Of a stretch of 64,000 nucleotides of DNA, positions 1 to 64,000 are shown piece by piece. Within the stretch, counting starts at the first letter, position 1. Every line of letters begins with the position of its first letter. This DNA is from Myxococcota bacterium. GTDB taxonomy: Bacteria > Myxococcota_A > Bradymonadia > UBA7976 > UBA1532. The notes under the pieces are model-generated. The model saw only the letters and a program-made list of their open reading frames with translations. It was not told the origin of the DNA and made no database searches. The stretch is from the NCBI GenBank assembly GCA_963169045.1, contig CAUJDF010000058.1:186001-250000 (forward strand), given 5' to 3'. A program made the translations under genes and the position numbers.

Positions 1-175
1 CGCCCTTCTGCCACACCTCGAGCGCGAGCTGCCCCGAGAGCGACGACATCGCCTCCGCACGCTCCCGCAGCGCCTTCAGCACCACCTGGGGGTCCTCGAT
101 GGCGTTCTCGGGCCGAGGGTGGGCGCCGCCGCACCCCGCGAGGAAGAGGACCGCCAGGATCGCCAGCCGCTTCAC
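1..175 (-). CDS. Lipoprotein, N-terminal fragment (gene runs off the left edge)
   Basis: Only the first 58 codons are inside the window. A GTG start overlaps the TGA stop of the upstream TPR lipoprotein gene (GTGA), so the two are translationally coupled. The N-terminus is a signal peptide with a perfect lipobox (LAGC, Cys at about residue 15), so the product is an outer- or inner-membrane lipoprotein. The visible mature part is a short helical stretch rich in Ala, Glu and Arg followed by the start of a beta strand. This is reminiscent of LolA/LolB-fold lipoproteins (DUF4292-like), but too little is visible to assign a family. It was not predicted as an open frame because it lacks an ATG. Confidence 0.7.
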   Translation of the reverse strand, partial: MKRLAILAVLFLAGCGGAHPRPENAIEDPQVVLKALRERAEAMSSLSGQLALEVWQKG

Positions 176-1746
176 TTCTTCCCTCGCCGGACGTCGTCGC
201 GTCGTTTCTCGTACTTGCGGCGCTCCGGGGCGTCGGTCGCCAGCTTCACTGCCGCTTCGAGCTCGTCGAGTCCCTCGCCGCGGCGGCCGCGCGCGACCAG
301 CACCTCGCCCAGGTGGAAGCGGATCTCCGCCTCCTTCGGCGCCAGCTCCACCGCCCGGCGCAGCGTCGCCTCGGCCTCCTCGTGACGGCCCTGGCGGAAG
401 AGGACCCACCCGAGCGAGTCGACGATGGCACCATCGTCGGGCCGCGCCTCGAGCGCGCGCCGAATCATCTTCTCCGCCTCGTCGAGGCGCTCGCCGCGCT
501 CGGCCCACGTGAATCCGATGAAGTTCAGCGCCCCGGCGTGTCCCTCTTCGGCGGCGAGCACCTTCTGCATGCCGGCGATGGCGCCCTCGCCGTCGCCGGC
601 GTCGAAGCGCAGCAGCGCGTCCGTGTAGAGGAGCTCGGCGTCGTTCGGAAAGCGCGCCAGCGCCTCCGCCAGCGTCGCCCGCGCGCCGACCCGATCGCCG
701 CGATGGCGCTGTACCCGCGCGAGATCCAAGGGAATTTCGGACTCGCCGGGCGCTCCCGCCCGCGCCTCGCGCAGCAGGCTCTCGGCTGCGGCGAAGTCGT
801 CGCGGCGCATCGCGAGGAACGCCAGCAACCGCGCCGCGTCGGGCCGCAGGGCGTCGTCGCGATCGATGCCCTCGAGCTGCCGGCGCGCATCCTCGTCGCG
901 TCCGACGCGCGCCTGGACCTGGCCCAACATGAGCCGCGCCCGCGTGATGTCGGGGTGCCGCTCGAGCACCCACTCGAGCTCGTTGGCGGCGCCCAGCAGA
1001 TCACCCTTGTCGATGAGGAGTCGGGCAAGCGCCACCGAGGGCGTCCCCGGCGGCGCCTTGTCGCCGGCCATGCGCCCCGCCGCCCGCCGCGCCAGCTCGA
1101 CGTCGCCGCCGTCGAGCGCGAGCGAGAGCACGAGCCGGTCGAGGTGGCGCCGCTCCGGATCGCGCGCCGCCGCCTCGTCATAGGCCTTCGCCGCCGGCAC
1201 CTGCCGGCCCGCCTGCAGCCGCGCGTGCCCCAGGCGCTCCCACGCCTCGGCCAGGGAGGGGTCGATCTCGACCGCCTTCTGCAGCGCGTCCGCCGCCGCC
1301 TCGACGTCGCCGGCGGAGAGCAGCAGCCCGCCATAGCCGTTCCAGGCCGCCGCGTCGCGCGGCTCCGCCGCGAGCCGCCGCTCGTAGAGCGTGCGCGCCT
1401 CGTCGGTGCGCTGGGCGGCGAGGTAGATGCGCCCGAGCTCGTCGCGAATCTGGGGGTTGGTCGGATCGAGCGCCCCCGCCTGCTCGGCCCGCGCGGCGGC
1501 CTCGTCCCACTGCGAGAGCCGGGCGCGAACGCGCGCCGCCGCCATCCACACCTGGGCCGACTTGGGGTCGAGCGCAGTGGCGGCGTCGTAGCGCTCCGCC
1601 GCGTCGAGCAGCCGCCCTGCGCGCGCCAGCATCGAGGCGTCGACGTAGGCCTTCACCGCGTCGGGCGACGCGGCCCCGTCGTCGGACCGCGGCGCGCCGC
1701 CGCAGCCGAGGAGCGCCGCCAGCAGGAGTCCGGCCAGTACCCTCAT
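172..1746 (-). CDS. TPR-repeat lipoprotein
   Basis: A 524-residue secreted lipoprotein. I start it at the ATG at 1746 rather than at an upstream in-frame codon, because this ATG gives a clean signal peptide with a lipobox ending in Cys15 (LLGC). The rest is almost entirely tetratricopeptide repeats (about 12-14 helix pairs with the usual Trp/Leu/Gly/Tyr/Ala/Pro spacing), predicted to form a superhelical protein-binding scaffold on the periplasmic face of a membrane. It is coupled to the downstream lipoprotein gene at the left edge. Similar TPR lipoproteins in Myxococcota often sit beside outer-membrane assembly or sorting genes. The specific partner is unknown. Confidence 0.85.
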   Translation of the reverse strand: MRVLAGLLLAALLGCGGAPRSDDGAASPDAVKAYVDASMLARAGRLLDAAERYDAATALDPKSAQVWMAAARVRARLSQWDEAAARAEQAGALDPTNPQIRDELGRIYLAAQRTDEARTLYERRLAAEPRDAAAWNGYGGLLLSAGDVEAAADALQKAVEIDPSLAEAWERLGHARLQAGRQVPAAKAYDEAAARDPERRHLDRLVLSLALDGGDVELARRAAGRMAGDKAPPGTPSVALARLLIDKGDLLGAANELEWVLERHPDITRARLMLGQVQARVGRDEDARRQLEGIDRDDALRPDAARLLAFLAMRRDDFAAAESLLREARAGAPGESEIPLDLARVQRHRGDRVGARATLAEALARFPNDAELLYTDALLRFDAGDGEGAIAGMQKVLAAEEGHAGALNFIGFTWAERGERLDEAEKMIRRALEARPDDGAIVDSLGWVLFRQGRHEEAEATLRRAVELAPKEAEIRFHLGEVLVARGRRGEGLDELEAAVKLATDAPERRKYEKRRDDVRRGKK

Positions 1747-1906
1747 GGGCGCCGAGCCTACCTTCGCCCCGCCCGCAGGGCAATCCGCGGGGATTTGCGG
1801 CGTTCTGTCACCGATTGGTACCGTTTTCGCAAGCAGAAAGAGATCCGGAGGCACTCAAAAGCGGCGCGCGCCGCGACGATGAGATGAGAGGAGGCAGGGA
1901 GGGATC

Positions 1907-2518
1907 ATGGATCACGAAGGTGTCCGTATCTCCGCGGGATCGTTGAGCGACTACTTCGTCGAGGTCGTCGACGACGCCGTCGCCGACCACGGGATCGAGA
2001 TCGACGAGCACGTGCGCGCCTACCTCGTCAGCCTGCTGACCCAGTTCGCCGAGCGGAAGGCGCTGGTCACCGACGAGCGCGACGATCTGCTCTCGCAGCC
2101 GCTCGCGCTCCAGGTGCTCAAAGCGATGCAGGCGACGCCGGGCCGACGCTTCCAGCTCCTGCGGCAGGTGGGCGACTTCAGCCTGTATCTCGTCGGCTTC
2201 TTCTCCGACTCTTTCGACCGCAGCGCCGTGGACCCCGGCTACTACTGCGACATGGGCGCCGGCGCGTACCAGCGCGCCGCCGACACCCTGCGCCACGGCG
2301 GCGCCGACAATCCATTCCGCCAGCTCTACGGCCACCTCGCCACGCGCTTCCGCGAGATGGCGACCCTGCTCAACGGCGTCAGCGAGCGCTGTTTCGCGCA
2401 GGAGACCGACATCCTGCGCCTTTATGATCGCTTCCTGGCGACGGGCAGCCGCCGACTCGCCGAGCGCCTGGCGCAGCTCGGCGTCGCGGTCGGCGCCGAG
2501 CCGCGGTTCACCCAGTGA
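1907..2518 (+). CDS. Uncharacterised helical protein, first gene of a coupled pair
   Basis: A 203-residue soluble, mostly alpha-helical protein with no signal peptide and no membrane segment. A strong purine-rich ribosome site (AGGCAGGGAGGG) precedes the ATG. I do not recognise a family. Notable features are a basic-aromatic stretch near residues 80-100 (RRFQLLRQVGDFSLYL), a Tyr/Cys motif near residue 109 (PGYYCDMG), and Cys/Gln-rich helices later. The stop overlaps the GTG start of the next gene, so the two products are probably made in equal amounts and may form a complex. The gene is divergent from the TPR lipoprotein. Confidence 0.8.
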   Translation: MDHEGVRISAGSLSDYFVEVVDDAVADHGIEIDEHVRAYLVSLLTQFAERKALVTDERDDLLSQPLALQVLKAMQATPGRRFQLLRQVGDFSLYLVGFFSDSFDRSAVDPGYYCDMGAGAYQRAADTLRHGGADNPFRQLYGHLATRFREMATLLNGVSERCFAQETDILRLYDRFLATGSRRLAERLAQLGVAVGAEPRFTQ

Positions 2519-3183
2519 GCGGTGAGATCCGGCGGCTCCAGGCAACGCTCGAGGCCCTCTACAAGCTGGAGACCGCCGCCGACGCCAGCGACTTCGTCGT
2601 CGACGCCGAGCGCCGCGCGGACCTCGAGCGGCAGATCGGCCGCGTGATGCCCGCCGATCGGGAGGCGCTGTGGATCCTGCAGGAGGACGACGGCGTCGCG
2701 GTGGCGCTCGTGCTCGACGACGAGGTCCGCGACGCCGACGAGTCCGATCCCGATCGGCACGCGGCGCTCCTCGAGGGCGTCAGCCACTTCGTGTACTTCG
2801 TCGACCGCGCCCGGAGCGACCGGCCGCTGACACTGCTCGAGATGGAGCTCCAGGCGGAGGTCGACAAGTATCTCGCCACCTGGGCGATGCACCACGAGGC
2901 GCGCGCGCCGCTCGACCTCGACGGCCTCGAGGAGCGGCTCTTCGTCCGGTGCCGAATCCCCGAGCGCGACGATCCGGTGGAGACGGCGCGCTACGTCGCG
3001 GCCAATCGGCTCGCGCAGCGGTATTGCGGCTGGCTCGCGCGCGCCTTCCTTCGCCCGGACCGTCCCGAGCCGATGCTCACCGAAGTCCGGCGCTTCTGGC
3101 GCATGGGCCACTCCGACAAGATCGCGCACATCGAGTCCCGTTCGACCGTCAGACCGGGACGAGGTCTCCGGCGCGCGGCATGA
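2515..3183 (+). CDS. Uncharacterised acidic protein, second gene of a coupled pair
   Basis: A 222-residue soluble protein beginning at GTG 2515, inside the stop of the preceding gene (GTGA overlap). It has no signal peptide or membrane span. The N-terminal third is acidic and helical, a central block near residues 85-125 carries the word SHFVYFVDRA, and the C-terminal third is rich in Arg and aromatic residues. I recognise no domain. Because it is coupled to 1907-2518, the two are probably partners. Its 3' end overlaps the convergent LarA-like gene by 35 bases (3149-3183). Confidence 0.8.
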   Translation: MSGEIRRLQATLEALYKLETAADASDFVVDAERRADLERQIGRVMPADREALWILQEDDGVAVALVLDDEVRDADESDPDRHAALLEGVSHFVYFVDRARSDRPLTLLEMELQAEVDKYLATWAMHHEARAPLDLDGLEERLFVRCRIPERDDPVETARYVAANRLAQRYCGWLARAFLRPDRPEPMLTEVRRFWRMGHSDKIAHIESRSTVRPGRGLRRAA

Positions 3184-4255
3184 CGATGAGGTCGTCGGGA
3201 TCGGGCAGCGCCGCGAGCGCCGCCTCGACGCTCGGCGCCCACTCGGCGAACGTCGGCGCCACCGCCTCCGGAGGCTGCTCGCTCACGAGCACCACGCGGT
3301 GGCGGGGCGGCAGCGCGTGCACGACGCCGAGGCGATAGATGCCCTCGTTGATCACGCCGACGGGGCCGATGCCGTCGTGGCAGGCGGCGGCCATGACGAT
3401 CGTGCCGCCGTCGCGGAGGACGCGCCCGGCGGGCGGAAGCAGCTTGCACGCCTGGTAAAGGTTCATCGTGACGGGATCGGCGTCGGACACGAGCACGGCG
3501 CCCGCGGGCGACGGCGCCGGCACCTCGACGGCGGCGCGCGCGCGCCGCACGCCCTCGCGATGGGCCGCGATCGGCTCGCCGGCCACGGCGGCGAGCAGCC
3601 CGTCGTCCGGCGCCCGGACCACGTTGAGCAGGAAGCACGGCCCGGCCATCGCCGCCGCGGCCTCGAAGTCGGCCCGGCACGGATTGCCCTCGACGACGCC
3701 GAGGCGCGCCCCCGGCGCCGCCTTCAGCTCGTGGTTGCGCCAGATGCCCTCCGCCCCGGCCGCGCCCGGAAAAAGCGCTTTGTATCCGCCCGCATAGCCG
3801 GCGAAATAGTGGGGACGGATCTCGCCGACCAGCACCCGCAGGTCCGCCTCCACCACCTCGCGGGGGAAGCGCACGTCCGTGCCGTGCGCGGTGCGGCCGA
3901 GCGGGACGAGGTCGGGGGCGTGCGCATCGTGGACCCAGGCGCCGGGCGGGCCCTCGGAGGGCGGGTGCTTGCCGGCGGCGATCCCGACGCTCACCGCGCG
4001 GCCGGCGAGGTGCGGCAATAGAAGGGGGAGCGCCCGCTCGGCGAGCGCCTTGCGGGTGTTGTCCGGCACCAGCACGCAGATCCGTCGCCCGGACAGGGCG
4101 GCGAGCGGCGGGCTGCCGACGGGCGCGGCGAGCGCCGCCGCGACCACCTCCGGCCACGGGCGTCCCGGTCCGGGGTCCGGCGGGTGCAACACCCGCGCGC
4201 GGTCCGAAACCGTCACCCGGCGGCGCGTTCGACCCCAGCCCAGCTCGACGTCCAC
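3149..4255 (-). CDS. LarA-like protein (nickel-pincer lactate racemase family, DUF2088)
   Basis: A 368-residue cytosolic protein with the signatures of the lactate racemase LarA family, whose characterised members carry a covalently bound nickel-pincer nucleotide (NPN) and racemise or epimerise 2-hydroxy acids. The N-terminal phosphate/substrate motif is present as DNTR (65-68). The equivalents of the catalytic and cofactor residues are all visible: H97 (GKHPPSE), H149 (HYFAGYAGG), K159 (the cofactor-attaching Lys, GGYKALFPG) and H175 (NHEL). It is somewhat shorter than typical LarA (about 420). No larB, larC or larE cofactor genes are in the window, so the substrate and cofactor source are open. 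Confidence 0.8.
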   Translation of the reverse strand: MDVELGWGRTRRRVTVSDRARVLHPPDPGPGRPWPEVVAAALAAPVGSPPLAALSGRRICVLVPDNTRKALAERALPLLLPHLAGRAVSVGIAAGKHPPSEGPPGAWVHDAHAPDLVPLGRTAHGTDVRFPREVVEADLRVLVGEIRPHYFAGYAGGYKALFPGAAGAEGIWRNHELKAAPGARLGVVEGNPCRADFEAAAAMAGPCFLLNVVRAPDDGLLAAVAGEPIAAHREGVRRARAAVEVPAPSPAGAVLVSDADPVTMNLYQACKLLPPAGRVLRDGGTIVMAAACHDGIGPVGVINEGIYRLGVVHALPPRHRVVLVSEQPPEAVAPTFAEWAPSVEAALAALPDPDDLIVMPRAGDLVPV

Positions 4256-4315
4256 CGCCGCTCCCTTTGCCTCGCCGGATCGTCTCGTGCTAGATGCCCC
4301 GCAACGGGACCGTTC

Positions 4316-4352
4316 TTGCGCGCCGGCGCGCGCCGAAATTAGATTACGATCG
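4316..4352 (+). promoter_or_regulatory. Candidate promoter just ahead of a start codon (possibly leaderless)
   Basis: TTGCGC (4316-4321), an 18-base spacer and TAGATT (4340-4345) form a weak sigma-70-like element. The -10 lies in the only AT-rich patch of the divergent gap. Transcription would begin within a base or two of the ATG at 4353. No Shine-Dalgarno-like sequence precedes that ATG, so a leaderless mRNA is plausible. The -35 matches only 3/6 and the -10 4/6. Confidence 0.3.
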
Positions 4353-5219
4353 ATGAATCCCCCGCTACCCCTCGCCGCCGTCGCGGCCCTCGCCGTGTCC
4401 GCCTGTAGCGGGCCCGAGGTCGAGGGACCCGACGCGGGCGCGCCCGCCCCCGCCGAACGTGGCTACGGGCTCGTGGTGCTCTCGCACGACTTCGACGAGA
4501 CGGGCGTCCAGGTGAACGGACAGTTCGTCCGCTCGCGCGGGCCGTCGCGCGCCGAGGTGTTGCACGCGCTGGCGCTCCCCGAGCACGCCTGGCTCGCGTC
4601 CGGCGCGCCCGCCCCCGGCGAGTGCCGGCCGGTGGGCGCCCACGCCGCCACGCTCGATCGCGACGCCGCCATCGAGCTGCTGAGCGCAGGCGAGCTGCGC
4701 ATCGCCCCCCCCGAGCCGCTCGACAGCACGCTGCGCCTCGCGCCGCGGGAGTTCCCGTACGTGCACTTCGCGATGGCGGGCGTCGTGTACGACGCCGACG
4801 CGCCGCAGGAGCTGCCTTATCTGGCCGGTGGCCGCTACCGCATCGAGGCCCAGGGCGACGCGGTCGGCGCGTTCGCCGGCGAGGTGCGCGCGCCCGCCGC
4901 CGTGCAACTGCTGGCGGTCGAAGCTGACGCCACGGGCCTGAACGTGGAATGGGAAGGCGCCGGCCCGGCGGTGGTCACCCTGTCGCGCGACGTCGGCAGC
5001 CGCACCGTGGGCGTCCAGTGCACCGGCGAGCGTCGCGTCCAGATCTCCTGGCGCGCGCTGCGCGTGCTCGGCCCCGGCGCGACCCAGCTCTCGGTGGCGC
5101 GGGTCACCAACGGGCCGCTGCGGGCGCCGGGGCTCGACGACGGCGACGTGGTGTTCGTCGCCCGCGATACGGCCGAGGTCCGCCTGCCCGAGGCGGCCGG
5201 CGCCGCCGAGGCGGAGTAG
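4353..5219 (+). CDS. Secreted lipoprotein of unknown function
   Basis: A 288-residue lipoprotein. I start it at the ATG at 4353, which gives a short signal peptide with a lipobox ending VSAC. An acidic Asp/Ala/Pro linker follows, then a beta-rich region containing a short HDFDETGVQVNG segment. Two Cys lie in the mature part, at GECRPVG and VGVQCTGERR. No recognised domain. The last third looks like an Ig-like beta sandwich (alternating Val/Thr strands). It lies 8 bases upstream of the PP2C phosphatase and is probably co-transcribed with it, although one product is extracytoplasmic and the other cytosolic. Confidence 0.75.
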   Translation: MNPPLPLAAVAALAVSACSGPEVEGPDAGAPAPAERGYGLVVLSHDFDETGVQVNGQFVRSRGPSRAEVLHALALPEHAWLASGAPAPGECRPVGAHAATLDRDAAIELLSAGELRIAPPEPLDSTLRLAPREFPYVHFAMAGVVYDADAPQELPYLAGGRYRIEAQGDAVGAFAGEVRAPAAVQLLAVEADATGLNVEWEGAGPAVVTLSRDVGSRTVGVQCTGERRVQISWRALRVLGPGATQLSVARVTNGPLRAPGLDDGDVVFVARDTAEVRLPEAAGAAEAE

Positions 5220-5227
5220 GTCACGAC

Positions 5228-5979
<752 letters not shown>

Positions 5980-5995
<16 letters not shown>

Positions 5996-6984
5996 ACGCC
6001 CTCGGGCAACACCACCGCCCCGCGCAGCCGGCCCTCGGCGCGAGCTCCCGGCCAGACCACGCACCCTTCGAGATCGGCGCCCGCGATGACGACCGCGTCG
6101 CGGTCGATCACCGTGCCCGGGCCGACCCGCGCGCCCGACTCGACCGCGGCGCCGGCGGCGACGAGCAGCGGCCCGTCGAGGCGCGCACCGGGCGCGATCC
6201 GCGCGTCGGGGTGCACGCGCACGCCGCGCGCGTCGACATCGGGCAGGCCCGGCGGCGCGTGCACGGCGCCGTCCAGCACGGCGCGGTTCGCCGCGAGGTA
6301 GCGCTCCGCGTTGCCGACGTCGAGCCACGGCGCGTCCCGGTCGACGAACACGCCGTGGACGCGCGCGCCCTCCGCGAGTCGCCGCCGGAACGCGCTGCGG
6401 AAGATGTCGCACTCCCCCTCCGCGGGGATGGCGTCGACCATGCCCGGCTCGAGGATCTGGACCCCGGTGAACGCGCCGAAGCGCAGGTCCGGCCGTTCGG
6501 CGCCCGGCCCCTCCACCTCGGCGATGCGTCGCACCCCTCCGTCGGGATCGACGCCCACGCGACCGAACGGCGCGTCGGGGGGCACCTCGCGCAGGGCAAG
6601 CGTCGCCAGCGCGCCCGACGCGCGGTGGGCGGCGAGCAGCGGGGCGAGGTCGAACGTGAACAACGCGTCGCCGTTGATCGCCACGAGGGTGCCCCGTGGC
6701 AGGACCCTGGCGATGCCGCGCAGGCCGCCCCCGGTGCCCTGCAGCGTCTCCTCGTGCACGAACGCGAGGCGCTCGCGCCGGTGCGCCAGCGCGGCCGGCA
6801 GCTGCTCACCGAGGTGGTAGGCGTTGATGCCGACGTCGCATACGCCGGCGCGGGCCAGCGCCTCGAGGGCGTATTCGACCAGCGCCACCCCCGCGACGGG
6901 GACGAGCGGCTTCGGCCGGTGGTCGGTGAGCGGCCGGAGGCGGGTGCCGAGCCCGGCGGCGAGGATGGCGCCTGCTGCGTTCAT
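5980..6984 (-). CDS. Sugar-phosphate nucleotidyltransferase with C-terminal beta-helix
   Basis: A 334-residue enzyme. I start it at the ATG at 6984, immediately before the nucleotide-binding signature. The upstream extension in the same frame lacks family similarity. The N-terminal Rossmann-like domain has the signature LAAGLGTRLRPLT (about residues 8-20) with the conserved KPLVPVAG and a metal-binding Asp in INGDALF. The C-terminal 90 residues have the hexapeptide-type pattern of a left-handed beta-helix (VESGARVGPGTVI). The architecture fits mannose-1-phosphate guanylyltransferase or a glucose/N-acetylglucosamine-1-phosphate equivalent. Substrate cannot be fixed from motifs alone. It would feed NDP-sugars to glycan synthesis. 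Confidence 0.88.
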
Positions 6985-7138
6985 ACGCCCATTGAACGCG
7001 GGGGCGCGCCGCCATGCAATCGCCAGCGTCCGGACGGGGTCGCCGCGACAGCCGTGTCGCGGTCGCGGCCCCTCCGCGGGCGACCGAACCGGGCAAAACT
7101 CTCGCAATTCCAAGCACCTGGCGACCATCTCGCTCAGC

Positions 7139-7160
7139 GGCACGCTTCCTGCCTATGCTG
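7139..7160 (+). promoter_or_regulatory. Weak promoter candidates ahead of the modular lipoprotein
   Basis: Two overlapping readings are possible upstream of the ATG at 7170. One is a sigma-54-like GGCACG-N4-CTGC (7139-7152) with the required GG-N10-GC spacing. The other is a sigma-70-like -10 TATGCT (7154-7159) without a convincing -35. Either would leave a leader of only a few bases. GG-N10-GC occurs often by chance at this GC content, so this is kept at low confidence. Confidence 0.2.
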
Positions 7161-7169
7161 TGACGAGCG

Positions 7170-9182
7170 ATGAGGCACCCGTTCCGTCCGCTCACTCTGC
7201 TCGTCCTCGCGCTCGCGGCGTGCGAGCCGTCTCACGAGTCGCAGGACCGTGCGCCGCGTCCGGACGCCGGCACCGACGGCGGTCCGCCCGCCGGACCGAC
7301 CATCACGCTGCGCCTCGAGATCGCTCCCCTGCCGCCCGGGGCGCGCCCCCGCGGCACGCTGCGCGTTCACATCGAGTCCCGCGAGGGCGCGCTCGTCGAC
7401 GCCATCGTGCTGCCCGACGTCAAGCCCGAAGGGACCCACGTCGAGGCGGTGGCGGCGCCCGGTCCCGGGCGCTGGCGGCTGCGCGCGTTCTTCGACCGGG
7501 ACGGCGACGGCGCCTTCGGCGCTTGCCCCTTCCCGCCGGCGCCCGACGATACGGAGCGCGCCGACGCCTTCGACAACGTCTTCGGCCTCTGGGAGGGCGC
7601 GATCGAGGACGGCGCCGAGGTGGACCTGCGTCTCGAACGGCACCTCTGCGGCCCCGGCGAGCCCGACACCGGCCTGATCGGCGAGGTCGCCCCCCCCGAG
7701 GAGATCTCGCTCGCCGGCGTGCCGGTGTTCCTGCAGCTCGAGCCCATCCTGGCCAGGGAGCGGATGAGCTTCCGCGACGACGAGGCAGACGCGGCGGACG
7801 AGCCGGAGGCACGCGCGATCCTGCGCCTTCCGCTCTTCCCCGGCGGCCTGACGGCGATGTCGCGCTTCGAGATTGGCGAGCTCCTGCCGGGCCGCTTCCG
7901 CGCCATTTTCTACGCCGACGCCGACGGCGACGGACTGCCCACGCCCTGCGGCGACGGCATCGGCGGCGGCGACCGCTTCCTCGCCGTCATCGAGGACGTC
8001 GACGTGGCGTATCGCAAGCGCAGCCCATTGCCGGCGCCCGTCATGCTCGACGCCGCGCCGGGGTGTCTCGACCCTCTGACGGGCGTCGAGGGGCGTCTCG
8101 ACCTCGCCCCCGCGCTCTCGGTGGACCCGCCCGAGCCGCTCGCCGGCCGGGTGCGCCTCGCGCTGTTCGATCCCGCCGGCAACGGGAGCCCGGTCGCCAG
8201 CGCCGACCTGCTGCCCTCCATCGCCGCGCGCCCGCGGCCCGCACCGTTCACGGTGACCGGCCTGCCGCCCGGGACGTGGCGCCTCGCCGTCTACGTCGAC
8301 CGGGACGACGACGGCCAGTTCGGGCCCTGCGGCGGCCTTCAGGGCGGCATCGACACGGTGTTCGCGCTGCTCGAGGGCGTGGTGGTGCGCGACGGCCGCG
8401 TCTCCGATCTCGGCACGATCGAGCTGACGCGCGGCGGCGACTGCGCGCCGGAGACGGTCGGCGTGCGCGGCCGGCTGAGGATGGAGCCCGCTGCCCTCGA
8501 GGAGGGGCCGATGGGCAGCGGACGGCCCGTGCGCCTCGAGCTGTATCCGGGCGACGAGCACGGCGAGCGCCGGAGCGTCCCGCTCTTCGACAACCACACG
8601 CAGCTGCCGCAGGTCGCCGACGCAGACGGGTTCGTGCGCTTCACGGCCGCTCCGGGGCTGCCGCCAGGGCACTACCGGGCCCGCCTGTATCTCGACACCG
8701 ATCGCGACGGCACCTATGCGAGCTGCCGGGACGCCGCGTTCTCGGACCGCGCGAGCAGCGCGCTCTTTCCGCTCGAGATCCGCGCTGGCGAGCTGATCGA
8801 GCTCGGCGACCACGAGCTCGCCTCGGAGGGCTGCCCCGTGCCGATCGTGCTCGTCGAGCCGACGATCGAGCTGGCCGCGGAGGTGGCCGGCGCCGAGGGC
8901 GACCTTTGGCTGCGCATGGTCGAGGCGGGCGGCTGGTCGCGGGAGGTGCGCGTCCGCGGTCGCACCACCGCGCTCGACCTGCCGTTCGCCACGCCGCCCA
9001 TCGGCGAGCTGGCGCCGGGCCTGTGGCGGCTGACCGCCTGGCTGGACACCGTCCCCGACCAGGCGTTCGGCGCCTGCGGCGACGAGCTGGCCGATCTCCT
9101 TGGCGGCACGGTGGAAATCGCGCTGGACGCCGCGACCCCCACGGCCACTCCCGTCATCCCACTTCAGCGGGTGTGTCGCTGA
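7170..9182 (+). CDS. Five-module Cys/Asp-rich surface lipoprotein
   Basis: A 670-residue lipoprotein (lipobox LAAC, Cys18) followed by an Asp/Gly/Pro linker and five tandem modules of about 105-130 residues. Each module builds beta strands, then a G-x-W/Y/F-R-L/A strand, then an acidic loop of the form D-x-D-x-D-G followed by a Cys, and closes with a second Cys some 30-50 residues later. The loops are near residues 109-119 (DRDGDGAFGAC), 248-262, 375-389, 508-520 and 625-637. The last has lost two acidic residues (DTVPDQAFGAC). The pattern suggests Ca2+-binding prealbumin-like domains, each with one disulfide. No named family recognised. Probably outer-membrane anchored. Confidence 0.82.
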   Translation: MRHPFRPLTLLVLALAACEPSHESQDRAPRPDAGTDGGPPAGPTITLRLEIAPLPPGARPRGTLRVHIESREGALVDAIVLPDVKPEGTHVEAVAAPGPGRWRLRAFFDRDGDGAFGACPFPPAPDDTERADAFDNVFGLWEGAIEDGAEVDLRLERHLCGPGEPDTGLIGEVAPPEEISLAGVPVFLQLEPILARERMSFRDDEADAADEPEARAILRLPLFPGGLTAMSRFEIGELLPGRFRAIFYADADGDGLPTPCGDGIGGGDRFLAVIEDVDVAYRKRSPLPAPVMLDAAPGCLDPLTGVEGRLDLAPALSVDPPEPLAGRVRLALFDPAGNGSPVASADLLPSIAARPRPAPFTVTGLPPGTWRLAVYVDRDDDGQFGPCGGLQGGIDTVFALLEGVVVRDGRVSDLGTIELTRGGDCAPETVGVRGRLRMEPAALEEGPMGSGRPVRLELYPGDEHGERRSVPLFDNHTQLPQVADADGFVRFTAAPGLPPGHYRARLYLDTDRDGTYASCRDAAFSDRASSALFPLEIRAGELIELGDHELASEGCPVPIVLVEPTIELAAEVAGAEGDLWLRMVEAGGWSREVRVRGRTTALDLPFATPPIGELAPGLWRLTAWLDTVPDQAFGACGDELADLLGGTVEIALDAATPTATPVIPLQRVCR

Positions 9183-9184
9183 GC

Positions 9185-9223
9185 CGGGTCATCCACGACC
9201 CGCCATGGGTGTAGAACCACCCA
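9185..9223 (+). terminator. Tandem hairpins after the modular lipoprotein gene
   Basis: Two perfect 6-bp stems with 6-base loops follow the stop codon by 2 bases: CGGGTC/GACCCG (9185-9202) and TGGGTG/CACCCA (9206-9223). There is no T-tract, so if this ends transcription it is not a classical intrinsic terminator. An RNA-stabilising or Rho-assisted role is equally possible. Confidence 0.35.
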
Positions 9224-9327
9224 CCCCTAAGCCACCCCGTCGCACAACTGGAAAATTCGAGCGGGCCCATCCCGGGACGCCCGACGTGAGTCCCTCCGCA
9301 CCCACCCCACGGTAGCGCCCGCCTGCG

Positions 9328-9343
9328 GAAACACTGCCGTTTC
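9328..9343 (+). promoter_or_regulatory. Small dyad upstream of the sigma-54 element
   Basis: GAAAC-N6-GTTTC is a perfect 5-bp-arm inverted repeat ending 15 bases before the -24 element at 9359. It could be an operator or an activator site. It is closer than most enhancer-binding-protein sites (usually 80-150 bases upstream), so the role is uncertain. Confidence 0.25.
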
Positions 9344-9358
9344 ATGCGTCAGCGTCGT

Positions 9359-9374
9359 TGGCACGTCTCCTGCT
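9359..9374 (+). promoter_or_regulatory. Sigma-54 (RpoN) -24/-12 promoter for the sigma factor gene
   Basis: TGGCACGTCTCCTGCT matches the RpoN consensus TGGCACG-N4-TTGCW at 11 of the 12 fixed positions, with the invariant GG (9360-9361) and GC (9372-9373) exactly 10 bases apart. The predicted start near 9384-9386 leaves a leader of about 35 bases carrying a purine-rich ribosome site (AGGGGG) before the ATG at 9420. Sigma-54 promoters need an enhancer-binding ATPase, and none is encoded in the window. Confidence 0.65.
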
Positions 9375-9419
9375 CTAACGTCCGGACACACGCCAAGCAG
9401 GAAACTTCAGGGGGATTTC

Positions 9420-10184
9420 ATGCTTTCCGCCGCCGAGACGCTGCCGCTCGAGAACGAGGTGCCCGAACAGCTCGACCGCAACCAGGTGGTCGAGAAGTTC
9501 GCGTATCTGATCAAGAAGGTGGCCTACAAGATGATCGCCCGCCTCCCGGCGAACGTGGAGATGGACGATCTGATGAGCGCGGGCGTGATCGGGCTCATCG
9601 ACGCGGCGGAGAAGTATGACCCCGAGAAGAGCTCGAACTTCCGCACCTACGCCGAGATTCGCATCCGCGGCGCGATGGTCGACGAGCTCCGTTCGCTCGA
9701 CTGGGTGCCGCGCAGCGTGCGCCAGAAGGGCGCGAGCATCGACGGCGTCGCCCGTGCCCTGACGAGCAAGCTCGGCCGGCCGGCGACGGACGAGGAGATT
9801 GCCAACGAGCTCGGGGTGACCGTCGAGGAGTACTACACCTTCGCCGAGAAGGCGCGGGCGGTCTCGGTCGTCTCCTACGAGGATCTCGGCGCAACCGGCG
9901 CGGAGGACAAGCGCGAGTTCCTCGACTGCGTCTCCGACCCCGAGGCGGAGGATCCCGAAGAGACGTCGCAGAAGACGAATCGCCGTCTCGTGATGATGAA
10001 GGCGATCCAGAAGCTGCCGGAGCGCCAGCGCGTCGTGCTGTCGCTCTACTACTTCGAGGATCTGAACCTGAAGGAGATTGGCACGTTGCTCGGGGTGACC
10101 GAGTCGCGCATCTCGCAGATCCACTCGCAGGCGGTCGCCCAGCTGAAGCCGATCCTGGCGGAGATGATCGAAGAGGAGGATTGA
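9420..10184 (+). CDS. RNA polymerase sigma factor, FliA/WhiG (sigma-28) family
   Basis: A 254-residue alternative sigma factor. Region 2 (about residues 24-95) contains the core-binding and -10-recognition helices (DDLMSAGVIGLIDAAEKYDP, FRTYAEIRIRGAMVDELRSLDWVPR). The RIRGAMVDELR string and the spacing to region 3 are typical of FliA/WhiG rather than RpoD or ECF factors. Region 3 spans about 105-160. Region 4 (about 200-250) has the helix-turn-helix (LKEIGTLLGVTESRISQIHSQA). No flagellar genes are nearby, so a developmental WhiG-like role is as likely as a motility role. The downstream gene has its own promoter overlapping this stop codon. Confidence 0.9.
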   Translation: MLSAAETLPLENEVPEQLDRNQVVEKFAYLIKKVAYKMIARLPANVEMDDLMSAGVIGLIDAAEKYDPEKSSNFRTYAEIRIRGAMVDELRSLDWVPRSVRQKGASIDGVARALTSKLGRPATDEEIANELGVTVEEYYTFAEKARAVSVVSYEDLGATGAEDKREFLDCVSDPEAEDPEETSQKTNRRLVMMKAIQKLPERQRVVLSLYYFEDLNLKEIGTLLGVTESRISQIHSQAVAQLKPILAEMIEEED

Positions 10185-10209
10185 CCCTCCCCAGCCCCCC
10201 TCATATACT
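10181..10209 (+). promoter_or_regulatory. Sigma-70-type promoter for the GT2 gene
   Basis: TTGACC (10181-10186), a spacer of exactly 17 bases and TATACT (10204-10209) match housekeeping consensus at 5/6 in each box. The -35 overlaps the TGA stop of the sigma factor gene. The expected start is near 10216, giving a leader of about 30 bases to the ATG at 10246. It is the clearest housekeeping promoter I see in the window and suggests that the glycosyltransferase genes are expressed independently of the sigma-54 promoter. Confidence 0.65.
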
Positions 10210-10245
10210 CGCCCGCCGATTCACTGACCCGTACCGCTGCCTGCC

Positions 10246-11745
10246 ATGTCCGTCGCCGAGACCGCCCTCCTCGCGGCCTACTTCGCGCTGTTGCTCGGTC
10301 TCAGCTTCTATGGCGTCCATCGCTATCAGATGGCGTGGCTGTACTACCGGCACAAGCGGGACGCGCCGCAGCCGCCCGCGCGCGCCGGCGAGGTTCTGCC
10401 CGTCGTCACCATCCAGCTGCCGGTGTTCAACGAGCGATACGTCGTCACGCGGCTGATCGACCACGTGTGTCGCATCCGCTACCCGCGCGAGCGCCTCGAG
10501 ATCCAGGTGCTCGACGACTCGACCGATGACACCGTCGAGATCGCACGCGCCGCGGTCGCCGCCTGGCGAGCCCGCGGCGTCGACATCGTCCACGTCCACC
10601 GGGAGGATCGCACCGGCTTCAAGGCCGGCGCGCTTCAGGGCGGCATGCAGGTGGCGCGCGGCGAGCTGATCGCTGTCTTCGACGCCGACTTCGTGCCCTC
10701 CGAAGACTTCCTCGAGAAGATCGTGCCCCACTTCGCCGACGGCGGCGTGGGCATGGTCCAGGCGCGGTGGGACCACATCAACCGCGACTACTCGCTGCTC
10801 ACCCAGGCGCAGAGCATCCTGCTCGACGGGCACTTCGTCATCGAGCACACCGCGCGCAACCGCTCCGGGCGCTTCTTCAACTTCAACGGCACCGCTGGCG
10901 TCTGGCGCCGGCGCTGTATTGAAGAGGCGGGCGGCTGGGAGCACGACACGCTCACCGAGGACCTCGATCTGTCCTACCGCGCCCAGCTGAAGGGCTGGCG
11001 CTTCGTGTTCCTCAAGGACCTTCTGTCGCCGGCCGAGGTGCCCGTCGACATGAACGCCTTCAAGACGCAGCAGCACCGCTGGGCCAAGGGGTCGATCCAG
11101 GTCGCGCGCAAGCTGCTGCCGCGCCTCCTGCGCAGCGACCTGCCGCCGTCGATCAAGTCCGAGGCGTTCGTGCACCTGACGAGCAACGTGGCCTACCTGC
11201 TGATGGTGGTGCTCTCGGTGCTGCTGCCGTTCGCGATGCGCGTCCGGGTAGAGCACCAGATCGCGGGCTCGATGCTGCTCGACCTGCCGTTCTTCCTCGG
11301 CGCCACGGTCTCGGTCTGCTCGTTCTACCTGATGAGCCAGCGCGAGGCGGGCGCCGGCTGGCGTCAGCGTCTGCTCTATCTGCCGGTGGTGCTCGCGCTC
11401 GGCATCGGGCTCGCGGTGAACAACGCCAAAGCGACGCTCGAGGCGCTGCTCGGGCACCAGTCGCCCTTCGTGCGCACGCCGAAGCTGGCGATCGAGAGGA
11501 AGGGCGACGGCTGGAAGAAGAAGGTGTATCGCGGCCGGCGCTCGCTGCTGCCGCTGGTCGAGGTCGCGCTCGGCCTGCACTACACCGGCGCGGTCGTGTA
11601 CGCCATCCAGCAAGAGCTCTGGGCCGCCGCGCCGTTCCTGATGCTCTTCCAGCTGGGCTTCCTCTACGTGGGGCTCATGAGCCTTCTGCAAGGGCGGCGG
11701 CTCCCGGGACCCGGGCCGACCGAGGCCTCGGAGCCCGTCGCCTGA
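10246..11745 (+). CDS. Membrane-bound processive GT2 glycosyltransferase
   Basis: A 499-residue inner-membrane enzyme of the cellulose/hyaluronan synthase-like GT2 group. One N-terminal membrane helix precedes a cytosolic GT-A domain with the UDP-sugar motifs DDSTDDT (about 89), DADF (146), TEDLDLSYR (237) and QQHRWAKG (275, the Q-x-x-R-W motif of processive enzymes). Four or so membrane helices follow (about 310-420), then a C-terminal amphipathic region and a last hydrophobic helix. It would polymerise or transfer a beta-linked sugar across the membrane. It is followed after 11 bases by a GT-C transferase, suggesting one glycoconjugate pathway. Substrate unknown. Confidence 0.9.
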   Translation: MSVAETALLAAYFALLLGLSFYGVHRYQMAWLYYRHKRDAPQPPARAGEVLPVVTIQLPVFNERYVVTRLIDHVCRIRYPRERLEIQVLDDSTDDTVEIARAAVAAWRARGVDIVHVHREDRTGFKAGALQGGMQVARGELIAVFDADFVPSEDFLEKIVPHFADGGVGMVQARWDHINRDYSLLTQAQSILLDGHFVIEHTARNRSGRFFNFNGTAGVWRRRCIEEAGGWEHDTLTEDLDLSYRAQLKGWRFVFLKDLLSPAEVPVDMNAFKTQQHRWAKGSIQVARKLLPRLLRSDLPPSIKSEAFVHLTSNVAYLLMVVLSVLLPFAMRVRVEHQIAGSMLLDLPFFLGATVSVCSFYLMSQREAGAGWRQRLLYLPVVLALGIGLAVNNAKATLEALLGHQSPFVRTPKLAIERKGDGWKKKVYRGRRSLLPLVEVALGLHYTGAVVYAIQQELWAAAPFLMLFQLGFLYVGLMSLLQGRRLPGPGPTEASEPVA

Positions 11746-11756
11746 CCCACCGTGGG

Positions 11757-13181
11757 GTGCTCGGCGCGGGCCTCGCGGTGGCGCTGCCGCCGCTGGTCCT
11801 CGGGCTCCTCCCCGCCGCGGACGAGGCCGCTCGCCTCCAGCACCTGATCGTCGGATACGCGCTCGCGGGCCTGCCCTTTCTGTGGGTGGCGCGGCGCTGG
11901 CGCGATCTGCGCGGCGGTCCGGCGGGCCGTCGTGACCTCGTGCTCGCGGCGCTCGTCGTCCGGCTCGCGCTGCTGGCACTGCCGCCGCTGTTGTCCGAGG
12001 ACGTCTGGCGATATGTCTGGGACGGCGCCGTCCAGGGCGCGGGGCTGAATCCCTACGCCCACGCGCCGGGCGCCGCCGCGCTCGACGGCCTGGCGACCGA
12101 TCCGGCGCTCGCCGCCGTGCGGGCGCGCGTGGGCCACCCCGGGATCGCGACGATCTACCCGCCGGCAGCGCAAATCACCTTCGGGATCGCGGGGTTGGCG
12201 GGCCCTTCGCCGCTCGTGCTGCGCGTGCTGTTCGTCCTCGCCGAAGGCGTGAGCGTGGCCGCGCTCTGGCGCTGGGCGGAGCGGGCCGGGGCGGACCCGC
12301 GCTGCGCGGCGCTCTACGCATTCGCGCCCGTCCCGGTGCTCGAGAGCGCCGTGGGGGCCCACGTCGACGCGCTGGGGGTGGCGGGGATGCTCGTCGCCGG
12401 CGCATCGCTCGCGGGGGGGCGGCCCTGGCGGGCGGGGGCGGCGCTCGCCGTGGCGATCGGGACGAAGCTCTTCCCCGTGGTGGCGATCCCCACCCTCCTG
12501 CGGCGTTCTCCCCGCGCCGCGGTGGCCGCGGCGGCTGCGACGGCGTTGCTGGCGCTGCCGTACGCGCTCACGGGTCGATGGATTCCGCCGGGGCTCGGCG
12601 CCTTCGCCCACCGCTGGCGGGCCAACGACGGGCTGTTCGCGCTGGTGCACTGGCCGTTCGCGCGCTGGGCCGAGGGTCTGAAGCCGCCGCTCGAGCTGGC
12701 GCCCTGGACGGAGCGCGCCGTGCGCCTCTTGGTCGGCGGGGAGCGGCCGGGCGCCGATGTCTGGCCGGACGAGCTGGCGTTCGCGGCGGCGAAGGCCGTG
12801 ACCCTGGCGTTGTTCGGCGTCGTCATCGTGCACAGGCTCGTCAAAGCCCTCGATCTGGAAGGGTTTCTCGGTCCGGTCACCGCGGCGCTCCTCCTGCTCT
12901 CGCCCGTGGTGCACCCGTGGTATCTGCCCTGGCTTCTGCCCTTCTGCGCGCTCGCCGCGGGGCGGGGCTCGGCCTGGGCCTGGCCGCTCGTCGCCTGGGG
13001 CCTCCTGGCCTGGATTGCCTACCTGCCTCGGCCCGAATACCTGCGCCTCGGCACCTGGTCGGAGGCCGCGACCTGGAGCGCCGTCCAGTATCTGCCCGTC
13101 TGGTTCGGACTGGCCTTGGCGGCGTGGCGCAGGTTACAACTGCCGGCACCGCGGCGACCTGGGGGGGCGACGCCCGCGTAA
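11757..13181 (+). CDS. Polytopic GT-C-type glycosyltransferase (mannosyltransferase-like)
   Basis: A 474-residue integral membrane protein with about eleven hydrophobic helices and a GTG start 11 bases after the GT2 stop. The first extracytoplasmic loop has the acidic-aromatic signature of polyprenyl-phosphate-sugar-dependent transferases, SEDVWRYVWDG...NPYAHAP (from about residue 81), in which the Asp is the expected catalytic base. A later loop has the HPWYLPWLLP motif. This resembles DUF2029/GT87 or MptB-type mannosyltransferases. It would add a sugar from a lipid-linked donor on the outer face of the inner membrane, possibly onto the GT2 product. Confidence 0.8.
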   Translation: MLGAGLAVALPPLVLGLLPAADEAARLQHLIVGYALAGLPFLWVARRWRDLRGGPAGRRDLVLAALVVRLALLALPPLLSEDVWRYVWDGAVQGAGLNPYAHAPGAAALDGLATDPALAAVRARVGHPGIATIYPPAAQITFGIAGLAGPSPLVLRVLFVLAEGVSVAALWRWAERAGADPRCAALYAFAPVPVLESAVGAHVDALGVAGMLVAGASLAGGRPWRAGAALAVAIGTKLFPVVAIPTLLRRSPRAAVAAAAATALLALPYALTGRWIPPGLGAFAHRWRANDGLFALVHWPFARWAEGLKPPLELAPWTERAVRLLVGGERPGADVWPDELAFAAAKAVTLALFGVVIVHRLVKALDLEGFLGPVTAALLLLSPVVHPWYLPWLLPFCALAAGRGSAWAWPLVAWGLLAWIAYLPRPEYLRLGTWSEAATWSAVQYLPVWFGLALAAWRRLQLPAPRRPGGATPA

Positions 13182-13199
13182 TCTTGGGGGAATTGCCCG

Positions 13200-15389
13200 A
13201 TGTGGCTCGCGCGGATCTGGTACCTCGCCCTCCTCGTCGCCGCCGCCCTCGCCGTGGGCGCGGCGGTCTCGCTCCCCGGCGCCCGGGACGCCGACGTCGC
13301 GGCGCTGCGTGACCGCATGGCGCGCTCGGAGGCCCACGCGCTGACGGCGCAGGTGGCCGCCGCGCTCGAGGACCAGCGGCGGACGGCGGACCTCGTCGCG
13401 CGCGATCCGCGGCTGCACGCGGCGCTCGACCAACTGCAGCCCGAGATGCCGCCCCACATCCGCCAGGCGGTGCTCGGCCAGGCGGTGACCGCCGTGGCGG
13501 GCGACTTCCCGCGCTTCGACCTGGCGCTGTTCGCCACCGACGGCGCCCTCTTGGGCGGCTCGATGGCCGACGCCGCCGCGCTTGGGGGCGATCCGCTCGT
13601 CGCAGCCGCGCGCGAGAAGAGGGAGAGCCGCGCCGGGCAGGTGCGTCCGCTGGGCGCGGCGACGCCGCGTTGGCTCGTGGCGCTGCCGGTGCCGCGGCCG
13701 AACGACCCGGCGCCGCCGGTGCTCATCCTCCTCGCCGGACCGCCGGCGACCCTCCTCGAGAACGCCCACGGCGCCGCGAAGAGCGAAACGCGCCTCGTGG
13801 TGTTCGACGGCGACGCCGCGGTCGCGAAGGCGGCCGACGGCGAGGCGATCGCCAAGGCGGCGCCGGTCCCCTCGCTCGTGCAACCGCAGCCGGCGCAGCC
13901 ACCGACCGTGCGTCTGGGCGGGGCGGAGCACGCCGTGCGCCGCTTCACGGTCGATGGCGTGCCGGGCCTGTCGTTCGCGCTCGTCTGGCCCGTGGAGGCG
14001 CCGACGACGCTCGCGGCCCTCGGCGGCCCGAAGTCTTTGATCGGACGGGTGAATCCAGCAGGGCGAGAGACGCTCGTGCTCCTCGGCGGGGCGGTGGCGG
14101 CGTGGCTCCTCGGCCTGGTGTTCTTCGCGCTGGGCCGCCGGCGCGCGGTCTCGCGGCTCGTCGAGGCGCTCGACGGCATGGCGGTCGTCGAGGGGCGCGT
14201 CGAGTCGGTGAAGCCGCGGCTGGTGGCGTCCTGGCTGGCGCCGGCGCTCGAGGCGGCCACCAGCGCCGCCCAGTCGTTGCTGCGGGCGGAGCGACGGCCG
14301 GCGGATGAGCCGGCGCGGCCCGCCCCCGACCGCGGCGACGACGTGGCGCCGGCCGAGGCCTCCTTCGACGAATCGGTCGACGAATCGGTCGACGAGTCGG
14401 TCGACGAGCCCGCGGCGCAGGCCGAGCGGGCGCCGGAGGGCACGCCGGCCGAACCGTCTGCCGCGCCGCACGCATCCGCCGGGGCCGCTCCCGAGACCGC
14501 CGGTGAGAAGGCGGAGACGGGGGCCGCGGCTCTCGAGCCCGCGGCGGCGCACGTGGCGCCGCCGCCCGACGGAGCATCGGGGCCCGAGCCCGCACCAGCC
14601 GCCGCGGCCTCTCCGCCGTCCGAGGAGTCGACGCCGCCGCCCGCCGCCGCCGACGCGGCCGTTCCGCCCGCTGAACCGCCGGCGCCGCTGCCCGCCGCTC
14701 CCGACGCGGCCCCTCCGCCGTCCGAGGCGTCGGCGCCGCCGTCCGCCGCCGCGGACGCGGCCCTTCCGCCGGCCGGACCGCCGGCGCCACGTCGCCCCGT
14801 CGCGCCGCCACCGCTCCCACGCGACGCGTCGACGCCGCTGCCGTTCCCGCCCGAGGACGACGAGCTGCCTGCGAAGCTCCTGCCGGACGTCTCGCTGCCC
14901 GCGCTGGTGGACGACGACGACGAAGCCGACGAGCCGAAGACCGACGGCGACATCCGCCTGCCGGCGCCGGCCCCCGGCTCCGGCGGCAGCCTGCTCGACC
15001 AGCTGCGGAGCCGCGGCGCCCTCGACGCCGAGCCCGAAGAGCCGCCGGCGCCCGGTCCGGGCGATCGCACCGCGGTGCGCCCGCTGCCGCTCGAGTCGCT
15101 CGCCGCCGCGCGCGCCAACGCCGATTCCACCGCGGTGGCGGAGGCCCCGGAGCCCGCCGACGGCTCCGCCCTCGACGCGTACTTCCGCGAGGTCTACGAG
15201 AGCTTCGTGCGCCTGAAGAAGCAGTGCGGCGAGAGCACCGACGGCCTCGACTATCCGCGCTTCAAGCGCAAGCTCGTCCGCACGCGCGCCGATCTGCTCT
15301 CCCGCTTCGACTGCCAGGACGTCCGCTTCCGCGTGTACGTGAAGGACGGCCACGCCGCGCTCAAGGCGGCGCCCCTCCTCGACGACTGA
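13200..15389 (+). CDS. Two-TM sensor-like protein with Pro/Ala linker and MXAN_5187-type C-terminal domain
   Basis: A 729-residue protein. An N-terminal membrane helix (5-25) and a second near 294-316 enclose a periplasmic region of about 265 residues that resembles a Cache-type sensor (an N-terminal long helix then alpha/beta). A cytoplasmic linker of over 300 residues, rich in Pro, Ala and Glu, contains a perfect acidic repeat (DESV, about 390-403) and three degenerate copies of a PPSE-x-S-x-PP-x-AAADAA unit. The last about 75 residues form a compact basic domain (YFREVYESFVRLKKQCG...) that I recall as the MXAN_5187 C-terminal domain of myxobacteria. No kinase, HAMP or methyl-accepting output is present. 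Confidence 0.75.
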   Translation: MWLARIWYLALLVAAALAVGAAVSLPGARDADVAALRDRMARSEAHALTAQVAAALEDQRRTADLVARDPRLHAALDQLQPEMPPHIRQAVLGQAVTAVAGDFPRFDLALFATDGALLGGSMADAAALGGDPLVAAAREKRESRAGQVRPLGAATPRWLVALPVPRPNDPAPPVLILLAGPPATLLENAHGAAKSETRLVVFDGDAAVAKAADGEAIAKAAPVPSLVQPQPAQPPTVRLGGAEHAVRRFTVDGVPGLSFALVWPVEAPTTLAALGGPKSLIGRVNPAGRETLVLLGGAVAAWLLGLVFFALGRRRAVSRLVEALDGMAVVEGRVESVKPRLVASWLAPALEAATSAAQSLLRAERRPADEPARPAPDRGDDVAPAEASFDESVDESVDESVDEPAAQAERAPEGTPAEPSAAPHASAGAAPETAGEKAETGAAALEPAAAHVAPPPDGASGPEPAPAAAASPPSEESTPPPAAADAAVPPAEPPAPLPAAPDAAPPPSEASAPPSAAADAALPPAGPPAPRRPVAPPPLPRDASTPLPFPPEDDELPAKLLPDVSLPALVDDDDEADEPKTDGDIRLPAPAPGSGGSLLDQLRSRGALDAEPEEPPAPGPGDRTAVRPLPLESLAAARANADSTAVAEAPEPADGSALDAYFREVYESFVRLKKQCGESTDGLDYPRFKRKLVRTRADLLSRFDCQDVRFRVYVKDGHAALKAAPLLDD
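14367..14408 (+). repeat. 12-bp tandem repeat (3.5 copies) in coding sequence
   Basis: The unit GACGAATCGGTC is repeated at 14367, 14379 and 14391 (the third with one change, GAGTCGG) and begins again at 14403. It encodes the acidic DESV repeat. Being in frame, changes in copy number would lengthen the linker without a frameshift. Confidence 0.85.
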
Positions 15390-16137
15390 GGCCGCAAGCG
15401 CCCGGCCAGTCCGCGACGAGGAGCGACTCGACGTTGCCGTGGGTGCCGGGCAGCGGGGACTCCACGAGGCCCCGTGCGCGAAAGCCGAGCGCGGCGACGT
15501 CGGCGGCGACCGCGGCGGCGATGCGCGCGCGCACCGCGGGATCGCTGACGAGGCCACCCGCCTCGACCTCGTCGGCCGCCGCCTCGAACTGGGGCTTCAC
15601 GAGCAGGACGGCGACGGCCCCCGGCGCCAACAGCGGCAGCACCGGCGGCAACACGCGGACGAGCGAGGTGAAGGACACGTCCGAGACGAGCAGGTCGATG
15701 GGCTCGGGCACCAGCGCGCGGTCCAGGTCCCTGGCGTGCGTCCGCTCGAGCACGACGACCCGAGGGTCCTCGCGCAGCGACCAGGCGAGCTGGTTGTAGC
15801 CGACGTCGACGGCATAAACCCGCCGCGCGCCCCGCCGCAGGAGGACGTCGGTGAAACCGCCGGTGCTCGCGCCGAGATCGAGCGCGACGCGGTCGATGGC
15901 GGCGACGCCGAAGTGGTCGAGCGCGTGCGCCAGCTTCACGCCGCCGCGACTCACGTACGGATGCTCGCGACCTTTCACCCGCAGCGTCGCGTCTTCTGCG
16001 AGGGCGTCGCCCGCTTTCTCGACGCGTCGCTCTCCGGCGATCACCGCTCCGGCGAGGATGAGCGCCCGCGCCTTCGCCAGGTCCGGCGCGAGGCCGCGCT
16101 CGACGAGCAGGGCGTCCGCGCGGACGCGACGGGCCAT
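15361..16137 (-). CDS. tlyA: TlyA-family S4/FtsJ rRNA 2'-O-methyltransferase
   Basis: A 258-residue protein. I start it at the ATG at 16137, which overlaps the ispA stop (ATGA). The larger frame upstream is only the shadow of ispA. The N-terminal S4 RNA-binding domain (about 5-60, RADALLVERGLAPDLAKARALI) is followed by an FtsJ-like Rossmann methyltransferase domain with the SAM motif LDLGASTGGFTDVLL and the catalytic K-D-K-E-type residues (KLAHAL, SDVSFTSL, LVKPQFE). In TlyA homologues this methylates ribosomal RNA 2'-O positions. Some homologues are annotated as hemolysin A. The 3' end overlaps the convergent sensor-like gene by 29 bases. Confidence 0.9.
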   Translation of the reverse strand: MARRVRADALLVERGLAPDLAKARALILAGAVIAGERRVEKAGDALAEDATLRVKGREHPYVSRGGVKLAHALDHFGVAAIDRVALDLGASTGGFTDVLLRRGARRVYAVDVGYNQLAWSLREDPRVVVLERTHARDLDRALVPEPIDLLVSDVSFTSLVRVLPPVLPLLAPGAVAVLLVKPQFEAAADEVEAGGLVSDPAVRARIAAAVAADVAALGFRARGLVESPLPGTHGNVESLLVADWPGACGLSRRGGAPP

Positions 16138-16988
16138 CAGACGGTGCGCCAGCCGACGAGGTCGACGAGATCGGCGAGCAGCTCGGCCGCCGGGAGGCCC
16201 TCGAGCGACGCCCGCGCCCGCGCGGCGAGGCGGTCGCGGTGCGCGAGCACGTCGGCCTCGGAGAAGTGGTGCAGGTAGCTCGAGCCATCGACGACCGCGT
16301 CCTGCTCGCGGTCGATCAGGTCGTCGGCCACCTGGAAGAGCAGGCCGAGCGTCTCGCCGTACGTCGCCAGCGCGCGCGCCGTCGCCTCGCCGGCGCCTCC
16401 GACGAGCGCGCCGCCCTCGGCCGCGACGCGGAAAAGCGCAGCAGTCTTCAGCCGTTGCAGACGAACGAGCGCCTCGACGTCCGGGACCTGCTCGCCGCCG
16501 ATGTCGATGACCTGGCCGCCGACCATGCCGCCTCCGCCCGCCGCCTCGCCGAGCAGCGCGACGAGGCGTCCGACGGTCACGGCGGGCCACGCCGCCCGAC
16601 CGAGGCTGCTGAACGCCTCGGTCAGCAGCGCGTCTCCCGTCAGGATGGCCATCGCCTCGCCGAACTTCACGTGCACCGTCGGCTGGCCACGGCGCAGGTC
16701 GTCGTCGTCCATGGCCGGCAGGTCGTCGTGGACGAGGCTGTAGGTGTGCACCATCTCGAGGGCGATCGCCCACGGCAGCGCGTCCTCGGCTCGCCCCCCC
16801 ACCCCCTCGGCGGCGAGCATCGCGAGCAGCGGCCGCACCCGTTTGCCTCCCGTTCCGAGCGCGTACCGGCACGGGGCCACGAGCGCGGGCGGCCACGACG
16901 TCCAGGTCCCGACGTGGGCGGCGAGCGCGGCCTCGAAGCGCTGCACGAGGCGCTGGCGGGCCTCGGCGAGGCGACCCTGCTGCTTCAT
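16137..16988 (-). CDS. ispA: Polyprenyl diphosphate synthase (FPP/GGPP synthase)
   Basis: A 283-residue cytosolic head-to-tail prenyltransferase that condenses IPP with allylic diphosphates for isoprenoid, quinone and undecaprenyl precursors. The first Asp-rich motif DDLPAMDDDDLRRG binds the allylic diphosphate and the second, DDLIDREQD, completes the Mg2+ site. The GGKR motif at the N-terminus and the CLD-type region upstream of the first motif (HTYSLVHDD) point to the farnesyl diphosphate synthase type. It overlaps the tlyA start and follows xseB by 13 bases. Confidence 0.92.
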   Translation of the reverse strand: MKQQGRLAEARQRLVQRFEAALAAHVGTWTSWPPALVAPCRYALGTGGKRVRPLLAMLAAEGVGGRAEDALPWAIALEMVHTYSLVHDDLPAMDDDDLRRGQPTVHVKFGEAMAILTGDALLTEAFSSLGRAAWPAVTVGRLVALLGEAAGGGGMVGGQVIDIGGEQVPDVEALVRLQRLKTAALFRVAAEGGALVGGAGEATARALATYGETLGLLFQVADDLIDREQDAVVDGSSYLHHFSEADVLAHRDRLAARARASLEGLPAAELLADLVDLVGWRTV

Positions 16989-17001
16989 CGGGAGACGCTC
17001 C

Positions 17002-17223
17002 TCAGTCGTTGCCGGCGGCGAGGGACTTCTGCAGCTCTTCGACCCGTCGCTCGGCCCCCTCGAGCAGGCGGTTCCCCTCGCGGGCGAGGGCCACGCCGCG
17101 CTCGTAGAGATCCAATGCCTCGTCGAGCGGAAGGTTGCCGGCCTCGAGGCGCGCGACGAGCGCCTGCAGATCCTCGACGATCTGCTCGAAGCGGCGAGGC
17201 TTCGCCTCGGACTGCGCGTTCAT
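17002..17223 (-). CDS. xseB: Exodeoxyribonuclease VII small subunit
   Basis: A 73-residue subunit of typical length, with the conserved block FEQIVEDLQALVARLEAGNLPLDEAL and a long coiled helix ending at the C-terminus. Several XseB copies pack on each XseA subunit to form ExoVII, which degrades single-stranded DNA from both ends. It starts inside the end of xseA (ATGA overlap at 17220-17223), which would help set the stoichiometry. Confidence 0.95.
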   Translation of the reverse strand: MNAQSEAKPRRFEQIVEDLQALVARLEAGNLPLDEALDLYERGVALAREGNRLLEGAERRVEELQKSLAAGND

Positions 17224-18584
17224 CGGTTCTCCTCTCCGCCCGCGGGGTGGACCGCGGTCACGGTGCCGGTCAGCCGGCCGCGCCGCAGCAGGATCTGAAC
17301 CTCGTCACCGGGCGCGACCTCGTCCGCCGAGCGCACGACCTTGCCTTCAGGGGTGCGGGTGATGCTGTAGCCGCGCTCGAGGCTGGCCAGTGGCGACAGC
17401 GCCTGTAGCCGGCCCGCGAGGACGCGCAGATCGCTGCGAGCATGCTTCACCTCGCGCGGCCCGAGCTCGGCGAGCCGGCCACGGCAGCGCTCGAGCGCGT
17501 TGCGCGCCCGGGCGAGGCGCGCCCGCGGGTGCTGCTCGCCCAGCCGGGTCCGCAGCTCGGCCAGCTGGCGCCGCCCGCGTCCGGTGTAGCGGACCACCAC
17601 GCCCTGCAGCCGCCCCTCGAGCCGGCGCAGCACCAGGTGCCGATCGTCGAAGCGCAGCCCCGCCCCGAGGCGCCCCGTCAGGTGGCTCAGCCGCTGCCGG
17701 CGCTGCTCGAGGCGGTAGGCGACGCACCGGTCGAGCCGCCGTGCCATGCCGTCGAGGTGCATCAGCAGATCGTCGCGCACGGGGACGGCGGCCTCCGCAG
17801 CCGCGGACGGCGTGGGCGCGCGCAGATCGGCCACGAGATCGGCGATCGTCGTGTCGGTCTCGTGGCCCACCGCGCTGATGACGGGGACGGGGCAGGCCGC
17901 GATGGCGCGCGCGACGACCTCTTCGTTGAAGGCCGAGAGATCTTCCGCCGTTCCGCCGCCGCGACCCACGATGATCACCTCGACGCCCGGCGTCCGGCCG
18001 AGCACGTGGACGCCGCGCGCCACGTCACGCGCCGCGCCGTCGCCCTGCACGACCGCCGGGTAGAGCACGATCGGGATCTGGGGCGAACGCCGATGCAACA
18101 CGGCCTCGATGTCGCGCCGCGCCGCGCCGGCGCCGCTCGTCACGACGCCGACCTTCGCCGGCAGGAAGGGCAGGCGCCGCTTGCGCTCCGGTCGGAGCAG
18201 GCCTTCCGCCTCGAGCTTCGCCCGCAGCTCGCGCAGCGCGGCGTCGGCGGCGCCGGCGCCCGCGTCCTCCATGCGGTCGATGACCAGCTGGTAGGTGCCG
18301 CGCTGGGCGTACACGCTGAGCCGCCCGAGCACGACGACCTTCAGCCCGATCCGGGGCTGGACGCGCAAGCCCCGCAGCGACGAGCGCCAGATGACGGCGT
18401 CGATCCGGGCGTCGGTGTCGACCAGGCTCAAGTACACGTGACCGCTCGAGTGCGGTTTCGAGGTGCTGATCTCCCCCTCGACCCACACGTTGCGGAAGCC
18501 GCCCTCGAGCGCGTTCTTGATCTGGCGCGTCAGCTCGGCGACCGAGACGGGCCGCGGACGCTGCGGCTGCGGCGACGCATACAT
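17220..18584 (-). CDS. xseA: Exodeoxyribonuclease VII large subunit
   Basis: A 454-residue catalytic subunit. The N-terminal OB-fold (about 10-110, VSVAELTRQIKNALE...VWVEGEIS) binds single-stranded DNA. The catalytic domain has the expected D-x-x-I-V-x-R-G-G-G motif (VIIVGRGGGTAEDLSAFNEE) and the GHETD-x-T metal-ligand region, followed by the Pro-Ala-rich segment DLRAPTPSAAAE and a long coiled-coil C-terminal half that holds XseB. It follows the small secreted-protein gene by 19 bases on the same strand and may be co-transcribed with it. Confidence 0.95.
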   Translation of the reverse strand: MYASPQPQRPRPVSVAELTRQIKNALEGGFRNVWVEGEISTSKPHSSGHVYLSLVDTDARIDAVIWRSSLRGLRVQPRIGLKVVVLGRLSVYAQRGTYQLVIDRMEDAGAGAADAALRELRAKLEAEGLLRPERKRRLPFLPAKVGVVTSGAGAARRDIEAVLHRRSPQIPIVLYPAVVQGDGAARDVARGVHVLGRTPGVEVIIVGRGGGTAEDLSAFNEEVVARAIAACPVPVISAVGHETDTTIADLVADLRAPTPSAAAEAAVPVRDDLLMHLDGMARRLDRCVAYRLEQRRQRLSHLTGRLGAGLRFDDRHLVLRRLEGRLQGVVVRYTGRGRRQLAELRTRLGEQHPRARLARARNALERCRGRLAELGPREVKHARSDLRVLAGRLQALSPLASLERGYSITRTPEGKVVRSADEVAPGDEVQILLRRGRLTGTVTAVHPAGGEENR

Positions 18585-18603
18585 GCGCGCCGGTTTAGCA
18601 TGG

Positions 18604-19065
18604 TCAGGGCGGGGTGAGATAGAGGGCGAGGATGAGGATGCCCCCGTCGTACTTCATGCCCGCCTGATAGAACATCTTGCGGAGCGGGGCGCTGAGATCG
18701 ACGCCGACCTTGCTCGCCGGGATGTCGAGCCGCAGATCGTGGCGGTTGCCGCTCTCGCCCTTGTAGGTCAGCTTCGCGTCGTCGCCGTTGGGCAGCTTCA
18801 CCGACTGCGGCGCGCCCTGGGCGAGGTCGAGATCCGACTTCGACAGTTGTTTGAAGGACTTGTAGCCCCCGAAGGTCCGCTGCAGGTCCGCCTTGATCTT
18901 GGCGAGCGCCGGGTCGACGTCGTCGCCGGTCTTGGTGGCGTGGATGACCGCCACCTTCAGTCCCACTTTCTCGGCGGCGTGCGCCGCGGGCGCCGCGAGG
19001 ACGATCAACAGTCCCCACGCCCACAGCGAGCGCCGCGCCCACGTGCGCAAGGCGTGGCCAGTCAT
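18604..19065 (-). CDS. Small secreted protein of unknown function, third gene of the sigma/anti-sigma operon
   Basis: A 153-residue protein with a long but standard Sec signal peptide (basic start, hydrophobic core, cleavage after AHA near residue 30). The mature part starts with a beta strand (GLKVAVIHATKTGDD) and contains a Lys/Gly/Asp-rich block and a last strand. The pattern is similar to small periplasmic beta-sandwich proteins found after ECF/anti-sigma pairs. No enzyme motif. The ATG at 19065 overlaps the anti-sigma stop (ATGA), so the product may report on or respond to the same envelope stress as the sigma factor. Confidence 0.75.
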   Translation of the reverse strand: MTGHALRTWARRSLWAWGLLIVLAAPAAHAAEKVGLKVAVIHATKTGDDVDPALAKIKADLQRTFGGYKSFKQLSKSDLDLAQGAPQSVKLPNGDDAKLTYKGESGNRHDLRLDIPASKVGVDLSAPLRKMFYQAGMKYDGGILILALYLTPP

Positions 19066-19601
19066 CAGATGGGATCCTCCCCTTGGGGCGCCGCGGCGCC
19101 TTCGTCCTGTTCTTCGTCGAGAAGCCAGATCACCGTGGAGCCTTCGTCGTCCTCGGCGGGCTGGCTGATGAGCACCGTCTTGTTGCCGTCGTTCTGCACG
19201 CCCTGGACGGCCACCTGGCCGTTGCCCGTCGGGCCCTCTTCGCCGCCGGGGCCGATGGCGCGCACGACGAAGAAGGCGACGGCGGCGGCCGCGGCGGCGC
19301 TCACGAGCACCGGCGTCCAGTGCGCCGCCCACCAGGCGCGCAGCCGCTCGCTGAGGGCGGGGCGCGGCGCCGGGGCGGGCAACTCGGCGTCGATGCGCTC
19401 CCACAAACTGGTGAAATCGGCGTCGTCGACCTCGGCGTCGACGCGGGCGCGCAGCAGCTCGCGCGCCGTCACGAGCCGCTCGTGGGCCTCACGCCAGGCG
19501 TCGTCGTTCGCCACCCGCCGCGCCACCTCGGCGGCCTCGGCGGCCGGCAGCGCGCCGTCGAACCAGCGCTGCAGCCGCGCGTCGTCCAGGGGTTCGCTCA
19601 C
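19065..19601 (-). CDS. Membrane-anchored anti-sigma factor
   Basis: A 178-residue single-pass protein. I start it at GTG 19601, which overlaps the sigma factor stop (19598-19600). The cytoplasmic N-terminal part (about 1-90) is helical and has the RWFDGALPAAEAAEVARRVA pattern of anti-sigma domains. It lacks the H-x3-C-x2-C zinc motif of zinc-type anti-sigma factors. A membrane helix lies near 96-116 and an acidic, Gln/Asn-rich periplasmic tail follows. It should hold the ECF factor inactive at the membrane until a signal, often proteolysis. Confidence 0.85.
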   Translation of the reverse strand: MSEPLDDARLQRWFDGALPAAEAAEVARRVANDDAWREAHERLVTARELLRARVDAEVDDADFTSLWERIDAELPAPAPRPALSERLRAWWAAHWTPVLVSAAAAAAVAFFVVRAIGPGGEEGPTGNGQVAVQGVQNDGNKTVLISQPAEDDEGSTVIWLLDEEQDEGAAAPQGEDPI

Positions 19602-20233
19602 GACCGCCTCCGCACGCCCTCGCCCGCCTGGTCGGCCAGCCGGCTGCCGGAGGCCTCGAGGTAGGGCTTCAGCGCGATCTGCAGGTTCTTGCGCGCGTGG
19701 TGCAGGCGGCTCATCACCGTGCCCAGGTGCAGCTCGCACACCTGGGCGATCTCCTCGTAGGAGAGGCCTTCCACCTCGCGCAGCAGGATGATCGTCCGGT
19801 GGTTCGTGCTCAGGGTGTCGAGCGCCCGATCGAGCGCCGCCCGCAGCTCCGCGTTCTGCACCGCCCGGCCGGGGTGGAGCAGATCGATGTTGCCCGTCAC
19901 GGGCAGCGGCGCGTCGCCGTCGCTCTCGTGCGCCACCGCGTCGTCGTACTCGACGCCCTTGAAGCGCCCGTGCTTGCGGCAATGGTCGATGCAGACGTTC
20001 ACGACGATCCTGTAGAACCACGTGTAGAACGAGCTGTCGCCCTTGAATCCGCCGATCCGCGTATAGACCCTGACGAAGGCTTCCTGGGTGGCGTCCATGG
20101 CGTCGTCGGGGCTCTTCAGGAGACCCACGGCGATGGCATAGGCGCGACGTTGGTAGCGCTCGGCGAGAGTCCGGAACGCCTTCCGGTCGCCGGTTTGCAC
20201 CTGCGCGACCAGTTCCTGGTCCGTCGGCCCCAA
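19598..20233 (-). CDS. ECF-type RNA polymerase sigma factor (RpoE-like)
   Basis: A 211-residue extracytoplasmic-function sigma factor. Region 2 (about 20-90) has the core-binding helix (DATQEAFVRVYTRIGGFKG), the WFYRIVVNVCIDHCRK segment recognises the -10, and region 4 (about 140-195) carries LREVEGLSYEEIAQVCELHLGTV with the HTH. The C-terminal tail is short, with no SnoaL-like extension. It heads a coupled operon with its anti-sigma and a secreted protein. The divergent gap to 20386 is 152 bases. No clear GGAAC-type ECF box was found there, so autoregulation is unproven. Confidence 0.92.
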   Translation of the reverse strand: MGPTDQELVAQVQTGDRKAFRTLAERYQRRAYAIAVGLLKSPDDAMDATQEAFVRVYTRIGGFKGDSSFYTWFYRIVVNVCIDHCRKHGRFKGVEYDDAVAHESDGDAPLPVTGNIDLLHPGRAVQNAELRAALDRALDTLSTNHRTIILLREVEGLSYEEIAQVCELHLGTVMSRLHHARKNLQIALKPYLEASGSRLADQAGEGVRRRS

Positions 20234-20385
20234 AGAGCTCTCCTGTGTGCTGACGCCGCCGCCACGGCGATATTCATCGAGGGCCGCATCTTATTCCATC
20301 TCGCGGATTCCGGTATGACGTAGGCGCGTCCGGCCCTCCCGCGCGTTGGGAAGTCCGATGGCGCCCGGATGGTTGACGCACCCGA

Positions 20386-25989
<5,604 letters not shown>

Positions 25990-25993
<4 letters not shown>

Positions 25994-26883
25994 GCGAGAA
26001 GCGCCGCCAGATCATCGACCCCGCGCTGCTCGCCCGCGTCGGGGGCCTGAAGTACCGCGCGCGCGGCCTGGCCGAGGGCATCCTCACCGGCCAGCACAAG
26101 AGCCCGCACCACGGCGCTTCGGTGGAGTTCGCGCAGCACCGCCAGTACGAGCCGGGCGACGAGGTCCGCCACATCGACTGGAAGGCGTTCGCGAAGACGG
26201 ACCGCTACCACGTCAAGCAGTACGAGGACGAGACGAACCTGCGCTCGTGGATGCTGCTCGACACCAGCGGCTCCATGGACTACGGCGCCGGCGGCCGCCC
26301 CACGAAGCTCGAGTACGCCGGCCGCCTCGCCGCGGCCTTCGCCTGGCTGCTCTTGCGGGGCGGCGACGCGGTCGGCCTGCTGACGTTCAACGAGAAGCTG
26401 GGGCGCTACGTGCCCCCGCGCGCCCGGCCCGACCACTTCTGGCAGCTCGCGCGCCTCATCGAGGGCGAGGCCGTCGGCGGCAAGACGGACATCGTCGCCG
26501 CGCTGCGCCACATCGCCGAGATCGCCGGTCGCCGCGGCGTGGTGATGCTCTTCTCCGACTGCTTCCAGTTCGACGATCGCCTGATCGGCCTCGCCCGGCA
26601 GCTGCGCGGGCGCCGCCACGAGGTGGTCGTCTTCCACGTGCTCGACCCCGACGAGCTCGAGTTCCCGTTCGAGGATCTCACCGAGTTCGAGGACATGGAG
26701 ACCGGTCAGCTCGAGCTGGCCGATCCGCGCGGCATGCGCGAGCAGTACCTGCTCGAGATGAAGGCGTTCTGCGACGGGATGCGCAAGCGGCTGCTCGAGG
26801 GCGACGTGCGCTACGTGCGGGTGCGCACCGACGAGGATCCGGAGCGCGTCGTCCTGAGCTTCCTCGAGGAGCGCCGGGCGTGA
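25990..26883 (+). CDS. DUF58 protein with VWA-like MIDAS motif
   Basis: A 297-residue cytosolic protein starting at GTG 25990, in the stop of the MoxR gene. The DUF58 signature is clear: GASVEFAQHRQYEPGDEVRH, then IDWKAFAKTDRYHVKQYEDE. The von Willebrand-A-like part has a DTSGSM metal-ion motif (about 91-96), unlike the next gene whose equivalent is lost. DUF58 proteins are the usual VWA partner of MoxR ATPases. It is translationally coupled on both sides (GTGA). Confidence 0.94.
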
Positions 26884-29009
26884 ACTTCCTCTCCCCGGCG
26901 CTGCTGATCGGCCTGCTCGCCGCCGCCATCCCGCCGATCATCCATCTCATCCACCGGCGCAAGGCGGTGCGCGTGCGGTTCCCGGCGCTGGAGTTCATCC
27001 AGCGCTCGAACCGCAAGACGCAGCGGCGCTACCGCATGAAGCAGCTGCTGCTCATGCTGACGCGCAGCCTGCTGCTCGGCGCGATCGCCTTCGCCGTGGC
27101 GCGGCCGTACCTGTCGCGCGGGGCGGACCCGCAGGTCGCGGCGATGGACGCCGCCGGCACGACGGTGGTCGTCGTCGACGCGACCTACCCGATGCAGTAC
27201 GTGCTCGACGGCGAGAGCCTGCTCGACCGGGCGCGACTGCAGGCGGGGCGGGTGCTCGACGCGCTCGGGAGCACCGGGCGGGCGGCGCTGACGGTGGCCG
27301 GCGAGAGGGTCGACGTGCCGATCGGCGAGCCCACCGGCGACCTCGGCGCGGTGCGGCGGGCGCTCGGCGAGGTGCAGCCCTCCGCGGCCTTCGGCACGCT
27401 GCCCGACGCGGTGGCGCGCGCCTACGACCTGCTCGCCGAGCAGCCGGCGGAGGGCGGCCGCCGCGTGGTCGTCCTCACGACGGCCCGCGGCGCGGCGAGC
27501 GACCTGCCTCGTCCGCCCGCCGGCGAAGGGTCGGCCGGCATCGAGCTCATCCCCATCGACGTGGCCGAGGGCAAGCCGCTCCCGAATCGGGCACTGCTCG
27601 ACGTCACGGTGAAGGCGGCCCCGGAGATCGGGGCCAACCAGTGGCGCGTCGACGCCCACGTCGCGAACTACGCGGACGAGGGGGTCGACCGCCTGCCGGT
27701 GCGCCTCGAGGTGAACGGCGAGCCGCTCGTGCGCGGCTTCGTGACGCTCGAGCCGGGCCAGGACGCGCACAAGGCCTTCCACGCGCGCTTCGAAGCGAGG
27801 GAGCCGGTGCCGGTCTCGGTGGTCCTCGACGAGGACGGCCTCGCCGCCGACGATCGCCGCACGCTCTGGCTGCACCCGGCGCCGCGCGTGCGCGTGCTCG
27901 CGGTGAACGGCGCGCCGCACCCCATCCCGTACCGCGACGAGCTCTTCTACTTCGAGCGCGCCCTGACCTCGGGCGCCGGCGCCGCGCAGGTCAAGCTGAC
28001 GTTCACCGACCTCGACGGCCTCGAGAAGCTGAGCAGCTTCAAGGACTTCGACGTCGTCGTGCTCGCCAACGTCGGCGACCTGCCGCCGGAACGGGCGAGC
28101 GGGCTCGAGCAGTTCGTGCGCGCCGGCGGCGGCCTGTTCATCGCCGTCGGCGACAAAGTCGACCCGTTGACCTTCAACGCGCGCCTCGGCGCGCTCCTGC
28201 CCCGCAGCCTGCGCGACGTGCGCGCGTCGGGCGACGCGGCGGCGAGCAACGAGGCCGGCGACCGCCAGTACGCGCACCCCGACATGTTCGATCGCGCGCA
28301 CCCCATCCTCGAGCCGTTTCCCGATCCGGAGCGCAGCAGCCTCGGCCGCACACGCATCGACCGCTACATGCTGCTCGACCCCGCGCCGAACGCGGGCGGG
28401 CGCGTGGCGATCACCCTCGACGACGGCGCGCCCTTCCTCGTGACGCACGTGGTCGACGCCGGCCGCGTGGCGCTCCTGACGGTGCCGCTCGACCGCGACT
28501 GGGGCGACCTGCCGATCCGGCCCGACTTCGTGCCGCTGATGACGCAGGTGCTGCGCTTCCTGACGCGGGTCTCCGCCGTCGACACCACGCCGGTGCTCGT
28601 CGGCAAGGGGGCCCCCATCCCCGCCGAGGACCCGCGCGTGAAGCGCGTCGTCGTCGAGGCGCCGAGCGGCGAGCGCTTCCCGGTGGAGCGCCCGCCCGCC
28701 GGCGACGACGGGCCGTGGGCGTTCCTGCGAACCGGCACGCCGGGCCTCTACAAGGTGCTGCCCGATCCCCCTCTGCCGGACCTCGCGGCGCTGCCCGGCT
28801 TCGCCGTGGCCGTGGATCCCGCCGGCGCCGATCTCCGCGGCGCCGCACCGAAGGACCCCGCCGGCGAGCCCGTGGCGCAGAACACCGCCGCGCGGATCGG
28901 CGCCGAGCGCCGCACCGAGCTGTGGCACGCCGCCCTCTTCGCCCTCTTCCTCCTCCTCGCGGCCGAGGCCGCGCTGCTCTTCAAGCGCCACCGCGACGTC
29001 CGCGTCTGA
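26880..29009 (+). CDS. BatA-like membrane protein with degenerate VWA domain
   Basis: A 709-residue inner-membrane protein beginning at GTG 26880. It has an N-terminal BatA domain with two helices (about 5-25 and 55-75, LSPALLIGLLAAAIPPIIHLIHRRK), then a VWA-like domain in which the metal site DxSxS is replaced by DATYPM, so Mg2+ binding is probably lost. A periplasmic Ig-like region follows, then a class-I glutamine-amidotransferase-like fold (VVVLANVGDLPPE...GGGLFIAVGD), and a C-terminal membrane helix. Proteins of this type anchor MoxR/Bat complexes to the membrane. It ends the coupled operon, and a strong inverted repeat follows. Confidence 0.88.
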   Translation: MNFLSPALLIGLLAAAIPPIIHLIHRRKAVRVRFPALEFIQRSNRKTQRRYRMKQLLLMLTRSLLLGAIAFAVARPYLSRGADPQVAAMDAAGTTVVVVDATYPMQYVLDGESLLDRARLQAGRVLDALGSTGRAALTVAGERVDVPIGEPTGDLGAVRRALGEVQPSAAFGTLPDAVARAYDLLAEQPAEGGRRVVVLTTARGAASDLPRPPAGEGSAGIELIPIDVAEGKPLPNRALLDVTVKAAPEIGANQWRVDAHVANYADEGVDRLPVRLEVNGEPLVRGFVTLEPGQDAHKAFHARFEAREPVPVSVVLDEDGLAADDRRTLWLHPAPRVRVLAVNGAPHPIPYRDELFYFERALTSGAGAAQVKLTFTDLDGLEKLSSFKDFDVVVLANVGDLPPERASGLEQFVRAGGGLFIAVGDKVDPLTFNARLGALLPRSLRDVRASGDAAASNEAGDRQYAHPDMFDRAHPILEPFPDPERSSLGRTRIDRYMLLDPAPNAGGRVAITLDDGAPFLVTHVVDAGRVALLTVPLDRDWGDLPIRPDFVPLMTQVLRFLTRVSAVDTTPVLVGKGAPIPAEDPRVKRVVVEAPSGERFPVERPPAGDDGPWAFLRTGTPGLYKVLPDPPLPDLAALPGFAVAVDPAGADLRGAAPKDPAGEPVAQNTAARIGAERRTELWHAALFALFLLLAAEAALLFKRHRDVRV

Positions 29010-29011
29010 TC

Positions 29012-29093
29012 CCGGCGGCGCGGGCGGCCATGCCGCCATCGCGGGCCGCGATCGGAGGGCCGCGGCACACGATGGCGGCGCCCGCGGCGCCGG
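29012..29093 (+). terminator. Large imperfect inverted repeat at the end of the MoxR/Bat operon
   Basis: A perfect 10-bp pair GCCGCCATCG/CGATGGCGGC (29032-29041 and 29070-29079) is flanked by further complementary GC-rich arms (29012-29025 and 29081-29093) with a short bulge. It begins 3 bases after the stop at 29009 and ends 15 bases before the next ATG. The stem is very GC-rich but lacks a T-tract, so the terminator role is inferred from position. Confidence 0.4.
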
Positions 29094-29107
29094 GATAGGC
29101 TCGACCC

Positions 29108-29839
29108 ATGCCGCTCTCGCTCGCGACGATCGCCGTGCTCGGCCTGGTGGCGCTCGCCGCCGCGCGGACGATCGCTGCGGTCGTGCGCCACTTCGACTTC
29201 GCCACGTTCGTCCGGGTGGCCCGCCCGCTCGCGGGCCGCGAGGGCGGCGCCGCCCGGCTGGGCAAGCTCGCGCACACCCTGCCGAACGGTCCGCTGGCGA
29301 CCCTCCTGCGCGGGGTGACGGGCACGGTGGACGCCGCGGCCGGCCACGCCCCCGAAGAGGCGCGCGAGCGCATCGCCGTCGCCGCCGCGCCGCACGTGCG
29401 CCGGTTCTTCGAAGTCGCGCAGGCGCAGCCCGCTGCCGATCTCGGCCTGCTCGCCGCCCTCGGCGTGGCCGCCGCGGCTGCGATGCCCATGCCGGTGTGG
29501 CTGGGGGGGCTCGCGGGCGCCGCCGCGCTCGCCACGCTCTGGATGCTGGATCGCCGGCGCAAGCTCGTCCGCGACGTCCGCGCGCTGCTGCCTGATCTCT
29601 ACGAAGTGCTCGTCCTGGCGTCGCCGGCCGCGGCGCCGCGCCCGGAGGCCGACGAGCTGCGCCCGTCCCCGCCCCTCACGTGCAGCGGCTGCGGCAGCGG
29701 CGAGCTCGCCACCGGGGCGCTGCTGCCCGACTGCGACGCCTGCGTCTGCCTCGCCTGCGGTCAGGTGGAGTGGAAGGTGCGCGACGTGGAGGCGCTGCTC
29801 GCCGCCGGCCGCCTGCGCCGCGTCTCCGACGACAACTGA
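29108..29839 (+). CDS. Membrane protein with C-terminal Cys-rich (zinc-ribbon-like) domain
   Basis: A 243-residue protein. There is one hydrophobic helix at the N-terminus (about 5-24) and two near 115-150 (LGLLAALGVAAAAAMPMPVW and AGAAALATLWML). A loop of charged and Ala-rich residues separates them. The C-terminal domain has six Cys in a C-x2-C, C-x2-C-x-C-x2-C arrangement (CSGCGSGE...CDACVCLACG), which looks like a zinc ribbon or double zinc finger on the cytoplasmic side. No family recognised. Not clearly part of the preceding operon because of the inverted repeat. Confidence 0.7.
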   Translation: MPLSLATIAVLGLVALAAARTIAAVVRHFDFATFVRVARPLAGREGGAARLGKLAHTLPNGPLATLLRGVTGTVDAAAGHAPEEARERIAVAAAPHVRRFFEVAQAQPAADLGLLAALGVAAAAAMPMPVWLGGLAGAAALATLWMLDRRRKLVRDVRALLPDLYEVLVLASPAAAPRPEADELRPSPPLTCSGCGSGELATGALLPDCDACVCLACGQVEWKVRDVEALLAAGRLRRVSDDN

Positions 29840-29898
29840 CGACGCCGCTCAACGGCAGCCTCGAAGGGGCGCCGAGACCCGTTCGGGACGGGCAGGCG

Positions 29899-30324
29899 TC
29901 AGGCGCGGCGGAGATGCCGGGCGGCGGCGGGGGCCGCGCTCGCCGGCCCGTGACGCGCCGGCGCGCCCGCCGTGCCGAAGAAGGTCACCGAGGGGAAGCC
30001 GCGGAGCTGGTAGAGCGTCCAGCGGCGCAGGGCCGATTGCACCGGAGAGAGCACGCGCTCCTCGCGCGGGGTCTCCCGCACGAGGTCGACCAGCTCCGCC
30101 GGGGAGAAGGTCACCGAGAGGTGCTCGCACTCGTAGCGCAGGGCGATGTCGAGCGCCGTCATGAGGCCCTCGTAGAGGGCGCGGGCCTCGTCGCCGTCGA
30201 GGCGCGTCCGCTGGTGGTGCAGGACGTCCCCCCGGTGGTCGCGCAGCGCGATGAGGAGCTCGTCACCGCGCGAGGCGCGACGCACGTCCAGGTGGTAATC
30301 GCCTCGGGTCGAACGGTCGCTCAT
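29899..30324 (-). CDS. Small cytosolic protein, possible degenerate RNase HI-like fold
   Basis: A 141-residue protein. I start it at the ATG at 30324, because a perfect Shine-Dalgarno (GGAGGT) lies 4 bases before it. An upstream in-frame start gives an unlikely leader. The pattern is beta strand LDVRRASRGDELLIALRDHR, then GDVLHH, then a long helix with AEY-like spacing (EARALYEGLMTALDIALRY), then a strand and an ending near AGAPARH. This is reminiscent of the RNase HI fold, with only the first Asp equivalent visible. It may be a structural relative without nuclease activity. Not recognised as a named family. Confidence 0.65.
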   Translation of the reverse strand: MSDRSTRGDYHLDVRRASRGDELLIALRDHRGDVLHHQRTRLDGDEARALYEGLMTALDIALRYECEHLSVTFSPAELVDLVRETPREERVLSPVQSALRRWTLYQLRGFPSVTFFGTAGAPARHGPASAAPAAARHLRRA

Positions 30325-30427
30325 CGGGACCTCCGCAGCCACTGCCAGCGTCGCCCCTCGGAAGAACGTCGTCAATCCGAAATCACATTCCGAACGCCAC
30401 ATTCCTATCCAGCCGCCGGCGGGGACG

Positions 30428-31786
30428 TCAGCGGGCGCAGAAGCGGAAGACGGCGTCGGCGAGCATGCGGAGGCCGAACTGGAAGCCCTCGACGGGGATG
30501 CGCTCGTCGTCGCCGTGGTAGAGGTCGGCGAACTTCACGTCGTGGCGCGGGTCGAAGCGCACCGGCGAGAAGCCGTAGCAGCGCGTGCCGAGGCGGCTCC
30601 ACGACCGCGCGTCGGTGAAGCCGGGGATGACGAACGGGATGGCGACCGCCCCGGGGTCGTGGTCGGCGACGACCCGCGAGAGCAGCGCGAACAGCTCGGT
30701 GTCGGGCGAGGTGGAGACCGGCGCCTGGCGGTCGATCACCTCGAACTTCACGTCGGGCCCGGCCACCGCCCGCAGCTCGGCCAGAAGCTCGCTGTCGCTC
30801 GATCCCAGCGCGATGCGGCCGTCGAGCTCGGCCTCGGCCGTCGCGGGGATGACGTTCGTCTTGTTCCCGGCGCGCACCACCGTCGGGCTCACCGTGTTGC
30901 GCAGCAGCGCGTGGAAGACGCGCCGCGTCGACGGATCGGGCAGCAGCTTGTCGATGACGAAGGCGCCGACGCGCTCGTCGAGCACGAGGGGCAGCACGTG
31001 GCGCGCGGGGAACGGCTGGTTCGCCGCCATCTCGCGCACGAAGCGGCGCACCGGCTCGCCGACGTGGGCCGGCAAGCGCGCCCGGCCGATCTTCGCCAGC
31101 GCTTCGGAGAGCCGCGTCACCGGGTTGTCGTCGCGCGGCATGCTGCCGTGCCCCGGTGTGCCCTCGACCTTCGCCTTCAGCCAGAGCACGCCCTTCTCGG
31201 CCACCTGGATGGGGTAGAGCGTGCGGCCGTTCAGGTAGAGCGAGTAGCCGCCGATCTCGCCGAGCGCGTACTCCGCCCGCACCTTGTCGGGGTGGTGGTC
31301 GACGAGCCAGCGGCTGCCGAGGTGGCAGCCCACCTCTTCGTCGGCCACGGCGGCGAAGATGACGTCGCGGCGCAGCGGCCCGCCGATCTCGCGCAGCAGG
31401 CGCACCACGACCGCGCTCATCGCCGCCATGTTCTTCATGTCGATGGCGCCGCGCCCGTACAGATATCCGTCGTGGATTTCCGCGGCGAAGGGCGGGTGCT
31501 TCCAGCGCGCGGGCTCGGCGGGCACCACGTCGATGTGCGCCGCGAGCAGCAGCGGCGGCAGCGAGCCGTCGCCCTTGACCCGCGCCACGACGTTCGCCCG
31601 GCCCGGCGCCGAGACGAGGACCTCGGGCTCCACGCCGCCGTCGCGCAGGAATTCGGCGAGCGACTGGGCGCACTTCTCCTCGTCGCCGGGCGGGTTGGTC
31701 GTGTCGCAGCGCAAGAGCGTGCGCAGGAGCTCGAGCGCCTCGTGCCCCCAATGCCCCCAGTCGAGCTCCGTGAGGCGCGCGTGCAT
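30428..31786 (-). CDS. M20-family metallopeptidase (ArgE/DapE/ACY1-like)
   Basis: A 452-residue zinc amidohydrolase. The first metal motif is LLLAAHIDVVP (about 83-93) and the second is YGRGAIDMKN. The catalytic Glu pair is DEEVGC, and a distal His is in DLYHGDDERI. A dimerisation lid domain is inserted (about 210-330). The family removes acyl or peptide groups (acetylornithine, succinyl-diaminopimelate, N-acyl amino acids, dipeptides). The substrate cannot be called from motifs. It starts at ATG 31786, sharing one base with the crotonase stop (TGATG), so it is coupled to that gene. An in-frame GTG one codon upstream is an equally possible start. Confidence 0.88.
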   Translation of the reverse strand: MHARLTELDWGHWGHEALELLRTLLRCDTTNPPGDEEKCAQSLAEFLRDGGVEPEVLVSAPGRANVVARVKGDGSLPPLLLAAHIDVVPAEPARWKHPPFAAEIHDGYLYGRGAIDMKNMAAMSAVVVRLLREIGGPLRRDVIFAAVADEEVGCHLGSRWLVDHHPDKVRAEYALGEIGGYSLYLNGRTLYPIQVAEKGVLWLKAKVEGTPGHGSMPRDDNPVTRLSEALAKIGRARLPAHVGEPVRRFVREMAANQPFPARHVLPLVLDERVGAFVIDKLLPDPSTRRVFHALLRNTVSPTVVRAGNKTNVIPATAEAELDGRIALGSSDSELLAELRAVAGPDVKFEVIDRQAPVSTSPDTELFALLSRVVADHDPGAVAIPFVIPGFTDARSWSRLGTRCYGFSPVRFDPRHDVKFADLYHGDDERIPVEGFQFGLRMLADAVFRFCAR

Positions 31787-32667
31787 CACGCCCCCCGGAA
31801 CTGCGCGGTGCGCTTCTCGACGAAGGCGGCGAGGCCCTCGCGGGCGTCGTCGCTCGCGAAGAGCTTCGCCTGCAGCTCGCGCTCGAGCGCCAGGCCGTAC
31901 TCGAGCGGCAGCTCCGCCCCGCTCTGGACCGCGCGCTTGATGTGGCCCACGGCGAGCGGCGGGCGTCCGGGCGCGCAGAACGAGGCCGCGTGCGCCACCA
32001 CCCCCTCGACGAAGGCGTCGCGGGCCAGCGCGGGGACGAGGCGCTTTTTGCCCTTCACCTCGCGCTCTTCGGCCTCGCCGAACACCTGCGTGACGAGACC
32101 GAGCGCCTGCGCGGCGTCGGCGTCCATCGTCCGGCCGGAGAGCATGAGCTCCATCGCCCGCGCCGGGCCGAGCAGGCGCGCGAGGCGCTGCGTGCCCCCG
32201 GTGCCGGGCAGCACGCCGAGGTTCACCTCGGGCAGGCCCACCATGCCGCCGGCGCGCCGCGCCACGCGCAGGTCGCAGGCGAGCGCGATCTCGAAGCCGC
32301 CGCCGACGCAGTGCCCGTTGATCGCGGCGACGACCAGCTTCGGCGTCTGCTCGAGGCGCGACAGCGTCTCGTTGGCGTGCAGGCAGAAGTAGTACTTGCT
32401 CGTGGGATCGGCGGCCTCGAGCATCTTGATGTTGGCGCCGGCGCAGAAGTGCTCTCCCGCGCCGGTGATCACGATCGCCTGCACCTCCGGCTCGAAGCGC
32501 GCGCGGACGATGGCGGCGTCGAGGTCGCGGAACATGCGGTGCGAGTACCCGTTGAGGTCCTCGTCTTCGATCGTGAGCAGCGCCACGGGGCCACGGCGCT
32601 CGTAGTGGCAGCGGACGCGGTCGGGATCGCCCCAGAGGTCGGCCCTCGTCGTCTCACGCGTGGACAT
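31786..32667 (-). CDS. Enoyl-CoA hydratase/isomerase (crotonase family)
   Basis: A 293-residue CoA-binding hydratase. I start it at the ATG at 32667, which fits family length. A longer frame upstream lacks similarity. Oxyanion-hole motifs are GEHFCAGANIKML and NGHCVGGGFEIALACDLR. The two catalytic Glu equivalents are in LPEVNLGVLPGTGG and RAMELMLSGR. It would hydrate 2-enoyl-CoA (or isomerise) in beta-oxidation or butyrate-type metabolism. It is divergent from a 3-hydroxyacyl-CoA dehydrogenase that catalyses the next step, supporting the assignment. The Lys-rich insert (EVKGKKRLVP) is unusual. Confidence 0.9.
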   Translation of the reverse strand: MSTRETTRADLWGDPDRVRCHYERRGPVALLTIEDEDLNGYSHRMFRDLDAAIVRARFEPEVQAIVITGAGEHFCAGANIKMLEAADPTSKYYFCLHANETLSRLEQTPKLVVAAINGHCVGGGFEIALACDLRVARRAGGMVGLPEVNLGVLPGTGGTQRLARLLGPARAMELMLSGRTMDADAAQALGLVTQVFGEAEEREVKGKKRLVPALARDAFVEGVVAHAASFCAPGRPPLAVGHIKRAVQSGAELPLEYGLALERELQAKLFASDDAREGLAAFVEKRTAQFRGA

Positions 32668-32678
32668 GGTCGCCTCGC

Positions 32679-32708
32679 TTGCAGGTGCGGATGGGTCGTA
32701 CATATCAT
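32679..32708 (+). promoter_or_regulatory. Candidate promoter for the 3-hydroxyacyl-CoA dehydrogenase operon
   Basis: TTGCAG (32679-32684), an 18-base spacer and TATCAT (32703-32708, 5/6) lie in the AT-rich core of the 73-base gap between the divergent crotonase and dehydrogenase genes. The start would be near 32715, giving a leader of about 26 bases to GTG 32741. The -35 is weak (3/6). The opposite strand probably holds the crotonase promoter in the same patch, but I could not identify it. Confidence 0.4.
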
Positions 32709-32740
32709 TCGCGCCTCTCCGGAGCACGAGGGACCAGAGG

Positions 32741-33598
32741 GTGACCGACATCCAGCGCATCACCGTCGTCGGCGCGGGCACGATGGGGCACGGCATCGCC
32801 GCCCAGGCCGCCCGCTGCGGCTTTCGCGTCGTCCTCAACGACGTCACCGCCGAGCGCGTCGAAGCGGGGCTCAAGGCGGTGAAGCACACCTATGCGACCG
32901 GCCTCGCGAAGGGCAAGCTCACCGAGGAGCACGTGGCCTCGGCCGAGGCCTCCCTGCGCGGCGAGATCGACCTCGAAGGCGCCGTGGCCGACGCCGACCT
33001 CGTGATCGAGGCCGTCCCCGAGAGCATGGAGCTCAAGCGGGCCCTGTTCACGCGATTCGAGGCGGCGGCGCCGCGGCACGCGCTGCTCGCGAGCAACACC
33101 TCGAGCCTCTCGATCACCGAGATCGCGGCGGCGACGAAGCACCCGCAGCGGGTCGTCGGCCTGCACTTCTTCAATCCGGTCGCGGTGATGCCGCTGCTCG
33201 AGATCGTGCGCGGCGAGCACACCGAGGCGCGCACGATCGAGACGGCGTTCGCCCTCGGCAAGCGGCTCGAGAAGGAGTGCATCGTCGTCCAGGACTCGCC
33301 GGGCTTCGCGACGAGCCGCCTCGGCATCGCCCTCGGCAACGAGGCCATGCGCATGTTCGAGGAGGGCGTGGCCAGCGCCGAGGACATCGACCGCGCCATG
33401 ACGCTCGGCTACCGCCACCCCATCGGGCCGCTCGCGCTGACCGACCTCGTCGGCCTCGACGTGCGCCTCGCCATCACCGAGCACCTCTTCCGCGAGCTCG
33501 GGACCGACACCTTCCGCCCGCCGCGCATCCTCAGGCGCATGGTGCGGGCCGGCAAGCTCGGCCGGAAGACGGGCCAGGGCTTCTATCGGTACGAGTGA
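32741..33598 (+). CDS. 3-hydroxyacyl-CoA (3-hydroxybutyryl-CoA) dehydrogenase
   Basis: A 285-residue NAD-dependent dehydrogenase. I use the GTG at 32741, four codons before the Rossmann motif ITVVGAGTMGHGIA. An upstream in-frame ATG at 32660 would extend into the divergent gene. The catalytic His-Glu region is present (SNTSSLSITEI, VGLHFFNPVAVMPLLEIV), as is the C-terminal helical domain (RLGIALGNEAMRM, RHPIGPLALTDLVGLD). It oxidises 3-hydroxyacyl-CoA to 3-ketoacyl-CoA. It heads a coupled run of six genes. The metabolic enzyme in front of two ArsA-like ATPases is unexpected, but the GTGA overlap makes co-transcription likely. Confidence 0.92.
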   Translation: MTDIQRITVVGAGTMGHGIAAQAARCGFRVVLNDVTAERVEAGLKAVKHTYATGLAKGKLTEEHVASAEASLRGEIDLEGAVADADLVIEAVPESMELKRALFTRFEAAAPRHALLASNTSSLSITEIAAATKHPQRVVGLHFFNPVAVMPLLEIVRGEHTEARTIETAFALGKRLEKECIVVQDSPGFATSRLGIALGNEAMRMFEEGVASAEDIDRAMTLGYRHPIGPLALTDLVGLDVRLAITEHLFRELGTDTFRPPRILRRMVRAGKLGRKTGQGFYRYE

Positions 33599-34533
33599 CG
33601 TTGCAGAACTTCCTCGATCGGCGCTTCACGCTCGTCACGGGCAAGGGCGGCGTCGGCAAGTCCACCGTCACCGCCATCCTGGCGCTGCTCCACGCGGCGG
33701 CGGGCCGGCGCACGCTCGTCTGCGAGCTGAACGCGCTCGAGCGCGTGGCGCCGCTGCTCGGCCACCCGCCGGTGGGCGCGAAGGTCACCGCGCTCGAGCG
33801 CAACCTGTCGGCAGTGAACATCCTGCCGGCGCAGGCGCTCGAAGAGTACGCGCAGATGAAGCTGCGCAGCCGCACGGTGACGCATCTCGTCTTCGACAAC
33901 CCGCTCGTGCGCCGCTTCGTCGAGTTCGTGCCGGGCATGAACGACCTGCTGATGTTCGGCAAGGCGTTCAACCACGAGCGCGAGCGGGACGAGGACGGCC
34001 GGCCCGTCTGGGACTCGATCATCATCGACGCGCCCGCCACCGGGCACGGTGTGAGCTTCTTCCGACTGCCGAAGGTCATCCAGGACGCGGTCCCGGCGGG
34101 CAACATGCACGACGAGGCCAGCGAGATGTGGAACCTGCTGCGGGATGCGCGGCGCACGGCCATCCACCTGGTCGCGCTGCCCGAGGAGCTGCCCGTCCAG
34201 GAGACGATCGAGCTGCATCAGCGTCTGCGCGACGAGCTGGGGCTGCCGCTGGGGTTCCTCGTGATCAACATGATGCCGCCGCCGCTGCTCGACGCGGCGC
34301 AGGCGGCGGCGTTCGCGCGGCTGCCCGCGCCCGACGATCCGGTGCTGCGACCGCTGTGGGCCGCGGCGCGCATCCGCCTCGGCCGCGAGGCGCTCGCCGC
34401 CGGCTACGAAGAGCGGCTCGAGAAGCTGGGCATGCCGCTCGTGCGCCTGCCCACCGTGTACTCGCCGGGGTATGCCCGGGCCGAGATCGAGGCGCTGACG
34501 CGGGCGTTCGGCGCGCAGGCGGGGGCGCGATGA
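33595..34533 (+). CDS. ArsA/Get3-like ATPase, subunit with signature Lys but without switch-I Asp
   Basis: A 312-residue ArsA-family deviant-Walker-A ATPase. Starts at GTG 33595 in the dehydrogenase stop (a TTG at 33601 is an alternative). The P-loop GKGGVGKS (16-23) keeps the signature lysine K17 and the P-loop lysine K22. The switch-I motif, normally D-P-A, is replaced by CELNALER (about 43-50), losing the catalytic Asp. The D-x-P-x-T-G-H-type motif is kept as IIIDAPATGH (about 142). No CxxC, and the client-binding groove is short. It should dimerise with the next gene product, with which it overlaps by four bases. Confidence 0.85.
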   Translation: MTLQNFLDRRFTLVTGKGGVGKSTVTAILALLHAAAGRRTLVCELNALERVAPLLGHPPVGAKVTALERNLSAVNILPAQALEEYAQMKLRSRTVTHLVFDNPLVRRFVEFVPGMNDLLMFGKAFNHERERDEDGRPVWDSIIIDAPATGHGVSFFRLPKVIQDAVPAGNMHDEASEMWNLLRDARRTAIHLVALPEELPVQETIELHQRLRDELGLPLGFLVINMMPPPLLDAAQAAAFARLPAPDDPVLRPLWAAARIRLGREALAAGYEERLEKLGMPLVRLPTVYSPGYARAEIEALTRAFGAQAGAR

Positions 34534-35678
34534 GCCTCGACCTCGCCCGCCTCGTCCGCGAGCGCCGCCTGATCATCACCGCGGGCGCCGGGGGGGTCGG
34601 CAAGACGACGACCGCCGCCGCGCTGGCCGTGATGGCCGCCAGCGAGGGCCGGCGCACCGCCGTGCTCACGATCGACCCGGCGCGGCGCCTCGCCAATGCG
34701 CTCGGCCTCGAGGCGTTCACCGAGAAGGGGCACCACGTCGACGCCGCGACGTTCCGCGCCGCCGGCCTCGAGCCGCGCGCCGAGCTCTTCGCGATCATGC
34801 TCGACACGAAGAGCACCGCCGACCAGATGGTGCAGCGCTTCGCGCCCGACGAAGAGGCGGCGCGGCGCATCCTCGCCAACCGCTACTACCAGGCCTTCAG
34901 CACCTACCTCGCGGGGACGCAGGAGTACATGGCGATCGAGCGCGTCGTGGCGCTCGTCGAAGAGGGCGGCTTCGACCTCGTCGTGCTCGACACGCCCCCG
35001 GCCACGCACGCGCTCGACTTCATCGACGCCCCGGAGCGCATGCTCAACGCGCTCGACAACCGGGCGATGAACTGGCTGTACCGGCCCGCGCAGGGCGAGC
35101 CGGGTTTCGGCACGCGGCTGCTCGGCCGCGGGCGCAAGATCATCACACGCTCGCTCGACGTCTTCACCGGCGGCCCCTTCTTCGAGGACCTCGCCACCTT
35201 CCTGTCGGCGTTCAGCGCGCTGTTCGGCGCCTTCAAGGAGCGCAGCCGGCGCGTACGGGCGCTGCTGCGCGAGCCGGGGACGGCGTTCCTCGTGGTGGCG
35301 GCGCCGAGCCCGGCCAGCGTCCAGGACTCGATCGTCTTCGCGCGCAAGCTCGGGGAGCGCGAGCTGCCTTTCGGCACGTTCGTGTGCAACCGCGTCCACC
35401 GGCCCATCCACGGACCGGAGGTCGATCTCGCGACGGTCGCCGATCACCTGCGCGCCGCGCTCGGCCCCGACGCCCCCGTCGACGCGCTCGCCGTCAGCCT
35501 CGCCGCCGGCCTTGCCGACCACAACCGCATGGCCGCGCGCGACGCCGGTGCCATCGAGCGCCTCGCCGACGCCGCCGAGCGCATGCCCGCGGTGGTGCCG
35601 CTGTTCCCCGAGGACGTCCACGACCTCCACGGCCTGCGGCTCATCGGCGAGCACCTGCTCGCGGAACATTCGCCGTAG
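34530..35678 (+). CDS. ArsA/Get3-like ATPase, subunit with switch-I Asp but without signature Lys
   Basis: A 382-residue ArsA-family ATPase. The P-loop is AGAGGVGKT: the signature lysine expected before GGVGKT is Ala20, while K25 is kept. The switch-I motif is intact (TIDPARRL, D49). The motif LDTPPATHALDF is the D-T-P-x-x-T-H equivalent. The middle helical part is rich in Phe, Leu and Arg (FEDLATFLSAFSALFGAFKER), typical of Get3/ArsA client regions. It is translated coupled to the partner gene by ATGA. Together they look like an obligate heterodimer comparable to the paired ArsA-like proteins of mycobacteria (Rv3679-Rv3680). Confidence 0.88.
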   Translation: MSLDLARLVRERRLIITAGAGGVGKTTTAAALAVMAASEGRRTAVLTIDPARRLANALGLEAFTEKGHHVDAATFRAAGLEPRAELFAIMLDTKSTADQMVQRFAPDEEAARRILANRYYQAFSTYLAGTQEYMAIERVVALVEEGGFDLVVLDTPPATHALDFIDAPERMLNALDNRAMNWLYRPAQGEPGFGTRLLGRGRKIITRSLDVFTGGPFFEDLATFLSAFSALFGAFKERSRRVRALLREPGTAFLVVAAPSPASVQDSIVFARKLGERELPFGTFVCNRVHRPIHGPEVDLATVADHLRAALGPDAPVDALAVSLAAGLADHNRMAARDAGAIERLADAAERMPAVVPLFPEDVHDLHGLRLIGEHLLAEHSP

Positions 35679-35696
35679 GGCGCGGTCGGAACCCTC

Positions 35697-36959
35697 ATGC
35701 GCAAGTACCCGTTGTGGCTCGCACTTCTCGCCGCCGGCTGCGGCGGCGCCCCCCGGCCCGCCCCCGAGAGGCCCATCCCCGAAGAGATCATCGAGATGGA
35801 CGGCATCGCCATCACCGTGGTCGGCGACGGCAAGGAGGGCGGGAATCCGGTGACCGAGGCCTTCGACGCGCTCACGCTGTTCGAGGGCGCGCGCAAGGCC
35901 TTCGACGAGGGCCGCTACGACGAGGCGGAGCGCGGTTACGCGAAGCTGCTCGAGCTCTTCCCCGAGGGCCGGCTCGTACCGCCGGCGCTGTACAACCGCG
36001 GCCTCGCCCTCGAGGCGCTGCGCCAGTACGCGCAGGCGGCGGCGAACTTCCGGCGCTACGCGCAGCTCGCCGACAACCTCAAGGACCGGCGGGACGGCGA
36101 GTTCCGCTGGGGTCACAACCTCGTGCGCACCGGCGACCACCCCTCGGCGGTGTCGCTGTACACGCGGCTGCTCGAGGCGGCGGATCTCGGCCCCGCCGAC
36201 CGCGCCGAGGCCTACCTGCGCCGCGGCACCTCGCTGCTCAACCTCGGCCAGTACGGCGAGGCGGAGCGCGACCTCAAGGCGAGCCTCGAGCAGGCCGGCC
36301 TGGCCTACGACAACGTGCTCGACGGCAACGAGCTCGCCGCGGAGGTGCACTTCCGCCGCGCCGAGATCTACGAGCGCCTGTGCGGCAACGTGCGGCTCAA
36401 GCTGCCGGTGGAGAAGATGAAGGAGGACCTCGCCGACAAGGCGCGCTTCTTCCGGCAGGCCCAGCACGCCTACATCGACGCGCTGAACGTGCGGAACCCG
36501 TACTGGGCCACCGCCTCGGGCCTCAAGCTCGGCGAGCTGTACGAGAACTTCTACCGCGACGTGCTCACCGCCGAGGTGCCGTCGGACTTCGCCGAGCAGG
36601 AGCGCCGCTTCTACTTCCAAGAGCTGCGTGGGCGGCTGCGGCCGCTGCTGCAGGCCTCGCTCGACATCTACGAGAAGAACGTGGCGATGAGCGAGCGCAT
36701 CGGCGCCGACAACGAGTGGGTCGCCGAGACGGAGCGCCGCCTCGAACGCCTGCGCGCGCTGCTCGTCGAGGCGAAGGCCGCCGAGGCCGAGGTGAAGGCG
36801 GGGGTGCTGCCGAGCGGCGGCTCGTCACCCGAGAGCGCGCCCGGCGCCGGCCCCGGCCCGACGCCGTCCCCCACTCCGCCGCCGCCCCCGTCCGAGTCGC
36901 CGGCGCCTCCCCCCGAGCCGGCCGAGCCGTCGACCACCGTGGAGGGCGCGACCGGGTGA
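35697..36959 (+). CDS. TPR lipoprotein with Pro-rich C-terminus
   Basis: A 420-residue lipoprotein (lipobox ending AAGC, Cys15), then a Pro-rich linker and six or so TPR units (about 55-320; the words ALYNRGLALEALRQYAQA and YLRRGTSLLNLGQYGEA are classic). A coiled region follows and the last 50 residues are Pro/Ser/Glu-rich. It lies 18 bases after the second ArsA-like gene and 17 before mltG. Probably an outer-membrane or periplasmic assembly factor. Its position beside an ArsA-like pair, a lytic transglycosylase and a DUF1841 protein suggests a role in envelope biogenesis. Confidence 0.82.
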   Translation: MRKYPLWLALLAAGCGGAPRPAPERPIPEEIIEMDGIAITVVGDGKEGGNPVTEAFDALTLFEGARKAFDEGRYDEAERGYAKLLELFPEGRLVPPALYNRGLALEALRQYAQAAANFRRYAQLADNLKDRRDGEFRWGHNLVRTGDHPSAVSLYTRLLEAADLGPADRAEAYLRRGTSLLNLGQYGEAERDLKASLEQAGLAYDNVLDGNELAAEVHFRRAEIYERLCGNVRLKLPVEKMKEDLADKARFFRQAQHAYIDALNVRNPYWATASGLKLGELYENFYRDVLTAEVPSDFAEQERRFYFQELRGRLRPLLQASLDIYEKNVAMSERIGADNEWVAETERRLERLRALLVEAKAAEAEVKAGVLPSGGSSPESAPGAGPGPTPSPTPPPPPSESPAPPPEPAEPSTTVEGATG

Positions 36960-36976
36960 TGCTATAGGGAGTCCCC

Positions 36977-37987
36977 ATGCGCCGGCTCCTCCGCATCTTC
37001 CTCCTCTTGTTGCTCGTCGCCGGCGGTGTCGGCGGCTACGGCGCCCACCGCGCGCTGAAGTACCTCGACGCGCCCATCGACGCGCAAGGTGGCGAGACCC
37101 GGGTCGAGATCCCGAAGGGCGCCCACTTCCGTGAGGTGGTGCGCCTGCTGGCCGACGCCGGGCTCGTCCGCGATCCGCTCGTCTTCGAATGGTACGGGCG
37201 CTATCTGAAGGCGGAGCGCGGCGTCAAGGCCGGCGTGTACGCCATCGACCGCGCGATGACGCCGCGCACGCTGCTCGAGGAGCTGCGCCGCGGGGCGCTG
37301 CCCGAGCAGGTGCTCGTCACCCTGCCGGAGGGCTACAACCGCTGGCAGATCGCCGACGCGCTGAGCAAGGCCGGCGTCGCCGATCGCGCCGCCTTCCTCG
37401 CCCACGTCGAGCGCGACGACCTCGAGGGCCGGCTGTTCCCCGACACCTACTGGATCAAGAAGGGCGCCACGCTCGACGAGGTGGTCCGCCTCCTCACCGG
37501 CCACTTCGAGGCCGTCTTCGACGAGGTCGTGAAGGGCCACCCGGAGGAAGCGAAGCTGCGCAGCGACCCGGTCGCGAGGCGGCGTCTGCTGATCATCGCC
37601 TCGCTCGTCGAGAAGGAGGCGAAGACCGAGGAGGATCGGCCGCTCATCGCGCGGGTCTTCGAGAACCGACTGCAGCGCGGCATGAAGCTCGAGACGGACC
37701 CGACCTGCGTCTATGGTGCTGACATCTATCAGGAAGTGCCGCACCCGCGCTTCTGCCGCGATGCGAGCAGCCGCTACAGCACCTACGTCATCTCGGGGCT
37801 GCCGCCGACGCCGATCGCCAACCCGGGCCGCGCGTCGCTCGTCGCCGCGCTGCGGCCGGCGACCGGCGAGCGCGCCGAGAAGCTGCTCTACTTCGTGGCG
37901 AAGCGGGACGGCACGGGCGCGCACCACTTCAGCGAGACGTTCGGAGAGCACGACAAGGCCGTCGACCGCTTCCTCCGCCAACGGTAG
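36977..37987 (+). CDS. mltG: Endolytic transglycosylase MltG (YceG)
   Basis: A 336-residue inner-membrane lytic transglycosylase that cleaves newly made glycan strands and so sets strand length. An N-terminal membrane helix (about 5-22) precedes a LysM-like subdomain (IPKGAHFREVVRLL). The catalytic domain contains the expected Glu in LVEKEAKTEED, the LETDPTCVYG motif and the YVISGLPPTPIANPG signature. Length matches the family. Shine-Dalgarno is AGGGAG, 5 bases upstream. Confidence 0.96.
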   Translation: MRRLLRIFLLLLLVAGGVGGYGAHRALKYLDAPIDAQGGETRVEIPKGAHFREVVRLLADAGLVRDPLVFEWYGRYLKAERGVKAGVYAIDRAMTPRTLLEELRRGALPEQVLVTLPEGYNRWQIADALSKAGVADRAAFLAHVERDDLEGRLFPDTYWIKKGATLDEVVRLLTGHFEAVFDEVVKGHPEEAKLRSDPVARRRLLIIASLVEKEAKTEEDRPLIARVFENRLQRGMKLETDPTCVYGADIYQEVPHPRFCRDASSRYSTYVISGLPPTPIANPGRASLVAALRPATGERAEKLLYFVAKRDGTGAHHFSETFGEHDKAVDRFLRQR

Positions 37988-37997
37988 GGTCAGCGAC

Positions 37998-38564
37998 ATG
38001 AGCGATGAACACGATCAGGGCGGCGGCCGGCTCGTCATCGAGATGCAGGGCGTCGACAAGCGGGTCCTCGCCCACGTCTGGACGAAGATGCGGCAAGGCG
38101 AGGAGCTCGTCGGCGAAGAGGGCTACCTCGGGCAGTCGATGGCCGACCACCCGGAGTGGTTCCCGTTCTTCGAGACGATGGACGTCCTCGGCGGCGACGA
38201 CACGCTGGCCGACGGCACCAACCCGTTCGAGCACCTGACGTTCCACATCGTCATCGGCTCGCAGATCTTCCACCGCAGCCCGCCCGAGGCCGAGACGTTC
38301 TACCGCATGCGCCTGCTGAAGGGCGACGACCGCCACGACGTGATCCACATGATGATCAACGTCTTCCAGCGGCACCTCGCCTGGGCGGCGCAGTCGGCGA
38401 TGAAGGCGGGCGGCCAGCCCGGCTCGATCAGCTTCGATCTCGGCGCCTACGCGGCCACGCTCAAGAAGCTCGGCCCGCTCAAGACGAAGCAGGTCTGGGA
38501 GCGCCTCGGTTACAAGGTCGTCCCCCGCCACAAGTCCCAGGGCAACCCGCGCGCGCGGGTGTGA
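37998..38564 (+). CDS. DUF1841-family protein
   Basis: A 188-residue protein with no signal peptide. The family signature is present: HPEWFPFFETMDVLGGDD, NPFEHLTFHIVIGSQI, then DRHDVIHMMINVFQRHLAWAAQSAMK. DUF1841 proteins are of unknown function and often neighbour envelope genes. Starts 10 bases after the mltG stop and is the last of the six-gene run. Three bases later comes the convergent stop of the next gene. Confidence 0.88.
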   Translation: MSDEHDQGGGRLVIEMQGVDKRVLAHVWTKMRQGEELVGEEGYLGQSMADHPEWFPFFETMDVLGGDDTLADGTNPFEHLTFHIVIGSQIFHRSPPEAETFYRMRLLKGDDRHDVIHMMINVFQRHLAWAAQSAMKAGGQPGSISFDLGAYAATLKKLGPLKTKQVWERLGYKVVPRHKSQGNPRARV

Positions 38565-38567
38565 CCC

Positions 38568-39386
38568 TCACTTCGCTTCCACGAACGTCGCGCCTGACCA
38601 GGCGAACCGGCGAGAGGACGGCTGCGGTCCCTCGAGCGTGTGCGTATAGCCGAAGACGCCCTCGGCGTCGGGGGTGACCGTGAAGCGGGACTTCACGGGG
38701 CCGGCGGCGCCGGGCACGACGAAGACGCGCGGCGACTCCTTGAGGTCGGGCATGACGAAGAGCAGCGTCCAGAGGCCCTGCAGGGCGCCGGTGTCGAAGG
38801 CCGCCTCGAAGACGAGGACCTTGCCCGCGTCGTGGCCGGCGCGCAGCGGATGGACGCGCAGCCGCTCGCCCTGCGTCGACGCGGGCAGGCCGTAGAGCGG
38901 CACCGGGAAGTTCACGAGCCGGCTCAACGTGCCGTCGCCGTGGCGGCGCACGACGTGGAGCAGGCCGCCGCGTCCGGTGCGCGTCAGCACGAGGATCTCC
39001 GAGGGCGCCCCGCCGTCGATCTCGGTCTCGACCGTGAAGAGCGGCTCCGCCTCGCGGGCGTCGGCCGCCCGGTCGATGGCCGGATCGCGGCGATCGCTGA
39101 AGTACTGCACACCGGCACGCGGCGCGGCGCGGCTGAGCGCCTGCACGCGGGCGCGCGCCTCGGCCTCGAAGAGGTACTCGCCGGCGACGATGTAGGCGTA
39201 CCCGTTCTCGACGCCCTCGAACCGCTCGCTGCGGATGGCCTCCACCGCGCCGACGCTCGCGCTGAAGCGCGCGACCGCGGCCGCGGCGGCGCCGGCGGGC
39301 ACGCGGTCGACCCACGCGTACCAGCGGCCGCCCGCGAGCGCCGTCGCCGGCAGGCAGAGCAGCAACAGCGCAAGTGCCCGGATCAC
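38568..39386 (-). CDS. Secreted protein of unknown function, coupled to gshB
   Basis: A 272-residue protein with a cleavable signal peptide (IRALALLLLCLPATALA, cleavage near residue 18). The mature part is beta-rich with repeated RALSR/TRTG stretches and a Trp-Tyr-x-Trp motif at its start (GGRWYAWVDRVPAG). I do not recognise a family. Starts at GTG 39386 in the gshB stop (GTGA). Physical coupling to glutathione synthetase does not imply a role in glutathione metabolism but suggests co-regulation. Confidence 0.72.
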   Translation of the reverse strand: MIRALALLLLCLPATALAGGRWYAWVDRVPAGAAAAAVARFSASVGAVEAIRSERFEGVENGYAYIVAGEYLFEAEARARVQALSRAAPRAGVQYFSDRRDPAIDRAADAREAEPLFTVETEIDGGAPSEILVLTRTGRGGLLHVVRRHGDGTLSRLVNFPVPLYGLPASTQGERLRVHPLRAGHDAGKVLVFEAAFDTGALQGLWTLLFVMPDLKESPRVFVVPGAAGPVKSRFTVTPDAEGVFGYTHTLEGPQPSSRRFAWSGATFVEAK

Positions 39387-40327
39387 TTGCGGATCCGGTC
39401 CTCGACCCAGCGCACGTACGCGTCGCCGGCGTCGACGCCCGAGAGTGCCAGCAGCTCGCGGATGCCGGTGGGGCTCGTGACGTTGACCTCGGTGAGCTTG
39501 CCGCCGATCACGTCGAGGCCTACGAACGAGAGGCCGTCGGCGCGCAGGCGCGGCGCGAGCGCGGCGCAGATCTCGCGATCGCGCGCGGTGAGCTCGCAGG
39601 CGACCGTCGAGCCACCCTGGTGGATGTTGCCGCGGTGGTCGTCCCCGCGCGGCACCCGCAGGATGGCGCCCACCGGCTCGCCGTCGATCACGATGACCCG
39701 CTTGTCGCCCTCGCGCGCCGCCGGCAGGTACTCCTGCGCGACGATCCAGCGCCGGCCCTCGGCCGTGAGCGTCTCGAGGATGCTCGGCACGTTGCGGTCG
39801 CCCGGCTCGAGGAAGAAGACACCGAAGCCGCCGTGGCCGTCGACCGGCTTGACGATGAGCGGCGCGCCGCGTCTGTCGAGCCAGGCGCGGATGCGCGCCG
39901 GATCGCGGGCGACCATCGTCTCGGGGGCCACCTCGGGGAAGTGGAGCGTGTAGAGCTTCTCGTTGGCCGCGCGCAGGCCGCGCGGCTCGTTGACGACGAG
40001 CGTCCTCGCCGGCGCGTGGTCGAGGATGTACGTCGCCTGAAGGAAGGCGGCGTCGACCGGCGGGTCCTTGCGCATCCAGACCGAGTCGACGTCGCCGAGC
40101 GGCAGGTCCACCCACGCGCCGAGCGTGAAGTGGTTCCCCTCTTCGAGGCGCACCTCGATCGGCGCCGCGCGCGCCGCCGCCCGGCCGCCGCCCTCGACGT
40201 ACAAGTGCTGGATTTCACAATAGAAGAGCTCATGCCCCCGCGCTTGCGCGGCGAGCATGAAGCCGAAGGTGGTGTCCTTGTGGACGAGGACCCGCTCGAT
40301 GGGATCCATCACGACGAGCACGCGCAT
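39383..40327 (-). CDS. gshB: Glutathione synthetase (GshB)
   Basis: A 314-residue ATP-grasp ligase joining gamma-glutamylcysteine and glycine. The N-terminal domain begins MRVLVVMDPIERV, as in GshB. The ATP-grasp core has KPVDGHGGFGVFFL (ATP-binding loop), EYLPAAREGDKRVIVIDGEP and the metal-binding region FVGLDVIGGKLTEVNVTSP. The C-terminal tail is short. The gshA partner is not in the window. The divergent gap to the cytochrome gene is 86 bases. Confidence 0.95.
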   Translation of the reverse strand: MRVLVVMDPIERVLVHKDTTFGFMLAAQARGHELFYCEIQHLYVEGGGRAAARAAPIEVRLEEGNHFTLGAWVDLPLGDVDSVWMRKDPPVDAAFLQATYILDHAPARTLVVNEPRGLRAANEKLYTLHFPEVAPETMVARDPARIRAWLDRRGAPLIVKPVDGHGGFGVFFLEPGDRNVPSILETLTAEGRRWIVAQEYLPAAREGDKRVIVIDGEPVGAILRVPRGDDHRGNIHQGGSTVACELTARDREICAALAPRLRADGLSFVGLDVIGGKLTEVNVTSPTGIRELLALSGVDAGDAYVRWVEDRIRK

Positions 40328-40413
40328 GGCGGCGACGGTAGCCCGTCCGGGGCTGAATCTCCAGACGCCGCGGACGTCCGTGGTATCGTTCCGCCCCTTC
40401 CGCTGGAGGGCCG

Positions 40414-40917
40414 ATGTACCGACCGCTGCTCGCCGCGCTCGCGCTCGCGGCGATCCCTGCGCTCGCCGCGGACGCGCCGCCGGCGCCCGGCTCGGCGCCG
40501 AGCAAGCTGCCGCTCAGCGGCAAGACGCTGAAGGCCGAAGGCATCGACTGGCACACGCGGGCCGAGAAGTGGTTCGACGCGCCCGATCCCGCGTCGCGCA
40601 AGCAACAGATGCGCACCGCCACGCGGGCGCTCAAGCAGGCCTGCAAGTACTGCCACACCCCCGACTTCGACGGGTACACCGACAAGAAGCTCGTGTCCCA
40701 GCAGATGATGGCGCTCTCGAAGGAGCACGGCGTCGCCTGCGCCGACTGCCACGCCGGCAAGGACGCCTTCACGCCGCTCGGCGCGCAGGCCCACGAGATG
40801 TGGTCGCTCTCCGTCGAGAAGGGCGTGACCTGCGAGCACTGCCACACGCCGGGGACGCGGTTCGAGGGGCTGACGCCCGAGGGCGAGAAGGCGAAGGCGG
40901 CGAAGGTCGTCAAGTAG
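40414..40917 (+). CDS. Small periplasmic triheme cytochrome c
   Basis: A 167-residue exported protein with a signal peptide (cleavage near residue 19, ALA). Three CxxCH heme-attachment sites are visible: CKYCH (77-81), CADCH (109-113) and CEHCH (140-144). Additional His and Met residues could supply the distal ligands. Lys-rich elsewhere. A perfect Shine-Dalgarno (TGGAGGG) precedes the ATG. Role in electron transfer is inferred from the heme sites only. No redox partner is nearby. The stop overlaps the convergent gene by 8 bases. Confidence 0.85.
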   Translation: MYRPLLAALALAAIPALAADAPPAPGSAPSKLPLSGKTLKAEGIDWHTRAEKWFDAPDPASRKQQMRTATRALKQACKYCHTPDFDGYTDKKLVSQQMMALSKEHGVACADCHAGKDAFTPLGAQAHEMWSLSVEKGVTCEHCHTPGTRFEGLTPEGEKAKAAKVVK

Positions 40918-41869
40918 CCGGGCGGCGGCGACGCGGCCACCAGAGGGCGGCGCAGGCCGCCAGCGCGGCGGTGAGCCATGCGGCGAGCGGGAGCGCGGCG
41001 TCGACCAGGAGCTTGCCGATCCGGGGCGCTGGCGCGGCGGGGACGCCCTGCCCGGCGCCGACGGGCACCGACCACGCGAGGGGCCGGCCGTCCTCGCGTT
41101 CGAACTGTGCGGCGAGCACGAGCGCGCTCCCCGTGTCGTCGAGGCGCAGCGTGACGGTGTCGGGCGCGGCGGCGGGGAAGCCGGCGCCCTTCACCGCCTC
41201 GACGAGGCGCGGCCGGACCTCGACGTACAGCTTGCGCAAGGCGGCGAGGTCGCGGGTGGCGAGCCAGCCGTCGAGAGCCGGGCTCTCGAGGTCCCGCTTC
41301 GCCGCCTCGAGCGTCTCCGCCAGGCGCGCCTGCTCCTGTACGAACGCGTACTCGCCGAAGACCGGCCACAGGCCCCCGGCGAGGGCGCCGGCGACGACGA
41401 GCGCCGCGAGCAGCGGGCGCAGGCGCCGGAGGCCAGCCGCCGCGCGGAAGTCGGCCCGCTCGTGCTCGTCCTGCGCCGCGGCGAGCGCGCGGACCTGGGC
41501 GTCGACCGCGGGCGGCGCCGGGGCGGCCGGTGGGGTGGTGGCGACACGCGGCGTCGGCGTGTGGCCGCGGCCGAAGGGGTCCTCCGGCGGCGCGGCCGGC
41601 GGCGCCGTGGAGGGTCGCGGCGCGGCCGGCGGCGTCGTGGAGGGTCGCGGCGCGGCCGACGGCGCCGTGGAGGGTCGCGGCGCGGCCGGCAGGGGGCCCG
41701 TGACGGGACGCGAGGGCGCGGTGTTCGACCGCGGACGGCCGAAGGGGTCCTCGGGCGGGGCGGCGGGCGACGGCCCCTGCGACGGATGCGCGGCCCGGCG
41801 CGGCGCTTCGGCGGGCGGCGATGAAGCCGGACGGGGCGACGAGGGCCCCTGCGAAGGCGATTCGCTCAA
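40910..41869 (-). CDS. Pro/Ala-rich membrane protein with internal 10-residue repeats
   Basis: A 319-residue protein. The open frame runs upstream without an ATG. I choose TTG 41869 because GGGGGAG lies 5 bases before it. The N-terminal half is disordered, rich in Pro, Ala, Ser and Arg, with three copies of AAPRPST-type repeats, bracketed by two copies of PPEDPFGR (about residues 40 and 90). A membrane helix follows (about 150-175), then a periplasmic alpha/beta region, and a second helix near 285-305. No family recognised. It follows uvrC by 65 bases on the same strand. Confidence 0.6.
   Translation of the reverse strand: MSESPSQGPSSPRPASSPPAEAPRRAAHPSQGPSPAAPPEDPFGRPRSNTAPSRPVTGPLPAAPRPSTAPSAAPRPSTTPPAAPRPSTAPPAAPPEDPFGRGHTPTPRVATTPPAAPAPPAVDAQVRALAAAQDEHERADFRAAAGLRRLRPLLAALVVAGALAGGLWPVFGEYAFVQEQARLAETLEAAKRDLESPALDGWLATRDLAALRKLYVEVRPRLVEAVKGAGFPAAAPDTVTLRLDDTGSALVLAAQFEREDGRPLAWSVPVGAGQGVPAAPAPRIGKLLVDAALPLAAWLTAALAACAALWWPRRRRPAT
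41607..41696 (+). repeat. 30-bp tandem repeat (three copies) in coding sequence
   Basis: Units begin at 41607, 41637 and 41667 with the shared start GTGGAGGGTCGCGGCGCGGC and vary in the last bases. On the minus strand they encode the AAPRPST-x-P repeats of the Pro-rich membrane protein. In-frame expansion or contraction would change linker length only. Confidence 0.8.
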
Positions 41870-41934
41870 GACAGCTCCCCCAGGGGCAATTCTACGGCCT
41901 GAGCATAACGCCGCCGATGACCGCGCGGAGGACG

Positions 41935-43772
41935 TCAGCGCCCGAGGGTCGCCGCCAGCTCGCGCGCAAGGCGCTCGCCGATGCCCGGCACCGCCGCGAT
42001 CTCCGCCTCGCTCGCCTCGCGCAGCTTCTTGAGGCTGCCGAAGGCCTGGAGCAGCGCCTTCTTGCGCGTCGGTCCCACCCCCGGGACGGCGTCGAGCGCG
42101 CTCTCGAAGTTGCGGCCCGTGCGCAGCTTGCGGTGGTAGGTGATCGCGAACCGGTGGGCCTCGTCGCGCAGCCGCGTCATGAGGAAGAGCTCGTCGGTGT
42201 GCGCACGCAGCGGGATGGGGTCCTTCGCGCCGGGCACGAAGACGCGCTCCGGCGAGCGCTTCGCGGCCCCCTCGTCGGTCTCCCCCTCGAGCACGCGCGA
42301 CTTCGCGAGGCCGACGAGGTCCACGCCCTGGATGCCGAGGTCCTCGAACACCGCGAGCGCCACCCCGAGCTGCCCTTTGCCGCCGTCGACGACGATGAGG
42401 TCCGGCAGATCCTCCTCGGCGAGGCCGCGCTTCAACCGGCGGGTGAGGACCTCGCGCATCATCGCGAAGTCGTCCGTCCCCTCCACCTCGCGGATGCGGT
42501 AGTGGCGGTAGGCCGAGCGCATCGGCACGCCGCCCTCGAACACCACGCGCGAGGCCACCGGCGAGGCGCCCTGGAAGAGCGAGATGTCGTAGCACTCGAT
42601 GCGGTTGGGCAGGTTCGCGAGGCGCAGCCGCTTCTTGAGCGCGACGAGCGCGCCGTTGCGCACCGCGTCGGAGCGCCGCGCCTGGAAGAACGACTGCTCG
42701 GCGTTGCGCGCCGCCATCTCGACGAGGCGCTTGCCGGCGCCGCGCTGGGGGGCGCGCACCTCCACGCGCCGGCCCTTCAGCTCGCTGAGCCGATCGACGA
42801 GCGCCACCTCGGCGTCGGGCTCGACCGGCAGGAGCACCTCGTCGGGGACGCTGTTTCCGCCGTGGTAGAAGAGGTTGCAGAAGGTGCTGAGCACCTCGGC
42901 GTCGGGGATCGCCTGTTCGTCGAAGCCGAACGTGCGCGAGCCCACCATGCGGCCGCGCCGCACGAAGAGCACCGCGATCTCGAGCCAGCCGCCCTCGCGA
43001 TGCAGGCCGAACACGTCCTGGTCGATCTCGCGCCCGAGGACCACCTGCTGCGGCTCGAGGCTGCCCTCGACGGCACGCATCTGGTCGCGGTAGCGCGCCG
43101 CCCGTTCGAACTCCAAAGCTTCCGCGGCGCGGCGCATCTTGTCCGCGAGCTGTTCGACCAGCTCCGTGCGTTTTCCCTGCAGGAACGAAACGACCGACTG
43201 CACGTTCTGCCGGTAGTCGTCCACATCCACCGGCAGCACGCACGGACCCGGGCAGCGCTTGATCTGGTATTGCAGGCAGGGCCGCACGCGGTTCTTGAAG
43301 CTCAGGTCGTCGCAGGTCCGCAGCTGAAAGTGCCGCTCCACGATGCGCAGCGTCTCGCGGATCTTGCTGGCGCTGTGGTACGGCCCGAAGTACCTCGCCC
43401 CGTCCTTGCGAGGGCGTCGGACGACGTCGATGCGCGGCCAGGCGGCGCTCTCGTCGATGCGCAGGTGCAGGAAGCTCTTGTCGTCCTTCAGCTCGACGTT
43501 GAAGCGGGGCTGGTGGCGCTTGATCAGCTCGTTCTCGAGGATCAGCGCCTCCTTCTCCGTCGAGGTGATGATCACCTCCACGTCGTCGAGGAGCTTGTCG
43601 AGCAGCGACACGAAGAAGCGCGTGTCGCTCGTCGCGCCGAAGTACTGGCGCAGGCGGGCGCGCAGGTTCGCCGCCTTGCCGACGTAGAAGATCACGCCGG
43701 CGGCATCTTTCATCAGGTACACGCCGGGCTCGGTCGGGATGCGGTCGAGATCGACGCGGGGATCGAACGCCA

Positions 43773-43773
<1 letters not shown>
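41935..43773 (-). CDS. uvrC: UvrABC excinuclease subunit C
   Basis: A 612-residue nucleotide excision repair nuclease. The N-terminal GIY-YIG domain (PGVYLMKDAAGVIFYVGKA, about 15-35) makes the 3' incision. A UVR domain (about 200-235, KMRRAAEALEFERAARYRD) binds UvrB. The C-terminal RNase H-like domain (DLIVVDGGKGQLGVA...) makes the 5' incision, and a helix-hairpin-helix pair ends the protein (VPGVGPTRKKALLQAFGS, VPGIGERLA). It starts in the uvrB stop (ATGA), so the two subunits are made together. Confidence 0.97.
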
Positions 43774-45770
<1,997 letters not shown>

Positions 45771-45796
45771 GGGGGGCTCAACCGGATCGGGGGACT

Positions 45797-47290
<1,494 letters not shown>

Positions 47291-47302
47291 CGCGGTTCCG
47301 TC

Positions 47303-48529
47303 CTAGTCGGGAGTCTCGAAGAACTCGTCGTCGGCAAAGATGAAGCGGTTCTCGGCGAGGCGGTCGGCGCTCAGCGCCTCGAGCCGCTCGCCGACCTCCG
47401 GGTGGGCGCGGCAGACGTCGTCGAGCCCGGCGGCGTCGAGCTCGAGGAGGGTCGAGTCGCTGAGCGCGACGACGGTGGCGGTGGCCGGCTGGCCGGTGAG
47501 GAGGGCGATCTCGCCGAACGCGTCGCCGGGGCCGAGCGTCGCCACGAGGCTGCCGGGTTCGTCGCCCTCGGCGCGGAAGACCTCGACGCTGCCCTCCGCG
47601 ATGAGCGCGAGGCGCCCGGCGGGGTCGCCCTGCTCCACCAGCACGAAGCCTTCGGGCACGTCGCGCACGGCGAAGCGGCGGAGGATGGCGGCGCGCGCGT
47701 CCGGGTCGACATCGCGGAAGAGCGGCGAGGTGGCAAGCAGCGTCTGGAGCAGGCGCCGGCGCGTGTGCTCGCCGAGCGCCCGCGCGACCGCCGGCGCCTC
47801 TGCAGCGGCCTTGAGCGCGGCCAGGTCGATGCGGACGAGCTCGGCCTCGGTCAGGGCGCGCACCGTGGCCGAGCGCGGGCGCTCGAGGACGAGCGCCATC
47901 TCCCCGAGGAGCGCGCCCTCGCCGACGACGCCGAGGCCGACCTCGCCGACGGCGTCGTCGCTGCGCAGCACCTGGAGCGTGCCGGCGGCCACGAGGTAGA
48001 CCGCGTCGGCATGGTCGCCCTCGGCCAGGAGCACGTCCCCCGCTGCGAGGGCGCGCCGCGACAGGCTGGGGGCCACGCGGGCGAACGCTTCGCCGTCGAG
48101 CAGCGAAAGGAGCGGCAGCGGCGTCGGCGCCCCGGCGACGACCGGGTAGGGCGGCGGCGGGGCGTCGGGCGCCACGTCACCCAGCGGCCGCGCGCCATCG
48201 CCGGGCGGGGTCGGCGGTCGGGTGGACGTCGCCCGGGCGAGGTGCGGCGCGAATCGCGCCGCGAGCCCGTCGTCGCCGGCGGCGAGCGCGGCGACGAGCG
48301 CGTGGAGCGTCCGCCCGGAGGCGAGCGCCCCCTCGGCCAGCTCCTCGCGCAGCATCCAGGCCGAGGTGCCCTCGCCGGCCGCGGCATGCGCGTCGGCGAG
48401 GCGCAGGCGCCACACCGGGTGCGCAGGGTCGTCGTGAACGAGGCGGCGCCAGTGCGCGATGGCCGTCGTCGGGTCGCCGGCCGACAGTGCGTCTCGGGCG
48501 ACGAGGGCGACCTGGTCCCGCTCGTTCAT
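47303..48529 (-). CDS. Tandem cyclic-nucleotide-binding-domain protein
   Basis: A 408-residue cytosolic protein. The first about 60 residues look TPR-like (AIAHWRRLVHDDPAHPVW). Two cNMP-binding domains follow: one about 150-265 (LLAEGDHADAVYLVAAGTL, GEMALVLERPRSATV) and one about 275-390 (LVEQGDPAGRLALIAEGSV, GEIALLTGQPATATV). The phosphate-binding cassette (G-E-x-A-L-x3-x-R/Q-x-A-T-V) is complete in the first and has Gln for Arg in the second, so ligand binding is likelier in the first. No HTH output and no kinase. The promoter at 48556-48585 and a GGAGG ribosome site precede the ATG. Probably a regulatory scaffold. Confidence 0.85.
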   Translation of the reverse strand: MNERDQVALVARDALSAGDPTTAIAHWRRLVHDDPAHPVWRLRLADAHAAAGEGTSAWMLREELAEGALASGRTLHALVAALAAGDDGLAARFAPHLARATSTRPPTPPGDGARPLGDVAPDAPPPPYPVVAGAPTPLPLLSLLDGEAFARVAPSLSRRALAAGDVLLAEGDHADAVYLVAAGTLQVLRSDDAVGEVGLGVVGEGALLGEMALVLERPRSATVRALTEAELVRIDLAALKAAAEAPAVARALGEHTRRRLLQTLLATSPLFRDVDPDARAAILRRFAVRDVPEGFVLVEQGDPAGRLALIAEGSVEVFRAEGDEPGSLVATLGPGDAFGEIALLTGQPATATVVALSDSTLLELDAAGLDDVCRAHPEVGERLEALSADRLAENRFIFADDEFFETPD

Positions 48530-48555
48530 GGCCAGCCTCCGCCAAAAAGGTGCGT

Positions 48556-48585
48556 ATCATAAGACCGGCCGTGGCCAGGGCGCAA
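48556..48585 (-). promoter_or_regulatory. Candidate promoter for the cNMP-domain gene
   Basis: On the minus strand TTGCGC (48585-48580), an 18-base spacer and TATGAT (48561-48556, 5/6) precede the ATG at 48529, with a predicted start near 48549 and a leader of about 20 bases that carries GGAGG. The -35 matches only 3/6. The gap between the divergent genes (48530-48732) also holds a strong palindrome. Confidence 0.45.
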
Positions 48586-48632
48586 CGCGGGCGGCCCCTG
48601 CGCACCGCCTGGAGGCGACGCCGGCGCGGGAC

Positions 48633-48659
48633 CCGCTGCCGGCGCGGCGCCGGCAGCGG
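48633..48659. repeat. Perfect 12-bp-arm palindrome in a divergent gap
   Basis: CCGCTGCCGGCG-CGG-CGCCGGCAGCGG (48633-48644, loop 48645-48647, 48648-48659) is a perfect inverted repeat with a 3-base centre in the gap between the divergent cNMP-domain and zinc-ribbon genes. It could be an operator, a cruciform or an RNA hairpin in the leader of the plus-strand gene. No second copy was noticed in the window. Confidence 0.6.
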
Positions 48660-48732
48660 AGTTGACCCCCAGCCGGGCGCGTGTGAGACTCCTGTGCCGT
48701 CCACCGGCCCGCAATGGCAGGAGGCGACCCGG

Positions 48733-49584
48733 ATGATCGCGTGCCCGAAGTGCAGCAACCAGTCGCCCGACGGCTCGCTGCACTGCGTCCATTGTGGCCA
48801 CAGGTTCGGTGAGGAGGATCACCAGGCGACCCGCATGGGCATGCCGGTCCTCCATCCGGCCGGCGGCCCCATGCCCGCCAGCGAGCGCGGCGGGGGCGCG
48901 CGCACCGCGCAGTTCGGCGCCGAGGACCTCGCGCGCCTCGCCGCGGCCGCCGCCGAGCACGATCCGGCCGAGCAGCAGGCCGCCGCGGACGACGATGCGG
49001 CGCGCCGGCCGAGCCTGCTCGCCGGGCTTCCGCGTCCGCGCGTCAGCTCGACGCCGTCGCCGCTCACCGGCGGGCTGAAGCCGCCGGCGGCCCGAACGCC
49101 GCGCAAGCAGACCGAGGCCCCGCCCTCGGCGCGCCGCACGGTGATGGGCATGCCGGTCATGTTGCCCGCCGCGCCGACGCCCAATCCAAACCCGGCTCCG
49201 GCGGTGGAGCCGGCCCCCGCGCCCGCGCCCGTGTCGTCGAGCGACGTCGACGGGCCGGCGATCCTGCCGCTCGACAGCTTCCAGCCCGAGGCGACGCCGG
49301 CAGAAGCGCCCGCTCCGGTCGTGGAGGTTCGACGCAACGCCCCTGAACCGGCGCCGTCGGCGACCGATGCCGCGTCCGAGCCCGCACCGGTGGCCAAGGC
49401 GGCGCCCCGGCCCGAGCCTTCGCCGCCGCCGTCGCGTCCGGCGCCCGCGCCGGCCGTCGTCACCGCACCGCCGCCCGACGCAACCGAAGAGAAGCGCGGC
49501 ATCCCGCGCGCCGTCCTCGTCGCCGTGGGGGTCGCCGTCGTCGGCGCCGTCGTCTGGGTCGTCGGCAACGGCCGCTTCTGGTAA
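48733..49584 (+). CDS. Zinc-ribbon protein with C-terminal membrane helix and T-x-MGMP motifs
   Basis: A 283-residue protein. I start it at the ATG at 48733 because it directly precedes a zinc ribbon and GGAGG lies 10 bases upstream. The N-terminal ribbon has C-x2-C-x12-C-x2-C (CPKCSNQSPDGSLHCVHCG, about 4-22). A long disordered Pro/Ala/Glu region carries two similar Thr-containing words (TRMGMPVLHP near 35 and TVMGMPVMLP near 138). A C-terminal membrane helix (about 258-278, AVLVAVGVAVVGAVVWVVG) anchors it with the ribbon in the cytosol. No family assigned. Thr-x-MGMP words could be kinase or FHA targets, but this is inference. Confidence 0.72.
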   Translation: MIACPKCSNQSPDGSLHCVHCGHRFGEEDHQATRMGMPVLHPAGGPMPASERGGGARTAQFGAEDLARLAAAAAEHDPAEQQAAADDDAARRPSLLAGLPRPRVSSTPSPLTGGLKPPAARTPRKQTEAPPSARRTVMGMPVMLPAAPTPNPNPAPAVEPAPAPAPVSSSDVDGPAILPLDSFQPEATPAEAPAPVVEVRRNAPEPAPSATDAASEPAPVAKAAPRPEPSPPPSRPAPAPAVVTAPPPDATEEKRGIPRAVLVAVGVAVVGAVVWVVGNGRFW

Positions 49585-49712
49585 TCCCCTCCCCGACCTC
49601 CGCTCGCTTTCTCGCGCGACCGCTGCACAGCCCGATGAATTGAAGCTCTGGCAGGGCGTTCGCCGCGATCGCCCTCCGCCTCGAGGGGCGCGCGTCCGAA
49701 GGCGGTGAAAGA

Positions 49713-52700
49713 ATGCACGGGATCCGCTGGGTTGCGGCCGGGTGGCTCGTCGCGGTCGGGTGCGCCGACGGGGAGGAGCCGCCACTGGAGTCGACGGAGC
49801 CCACGGGCGACGCCGACGTCGGTGCGCCTTTCGCGCTCGACGCCCAGCGTCCCGGGCCGCCCGTCGGCGACTTCGGCACCCCCTGCCTCGACGGCCGCGA
49901 CTGCCTCTCCGGGTTCTGCGTGGCGGCGCCCGACGGCGGGAGCATCTGCACGCGGAAGTGCGCCGAGGACTGCCCCGAGGGGTTCGAGTGCATCGGAGTG
50001 GCCAACGACGGCCCCGACCGTACGTTCATCTGCCTCGCCGACCGTCACGACATCTGCAAGCCCTGCGCGACCGACCGGGACTGCGACGATCTCGGCGATC
50101 TGTGCCTCGCGCTCGGGAACGGCCGTTACTGCGGTGAGGACTGCGCCGGCGACGGGCGCTGTCCCGCCGGGTTCGAGTGCCTCGACGTGCCCGGGCCGGA
50201 CGCGGGCGGGTCGCGCCGACAGTGCGTGCCGACGGGGGACGCCGGCTGCGCTCCTTGCACCGACGCGGACGGGGACGGATTCGGCGCGGGCGGGGACTGC
50301 CTTGGCTTCGACTGCGACGATGCGGAGCCGGAGGTCCACGAGGGCGCGACGGAGCGCTGCAACGGGCGGGACGACGACTGCGACGCCATCGTCGACGAGG
50401 CAGGCGGGCTCGAGAGCTCGCCCGCAGGCTTCGCCTGCCTCGACGCCGGTGTCTGCGTCGGGAGCCGCGTCACGTGTGTGGACGGGGCGTGGGGGTGCGA
50501 CTACCCCCCCACCCACGAGCGGGGTGGCGAGCGCTCGTGCGACGGCCTCGACAACGACTGCGACGGCGCCGCGGACGACGACTTCGACTTCGCGCGCGAC
50601 GCCGCCCACTGCGGGTTCTGCGGCAATGCCTGCGCCTTCGCCCACGCCGCCGCCACGTGCAGGGAGGGACGCTGCGCGCGCGGCGGCTGCGAGCCCGGCT
50701 GGCACGACGCCAACGGCCGCGCCGACGACGGCTGCGAGTACGGGTGTCGACCCACGCGCGAGGGGGTCGAAGCCTGCGACCTGGTCGACAACGACTGCGA
50801 CGGCGCCGCCGACGAGGGGTTCGACGTTTCGGGTGACCCGGCGAACTGCGGCGCTTGCGGCCGTGCGTGCGCACCGCCTCATGCCGTCCCCGCGTGCGTG
50901 CGCGGTGAGTGCGCGGTCGTCGCCTGCGAGGCCGGGTGGCTCGACCACAACCGCGACGTCGAGGACGGCTGCGAGCTGCGCTGCACAGCGTCGAACGGCG
51001 GCGTGGAGGTCTGCGACCGGACCGACAACGACTGCGACGGCGCCGCCGACGAGGACTTCGACCTGCGCGGCTCGGTGGACCACTGTGGCACGTGCAACAC
51101 TTCGTGCCGGGCGCCGAACGCCGACGCCGCCTGCGAGGAGGGTCGGTGCCGACGCATCGCGTGCCTCCAGGGCTGGTGGGACGCCAACCGCGAGCCCGGT
51201 GACGGCTGCGAGTACAATTGCGTGCCGAGTCGGGGCGGCGTCGAGGCTTGCGACCTCGTCGACAACGACTGCGACGGCCGCGCCGACGAAGGCTTCGCGC
51301 TCGACCAGGACCTCGCCCACTGCGGCGCGTGCAACCGCGCCTGCGCCTACGCCAACGGCCTGGGGGCCTGCGCGGACGGCGAATGCGCCCTCGCGGGGTG
51401 CGCCGACGGCTTCTGGGACGTCGACGGCCTCGCCGCCACCGGATGCGAATATGCCTGCGCCGCGACGCCGGACGGCCGGGAAGCCTGCAACCATCGCGAC
51501 GACGACTGTGATGGCCGCGTCGACGAGGACTTCGACGTCCAGTCCGACGCGGCGCACTGCGGCGCTTGCGGGCGCGCTTGCGTGCTGGCGGACGCGCGAC
51601 CGCGCTGCGTCGTCGGCGAGTGCGTGATCGGCGAGTGCGTCGGCGGCTTCTGGGACATCGACGGCGAGCGCGACAACGGGTGCGAATACGCCTGCCAGCT
51701 CACCAACGGCGGCGTCGAAGCGTGCGACGGCTTCGACAATGACTGCGACGGCGAGGCGGATGAGGATTTCGACCTCGGCAACGACCCAGCGCACTGCGGT
51801 CGCTGCGGTCGCGCCTGCGACTTCGACCAGGGGCAGGTCGCCTGCCACGCGGGCGCGTGCCGGTTGACCGGCTGCGAGGCGGGCTTCTACGACCTCGACG
51901 GCGATGCGGGGAACGGGTGCGAGTACGCGTGCCAGTTCCGGGACGCCAACGACCTGCCCGATGTCGGCGCCGTCGACGCGAACTGCGACGGCATCGACGG
52001 GCGCGTCGACCGCGCGATCTTCGTCGCGCGCGACGGGAGCGACCTCGAAGGCGACGGGACGGCGGCGCGTCCCTATCGGACGCTGGCCGTCGCAACGTTC
52101 CGCGCCGGCCTCACCGGGGCCACGCAGGTGCTCGTCTCCGCCGGCACATTCGAGGAGACGGCCTTCCTCCATGGTGGCGTCGGCCTCTTCGGCGGCTACG
52201 ACCGCGGCGCCGGCTGGCGCCGCGACCTCCTCGCCAACGTGACCCGGATCGTCGGCCAGCCGACCGTCGTCGGCGCTGGCGCACCGGCGCAGTCCGTGGG
52301 TGTGATCGCCGTGGGCCTCGCGGCGGAGACGCGACTCCAAGGCTTCGTCATCCGCACGGTCGACGCGCGGACCCCGGGCGCGTCCGCCCTCGGCCTGTAT
52401 GCGCGCAACGTGCAACGGGGACGGCTGGTCGTCGAGGCCGTCGACCTCCTCCCGGGGCGCGGTGCGCCGGGCACGTCGGGCGCTCCGGGCGCGGCCGGGC
52501 GTGACGGTGGACGGGGTGGCGCCGGTCACGTCGGTTGTTCTGGATGCGGCGGCGACGGCCTCGGCGGCACGCCGGGCGCAGGCGGCTGCGGCAACGGCGG
52601 CGGCAATGGCGGACGCGGGGGCTATGGCACGGGCGGCGGCGATGGCCTCGCCGGCGCCACGGTGCTCGGCGGCGTCGCCGGCGGGGGGGGCGCCGCGGCG

Positions 52701-53366
52701 AGCGTCTGCCTCGGCGATGGGGAGGCCGGCGAGGGCGGCGGGGACGGCCGACACGGCGCGGCGGGGGCCAACGGGACGGCGGGCGGCGCGGCGGGCGGCG
52801 TGCGCAATGGCCTCTGGTCCGGCGGCAGCGGCGGAGACGGGCGCACGGGCGAGCCCGGTGGCGGCGGCGGCGGCGGCGGGGGGGGCGGCGGGGGCGTCTC
52901 GAGCGCCGTCTGCGACCGCGACCGCGGCGGGGGCGGCGGCGGGGGCGGTGGCGGCGGCTGCGGCGGGACGGGCGGCCGCGGCGGGCAAGGGGGCGGCGGC
53001 TCGTTCGGGCTCTTCCTCTCCAACGCGTTCCCGACCGTCATCGACAGCCGGATCACGGCGGGCGAGGGTGGGCGCGGCGGCGACGGGGGCGCCTCCGGCC
53101 CAGGCGGGACGGGCGGTGGCGCGGGCGCCGGCGGCGCAGGACGCGACGACAGCGGGCCGGGCGGGCGTGGCGGCGCCGGCGGCAGCGGAGGCCGCGGCGG
53201 CTGCGGCGGTGGCGGGGCGGGCGGCGCGGCCTACGCCGTCTATCGCGCGGACGGCTCGGCGCCGAGCCTGCAACGCAACCAACTCACCGCGGGCACCGCG
53301 GGCGCGGGCGGGCGCAGCGCGTGCGGCAACCACGGGCCGGCGGGTCGCGCCGGCATCCTCTTCTGA
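49713..53366 (+). CDS. Giant lipoprotein: MopE-like Cys/Asp repeats plus Gly-rich tail
   Basis: A 1217-residue lipoprotein (lipobox ending VAVGC). An N-terminal EGF-like Cys region (about 50-175) is followed by at least seven copies of a C-x2-x-D-N/D-D-C-D-G-x2-D-E motif (for example ACDLVDNDCDGAADEGFD), each with a C-G-x-C-x-x-x-C block. This matches the putative metal-binding MopE repeat (about 215-735). Next comes a DUF1565-like region (FVARDGSDLEGDGTAARPYRT, about 769), probably a short beta-helix. The Gly-rich segment (about 916-1178) resembles PE_PGRS/collagen-type tails. Predicted surface-exposed, probably copper- or calcium-binding. Confidence 0.85.
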   Translation: MHGIRWVAAGWLVAVGCADGEEPPLESTEPTGDADVGAPFALDAQRPGPPVGDFGTPCLDGRDCLSGFCVAAPDGGSICTRKCAEDCPEGFECIGVANDGPDRTFICLADRHDICKPCATDRDCDDLGDLCLALGNGRYCGEDCAGDGRCPAGFECLDVPGPDAGGSRRQCVPTGDAGCAPCTDADGDGFGAGGDCLGFDCDDAEPEVHEGATERCNGRDDDCDAIVDEAGGLESSPAGFACLDAGVCVGSRVTCVDGAWGCDYPPTHERGGERSCDGLDNDCDGAADDDFDFARDAAHCGFCGNACAFAHAAATCREGRCARGGCEPGWHDANGRADDGCEYGCRPTREGVEACDLVDNDCDGAADEGFDVSGDPANCGACGRACAPPHAVPACVRGECAVVACEAGWLDHNRDVEDGCELRCTASNGGVEVCDRTDNDCDGAADEDFDLRGSVDHCGTCNTSCRAPNADAACEEGRCRRIACLQGWWDANREPGDGCEYNCVPSRGGVEACDLVDNDCDGRADEGFALDQDLAHCGACNRACAYANGLGACADGECALAGCADGFWDVDGLAATGCEYACAATPDGREACNHRDDDCDGRVDEDFDVQSDAAHCGACGRACVLADARPRCVVGECVIGECVGGFWDIDGERDNGCEYACQLTNGGVEACDGFDNDCDGEADEDFDLGNDPAHCGRCGRACDFDQGQVACHAGACRLTGCEAGFYDLDGDAGNGCEYACQFRDANDLPDVGAVDANCDGIDGRVDRAIFVARDGSDLEGDGTAARPYRTLAVATFRAGLTGATQVLVSAGTFEETAFLHGGVGLFGGYDRGAGWRRDLLANVTRIVGQPTVVGAGAPAQSVGVIAVGLAAETRLQGFVIRTVDARTPGASALGLYARNVQRGRLVVEAVDLLPGRGAPGTSGAPGAAGRDGGRGGAGHVGCSGCGGDGLGGTPGAGGCGNGGGNGGRGGYGTGGGDGLAGATVLGGVAGGGGAAASVCLGDGEAGEGGGDGRHGAAGANGTAGGAAGGVRNGLWSGGSGGDGRTGEPGGGGGGGGGGGGGVSSAVCDRDRGGGGGGGGGGGCGGTGGRGGQGGGGSFGLFLSNAFPTVIDSRITAGEGGRGGDGGASGPGGTGGGAGAGGAGRDDSGPGGRGGAGGSGGRGGCGGGGAGGAAYAVYRADGSAPSLQRNQLTAGTAGAGGRSACGNHGPAGRAGILF
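52460..53245 (+). repeat. Gly-codon low-complexity DNA (GGC/GGG-rich)
   Basis: The coding strand is a near-continuous run of GGC, GGG and GCG codons specifying the Gly-rich tail of the lipoprotein. G-runs around 52860-52960 (up to eight consecutive G) are spaced closely enough to allow G-quadruplex formation on the coding strand. Repeat units are not exact, so slippage is more likely than recombination. Confidence 0.75.
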
Positions 53367-53429
53367 GCGCCGCCACCGGGTTGCCAATGGGACGCCCGCG
53401 GCACTACCCTCACGGCCCCGAAGACCCAC

Positions 53430-54353
53430 ATGCGCCCAGCAGTCCCTCCACCTGCCGCCCCCGAGCGACCCGTCGTCCGCGTCGTCCAGCCGTGCGGCTC
53501 CCTGACCGAGCACGCGGCGGCGGTCGAAGCGGGGATCGCGCGCCTCGAGGCGCACGGCTGCCGCGTGCGGTGGGATGCCTCGAGCGTTTCGCGCAGGTGG
53601 CGTGACTACCTCGCCGGCACCGACGACGAGCGGGCGGCGGAGCTGGTTGCCGCGTTCGAGGAACCCGACGTCGACGTCGTCTGGCTCGCGCGCGGGGGGA
53701 GCGGCCTCGGACGCATCGCCGCCCGGGTCCTCGACCGCCTGGCGGCGCTGCCGCCGCGTCTGCTCGTCGGGTTCAGCGACGCCACCTCGTTGCTCAACGC
53801 GATGGCGGTGCACCTCGGCCGCCTCGTGTTCCACGGGCCCATGGTGGCGAGCCTCGCGCGCGCCGACATCACGGTCGACCTCGAGGAGACCTTGGCGGTG
53901 CTCCGTGGCGAGTGCACCGAGATCTGCTTCGCCGGCGCGCCAGGCGGTCACTTCGATGGCCTCTTGCTCGGCGGGAACCTGAGCGTCCTCGCGACGGTGG
54001 CGGGGACGCCGCTCGCGGCGACGGCCCGCGACGCGATCTGGGTGATCGAAGACGTGAACGAAGCGCGCTACCGCCTCGATCGCGCGCTCTGGCAGGTTCG
54101 GGCCGCCGGACTGCTCGAGGGCGCGCGTGCGCTCTGGGTCGGCGATCTGCACCTCCCGGCGGTCGACGAAGCGCTCGCCCTGTCGATGTTCGCTGACGAC
54201 GCGAGGCCGGTGCCGGTGGTCGGCGGCGCGCCCGCCGGCCACCGGGGACACCTCGCCACCCTTCCGATCGGGGGACACGTCCTGCTCGACGCGCCGGCCG
54301 GCCGGCTGACGGCGGGTGCGCCTTGGGTGCAGACCGGCGGCGCGCATGTCTGA
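53430..54353 (+). CDS. LD-carboxypeptidase (S66 family, muropeptide recycling)
   Basis: A 307-residue cytosolic serine peptidase that removes the terminal D-Ala from muropeptide tetrapeptides. The nucleophile motif is GFSDAT with S116, preceded by the family glycine motif WLARGGSGLGRI. The charge-relay Glu lies in IWVIEDVNE (about residue 205) and the His in GAPAGHRGHLATLPIG (about 270). Length is normal. The promoter may be TTGCCA-N18-TACCCT in the 63-base gap. It overlaps the S12 hydrolase gene by 8 bases. Confidence 0.9.
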   Translation: MRPAVPPPAAPERPVVRVVQPCGSLTEHAAAVEAGIARLEAHGCRVRWDASSVSRRWRDYLAGTDDERAAELVAAFEEPDVDVVWLARGGSGLGRIAARVLDRLAALPPRLLVGFSDATSLLNAMAVHLGRLVFHGPMVASLARADITVDLEETLAVLRGECTEICFAGAPGGHFDGLLLGGNLSVLATVAGTPLAATARDAIWVIEDVNEARYRLDRALWQVRAAGLLEGARALWVGDLHLPAVDEALALSMFADDARPVPVVGGAPAGHRGHLATLPIGGHVLLDAPAGRLTAGAPWVQTGGAHV

Positions 54354-55482
54354 GCGGCTCCGCGTCGAGCACCTCCTGCGGCAGGCCATCGCCGAGCGCG
54401 TCGCGCCGGCCATCGTGCTCGGGGTGTTCCGGGGCGACGACGAGCCGACATTCTGGGGCGCCGGCACGCTCGAGGCCTGCGACGGCGCCGTCCGGTTGGG
54501 TCCTCCACCCGATCCCGCCCTGGCTCGCTTCGACCTGGCCTCTCTCACCAAGCCACTGACGACAGGGCTCTGGTGCCTGCGGCTGGTCGAGGCGAACCGC
54601 CTCTCGCTCGACGAGCCGATCGGGGGTCGGGTACCGATCGACGATCCACGGCTCGCCGCGGCGCCGATCTGGCGTCTGCTCAACCACACGGCGGGGCTGC
54701 CGGCGCATCGCGAGTACTACCGGGGCCTGGGTCCGTTCGTGGCTCGCAGCGGCGACCATGCGGGCGCCGCGCGCCAGATCCGCCGCATGCTCCACGCCAC
54801 AGGGCTCGAGGCGCCTCCGGGGGCGCGCGAAATCTACAGCGACCTCGGCTACTTGTTGCTCGAAGAGGTCTGCGCCGCGGTCGACGCCCCGCTCTCGTCG
54901 ATCTGGCCCTCGTTGCCGGCGCACGGCGCCGGGCGGCTCCACTTCCGCCCGCTGCCGGCCTCCGACGACGCGGCAAGCTACGTGCCGACCGAGCGGTGCC
55001 CGTGGCGGAACCGCCTGCTCCGTGGCGAGGTGCACGACGACAACTGCTGGACGCTCGGCGGCGTGGCCGGCCATGCCGGCCTCTTCGGGACCGCAGTCGA
55101 CGTGCTCACCCTCGGGCGAGCGCTCCTCGGCACGTGGCACGGCCGCACGGGCGACCTCGGCGTCGGGACGGAGCTGATGCGCACGGCCTGCGCGACGCGG
55201 TGGATGCACCCACAGGGCACGCGTGTGCTCGGCTGGGATACCCCGACGCCAGGCGCGAGCAGCGCCGGCCGGTTCTTCGGTCGCCGCTCGATCGGTCACC
55301 TCGGCTTCACGGGCACGTCGCTCTGGCTTGACCTCGAGAGGGAAGTGGGCATCGTCTTGCTCACGAACCGCGTCTGCCCCAGCCGCGAGAACGTTCGCAT
55401 CCGCGCCTTCCGGCCCGCGATCCACGACGCGGCCTGGGCCTTCGCCGTTCGTTCGGCCCGCAAGGAAGCAACTGCCCCATGA
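54346..55482 (+). CDS. Serine hydrolase, beta-lactamase/DD-peptidase (S12) family
   Basis: A 378-residue penicillin-binding-protein fold enzyme. The S-x-x-K motif is SLTK (66-69). The Tyr motif is YSDLGY (about 164). The third motif is HLGFTG (about 318, H-x-G in place of KTG). There is no signal peptide, so the enzyme may act in the cytosol. Family members are D-Ala-D-Ala peptidases, esterases and amidases; the substrate is unclear. Coupling to LD-carboxypeptidase suggests a role with cytosolic muropeptides, not antibiotic resistance. Confidence 0.85.
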   Translation: MSERLRVEHLLRQAIAERVAPAIVLGVFRGDDEPTFWGAGTLEACDGAVRLGPPPDPALARFDLASLTKPLTTGLWCLRLVEANRLSLDEPIGGRVPIDDPRLAAAPIWRLLNHTAGLPAHREYYRGLGPFVARSGDHAGAARQIRRMLHATGLEAPPGAREIYSDLGYLLLEEVCAAVDAPLSSIWPSLPAHGAGRLHFRPLPASDDAASYVPTERCPWRNRLLRGEVHDDNCWTLGGVAGHAGLFGTAVDVLTLGRALLGTWHGRTGDLGVGTELMRTACATRWMHPQGTRVLGWDTPTPGASSAGRFFGRRSIGHLGFTGTSLWLDLEREVGIVLLTNRVCPSRENVRIRAFRPAIHDAAWAFAVRSARKEATAP

Positions 55483-56315
55483 GCAAGTCCGTTGAGCCGG
55501 AGCTCGTCGCTGCCCTCGGCGTCGCTCGCGTGGCGGCCGAGAGGGCGGGGGAGATCATGCTCCGGCGCTGGGACACCGGCGTCGACGTCGGCTTCAAGGG
55601 TGACGTGGACCTCGTCACCGAGGTGGATCTCGAGTGCGAGCGCGCCATCCTCGAGCTCCTGCGCTCCGCCTTTCCCGGCGACGCCGTCGTCGCCGAGGAG
55701 GGGGGGCGGTCGGGCGAGCTCGGGCGGCGGCTCTGGCACGTCGATCCACTGGACGGGACGACCAATTACAGCCACGGGTTCCCGCAGTTCTGCTGTTCGA
55801 TCGCGCTCGAGGACGAACGCGGCCTGGCCGCCGGGGTCGTGCACGCCCCCGTCTACGGATGGACGTTCTCGGCGGTCCGCGGCGGCGGGGCGTTCCGCAA
55901 CGGACGGCCGTTACGGGTCAGCGGCGCGACGGACCTCGATCGCGCGCTCCTCGCCACCGGCTTTCCGTACGACCGGCGGACGAACCCCGACAACAACACG
56001 GATCGCTTCGCGCACCTGTTGCGGCGCTGCCAGGGCATCCGCCGGGCCGGCGCCGCCGCGCTGGACCTCGCGTTCGTGGCCGCGGGCTGGCTCGATGGCT
56101 ACTGGGAGACGCGCCTGCACTCATGGGACGTCGCGGCGGGGGGCCTGCTCGTCCTCGAGGCCGGGGGCGTGCTGTCCGCCCTGGACGGTGGCCCGGTCGC
56201 GCTCGAGAGCGGCGAGATGGTCGCCACCAACGGAAGGTTTCACGTGCAATTGGTGGAGGCGCTCGCCGCCGGCCACACGACCGGCAGCGCCCACCGCGCC
56301 GCGGAGACCCCATGA
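55479..56315 (+). CDS. Inositol-monophosphatase-family phosphatase (SuhB-like)
   Basis: A 278-residue Mg2+-dependent phosphatase. The metal-binding motifs are complete: EE in VVAEEGGR, WHVDPLDGTTNYSHG (about 86-100) and the C-terminal SWDVAAGGLLVLEAGG (about 216). The family hydrolyses inositol phosphates, fructose-1,6-bisphosphate, PAP or related sugar phosphates; the substrate cannot be fixed here. It overlaps the S12 gene by ATGA. The coding region also contains a parS-like 14-mer (56237-56250). Confidence 0.92.
   Translation: MSKSVEPELVAALGVARVAAERAGEIMLRRWDTGVDVGFKGDVDLVTEVDLECERAILELLRSAFPGDAVVAEEGGRSGELGRRLWHVDPLDGTTNYSHGFPQFCCSIALEDERGLAAGVVHAPVYGWTFSAVRGGGAFRNGRPLRVSGATDLDRALLATGFPYDRRTNPDNNTDRFAHLLRRCQGIRRAGAAALDLAFVAAGWLDGYWETRLHSWDVAAGGLLVLEAGGVLSALDGGPVALESGEMVATNGRFHVQLVEALAAGHTTGSAHRAAETP
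56237..56250 (+). other. Second parS-like site inside the IMPase-family gene
   Basis: GTTTCACGTGCAAT differs from the parS core GTTTCACGTGAAAC at two positions (12/14). It is in coding sequence (GRFHVQL) but codon constraints do not explain the match. It lies 3.6 kb before the parA start on the same side as the main site. Treat as a candidate until ParB binding is shown. Confidence 0.35.
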
Positions 56316-56905
56316 CGCCTCGCTCCTTGACCCTCCTCGCGTTGCTCGCGGCGACCGGCACCGCCTGCGACGAAGTGGTCGACGTCGAAGATCTCCCGCC
56401 CAGCGTCCGCCTCGAGGCCTACTGTCGCGAGGGGGAGCGGACGTACGTCGTCGTCCGGATCCAGGACCATGAACGGGCGCCGGTCGACGTCGACCTCGTC
56501 GCCGACCTCGGCGGCAGCACCACGCGCCTGCCGACGGGATCCACAGGAGACGGGCTCGTCGGGTTGAGCTCGGAGCGCGGCGCCCCGGGGGTCGTCCACC
56601 GCATCGAGTGGGGCGCGCCCTTTGAAATCGCGCGGGAGTGCGGCTCCGGAACGTGCGACGCGACGCCGTGTACGAACGACGCATGCGTCCGCGAGTGCGC
56701 CGGCCTCGATCCCGGGCGCTGCATCGACACCTGCGGCGCCCTCGAGCGCGGCGCCGATCCGCTTGCGGACGTCGACGTCTGCACGGGCCGCCCGGAGACG
56801 CCGCCGACGACCCTCCGGCTCACGGTCTACGCCAGCGACGGCGAAAACATCACGTCGGACGAGGCGACGCTGATGCTGGCGCCCGACTGCCCCGACGGCA
56901 CCTGA
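56312..56905 (+). CDS. Cys-rich secreted lipoprotein
   Basis: A 197-residue protein with a signal peptide (TLLALLAATGTAC, Cys19 as the probable lipidation site; the box is weak). The mature part is beta-rich, and eight Cys lie in about 40 residues near 110-155 (CGSGTCDATPC..CVREC..CIDTCGALE), which suggests several disulfides. No family recognised. ATGA overlap with the phosphatase gene puts it in the same transcription unit, 30 bases before rsmG. Confidence 0.7.
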   Translation: MTPRSLTLLALLAATGTACDEVVDVEDLPPSVRLEAYCREGERTYVVVRIQDHERAPVDVDLVADLGGSTTRLPTGSTGDGLVGLSSERGAPGVVHRIEWGAPFEIARECGSGTCDATPCTNDACVRECAGLDPGRCIDTCGALERGADPLADVDVCTGRPETPPTTLRLTVYASDGENITSDEATLMLAPDCPDGT

Positions 56906-56935
56906 CGGGCCTCGCGTCGACACGGGAAGCGCCAC

Positions 56936-57544
56936 ATGAACACTCGAGACCTGGAACGGACGCTCCGTGACGCCGGCCTGCCAGATGCCGTCCCCGAGGG
57001 AGCGGCGCCGCGCATCACGACGTTCCTCGAGGTGCGCCGCCGCTGGTCCGGCGCGCACAACGTCAGCGGACCCCGCGCCCTCGTGGAGGCCTGGCAGACG
57101 GACGTCGTCGACGCGTTCGCGGTCGCCTGCGTCCTCGCGCCCGAGCTTCCACTCTGTGACGTCGGATCCGGCAGTGGCGTCCCAGGCCTGATCGTCGCGA
57201 TCCTCGAACCGTCTCGCGCGGTGACGCTTGTGGAGCCGATCGCCAAGCGCGCCGCGCTCCTCCGCACGGCCGCACAGACCCTCGAGCTCCCACACCTGCG
57301 GATCCTGAGGGCGCGCTGGCCCGTGTGTCTCGAGGAACCTGCGCAGGTCGTCTCGCGTGCGGTGGTGACGCCTTCGGACTGGCCGGCCTTGGCCATCGCG
57401 CCCGGCAGCATGGTCAAGAGCTTCCTGCGCATGCTCGCCGTGGATCGCCCCGTCGTGACGGTCGAGGGCTTCCAGCTCGCCGCCGCCGTCGACTATCGCT
57501 CGGCCCGGGCCGACCGGCGGGTCGAGCGCTGGCAACGCGCCTGA
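56936..57544 (+). CDS. rsmG: 16S rRNA (guanine-527-N7) methyltransferase RsmG (GidB)
   Basis: A 202-residue SAM-dependent methyltransferase. The SAM motif is DVGSGSGVPGL (about 76-86), the family word LVEPIAKRAALLR follows, and WSGAHNVSG matches the N-terminal W-N-x-x-x-N-L-T equivalent in RsmG proteins. It methylates G527 of 16S rRNA. It is at the usual place, close to parAB and the atp genes, as is common around oriC. Confidence 0.93.
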   Translation: MNTRDLERTLRDAGLPDAVPEGAAPRITTFLEVRRRWSGAHNVSGPRALVEAWQTDVVDAFAVACVLAPELPLCDVGSGSGVPGLIVAILEPSRAVTLVEPIAKRAALLRTAAQTLELPHLRILRARWPVCLEEPAQVVSRAVVTPSDWPALAIAPGSMVKSFLRMLAVDRPVVTVEGFQLAAAVDYRSARADRRVERWQRA

Positions 57545-57902
57545 CAGCGGCGGGCGTCCAAGTTGGCTATGCCTCGCTTGTCCGGCGAGGCGATGCCGGC
57601 GTCTTGCGGCTCGCCGGGCTCCTGCCCGGCGCCGCCCGCGGGGCGAACGCGGGCGACGCGCTGCTCCGCCCCCCTCGCCATCGGCTCGGCGATGACTGCG
57701 GGTTCGCGCCTTGGCCCCGCCTCACCGTCCGGCGCGATCCTTCGTCAACCTGAACGCCCGCCCCTGTGAGCTCATGCCGGCGTCGGCGACCTTTCACGCT
57801 CGCCGACGCACCATCCCCCGGGTGGCGCTGCGCCCGACTCCGCCTGCGCTCGGCGTAGGCTCGAGGGCCCACGCAGACGAGACGCCGGCGCGAAGGGATC
57901 TC
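57545..57902. other. 358-base gap between convergent rsmG and bactofilin genes
   Basis: No credible coding frame, RNA gene or repeat family. The only clear structure is a perfect 10-bp stem with a 10-base loop (GCGTCGGCGA/TCGCCGACGC, 57780-57789 and 57800-57809), which could act as a two-way terminator for the convergent genes. A 57325-57753 open frame across the rsmG end is a composition artefact. Confidence 0.6.
57780..57809. terminator. Perfect 10-bp hairpin between convergent genes
   Basis: GCGTCGGCGA, loop CCTTTCACGC, TCGCCGACGC. Its position between rsmG (plus) and the bactofilin gene (minus) favours a bidirectional terminator. There is no flanking T-run. Confidence 0.45.
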
Positions 57903-58322
57903 TCAGCCGCCACGCCGGTCGGCGAGCGCCGGCCGGCTCGGCGCGGGCGCGCCCGGCGCCCTCATCTTGACCGTTCCCTCGAAGAACGCCCCCTTCTCGA
58001 CGGTCAGCGTCTCGACCTCGAGATCGCCCTTTACGCGCGCGCTGCGCCTCAGCTCCAGCAGCCCGCGCGTGCGCAGTGTGCCGTGGACCGTCCCGCTCAC
58101 GAGGGCCGAGCCGACGCTGATCGTGCCCTCGAGGACAGCGGTGTCGCCGACGATGAGATGCCCGTCCGAGACGACGTCACCGACGAACTCTCCATCGATG
58201 CGCACGGCGCCGTCGAAGGTGAGCTTCCCCTCGAAGCGGCTCCCGCGCCCCAGTACGGCGCCCATCTCGCCGATGTTCGGCTCGGGCACGACCTCGACGT
58301 CTTCTTTGCGCAGAAGCGCCAC
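57903..58322 (-). CDS. Bactofilin (polymer-forming cytoskeletal protein)
   Basis: A 139-residue bactofilin. The central DUF583 right-handed beta-helix shows the usual six-residue rungs (FEGKLTFDGAVRIDGEFVGD, LIVGDTAVLEGTISVG, VSGTVHGTLRTRGLLEL). The flanks are short and disordered. Bactofilins form filaments that organise cell shape, polar proteins and, in Myxococcus, ParABS complexes. It lies 68 bases downstream of the mgtE stop and 1.6 kb from parA, within the same neighbourhood. Confidence 0.93.
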   Translation of the reverse strand: MALLRKEDVEVVPEPNIGEMGAVLGRGSRFEGKLTFDGAVRIDGEFVGDVVSDGHLIVGDTAVLEGTISVGSALVSGTVHGTLRTRGLLELRRSARVKGDLEVETLTVEKGAFFEGTVKMRAPGAPAPSRPALADRRGG

Positions 58323-58390
58323 GGCGCCCTCCTCCCCCAGAGGTCGTCACCATAAGCCGCTGCCGGGAGGAGCGGCAACGGGATCGCGGC

Positions 58391-59713
58391 TCAGAGGATG
58401 GCGCCGCTGAGAAGCATGCGTGCGACGCTGAAGTAGATCACCAGCCCGAAGACGTCGACCAGCGTCGCGACGAAAGGCGCCGAGGCGCTGGCCGGGTCGA
58501 AGCCGATGCGCCGGATGATGAAGGGGAGCATGGCTCCGACGACGGTTCCCCAGGTCACCACCCCCATGAGGCTGATCGACACCGTGACCGCGAGGGAGAG
58601 GTAGTGCTCGCCATACTCGTGGAAGAACTTCTCCCACAGCACGATACGGACGAGGCCGATGAGCGCCAGGATCGCGCCGAGGGCGAGCCCTGCGGCGATC
58701 TCGCGTCGGATGATGCGGACCCAGTCGCGGAGGCGAACCTCGCCGAGCGCCATCGCGCGAATGACCAGCGTCGTCGCTTGCGATCCCGAGTTGCCCCCGC
58801 TCGAGATGATGAGCGGTACGAACAGAGCGAGCACGACCGCTTGCGCAATCTCGCCCTCGAAGTGGCCCATCGCGCTCGCCGTCAGCATCTCGCCGAGGAA
58901 CAGGATCGCCAGCCAGCCGGCCCGCTTGCGCACCATGGCGCCGAGGCTCGTCTGGAGGTAGGGCGTCTCGAGGGCGGCCATGCCACCGAGCTTCTGCATG
59001 TCCTCGGTGGCCTCCTCTTCCATGACGTCGACGATGTCGTCGATCGTCACGATGCCCTTCATGACCCCGCTTGCGTCCACGACCGGGATGGCCTTGAGGT
59101 CGTACCGAGCGATCTCGCGGGCCACGGCCTCTTGGTCCATATCCTCGGGGACCGTGATGACCTCGCGCTCCATGATGTCGCGCACCCGCTGCTCTCGAGA
59201 GGCTGCGAAGAGCTCCCGCAGCGAGACGACGCCGCGCAGCTGCTGCTGGCTCTCCAGCACGTACGCATAGTCGATGGTCTCGAGGTGCTCACGCGCTTGG
59301 CGGCGGAGGTAGCCGATCGCCTCGTCGACGGTCATCTCGGGACGCAGGCGCGCGAAGCGCGGGCTCATCAGGCCGCCGGCCTCGTCCTCCGCGTAGGCCA
59401 GCAGCACCGCGATCTCGCGCCGGCTGGGATCGTCGAGCTGGTCCAGCAGGTCGTGGCGCCGCTCGCTCGGTACCTCCTGTAGAACGTCGGCAGCGTCGTC
59501 GGGGGCGAGCATGCGGAGCCACAGGCGGCGCTCCCGCGGCGGGATGACGAGCAGGATCTGGGCCTGATCCAACGCCGTCAGGCTGAGGAAGAAGTCGTGC
59601 GCCTCGGCCTGAGGCAGCATGCGGAATCCATCGACGCGGTCCTCCGGCGAGAGAATCGGCCACGCCTCCTGCAACTCATCGACGGTGAGGACGTCGCCCT
59701 CGTCGACCGCCAT
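58391..59713 (-). CDS. mgtE: Magnesium transporter MgtE
   Basis: A 440-residue Mg2+ channel. The cytosolic N domain (about 10-120) has repeats of LDDPSRREIAVLL type, a tandem CBS pair follows (about 130-250, IMEREVITVPEDMDQEAVA, AIPVVDASGVMKGIVTIDDI), and five membrane helices follow (about 275-440) with the signature SSGGNSGSQATT. Mg2+ binding to the CBS and N domains closes the pore. I start it at the ATG at 59713; an in-frame GTG 18 codons upstream is possible. Confidence 0.93.
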   Translation of the reverse strand: MAVDEGDVLTVDELQEAWPILSPEDRVDGFRMLPQAEAHDFFLSLTALDQAQILLVIPPRERRLWLRMLAPDDAADVLQEVPSERRHDLLDQLDDPSRREIAVLLAYAEDEAGGLMSPRFARLRPEMTVDEAIGYLRRQAREHLETIDYAYVLESQQQLRGVVSLRELFAASREQRVRDIMEREVITVPEDMDQEAVAREIARYDLKAIPVVDASGVMKGIVTIDDIVDVMEEEATEDMQKLGGMAALETPYLQTSLGAMVRKRAGWLAILFLGEMLTASAMGHFEGEIAQAVVLALFVPLIISSGGNSGSQATTLVIRAMALGEVRLRDWVRIIRREIAAGLALGAILALIGLVRIVLWEKFFHEYGEHYLSLAVTVSISLMGVVTWGTVVGAMLPFIIRRIGFDPASASAPFVATLVDVFGLVIYFSVARMLLSGAIL

Positions 59714-59837
59714 CGTCCGCGCTCCGTTCGCCGCTCGCGCGCCCCGAAATGCCGTCGTTCCAGCCACGTGCCGGCTCGGCGGGCGGATTTTGCGCGCGAC
59801 GCTCGCTTCAATCCAGATCCTTCGGCAGCCGTGCGGA

Positions 59838-59855
59838 ACGTTTCATGTGAAACGT
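59838..59855. other. parS centromere-like site upstream of parA
   Basis: ACGTTTCATGTGAAACGT is a perfect 8-bp-arm palindrome around a central TG and matches parS TGTTTCACGTGAAACA at 13 of 16 positions. It lies 43 bases before the parA start in the divergent mgtE-parA gap. Its location beside parAB and the exact arms make chance unlikely. ParB would nucleate here. The central T-for-C change may weaken binding. Confidence 0.75.
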
Positions 59856-59860
59856 CGTCC

Positions 59861-59890
59861 TTGGCCCAACGGGCGTCCGTATGCTATCCA
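59861..59890 (+). promoter_or_regulatory. Candidate promoter for parAB (possibly leaderless parA)
   Basis: TTGGCC (59861-59866), an 18-base spacer and TATCCA (59885-59890), or an overlapping TATGCT (59880-59885), lie just after parS. Transcription from the first would begin near the ATG at 59898, which has no ribosome site in front of it. Both box matches are weak. The closeness of parS suggests ParB could affect this promoter. Confidence 0.3.
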
Positions 59891-59897
59891 CCGCGCC

Positions 59898-60695
59898 ATG
59901 AAACCCCAGGTGATCTGCATCGCCAACCAGAAGGGGGGCGTGGGCAAGACCACCACCGCCGTCAACCTCGCCGCTGGTCTCGCGCTCCTCGGCGCCGAAA
60001 CCCTGCTGATCGACCTCGATCCGCAGGCCAATGCGACGAGCGGGCTCGGGCTCGATCCCCGCGCCGAGCGGCGTGGCCTGTACCACGCCCTCATCGGAAT
60101 GGGCGACATCGACGACCTGCGGCGACCCGTGCCCGACGTGCCGCGCTTGAGCGTGCTCCCCTCGAACTCGGACCTCTTCGGCGCCGAAGTGGAGCTCGTC
60201 GACGCCATTGCCCGCGAGTTCCGACTCAAAGAGGCCCTCGAGCGCATGACCGCGCGGCCGCGCTTCGTCCTCATCGACTGCCCGCCCTCCCTCGGCCTCC
60301 TCACGGTGAATGCGCTCACCGCGTCCGACTCCGTCCTCGTTCCGCTCCAGTGCGAGTACTACGCGCTCGAAGGCCTCTCGCAGCTCATGCAGACGATCCA
60401 GCTCATCCAGCGCCGGCTCAACCCGAACCTCACGCTCGAGGCCATCCTGCTGACGATGTTCGACCAGAGAAACAACCTCTCGCATCTGGTCGCCGCTGAC
60501 GCTCGCCAGCACTTCGGCGACAAGGTGCTCGACGTCGAGATTCCACGAAACGTGCGCCTCTCCGAGAGCCCCTCGCACGGGAAGTCGATCCACCACTACG
60601 ACCGGGCATCCCGCGGCGCCCACGCCTACCGCCGGGTCGCGGAGCTCCTCATCGAGCGCCATGCTCCGGACCTGGCGCGGAGCCAAGTGTCATGA
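59898..60695 (+). CDS. parA: Chromosome-partitioning ATPase ParA (Soj)
   Basis: A 265-residue deviant-Walker-A ATPase. The P-loop is KGGVGKTT (12-19) with the signature lysine K12. The switch-I motif is LLIDLDPQANAT and the Walker B is FVLIDCPPSLGLLT. A C-terminal Arg-rich DNA-binding patch follows (NVRLSESPSHGKSIHHYD). It forms ATP-dependent dimers on nucleoid DNA and moves ParB-parS complexes. I start it at the ATG at 59898, two codons before the family's first strand. Its stop overlaps the parB start (ATGA). Confidence 0.96.
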   Translation: MKPQVICIANQKGGVGKTTTAVNLAAGLALLGAETLLIDLDPQANATSGLGLDPRAERRGLYHALIGMGDIDDLRRPVPDVPRLSVLPSNSDLFGAEVELVDAIAREFRLKEALERMTARPRFVLIDCPPSLGLLTVNALTASDSVLVPLQCEYYALEGLSQLMQTIQLIQRRLNPNLTLEAILLTMFDQRNNLSHLVAADARQHFGDKVLDVEIPRNVRLSESPSHGKSIHHYDRASRGAHAYRRVAELLIERHAPDLARSQVS

Positions 60696-61582
60696 GCCAG
60701 CCCCCGCGACGTCCCGCGCTCGGCCGCGGCCTCTCCGCTCTGATCCCCGAAGCGCGTGCCGAGGTCCCGGCGCCCCAGCGCAGCGGCCTGCGAACGGTGC
60801 CCATTCACCACGTGCGGCCAGCCTCGCTACAGCCCCGCAAGCACTTCGACGAGACGGCACTCGACGAGCTCGCCGCCTCAATCAGGCAACACGGGCTCAT
60901 CCAGCCGATCGTCGTCCGGGCCGGCGCGCCCGACGAGTTCCTGATCATCGCCGGCGAACGTCGTTGGCGAGCGGCGCAGCGCGCGGGTCTGCACGACGTA
61001 CCGGTCGTGCTCCGCGACACCACCGACGCTCACGCGTTCGAGCTGGCGCTCATCGAGAACATCCAGCGCGAGGACCTCGGCCCGCTCGAGGAGGCGGAGG
61101 CCTATCGGCACCTCACGGAGGAGCGCGGGCTCACCCAGGAGGACGTCGCGCAGCGCGTCGGAAAGGACAGGACGACCGTCGCCAACGCCCTCCGTCTGCT
61201 CAAGCTGCCGGCCCCGGTTCGTGACGAGGTCGCCGCCGGCAACCTCAGCGCCGGGCATGCGCGAGCGCTCCTCACCGCCCCGGACGACGCAAGCCGCGTC
61301 GCCCTGGCCCGCGCCGCGCGCGACGAGGGCTGGAGCGTGCGCGAGACCGAACGGCGCGCCCGCTCGGCGCGCGCGGCGGATGAGGACCCAGAGCGCGACG
61401 ACGATCCGGTACGCGAACGGAGCGCCACCCTCGAGAATCTCGAGACGATGCTGCGCGGTGCGCTCGGTGCCCCCGTGCGCCTTGTACACCGCGCAGGCAA
61501 GGGCCGCATCGAGATCCGCTTTCACAGCACCGACGAGCTCGAACGTCTCGTCGACCTGCTCGTCAGCCTGGAAGGTCGCTAG
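60692..61582 (+). CDS. parB: Chromosome-partitioning protein ParB (Spo0J)
   Basis: A 296-residue CTP-dependent DNA clamp. The ParA-activating motif is near the N-terminus (ALGRGLSALIPEA). The CTP-binding boxes are HHVRPASLQPRKHF and the GERRWRAAQRAG word (about 90-100). The HTH domain (LTQEDVAQRVGKDRTTVANALRLL) recognises parS, and an acidic linker leads to the C-terminal dimerisation domain. Length is typical. Translationally coupled to parA. Confidence 0.96.
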   Translation: MSQPPRRPALGRGLSALIPEARAEVPAPQRSGLRTVPIHHVRPASLQPRKHFDETALDELAASIRQHGLIQPIVVRAGAPDEFLIIAGERRWRAAQRAGLHDVPVVLRDTTDAHAFELALIENIQREDLGPLEEAEAYRHLTEERGLTQEDVAQRVGKDRTTVANALRLLKLPAPVRDEVAAGNLSAGHARALLTAPDDASRVALARAARDEGWSVRETERRARSARAADEDPERDDDPVRERSATLENLETMLRGALGAPVRLVHRAGKGRIEIRFHSTDELERLVDLLVSLEGR

Positions 61583-61876
61583 GAGCGCGTTGCGCGTAGA
61601 CGCCGTCGCGAGACTTGACGATCGCCCTACGAATACGCCTCCGAGCCACGCGCAGCACGCAGCTCGCCCGTTGGCTGGCAAACAAGCAGGTCGACCGCCT
61701 GCCGGCCCCCGTTGAATGACGACATGCGCCTATTTCAGGCCTAGCAGCTCGCGCGGGACGCCCGGCCAAGGTGCGTCGCGGCCGCCGGTCAGCGCGCCGT
61801 CCTCGGGCGGTGTCTTGGACGTTCGGGGAGACGATGGCGAGAGGCCGGCAGAGCGACTGGGGTAGGAAGAAGGACT
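61583..61876. other. 294-base gap between convergent parB and atpC
   Basis: No coding frame beyond composition noise, no tRNA and no strong inverted repeat. It probably holds transcription termination for the two convergent operons, but I could not point to a signal. Confidence 0.5.
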
Positions 61877-62278
61877 TCAGCGGCGTCCGAGCTGGATCTC
61901 CGCGAAGGCGCGATCGACGCTGAGGCGTGTGAAGGTCTCATCGTCGATGAACTGCTGGGACGCGAGCGCTTCGTCGACACCGTGCAGCAGCCCCTCGGCC
62001 GCCTTCCGGTCGTCATCGCCCGGCAACACCGCCTCGTCGGCGAGCACCAGCACTCGATCGGGCCCCACCTCGGCCATGCCGCCGCGGATGTAGACCGTGC
62101 CCTCGCCCCGCGGGCCGCCGTAACGCACCGCGCCACCGCCGAGCATGACCAACGCCGGCCGATGTTCAGGTAGCACCCCGAACTCGCCTTCGATGCCGGG
62201 CGCTGACACCCACTCAGCCGCCGTGTCGAGCACCGCGCCCGTCGGCGTGACCACCTCGAGCTTGATGTTGCTCGCCAT
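61877..62278 (-). CDS. atpC: ATP synthase epsilon subunit
   Basis: A 133-residue F1 subunit with the typical beta-sandwich N-domain (IKLEVVTPTGAVLDTAAEWVS, GEFGVLPEHRPAL) and a two-helix C-terminal domain. It couples rotation and inhibits hydrolysis. The last gene of the minus-strand atp operon here, 9 bases after atpD. Confidence 0.93.
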   Translation of the reverse strand: MASNIKLEVVTPTGAVLDTAAEWVSAPGIEGEFGVLPEHRPALVMLGGGAVRYGGPRGEGTVYIRGGMAEVGPDRVLVLADEAVLPGDDDRKAAEGLLHGVDEALASQQFIDDETFTRLSVDRAFAEIQLGRR

Positions 62279-62287
62279 GATGCGTCC

Positions 62288-64000
<1,713 letters not shown>

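Follow-up and report, generated by a model that had tools for sequence, protein, structure and literature searches.

Get3 is a homodimeric ATPase in which each chain has a signature lysine and a switch-I Asp, together with a CxxC zinc site (PMC10248533). The lysine, termed intradimeric, crosses the dimer and stabilises the transition state, while the Asp positions the attacking water; with Glu at the Asp position, NosGet3d still permits slow hydrolysis (PMC10248533). ArsA, the arsenite ATPase, is likewise built of two pairing units, fused in tandem in one chain with the lysine and a DPA motif in both halves; two fused canonical ArsA proteins among our loci (L248 and L250) have both motifs in each half. 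A third arrangement is found in Mycobacterium tuberculosis (Mtb), where the adjacent genes bagA and bagB, in that order, encode the pair Rv3679-Rv3680 (PDB 6BS3, 6BS4 and 6BS5). Here the residues are split: Rv3679 has GKGGTGKS and VEVEGR, and Rv3680 has GAGGVGKT and IDPAKR. For Get3-like pairs of bacteria a structure has been solved, but the literature surveyed gives them no settled molecular function.

The stretch analysed here (the window) is 64,000 nucleotides of a Myxococcota bacterium contig. Judged by sequence and modelled fold, a gene pair within it is the Myxococcota version of the mycobacterial BagA-BagB ATPase pair. The best PDB matches in phmmer were Rv3679 for BagA (6bs3_A, E 6.9e-32) and Rv3680 for BagB (6bs3_B, E 9.5e-67). 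Single-chain AlphaFold2 models (pLDDT 94.7 for BagA and 90.1 for BagB) each gave at Foldseek rank 1 the 6BS3 chain that phmmer had placed first (E 3.0e-21 and 4.3e-26, respectively), with Get3, TRC40 and ArsA ranking below the Rv3679/Rv3680 chains for both, and the Pfam label of both proteins is ArsA_ATPase. An earlier note on this DNA, made from the letters alone, had proposed an ArsA/Get3 fold for both proteins and a pair of the Rv3679-Rv3680 kind; Pfam and the models bear out the former, and the two chains of that complex, nearest in sequence and in fold, the latter. The best NCBIfam models (NF053622 for BagA, 145 bits; NF053621 for BagB, 319 bits) fall short of their equivalog cut-offs of 400 and 521 bits; since these cut-offs define mycobacterial equivalogs, this lowers the claim to be the same gene and leaves membership of the wider family unaffected.

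The window pair and Rv3679-Rv3680 are alike in fold, in gene order and in the complementary split of residues, at about 31-39% identity. They differ in their gene neighbours, in the switch-I position of BagA (Glu in Mtb, Asn in the window) and in number, there being two bagAB pairs in the window's genome, unlike Mtb. With Get3 and TRC40 the window pair has in common the fold, the intradimeric Walker A chemistry and a helical subdomain between the nucleotide motifs. Unlike Get3, it divides the lysine and the Asp over two chains, and CxxC is absent from both proteins, each of which has a single Cys; on these two grounds canonical Get3 was ruled out. Nor does the pair match ArsA, with its single chain and its lysine and DPA in both halves. 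Coordinates are collected in Table 1.

Table 1. Features of the bagAB locus in the window and of the second pair in the same genome (window positions, unless a contig is named)
Feature	Position	Strand	Description
3-hydroxyacyl-CoA dehydrogenase	32660..33598	+	longest ORF, true start may be further in
bagA (pair 1)	33595..34533	+	GTG start, 312 aa, lysine-donating subunit (predicted)
bagA K17 codon AAG	33643..33645	+	signature (intradimeric Walker A) lysine in GKGGVGKS
bagA N46 codon AAC	33730..33732	+	at switch-I catalytic Asp position, in CELNALER
bagB (pair 1)	34530..35678	+	ATG start, 382 aa, expected catalytic-site subunit
ATGA overlap, 4 bases	34530..34533	+	bagA stop / bagB start
bagB A20 codon GCC	34587..34589	+	at signature-lysine position, in GAGGVGKT
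bagB D49 codon GAC	34674..34676	+	switch-I Asp in TIDPARRL; D49-P50-A51 present
TPR protein with lipobox LAAGC	35697..36959	+	directly downstream of bagB; kept in window's family and L219
mltG (YceG-like, murein transglycosylase family)	36977..37987	+	further downstream
bagA2	contig C79, L009:5715-6788	-	GKGGVGKS / CELATHG
bagB2	contig C79, L009:4606-5718	-	GPGGVGKT / DPAKRL

The earlier note had read K17 and a replaced switch-I D-P-A in BagA, Ala20 and D49 in BagB, and a four-base overlap of the genes, and the open reading frame translations and coordinates agree on every point. N46 of BagA was matched to the Asp position by alignment to BagB, and Glu44 stands two residues ahead of it. The Walker A lysine of BagA is K22, and the switch-II Asp of BagB is D154.

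For a family-wide comparison, homologues were taken from GTDB contigs and whole genomes. A first non-redundant set comprised 111 scored BagAs (a further row, being a fragment, lacked the motif) and 144 BagBs: the signature lysine was found in 111/111 BagAs and 0/144 BagBs, and the switch-I Asp in 144/144 BagBs. The enlarged non-redundant set gave the same picture, with the lysine in 124/124 BagAs and in 0/150 BagBs, where the position is occupied by Ala (55), Ser (51), Pro (20), Cys (14), Thr (8) or Gly (2). Thr, Asp and Pro of BagB switch I are each present in 150/150. The lysine split is a family rule, holding in every homologue examined and in Rv3679-Rv3680, and for this reason it is not the local novelty for which it might have been taken. 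Homologues with complete motifs in both partners, which the earlier note had set against its own reading, were not found, there being no lysine in any of the 150 BagBs.

The Asp loss in BagA behaves differently. It is a strong tendency, variable in its letter: among the 124 BagAs the position is Asn in 43, Asp in 26, Glu in 22, Gly in 14, Ala in 9, Ser in 4, Gln in 3 and Thr in 3. The 26 with Asp, which include the pair-1 BagAs of two genomes of the window's own family (G058 and G209), rule out this loss as a family rule. Co-conservation is exceptionless for the lysine split and for the BagB Asp, and a strong tendency for the BagA Asp loss. A quick tree of BagA calls for 16 changes among the switch-I letters, while the lysine column is invariant; a varying switch I beside a fixed lysine is what would be expected if constraint on BagA's own site has relaxed and its lysine acts at the BagB site. 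BagA's own Walker A lysine is replaced by Arg in 5/124 (0/150 in BagB), the switch-II Asp is invariant in both proteins and the A-loop Asn is present in 124/124 BagAs and 149/150 BagBs. At the position of window Glu44, Glu is found in 89/124 BagAs, the rest having mostly Met, Gln or Leu, and many of these are unlinked BagAs.

Taken together, BagA-BagB most likely works as a heterodimer of the ArsA/Get3 (intradimeric Walker A) class that is both obligate and functionally asymmetric, with one composite catalytic site and one non-catalytic site. The residue pattern fits the heterodimer with one complete composite site that had been proposed from the window alone; with the lysine supplied by one partner and always absent in the other, probably one ATP site of two works. 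The heterodimer in the window's organism is predicted by homology to 6BS3, and catalysis at one site only, like client handling by BagAB, is a proposal. ATP bound to BagB would be hydrolysed in a composite site made of the BagB P-loop, D49 and D154 and of BagA K17, the transition-state lysine lent to it. The BagA-side site would probably keep nucleotide binding, its P-loop, switch-II Asp and A-loop Asn being present, and would have no catalysis, since BagB cannot supply a lysine and switch I of BagA has decayed. The dimer would open or close upon hydrolysis at the single site, such that a client is bound or released. Heterodimeric ABC transporters such as CFTR and TM287/288 have two composite ATP sites, one of them catalytic and the other not; BagA-BagB would work like these transporters with one degenerate site, although fold and family are unrelated and no membership is claimed. 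Given the slow hydrolysis by NosGet3d with Glu, the absence of a trans lysine carries more weight than the substitution of the Asp, and the second site could keep some activity in BagAs that bear Glu or Asp. The lysine-free BagB site may moreover have some activity on its own.

The second pair has the same lysine split and is 35-39% identical to the first. In the BagA tree the pair-1 and pair-2 BagAs belong to two distinct groups, both supported and both containing further Myxococcota. The pair-2 group mostly retains the Asp; bagA2 is a long branch whose exact position is unsure. Two BagB matches are found in many Myxococcota genomes.

Partnership of the two genes extends beyond their adjacency. 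Linked pairs have the order bagA then bagB in 118/118 cases, and the mirror-tree correlation over 87 non-redundant BagA/BagB pairs is r 0.925, which partly reflects shared ancestry. At the search's own cut-offs, BagB was detected in 216 and BagA in 219 of 237 Myxococcota genomes. Because BagB cross-matches score roughly 1e-20 to 1e-35, we counted as genuine BagA only matches better than 1e-40, a cut set after viewing the results table. With this cut, 213 of the 237 genomes have both genes and 20 have neither, leaving 3 with BagB alone and 1 with BagA alone (Fisher 6.5e-25, or 1.4e-17 without family f5, both uncorrected for phylogeny and partly reflecting shared ancestry). Family f5, from the window's class, had neither bagA nor bagB in 7/7 sampled genomes at the cut-offs used, possibly a clade-wide loss.

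Several Myxococcota families hold both genes at unlinked loci, e.g. in G178, G007, G033 and G169 (loci L151, L170, L150, L113, L153 and L103); in G178, a single contig, the best bagA and bagB matches lie about 187 kb apart. Many of the 16 genomes sampled through loci had been picked for a bagB without adjacent bagA. Since all 16 hold bagA, often elsewhere, the reading of lone bagB loci as lysine-free homodimers is unsupported. A metagenome bin titled Klebsiella pneumoniae (L068 and L243; G250) also carries bagAB; its BagA groups with Myxococcota family f27, and the title is probably wrong. One IMG/VR scan for viral origin or spread returned no BagB relative.

Other readings of the pair can be weighed against these data. 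Both sites might hydrolyse ATP, another residue substituting for BagB's missing lysine, as the P-loop, switch-II Asp and A-loop Asn retained in both proteins, and the Asp or Glu at switch I of 26 and 22 of the 124 BagAs, would allow. This is unlikely: none of the 150 BagBs has another base at the position, which is A, S, P, C, T or G, and on the BagA side switch I varies freely and the Walker A lysine can be Arg (5/124). We think it quite unlikely that BagA and BagB are separate homodimers, merely co-transcribed. Both sites of a BagB homodimer would be without the lysine, and those of a homodimer of the window's BagA without the Asp, although those BagAs with both residues could build complete homodimer sites. 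The Mtb crystal entries in the PDB moreover contain one chain of each protein, the title of Whitaker et al. 2020 describes the Mtb pair as two interacting ATPases, and the unlinked loci that would suit independent homodimers occur in genomes where both genes are nevertheless co-retained.

That neither site is catalytic, the complex being a nucleotide-sensing or structural scaffold, is very unlikely, for the invariance of the BagA lysine, and in BagB of the switch-I T-x-D-P and of the residues of Walker A and switch II, is hard to explain without catalysis; degenerate catalytic residues are however known in several ArsA/Get3 relatives (PMC10248533), and the nearest structure, 6BS3, is ADP-bound. 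That the pair is a true ArsA, transporting arsenite or another anion, would account for the Pfam matches of both proteins and is the most improbable of the readings, having almost no chance of being right. As each protein has a single Cys and neither has CxxC, there is no ArsA-type metalloid site, BagA and BagB are far nearer to Rv3679/Rv3680 than to ArsA, and no arsenic genes were found among the scanned neighbours of the window's bagAB; the absent cysteine site and the nearer relatives led us to rule out an arsenite ATPase.

In the window the stop of the 3-hydroxyacyl-CoA dehydrogenase gene overlaps the bagA GTG by four bases (33595-33598), mirroring the bagA/bagB overlap and suggesting translational coupling of the three genes. 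Most members of the window's family have the dehydrogenase gene beside bagA, and the order 3-hydroxyacyl-CoA dehydrogenase, bagA, bagB, TPR lipoprotein is largely kept in this family, often with mltG and DUF1841 next. Among three pair-1 loci compared from other families, the TPR gene alone recurs, in one (L219). The earlier note had suggested an envelope-linked client from these neighbours: their conservation stands within the window's family and largely does not reach beyond it, which makes that inference weak. Cell-wall genes do lie near bagAB in two lineages, a bifunctional PBP being found in many actinobacterial loci, but the genes are different ones, and a bagB on its own, close to the der and era GTPase genes, is found in many Myxococcota. 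Clustering of the neighbours, which is cluttered by antisense ORFs, shows lineage-specific contexts and no common client gene across the clustered bagAB neighbourhoods, and the neighbourhood was set aside as a guide to the client. An envelope client is a possibility. In the bagAB literature, one paper deals with how insertion mutants tolerate citrate (PMC10597346), another with streptomycin survival (PMC12216072). A ParA/Soj-like ATPase gene (QKGGVGKTT) is found near the right end of the window, at about 59.9 kb (contig C58:245928).

Asp-bearing BagAs exist, and BagB and canonical ArsA/Get3 all have the Asp; from this distribution the order of losses can be inferred, the lysine probably having gone from BagB first and BagA switch I having drifted afterwards. 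We would give about an even chance to a broader reading: that the BagAB pairs form an ancient class of intradimeric Walker A ATPases whose asymmetry is obligate, with one subunit a dedicated trans-lysine donor, in which loss of the BagB lysine before the actinobacterial/myxococcal split freed the BagA catalytic residues to drift, and that the two pairs of many Myxococcota perhaps have separate clients.

The residue observation from which this work started is confirmed, and its interpretation was largely right and not new in kind. This analysis adds that the lysine rule has no exception, that BagA's own site is relaxed, that the genome has a second pair and that the two genes are inherited together even when unlinked. 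BagAB would represent a natural division of labour among ATPases that are mostly portrayed as symmetric dimers, and a rule that holds across 124 BagAs and 150 BagBs provides two single-residue handles, BagA K17 and BagB D49, on the putative working site. The pair is near-universal in Myxococcota, often in two copies, so that its genetics becomes feasible in non-pathogens.
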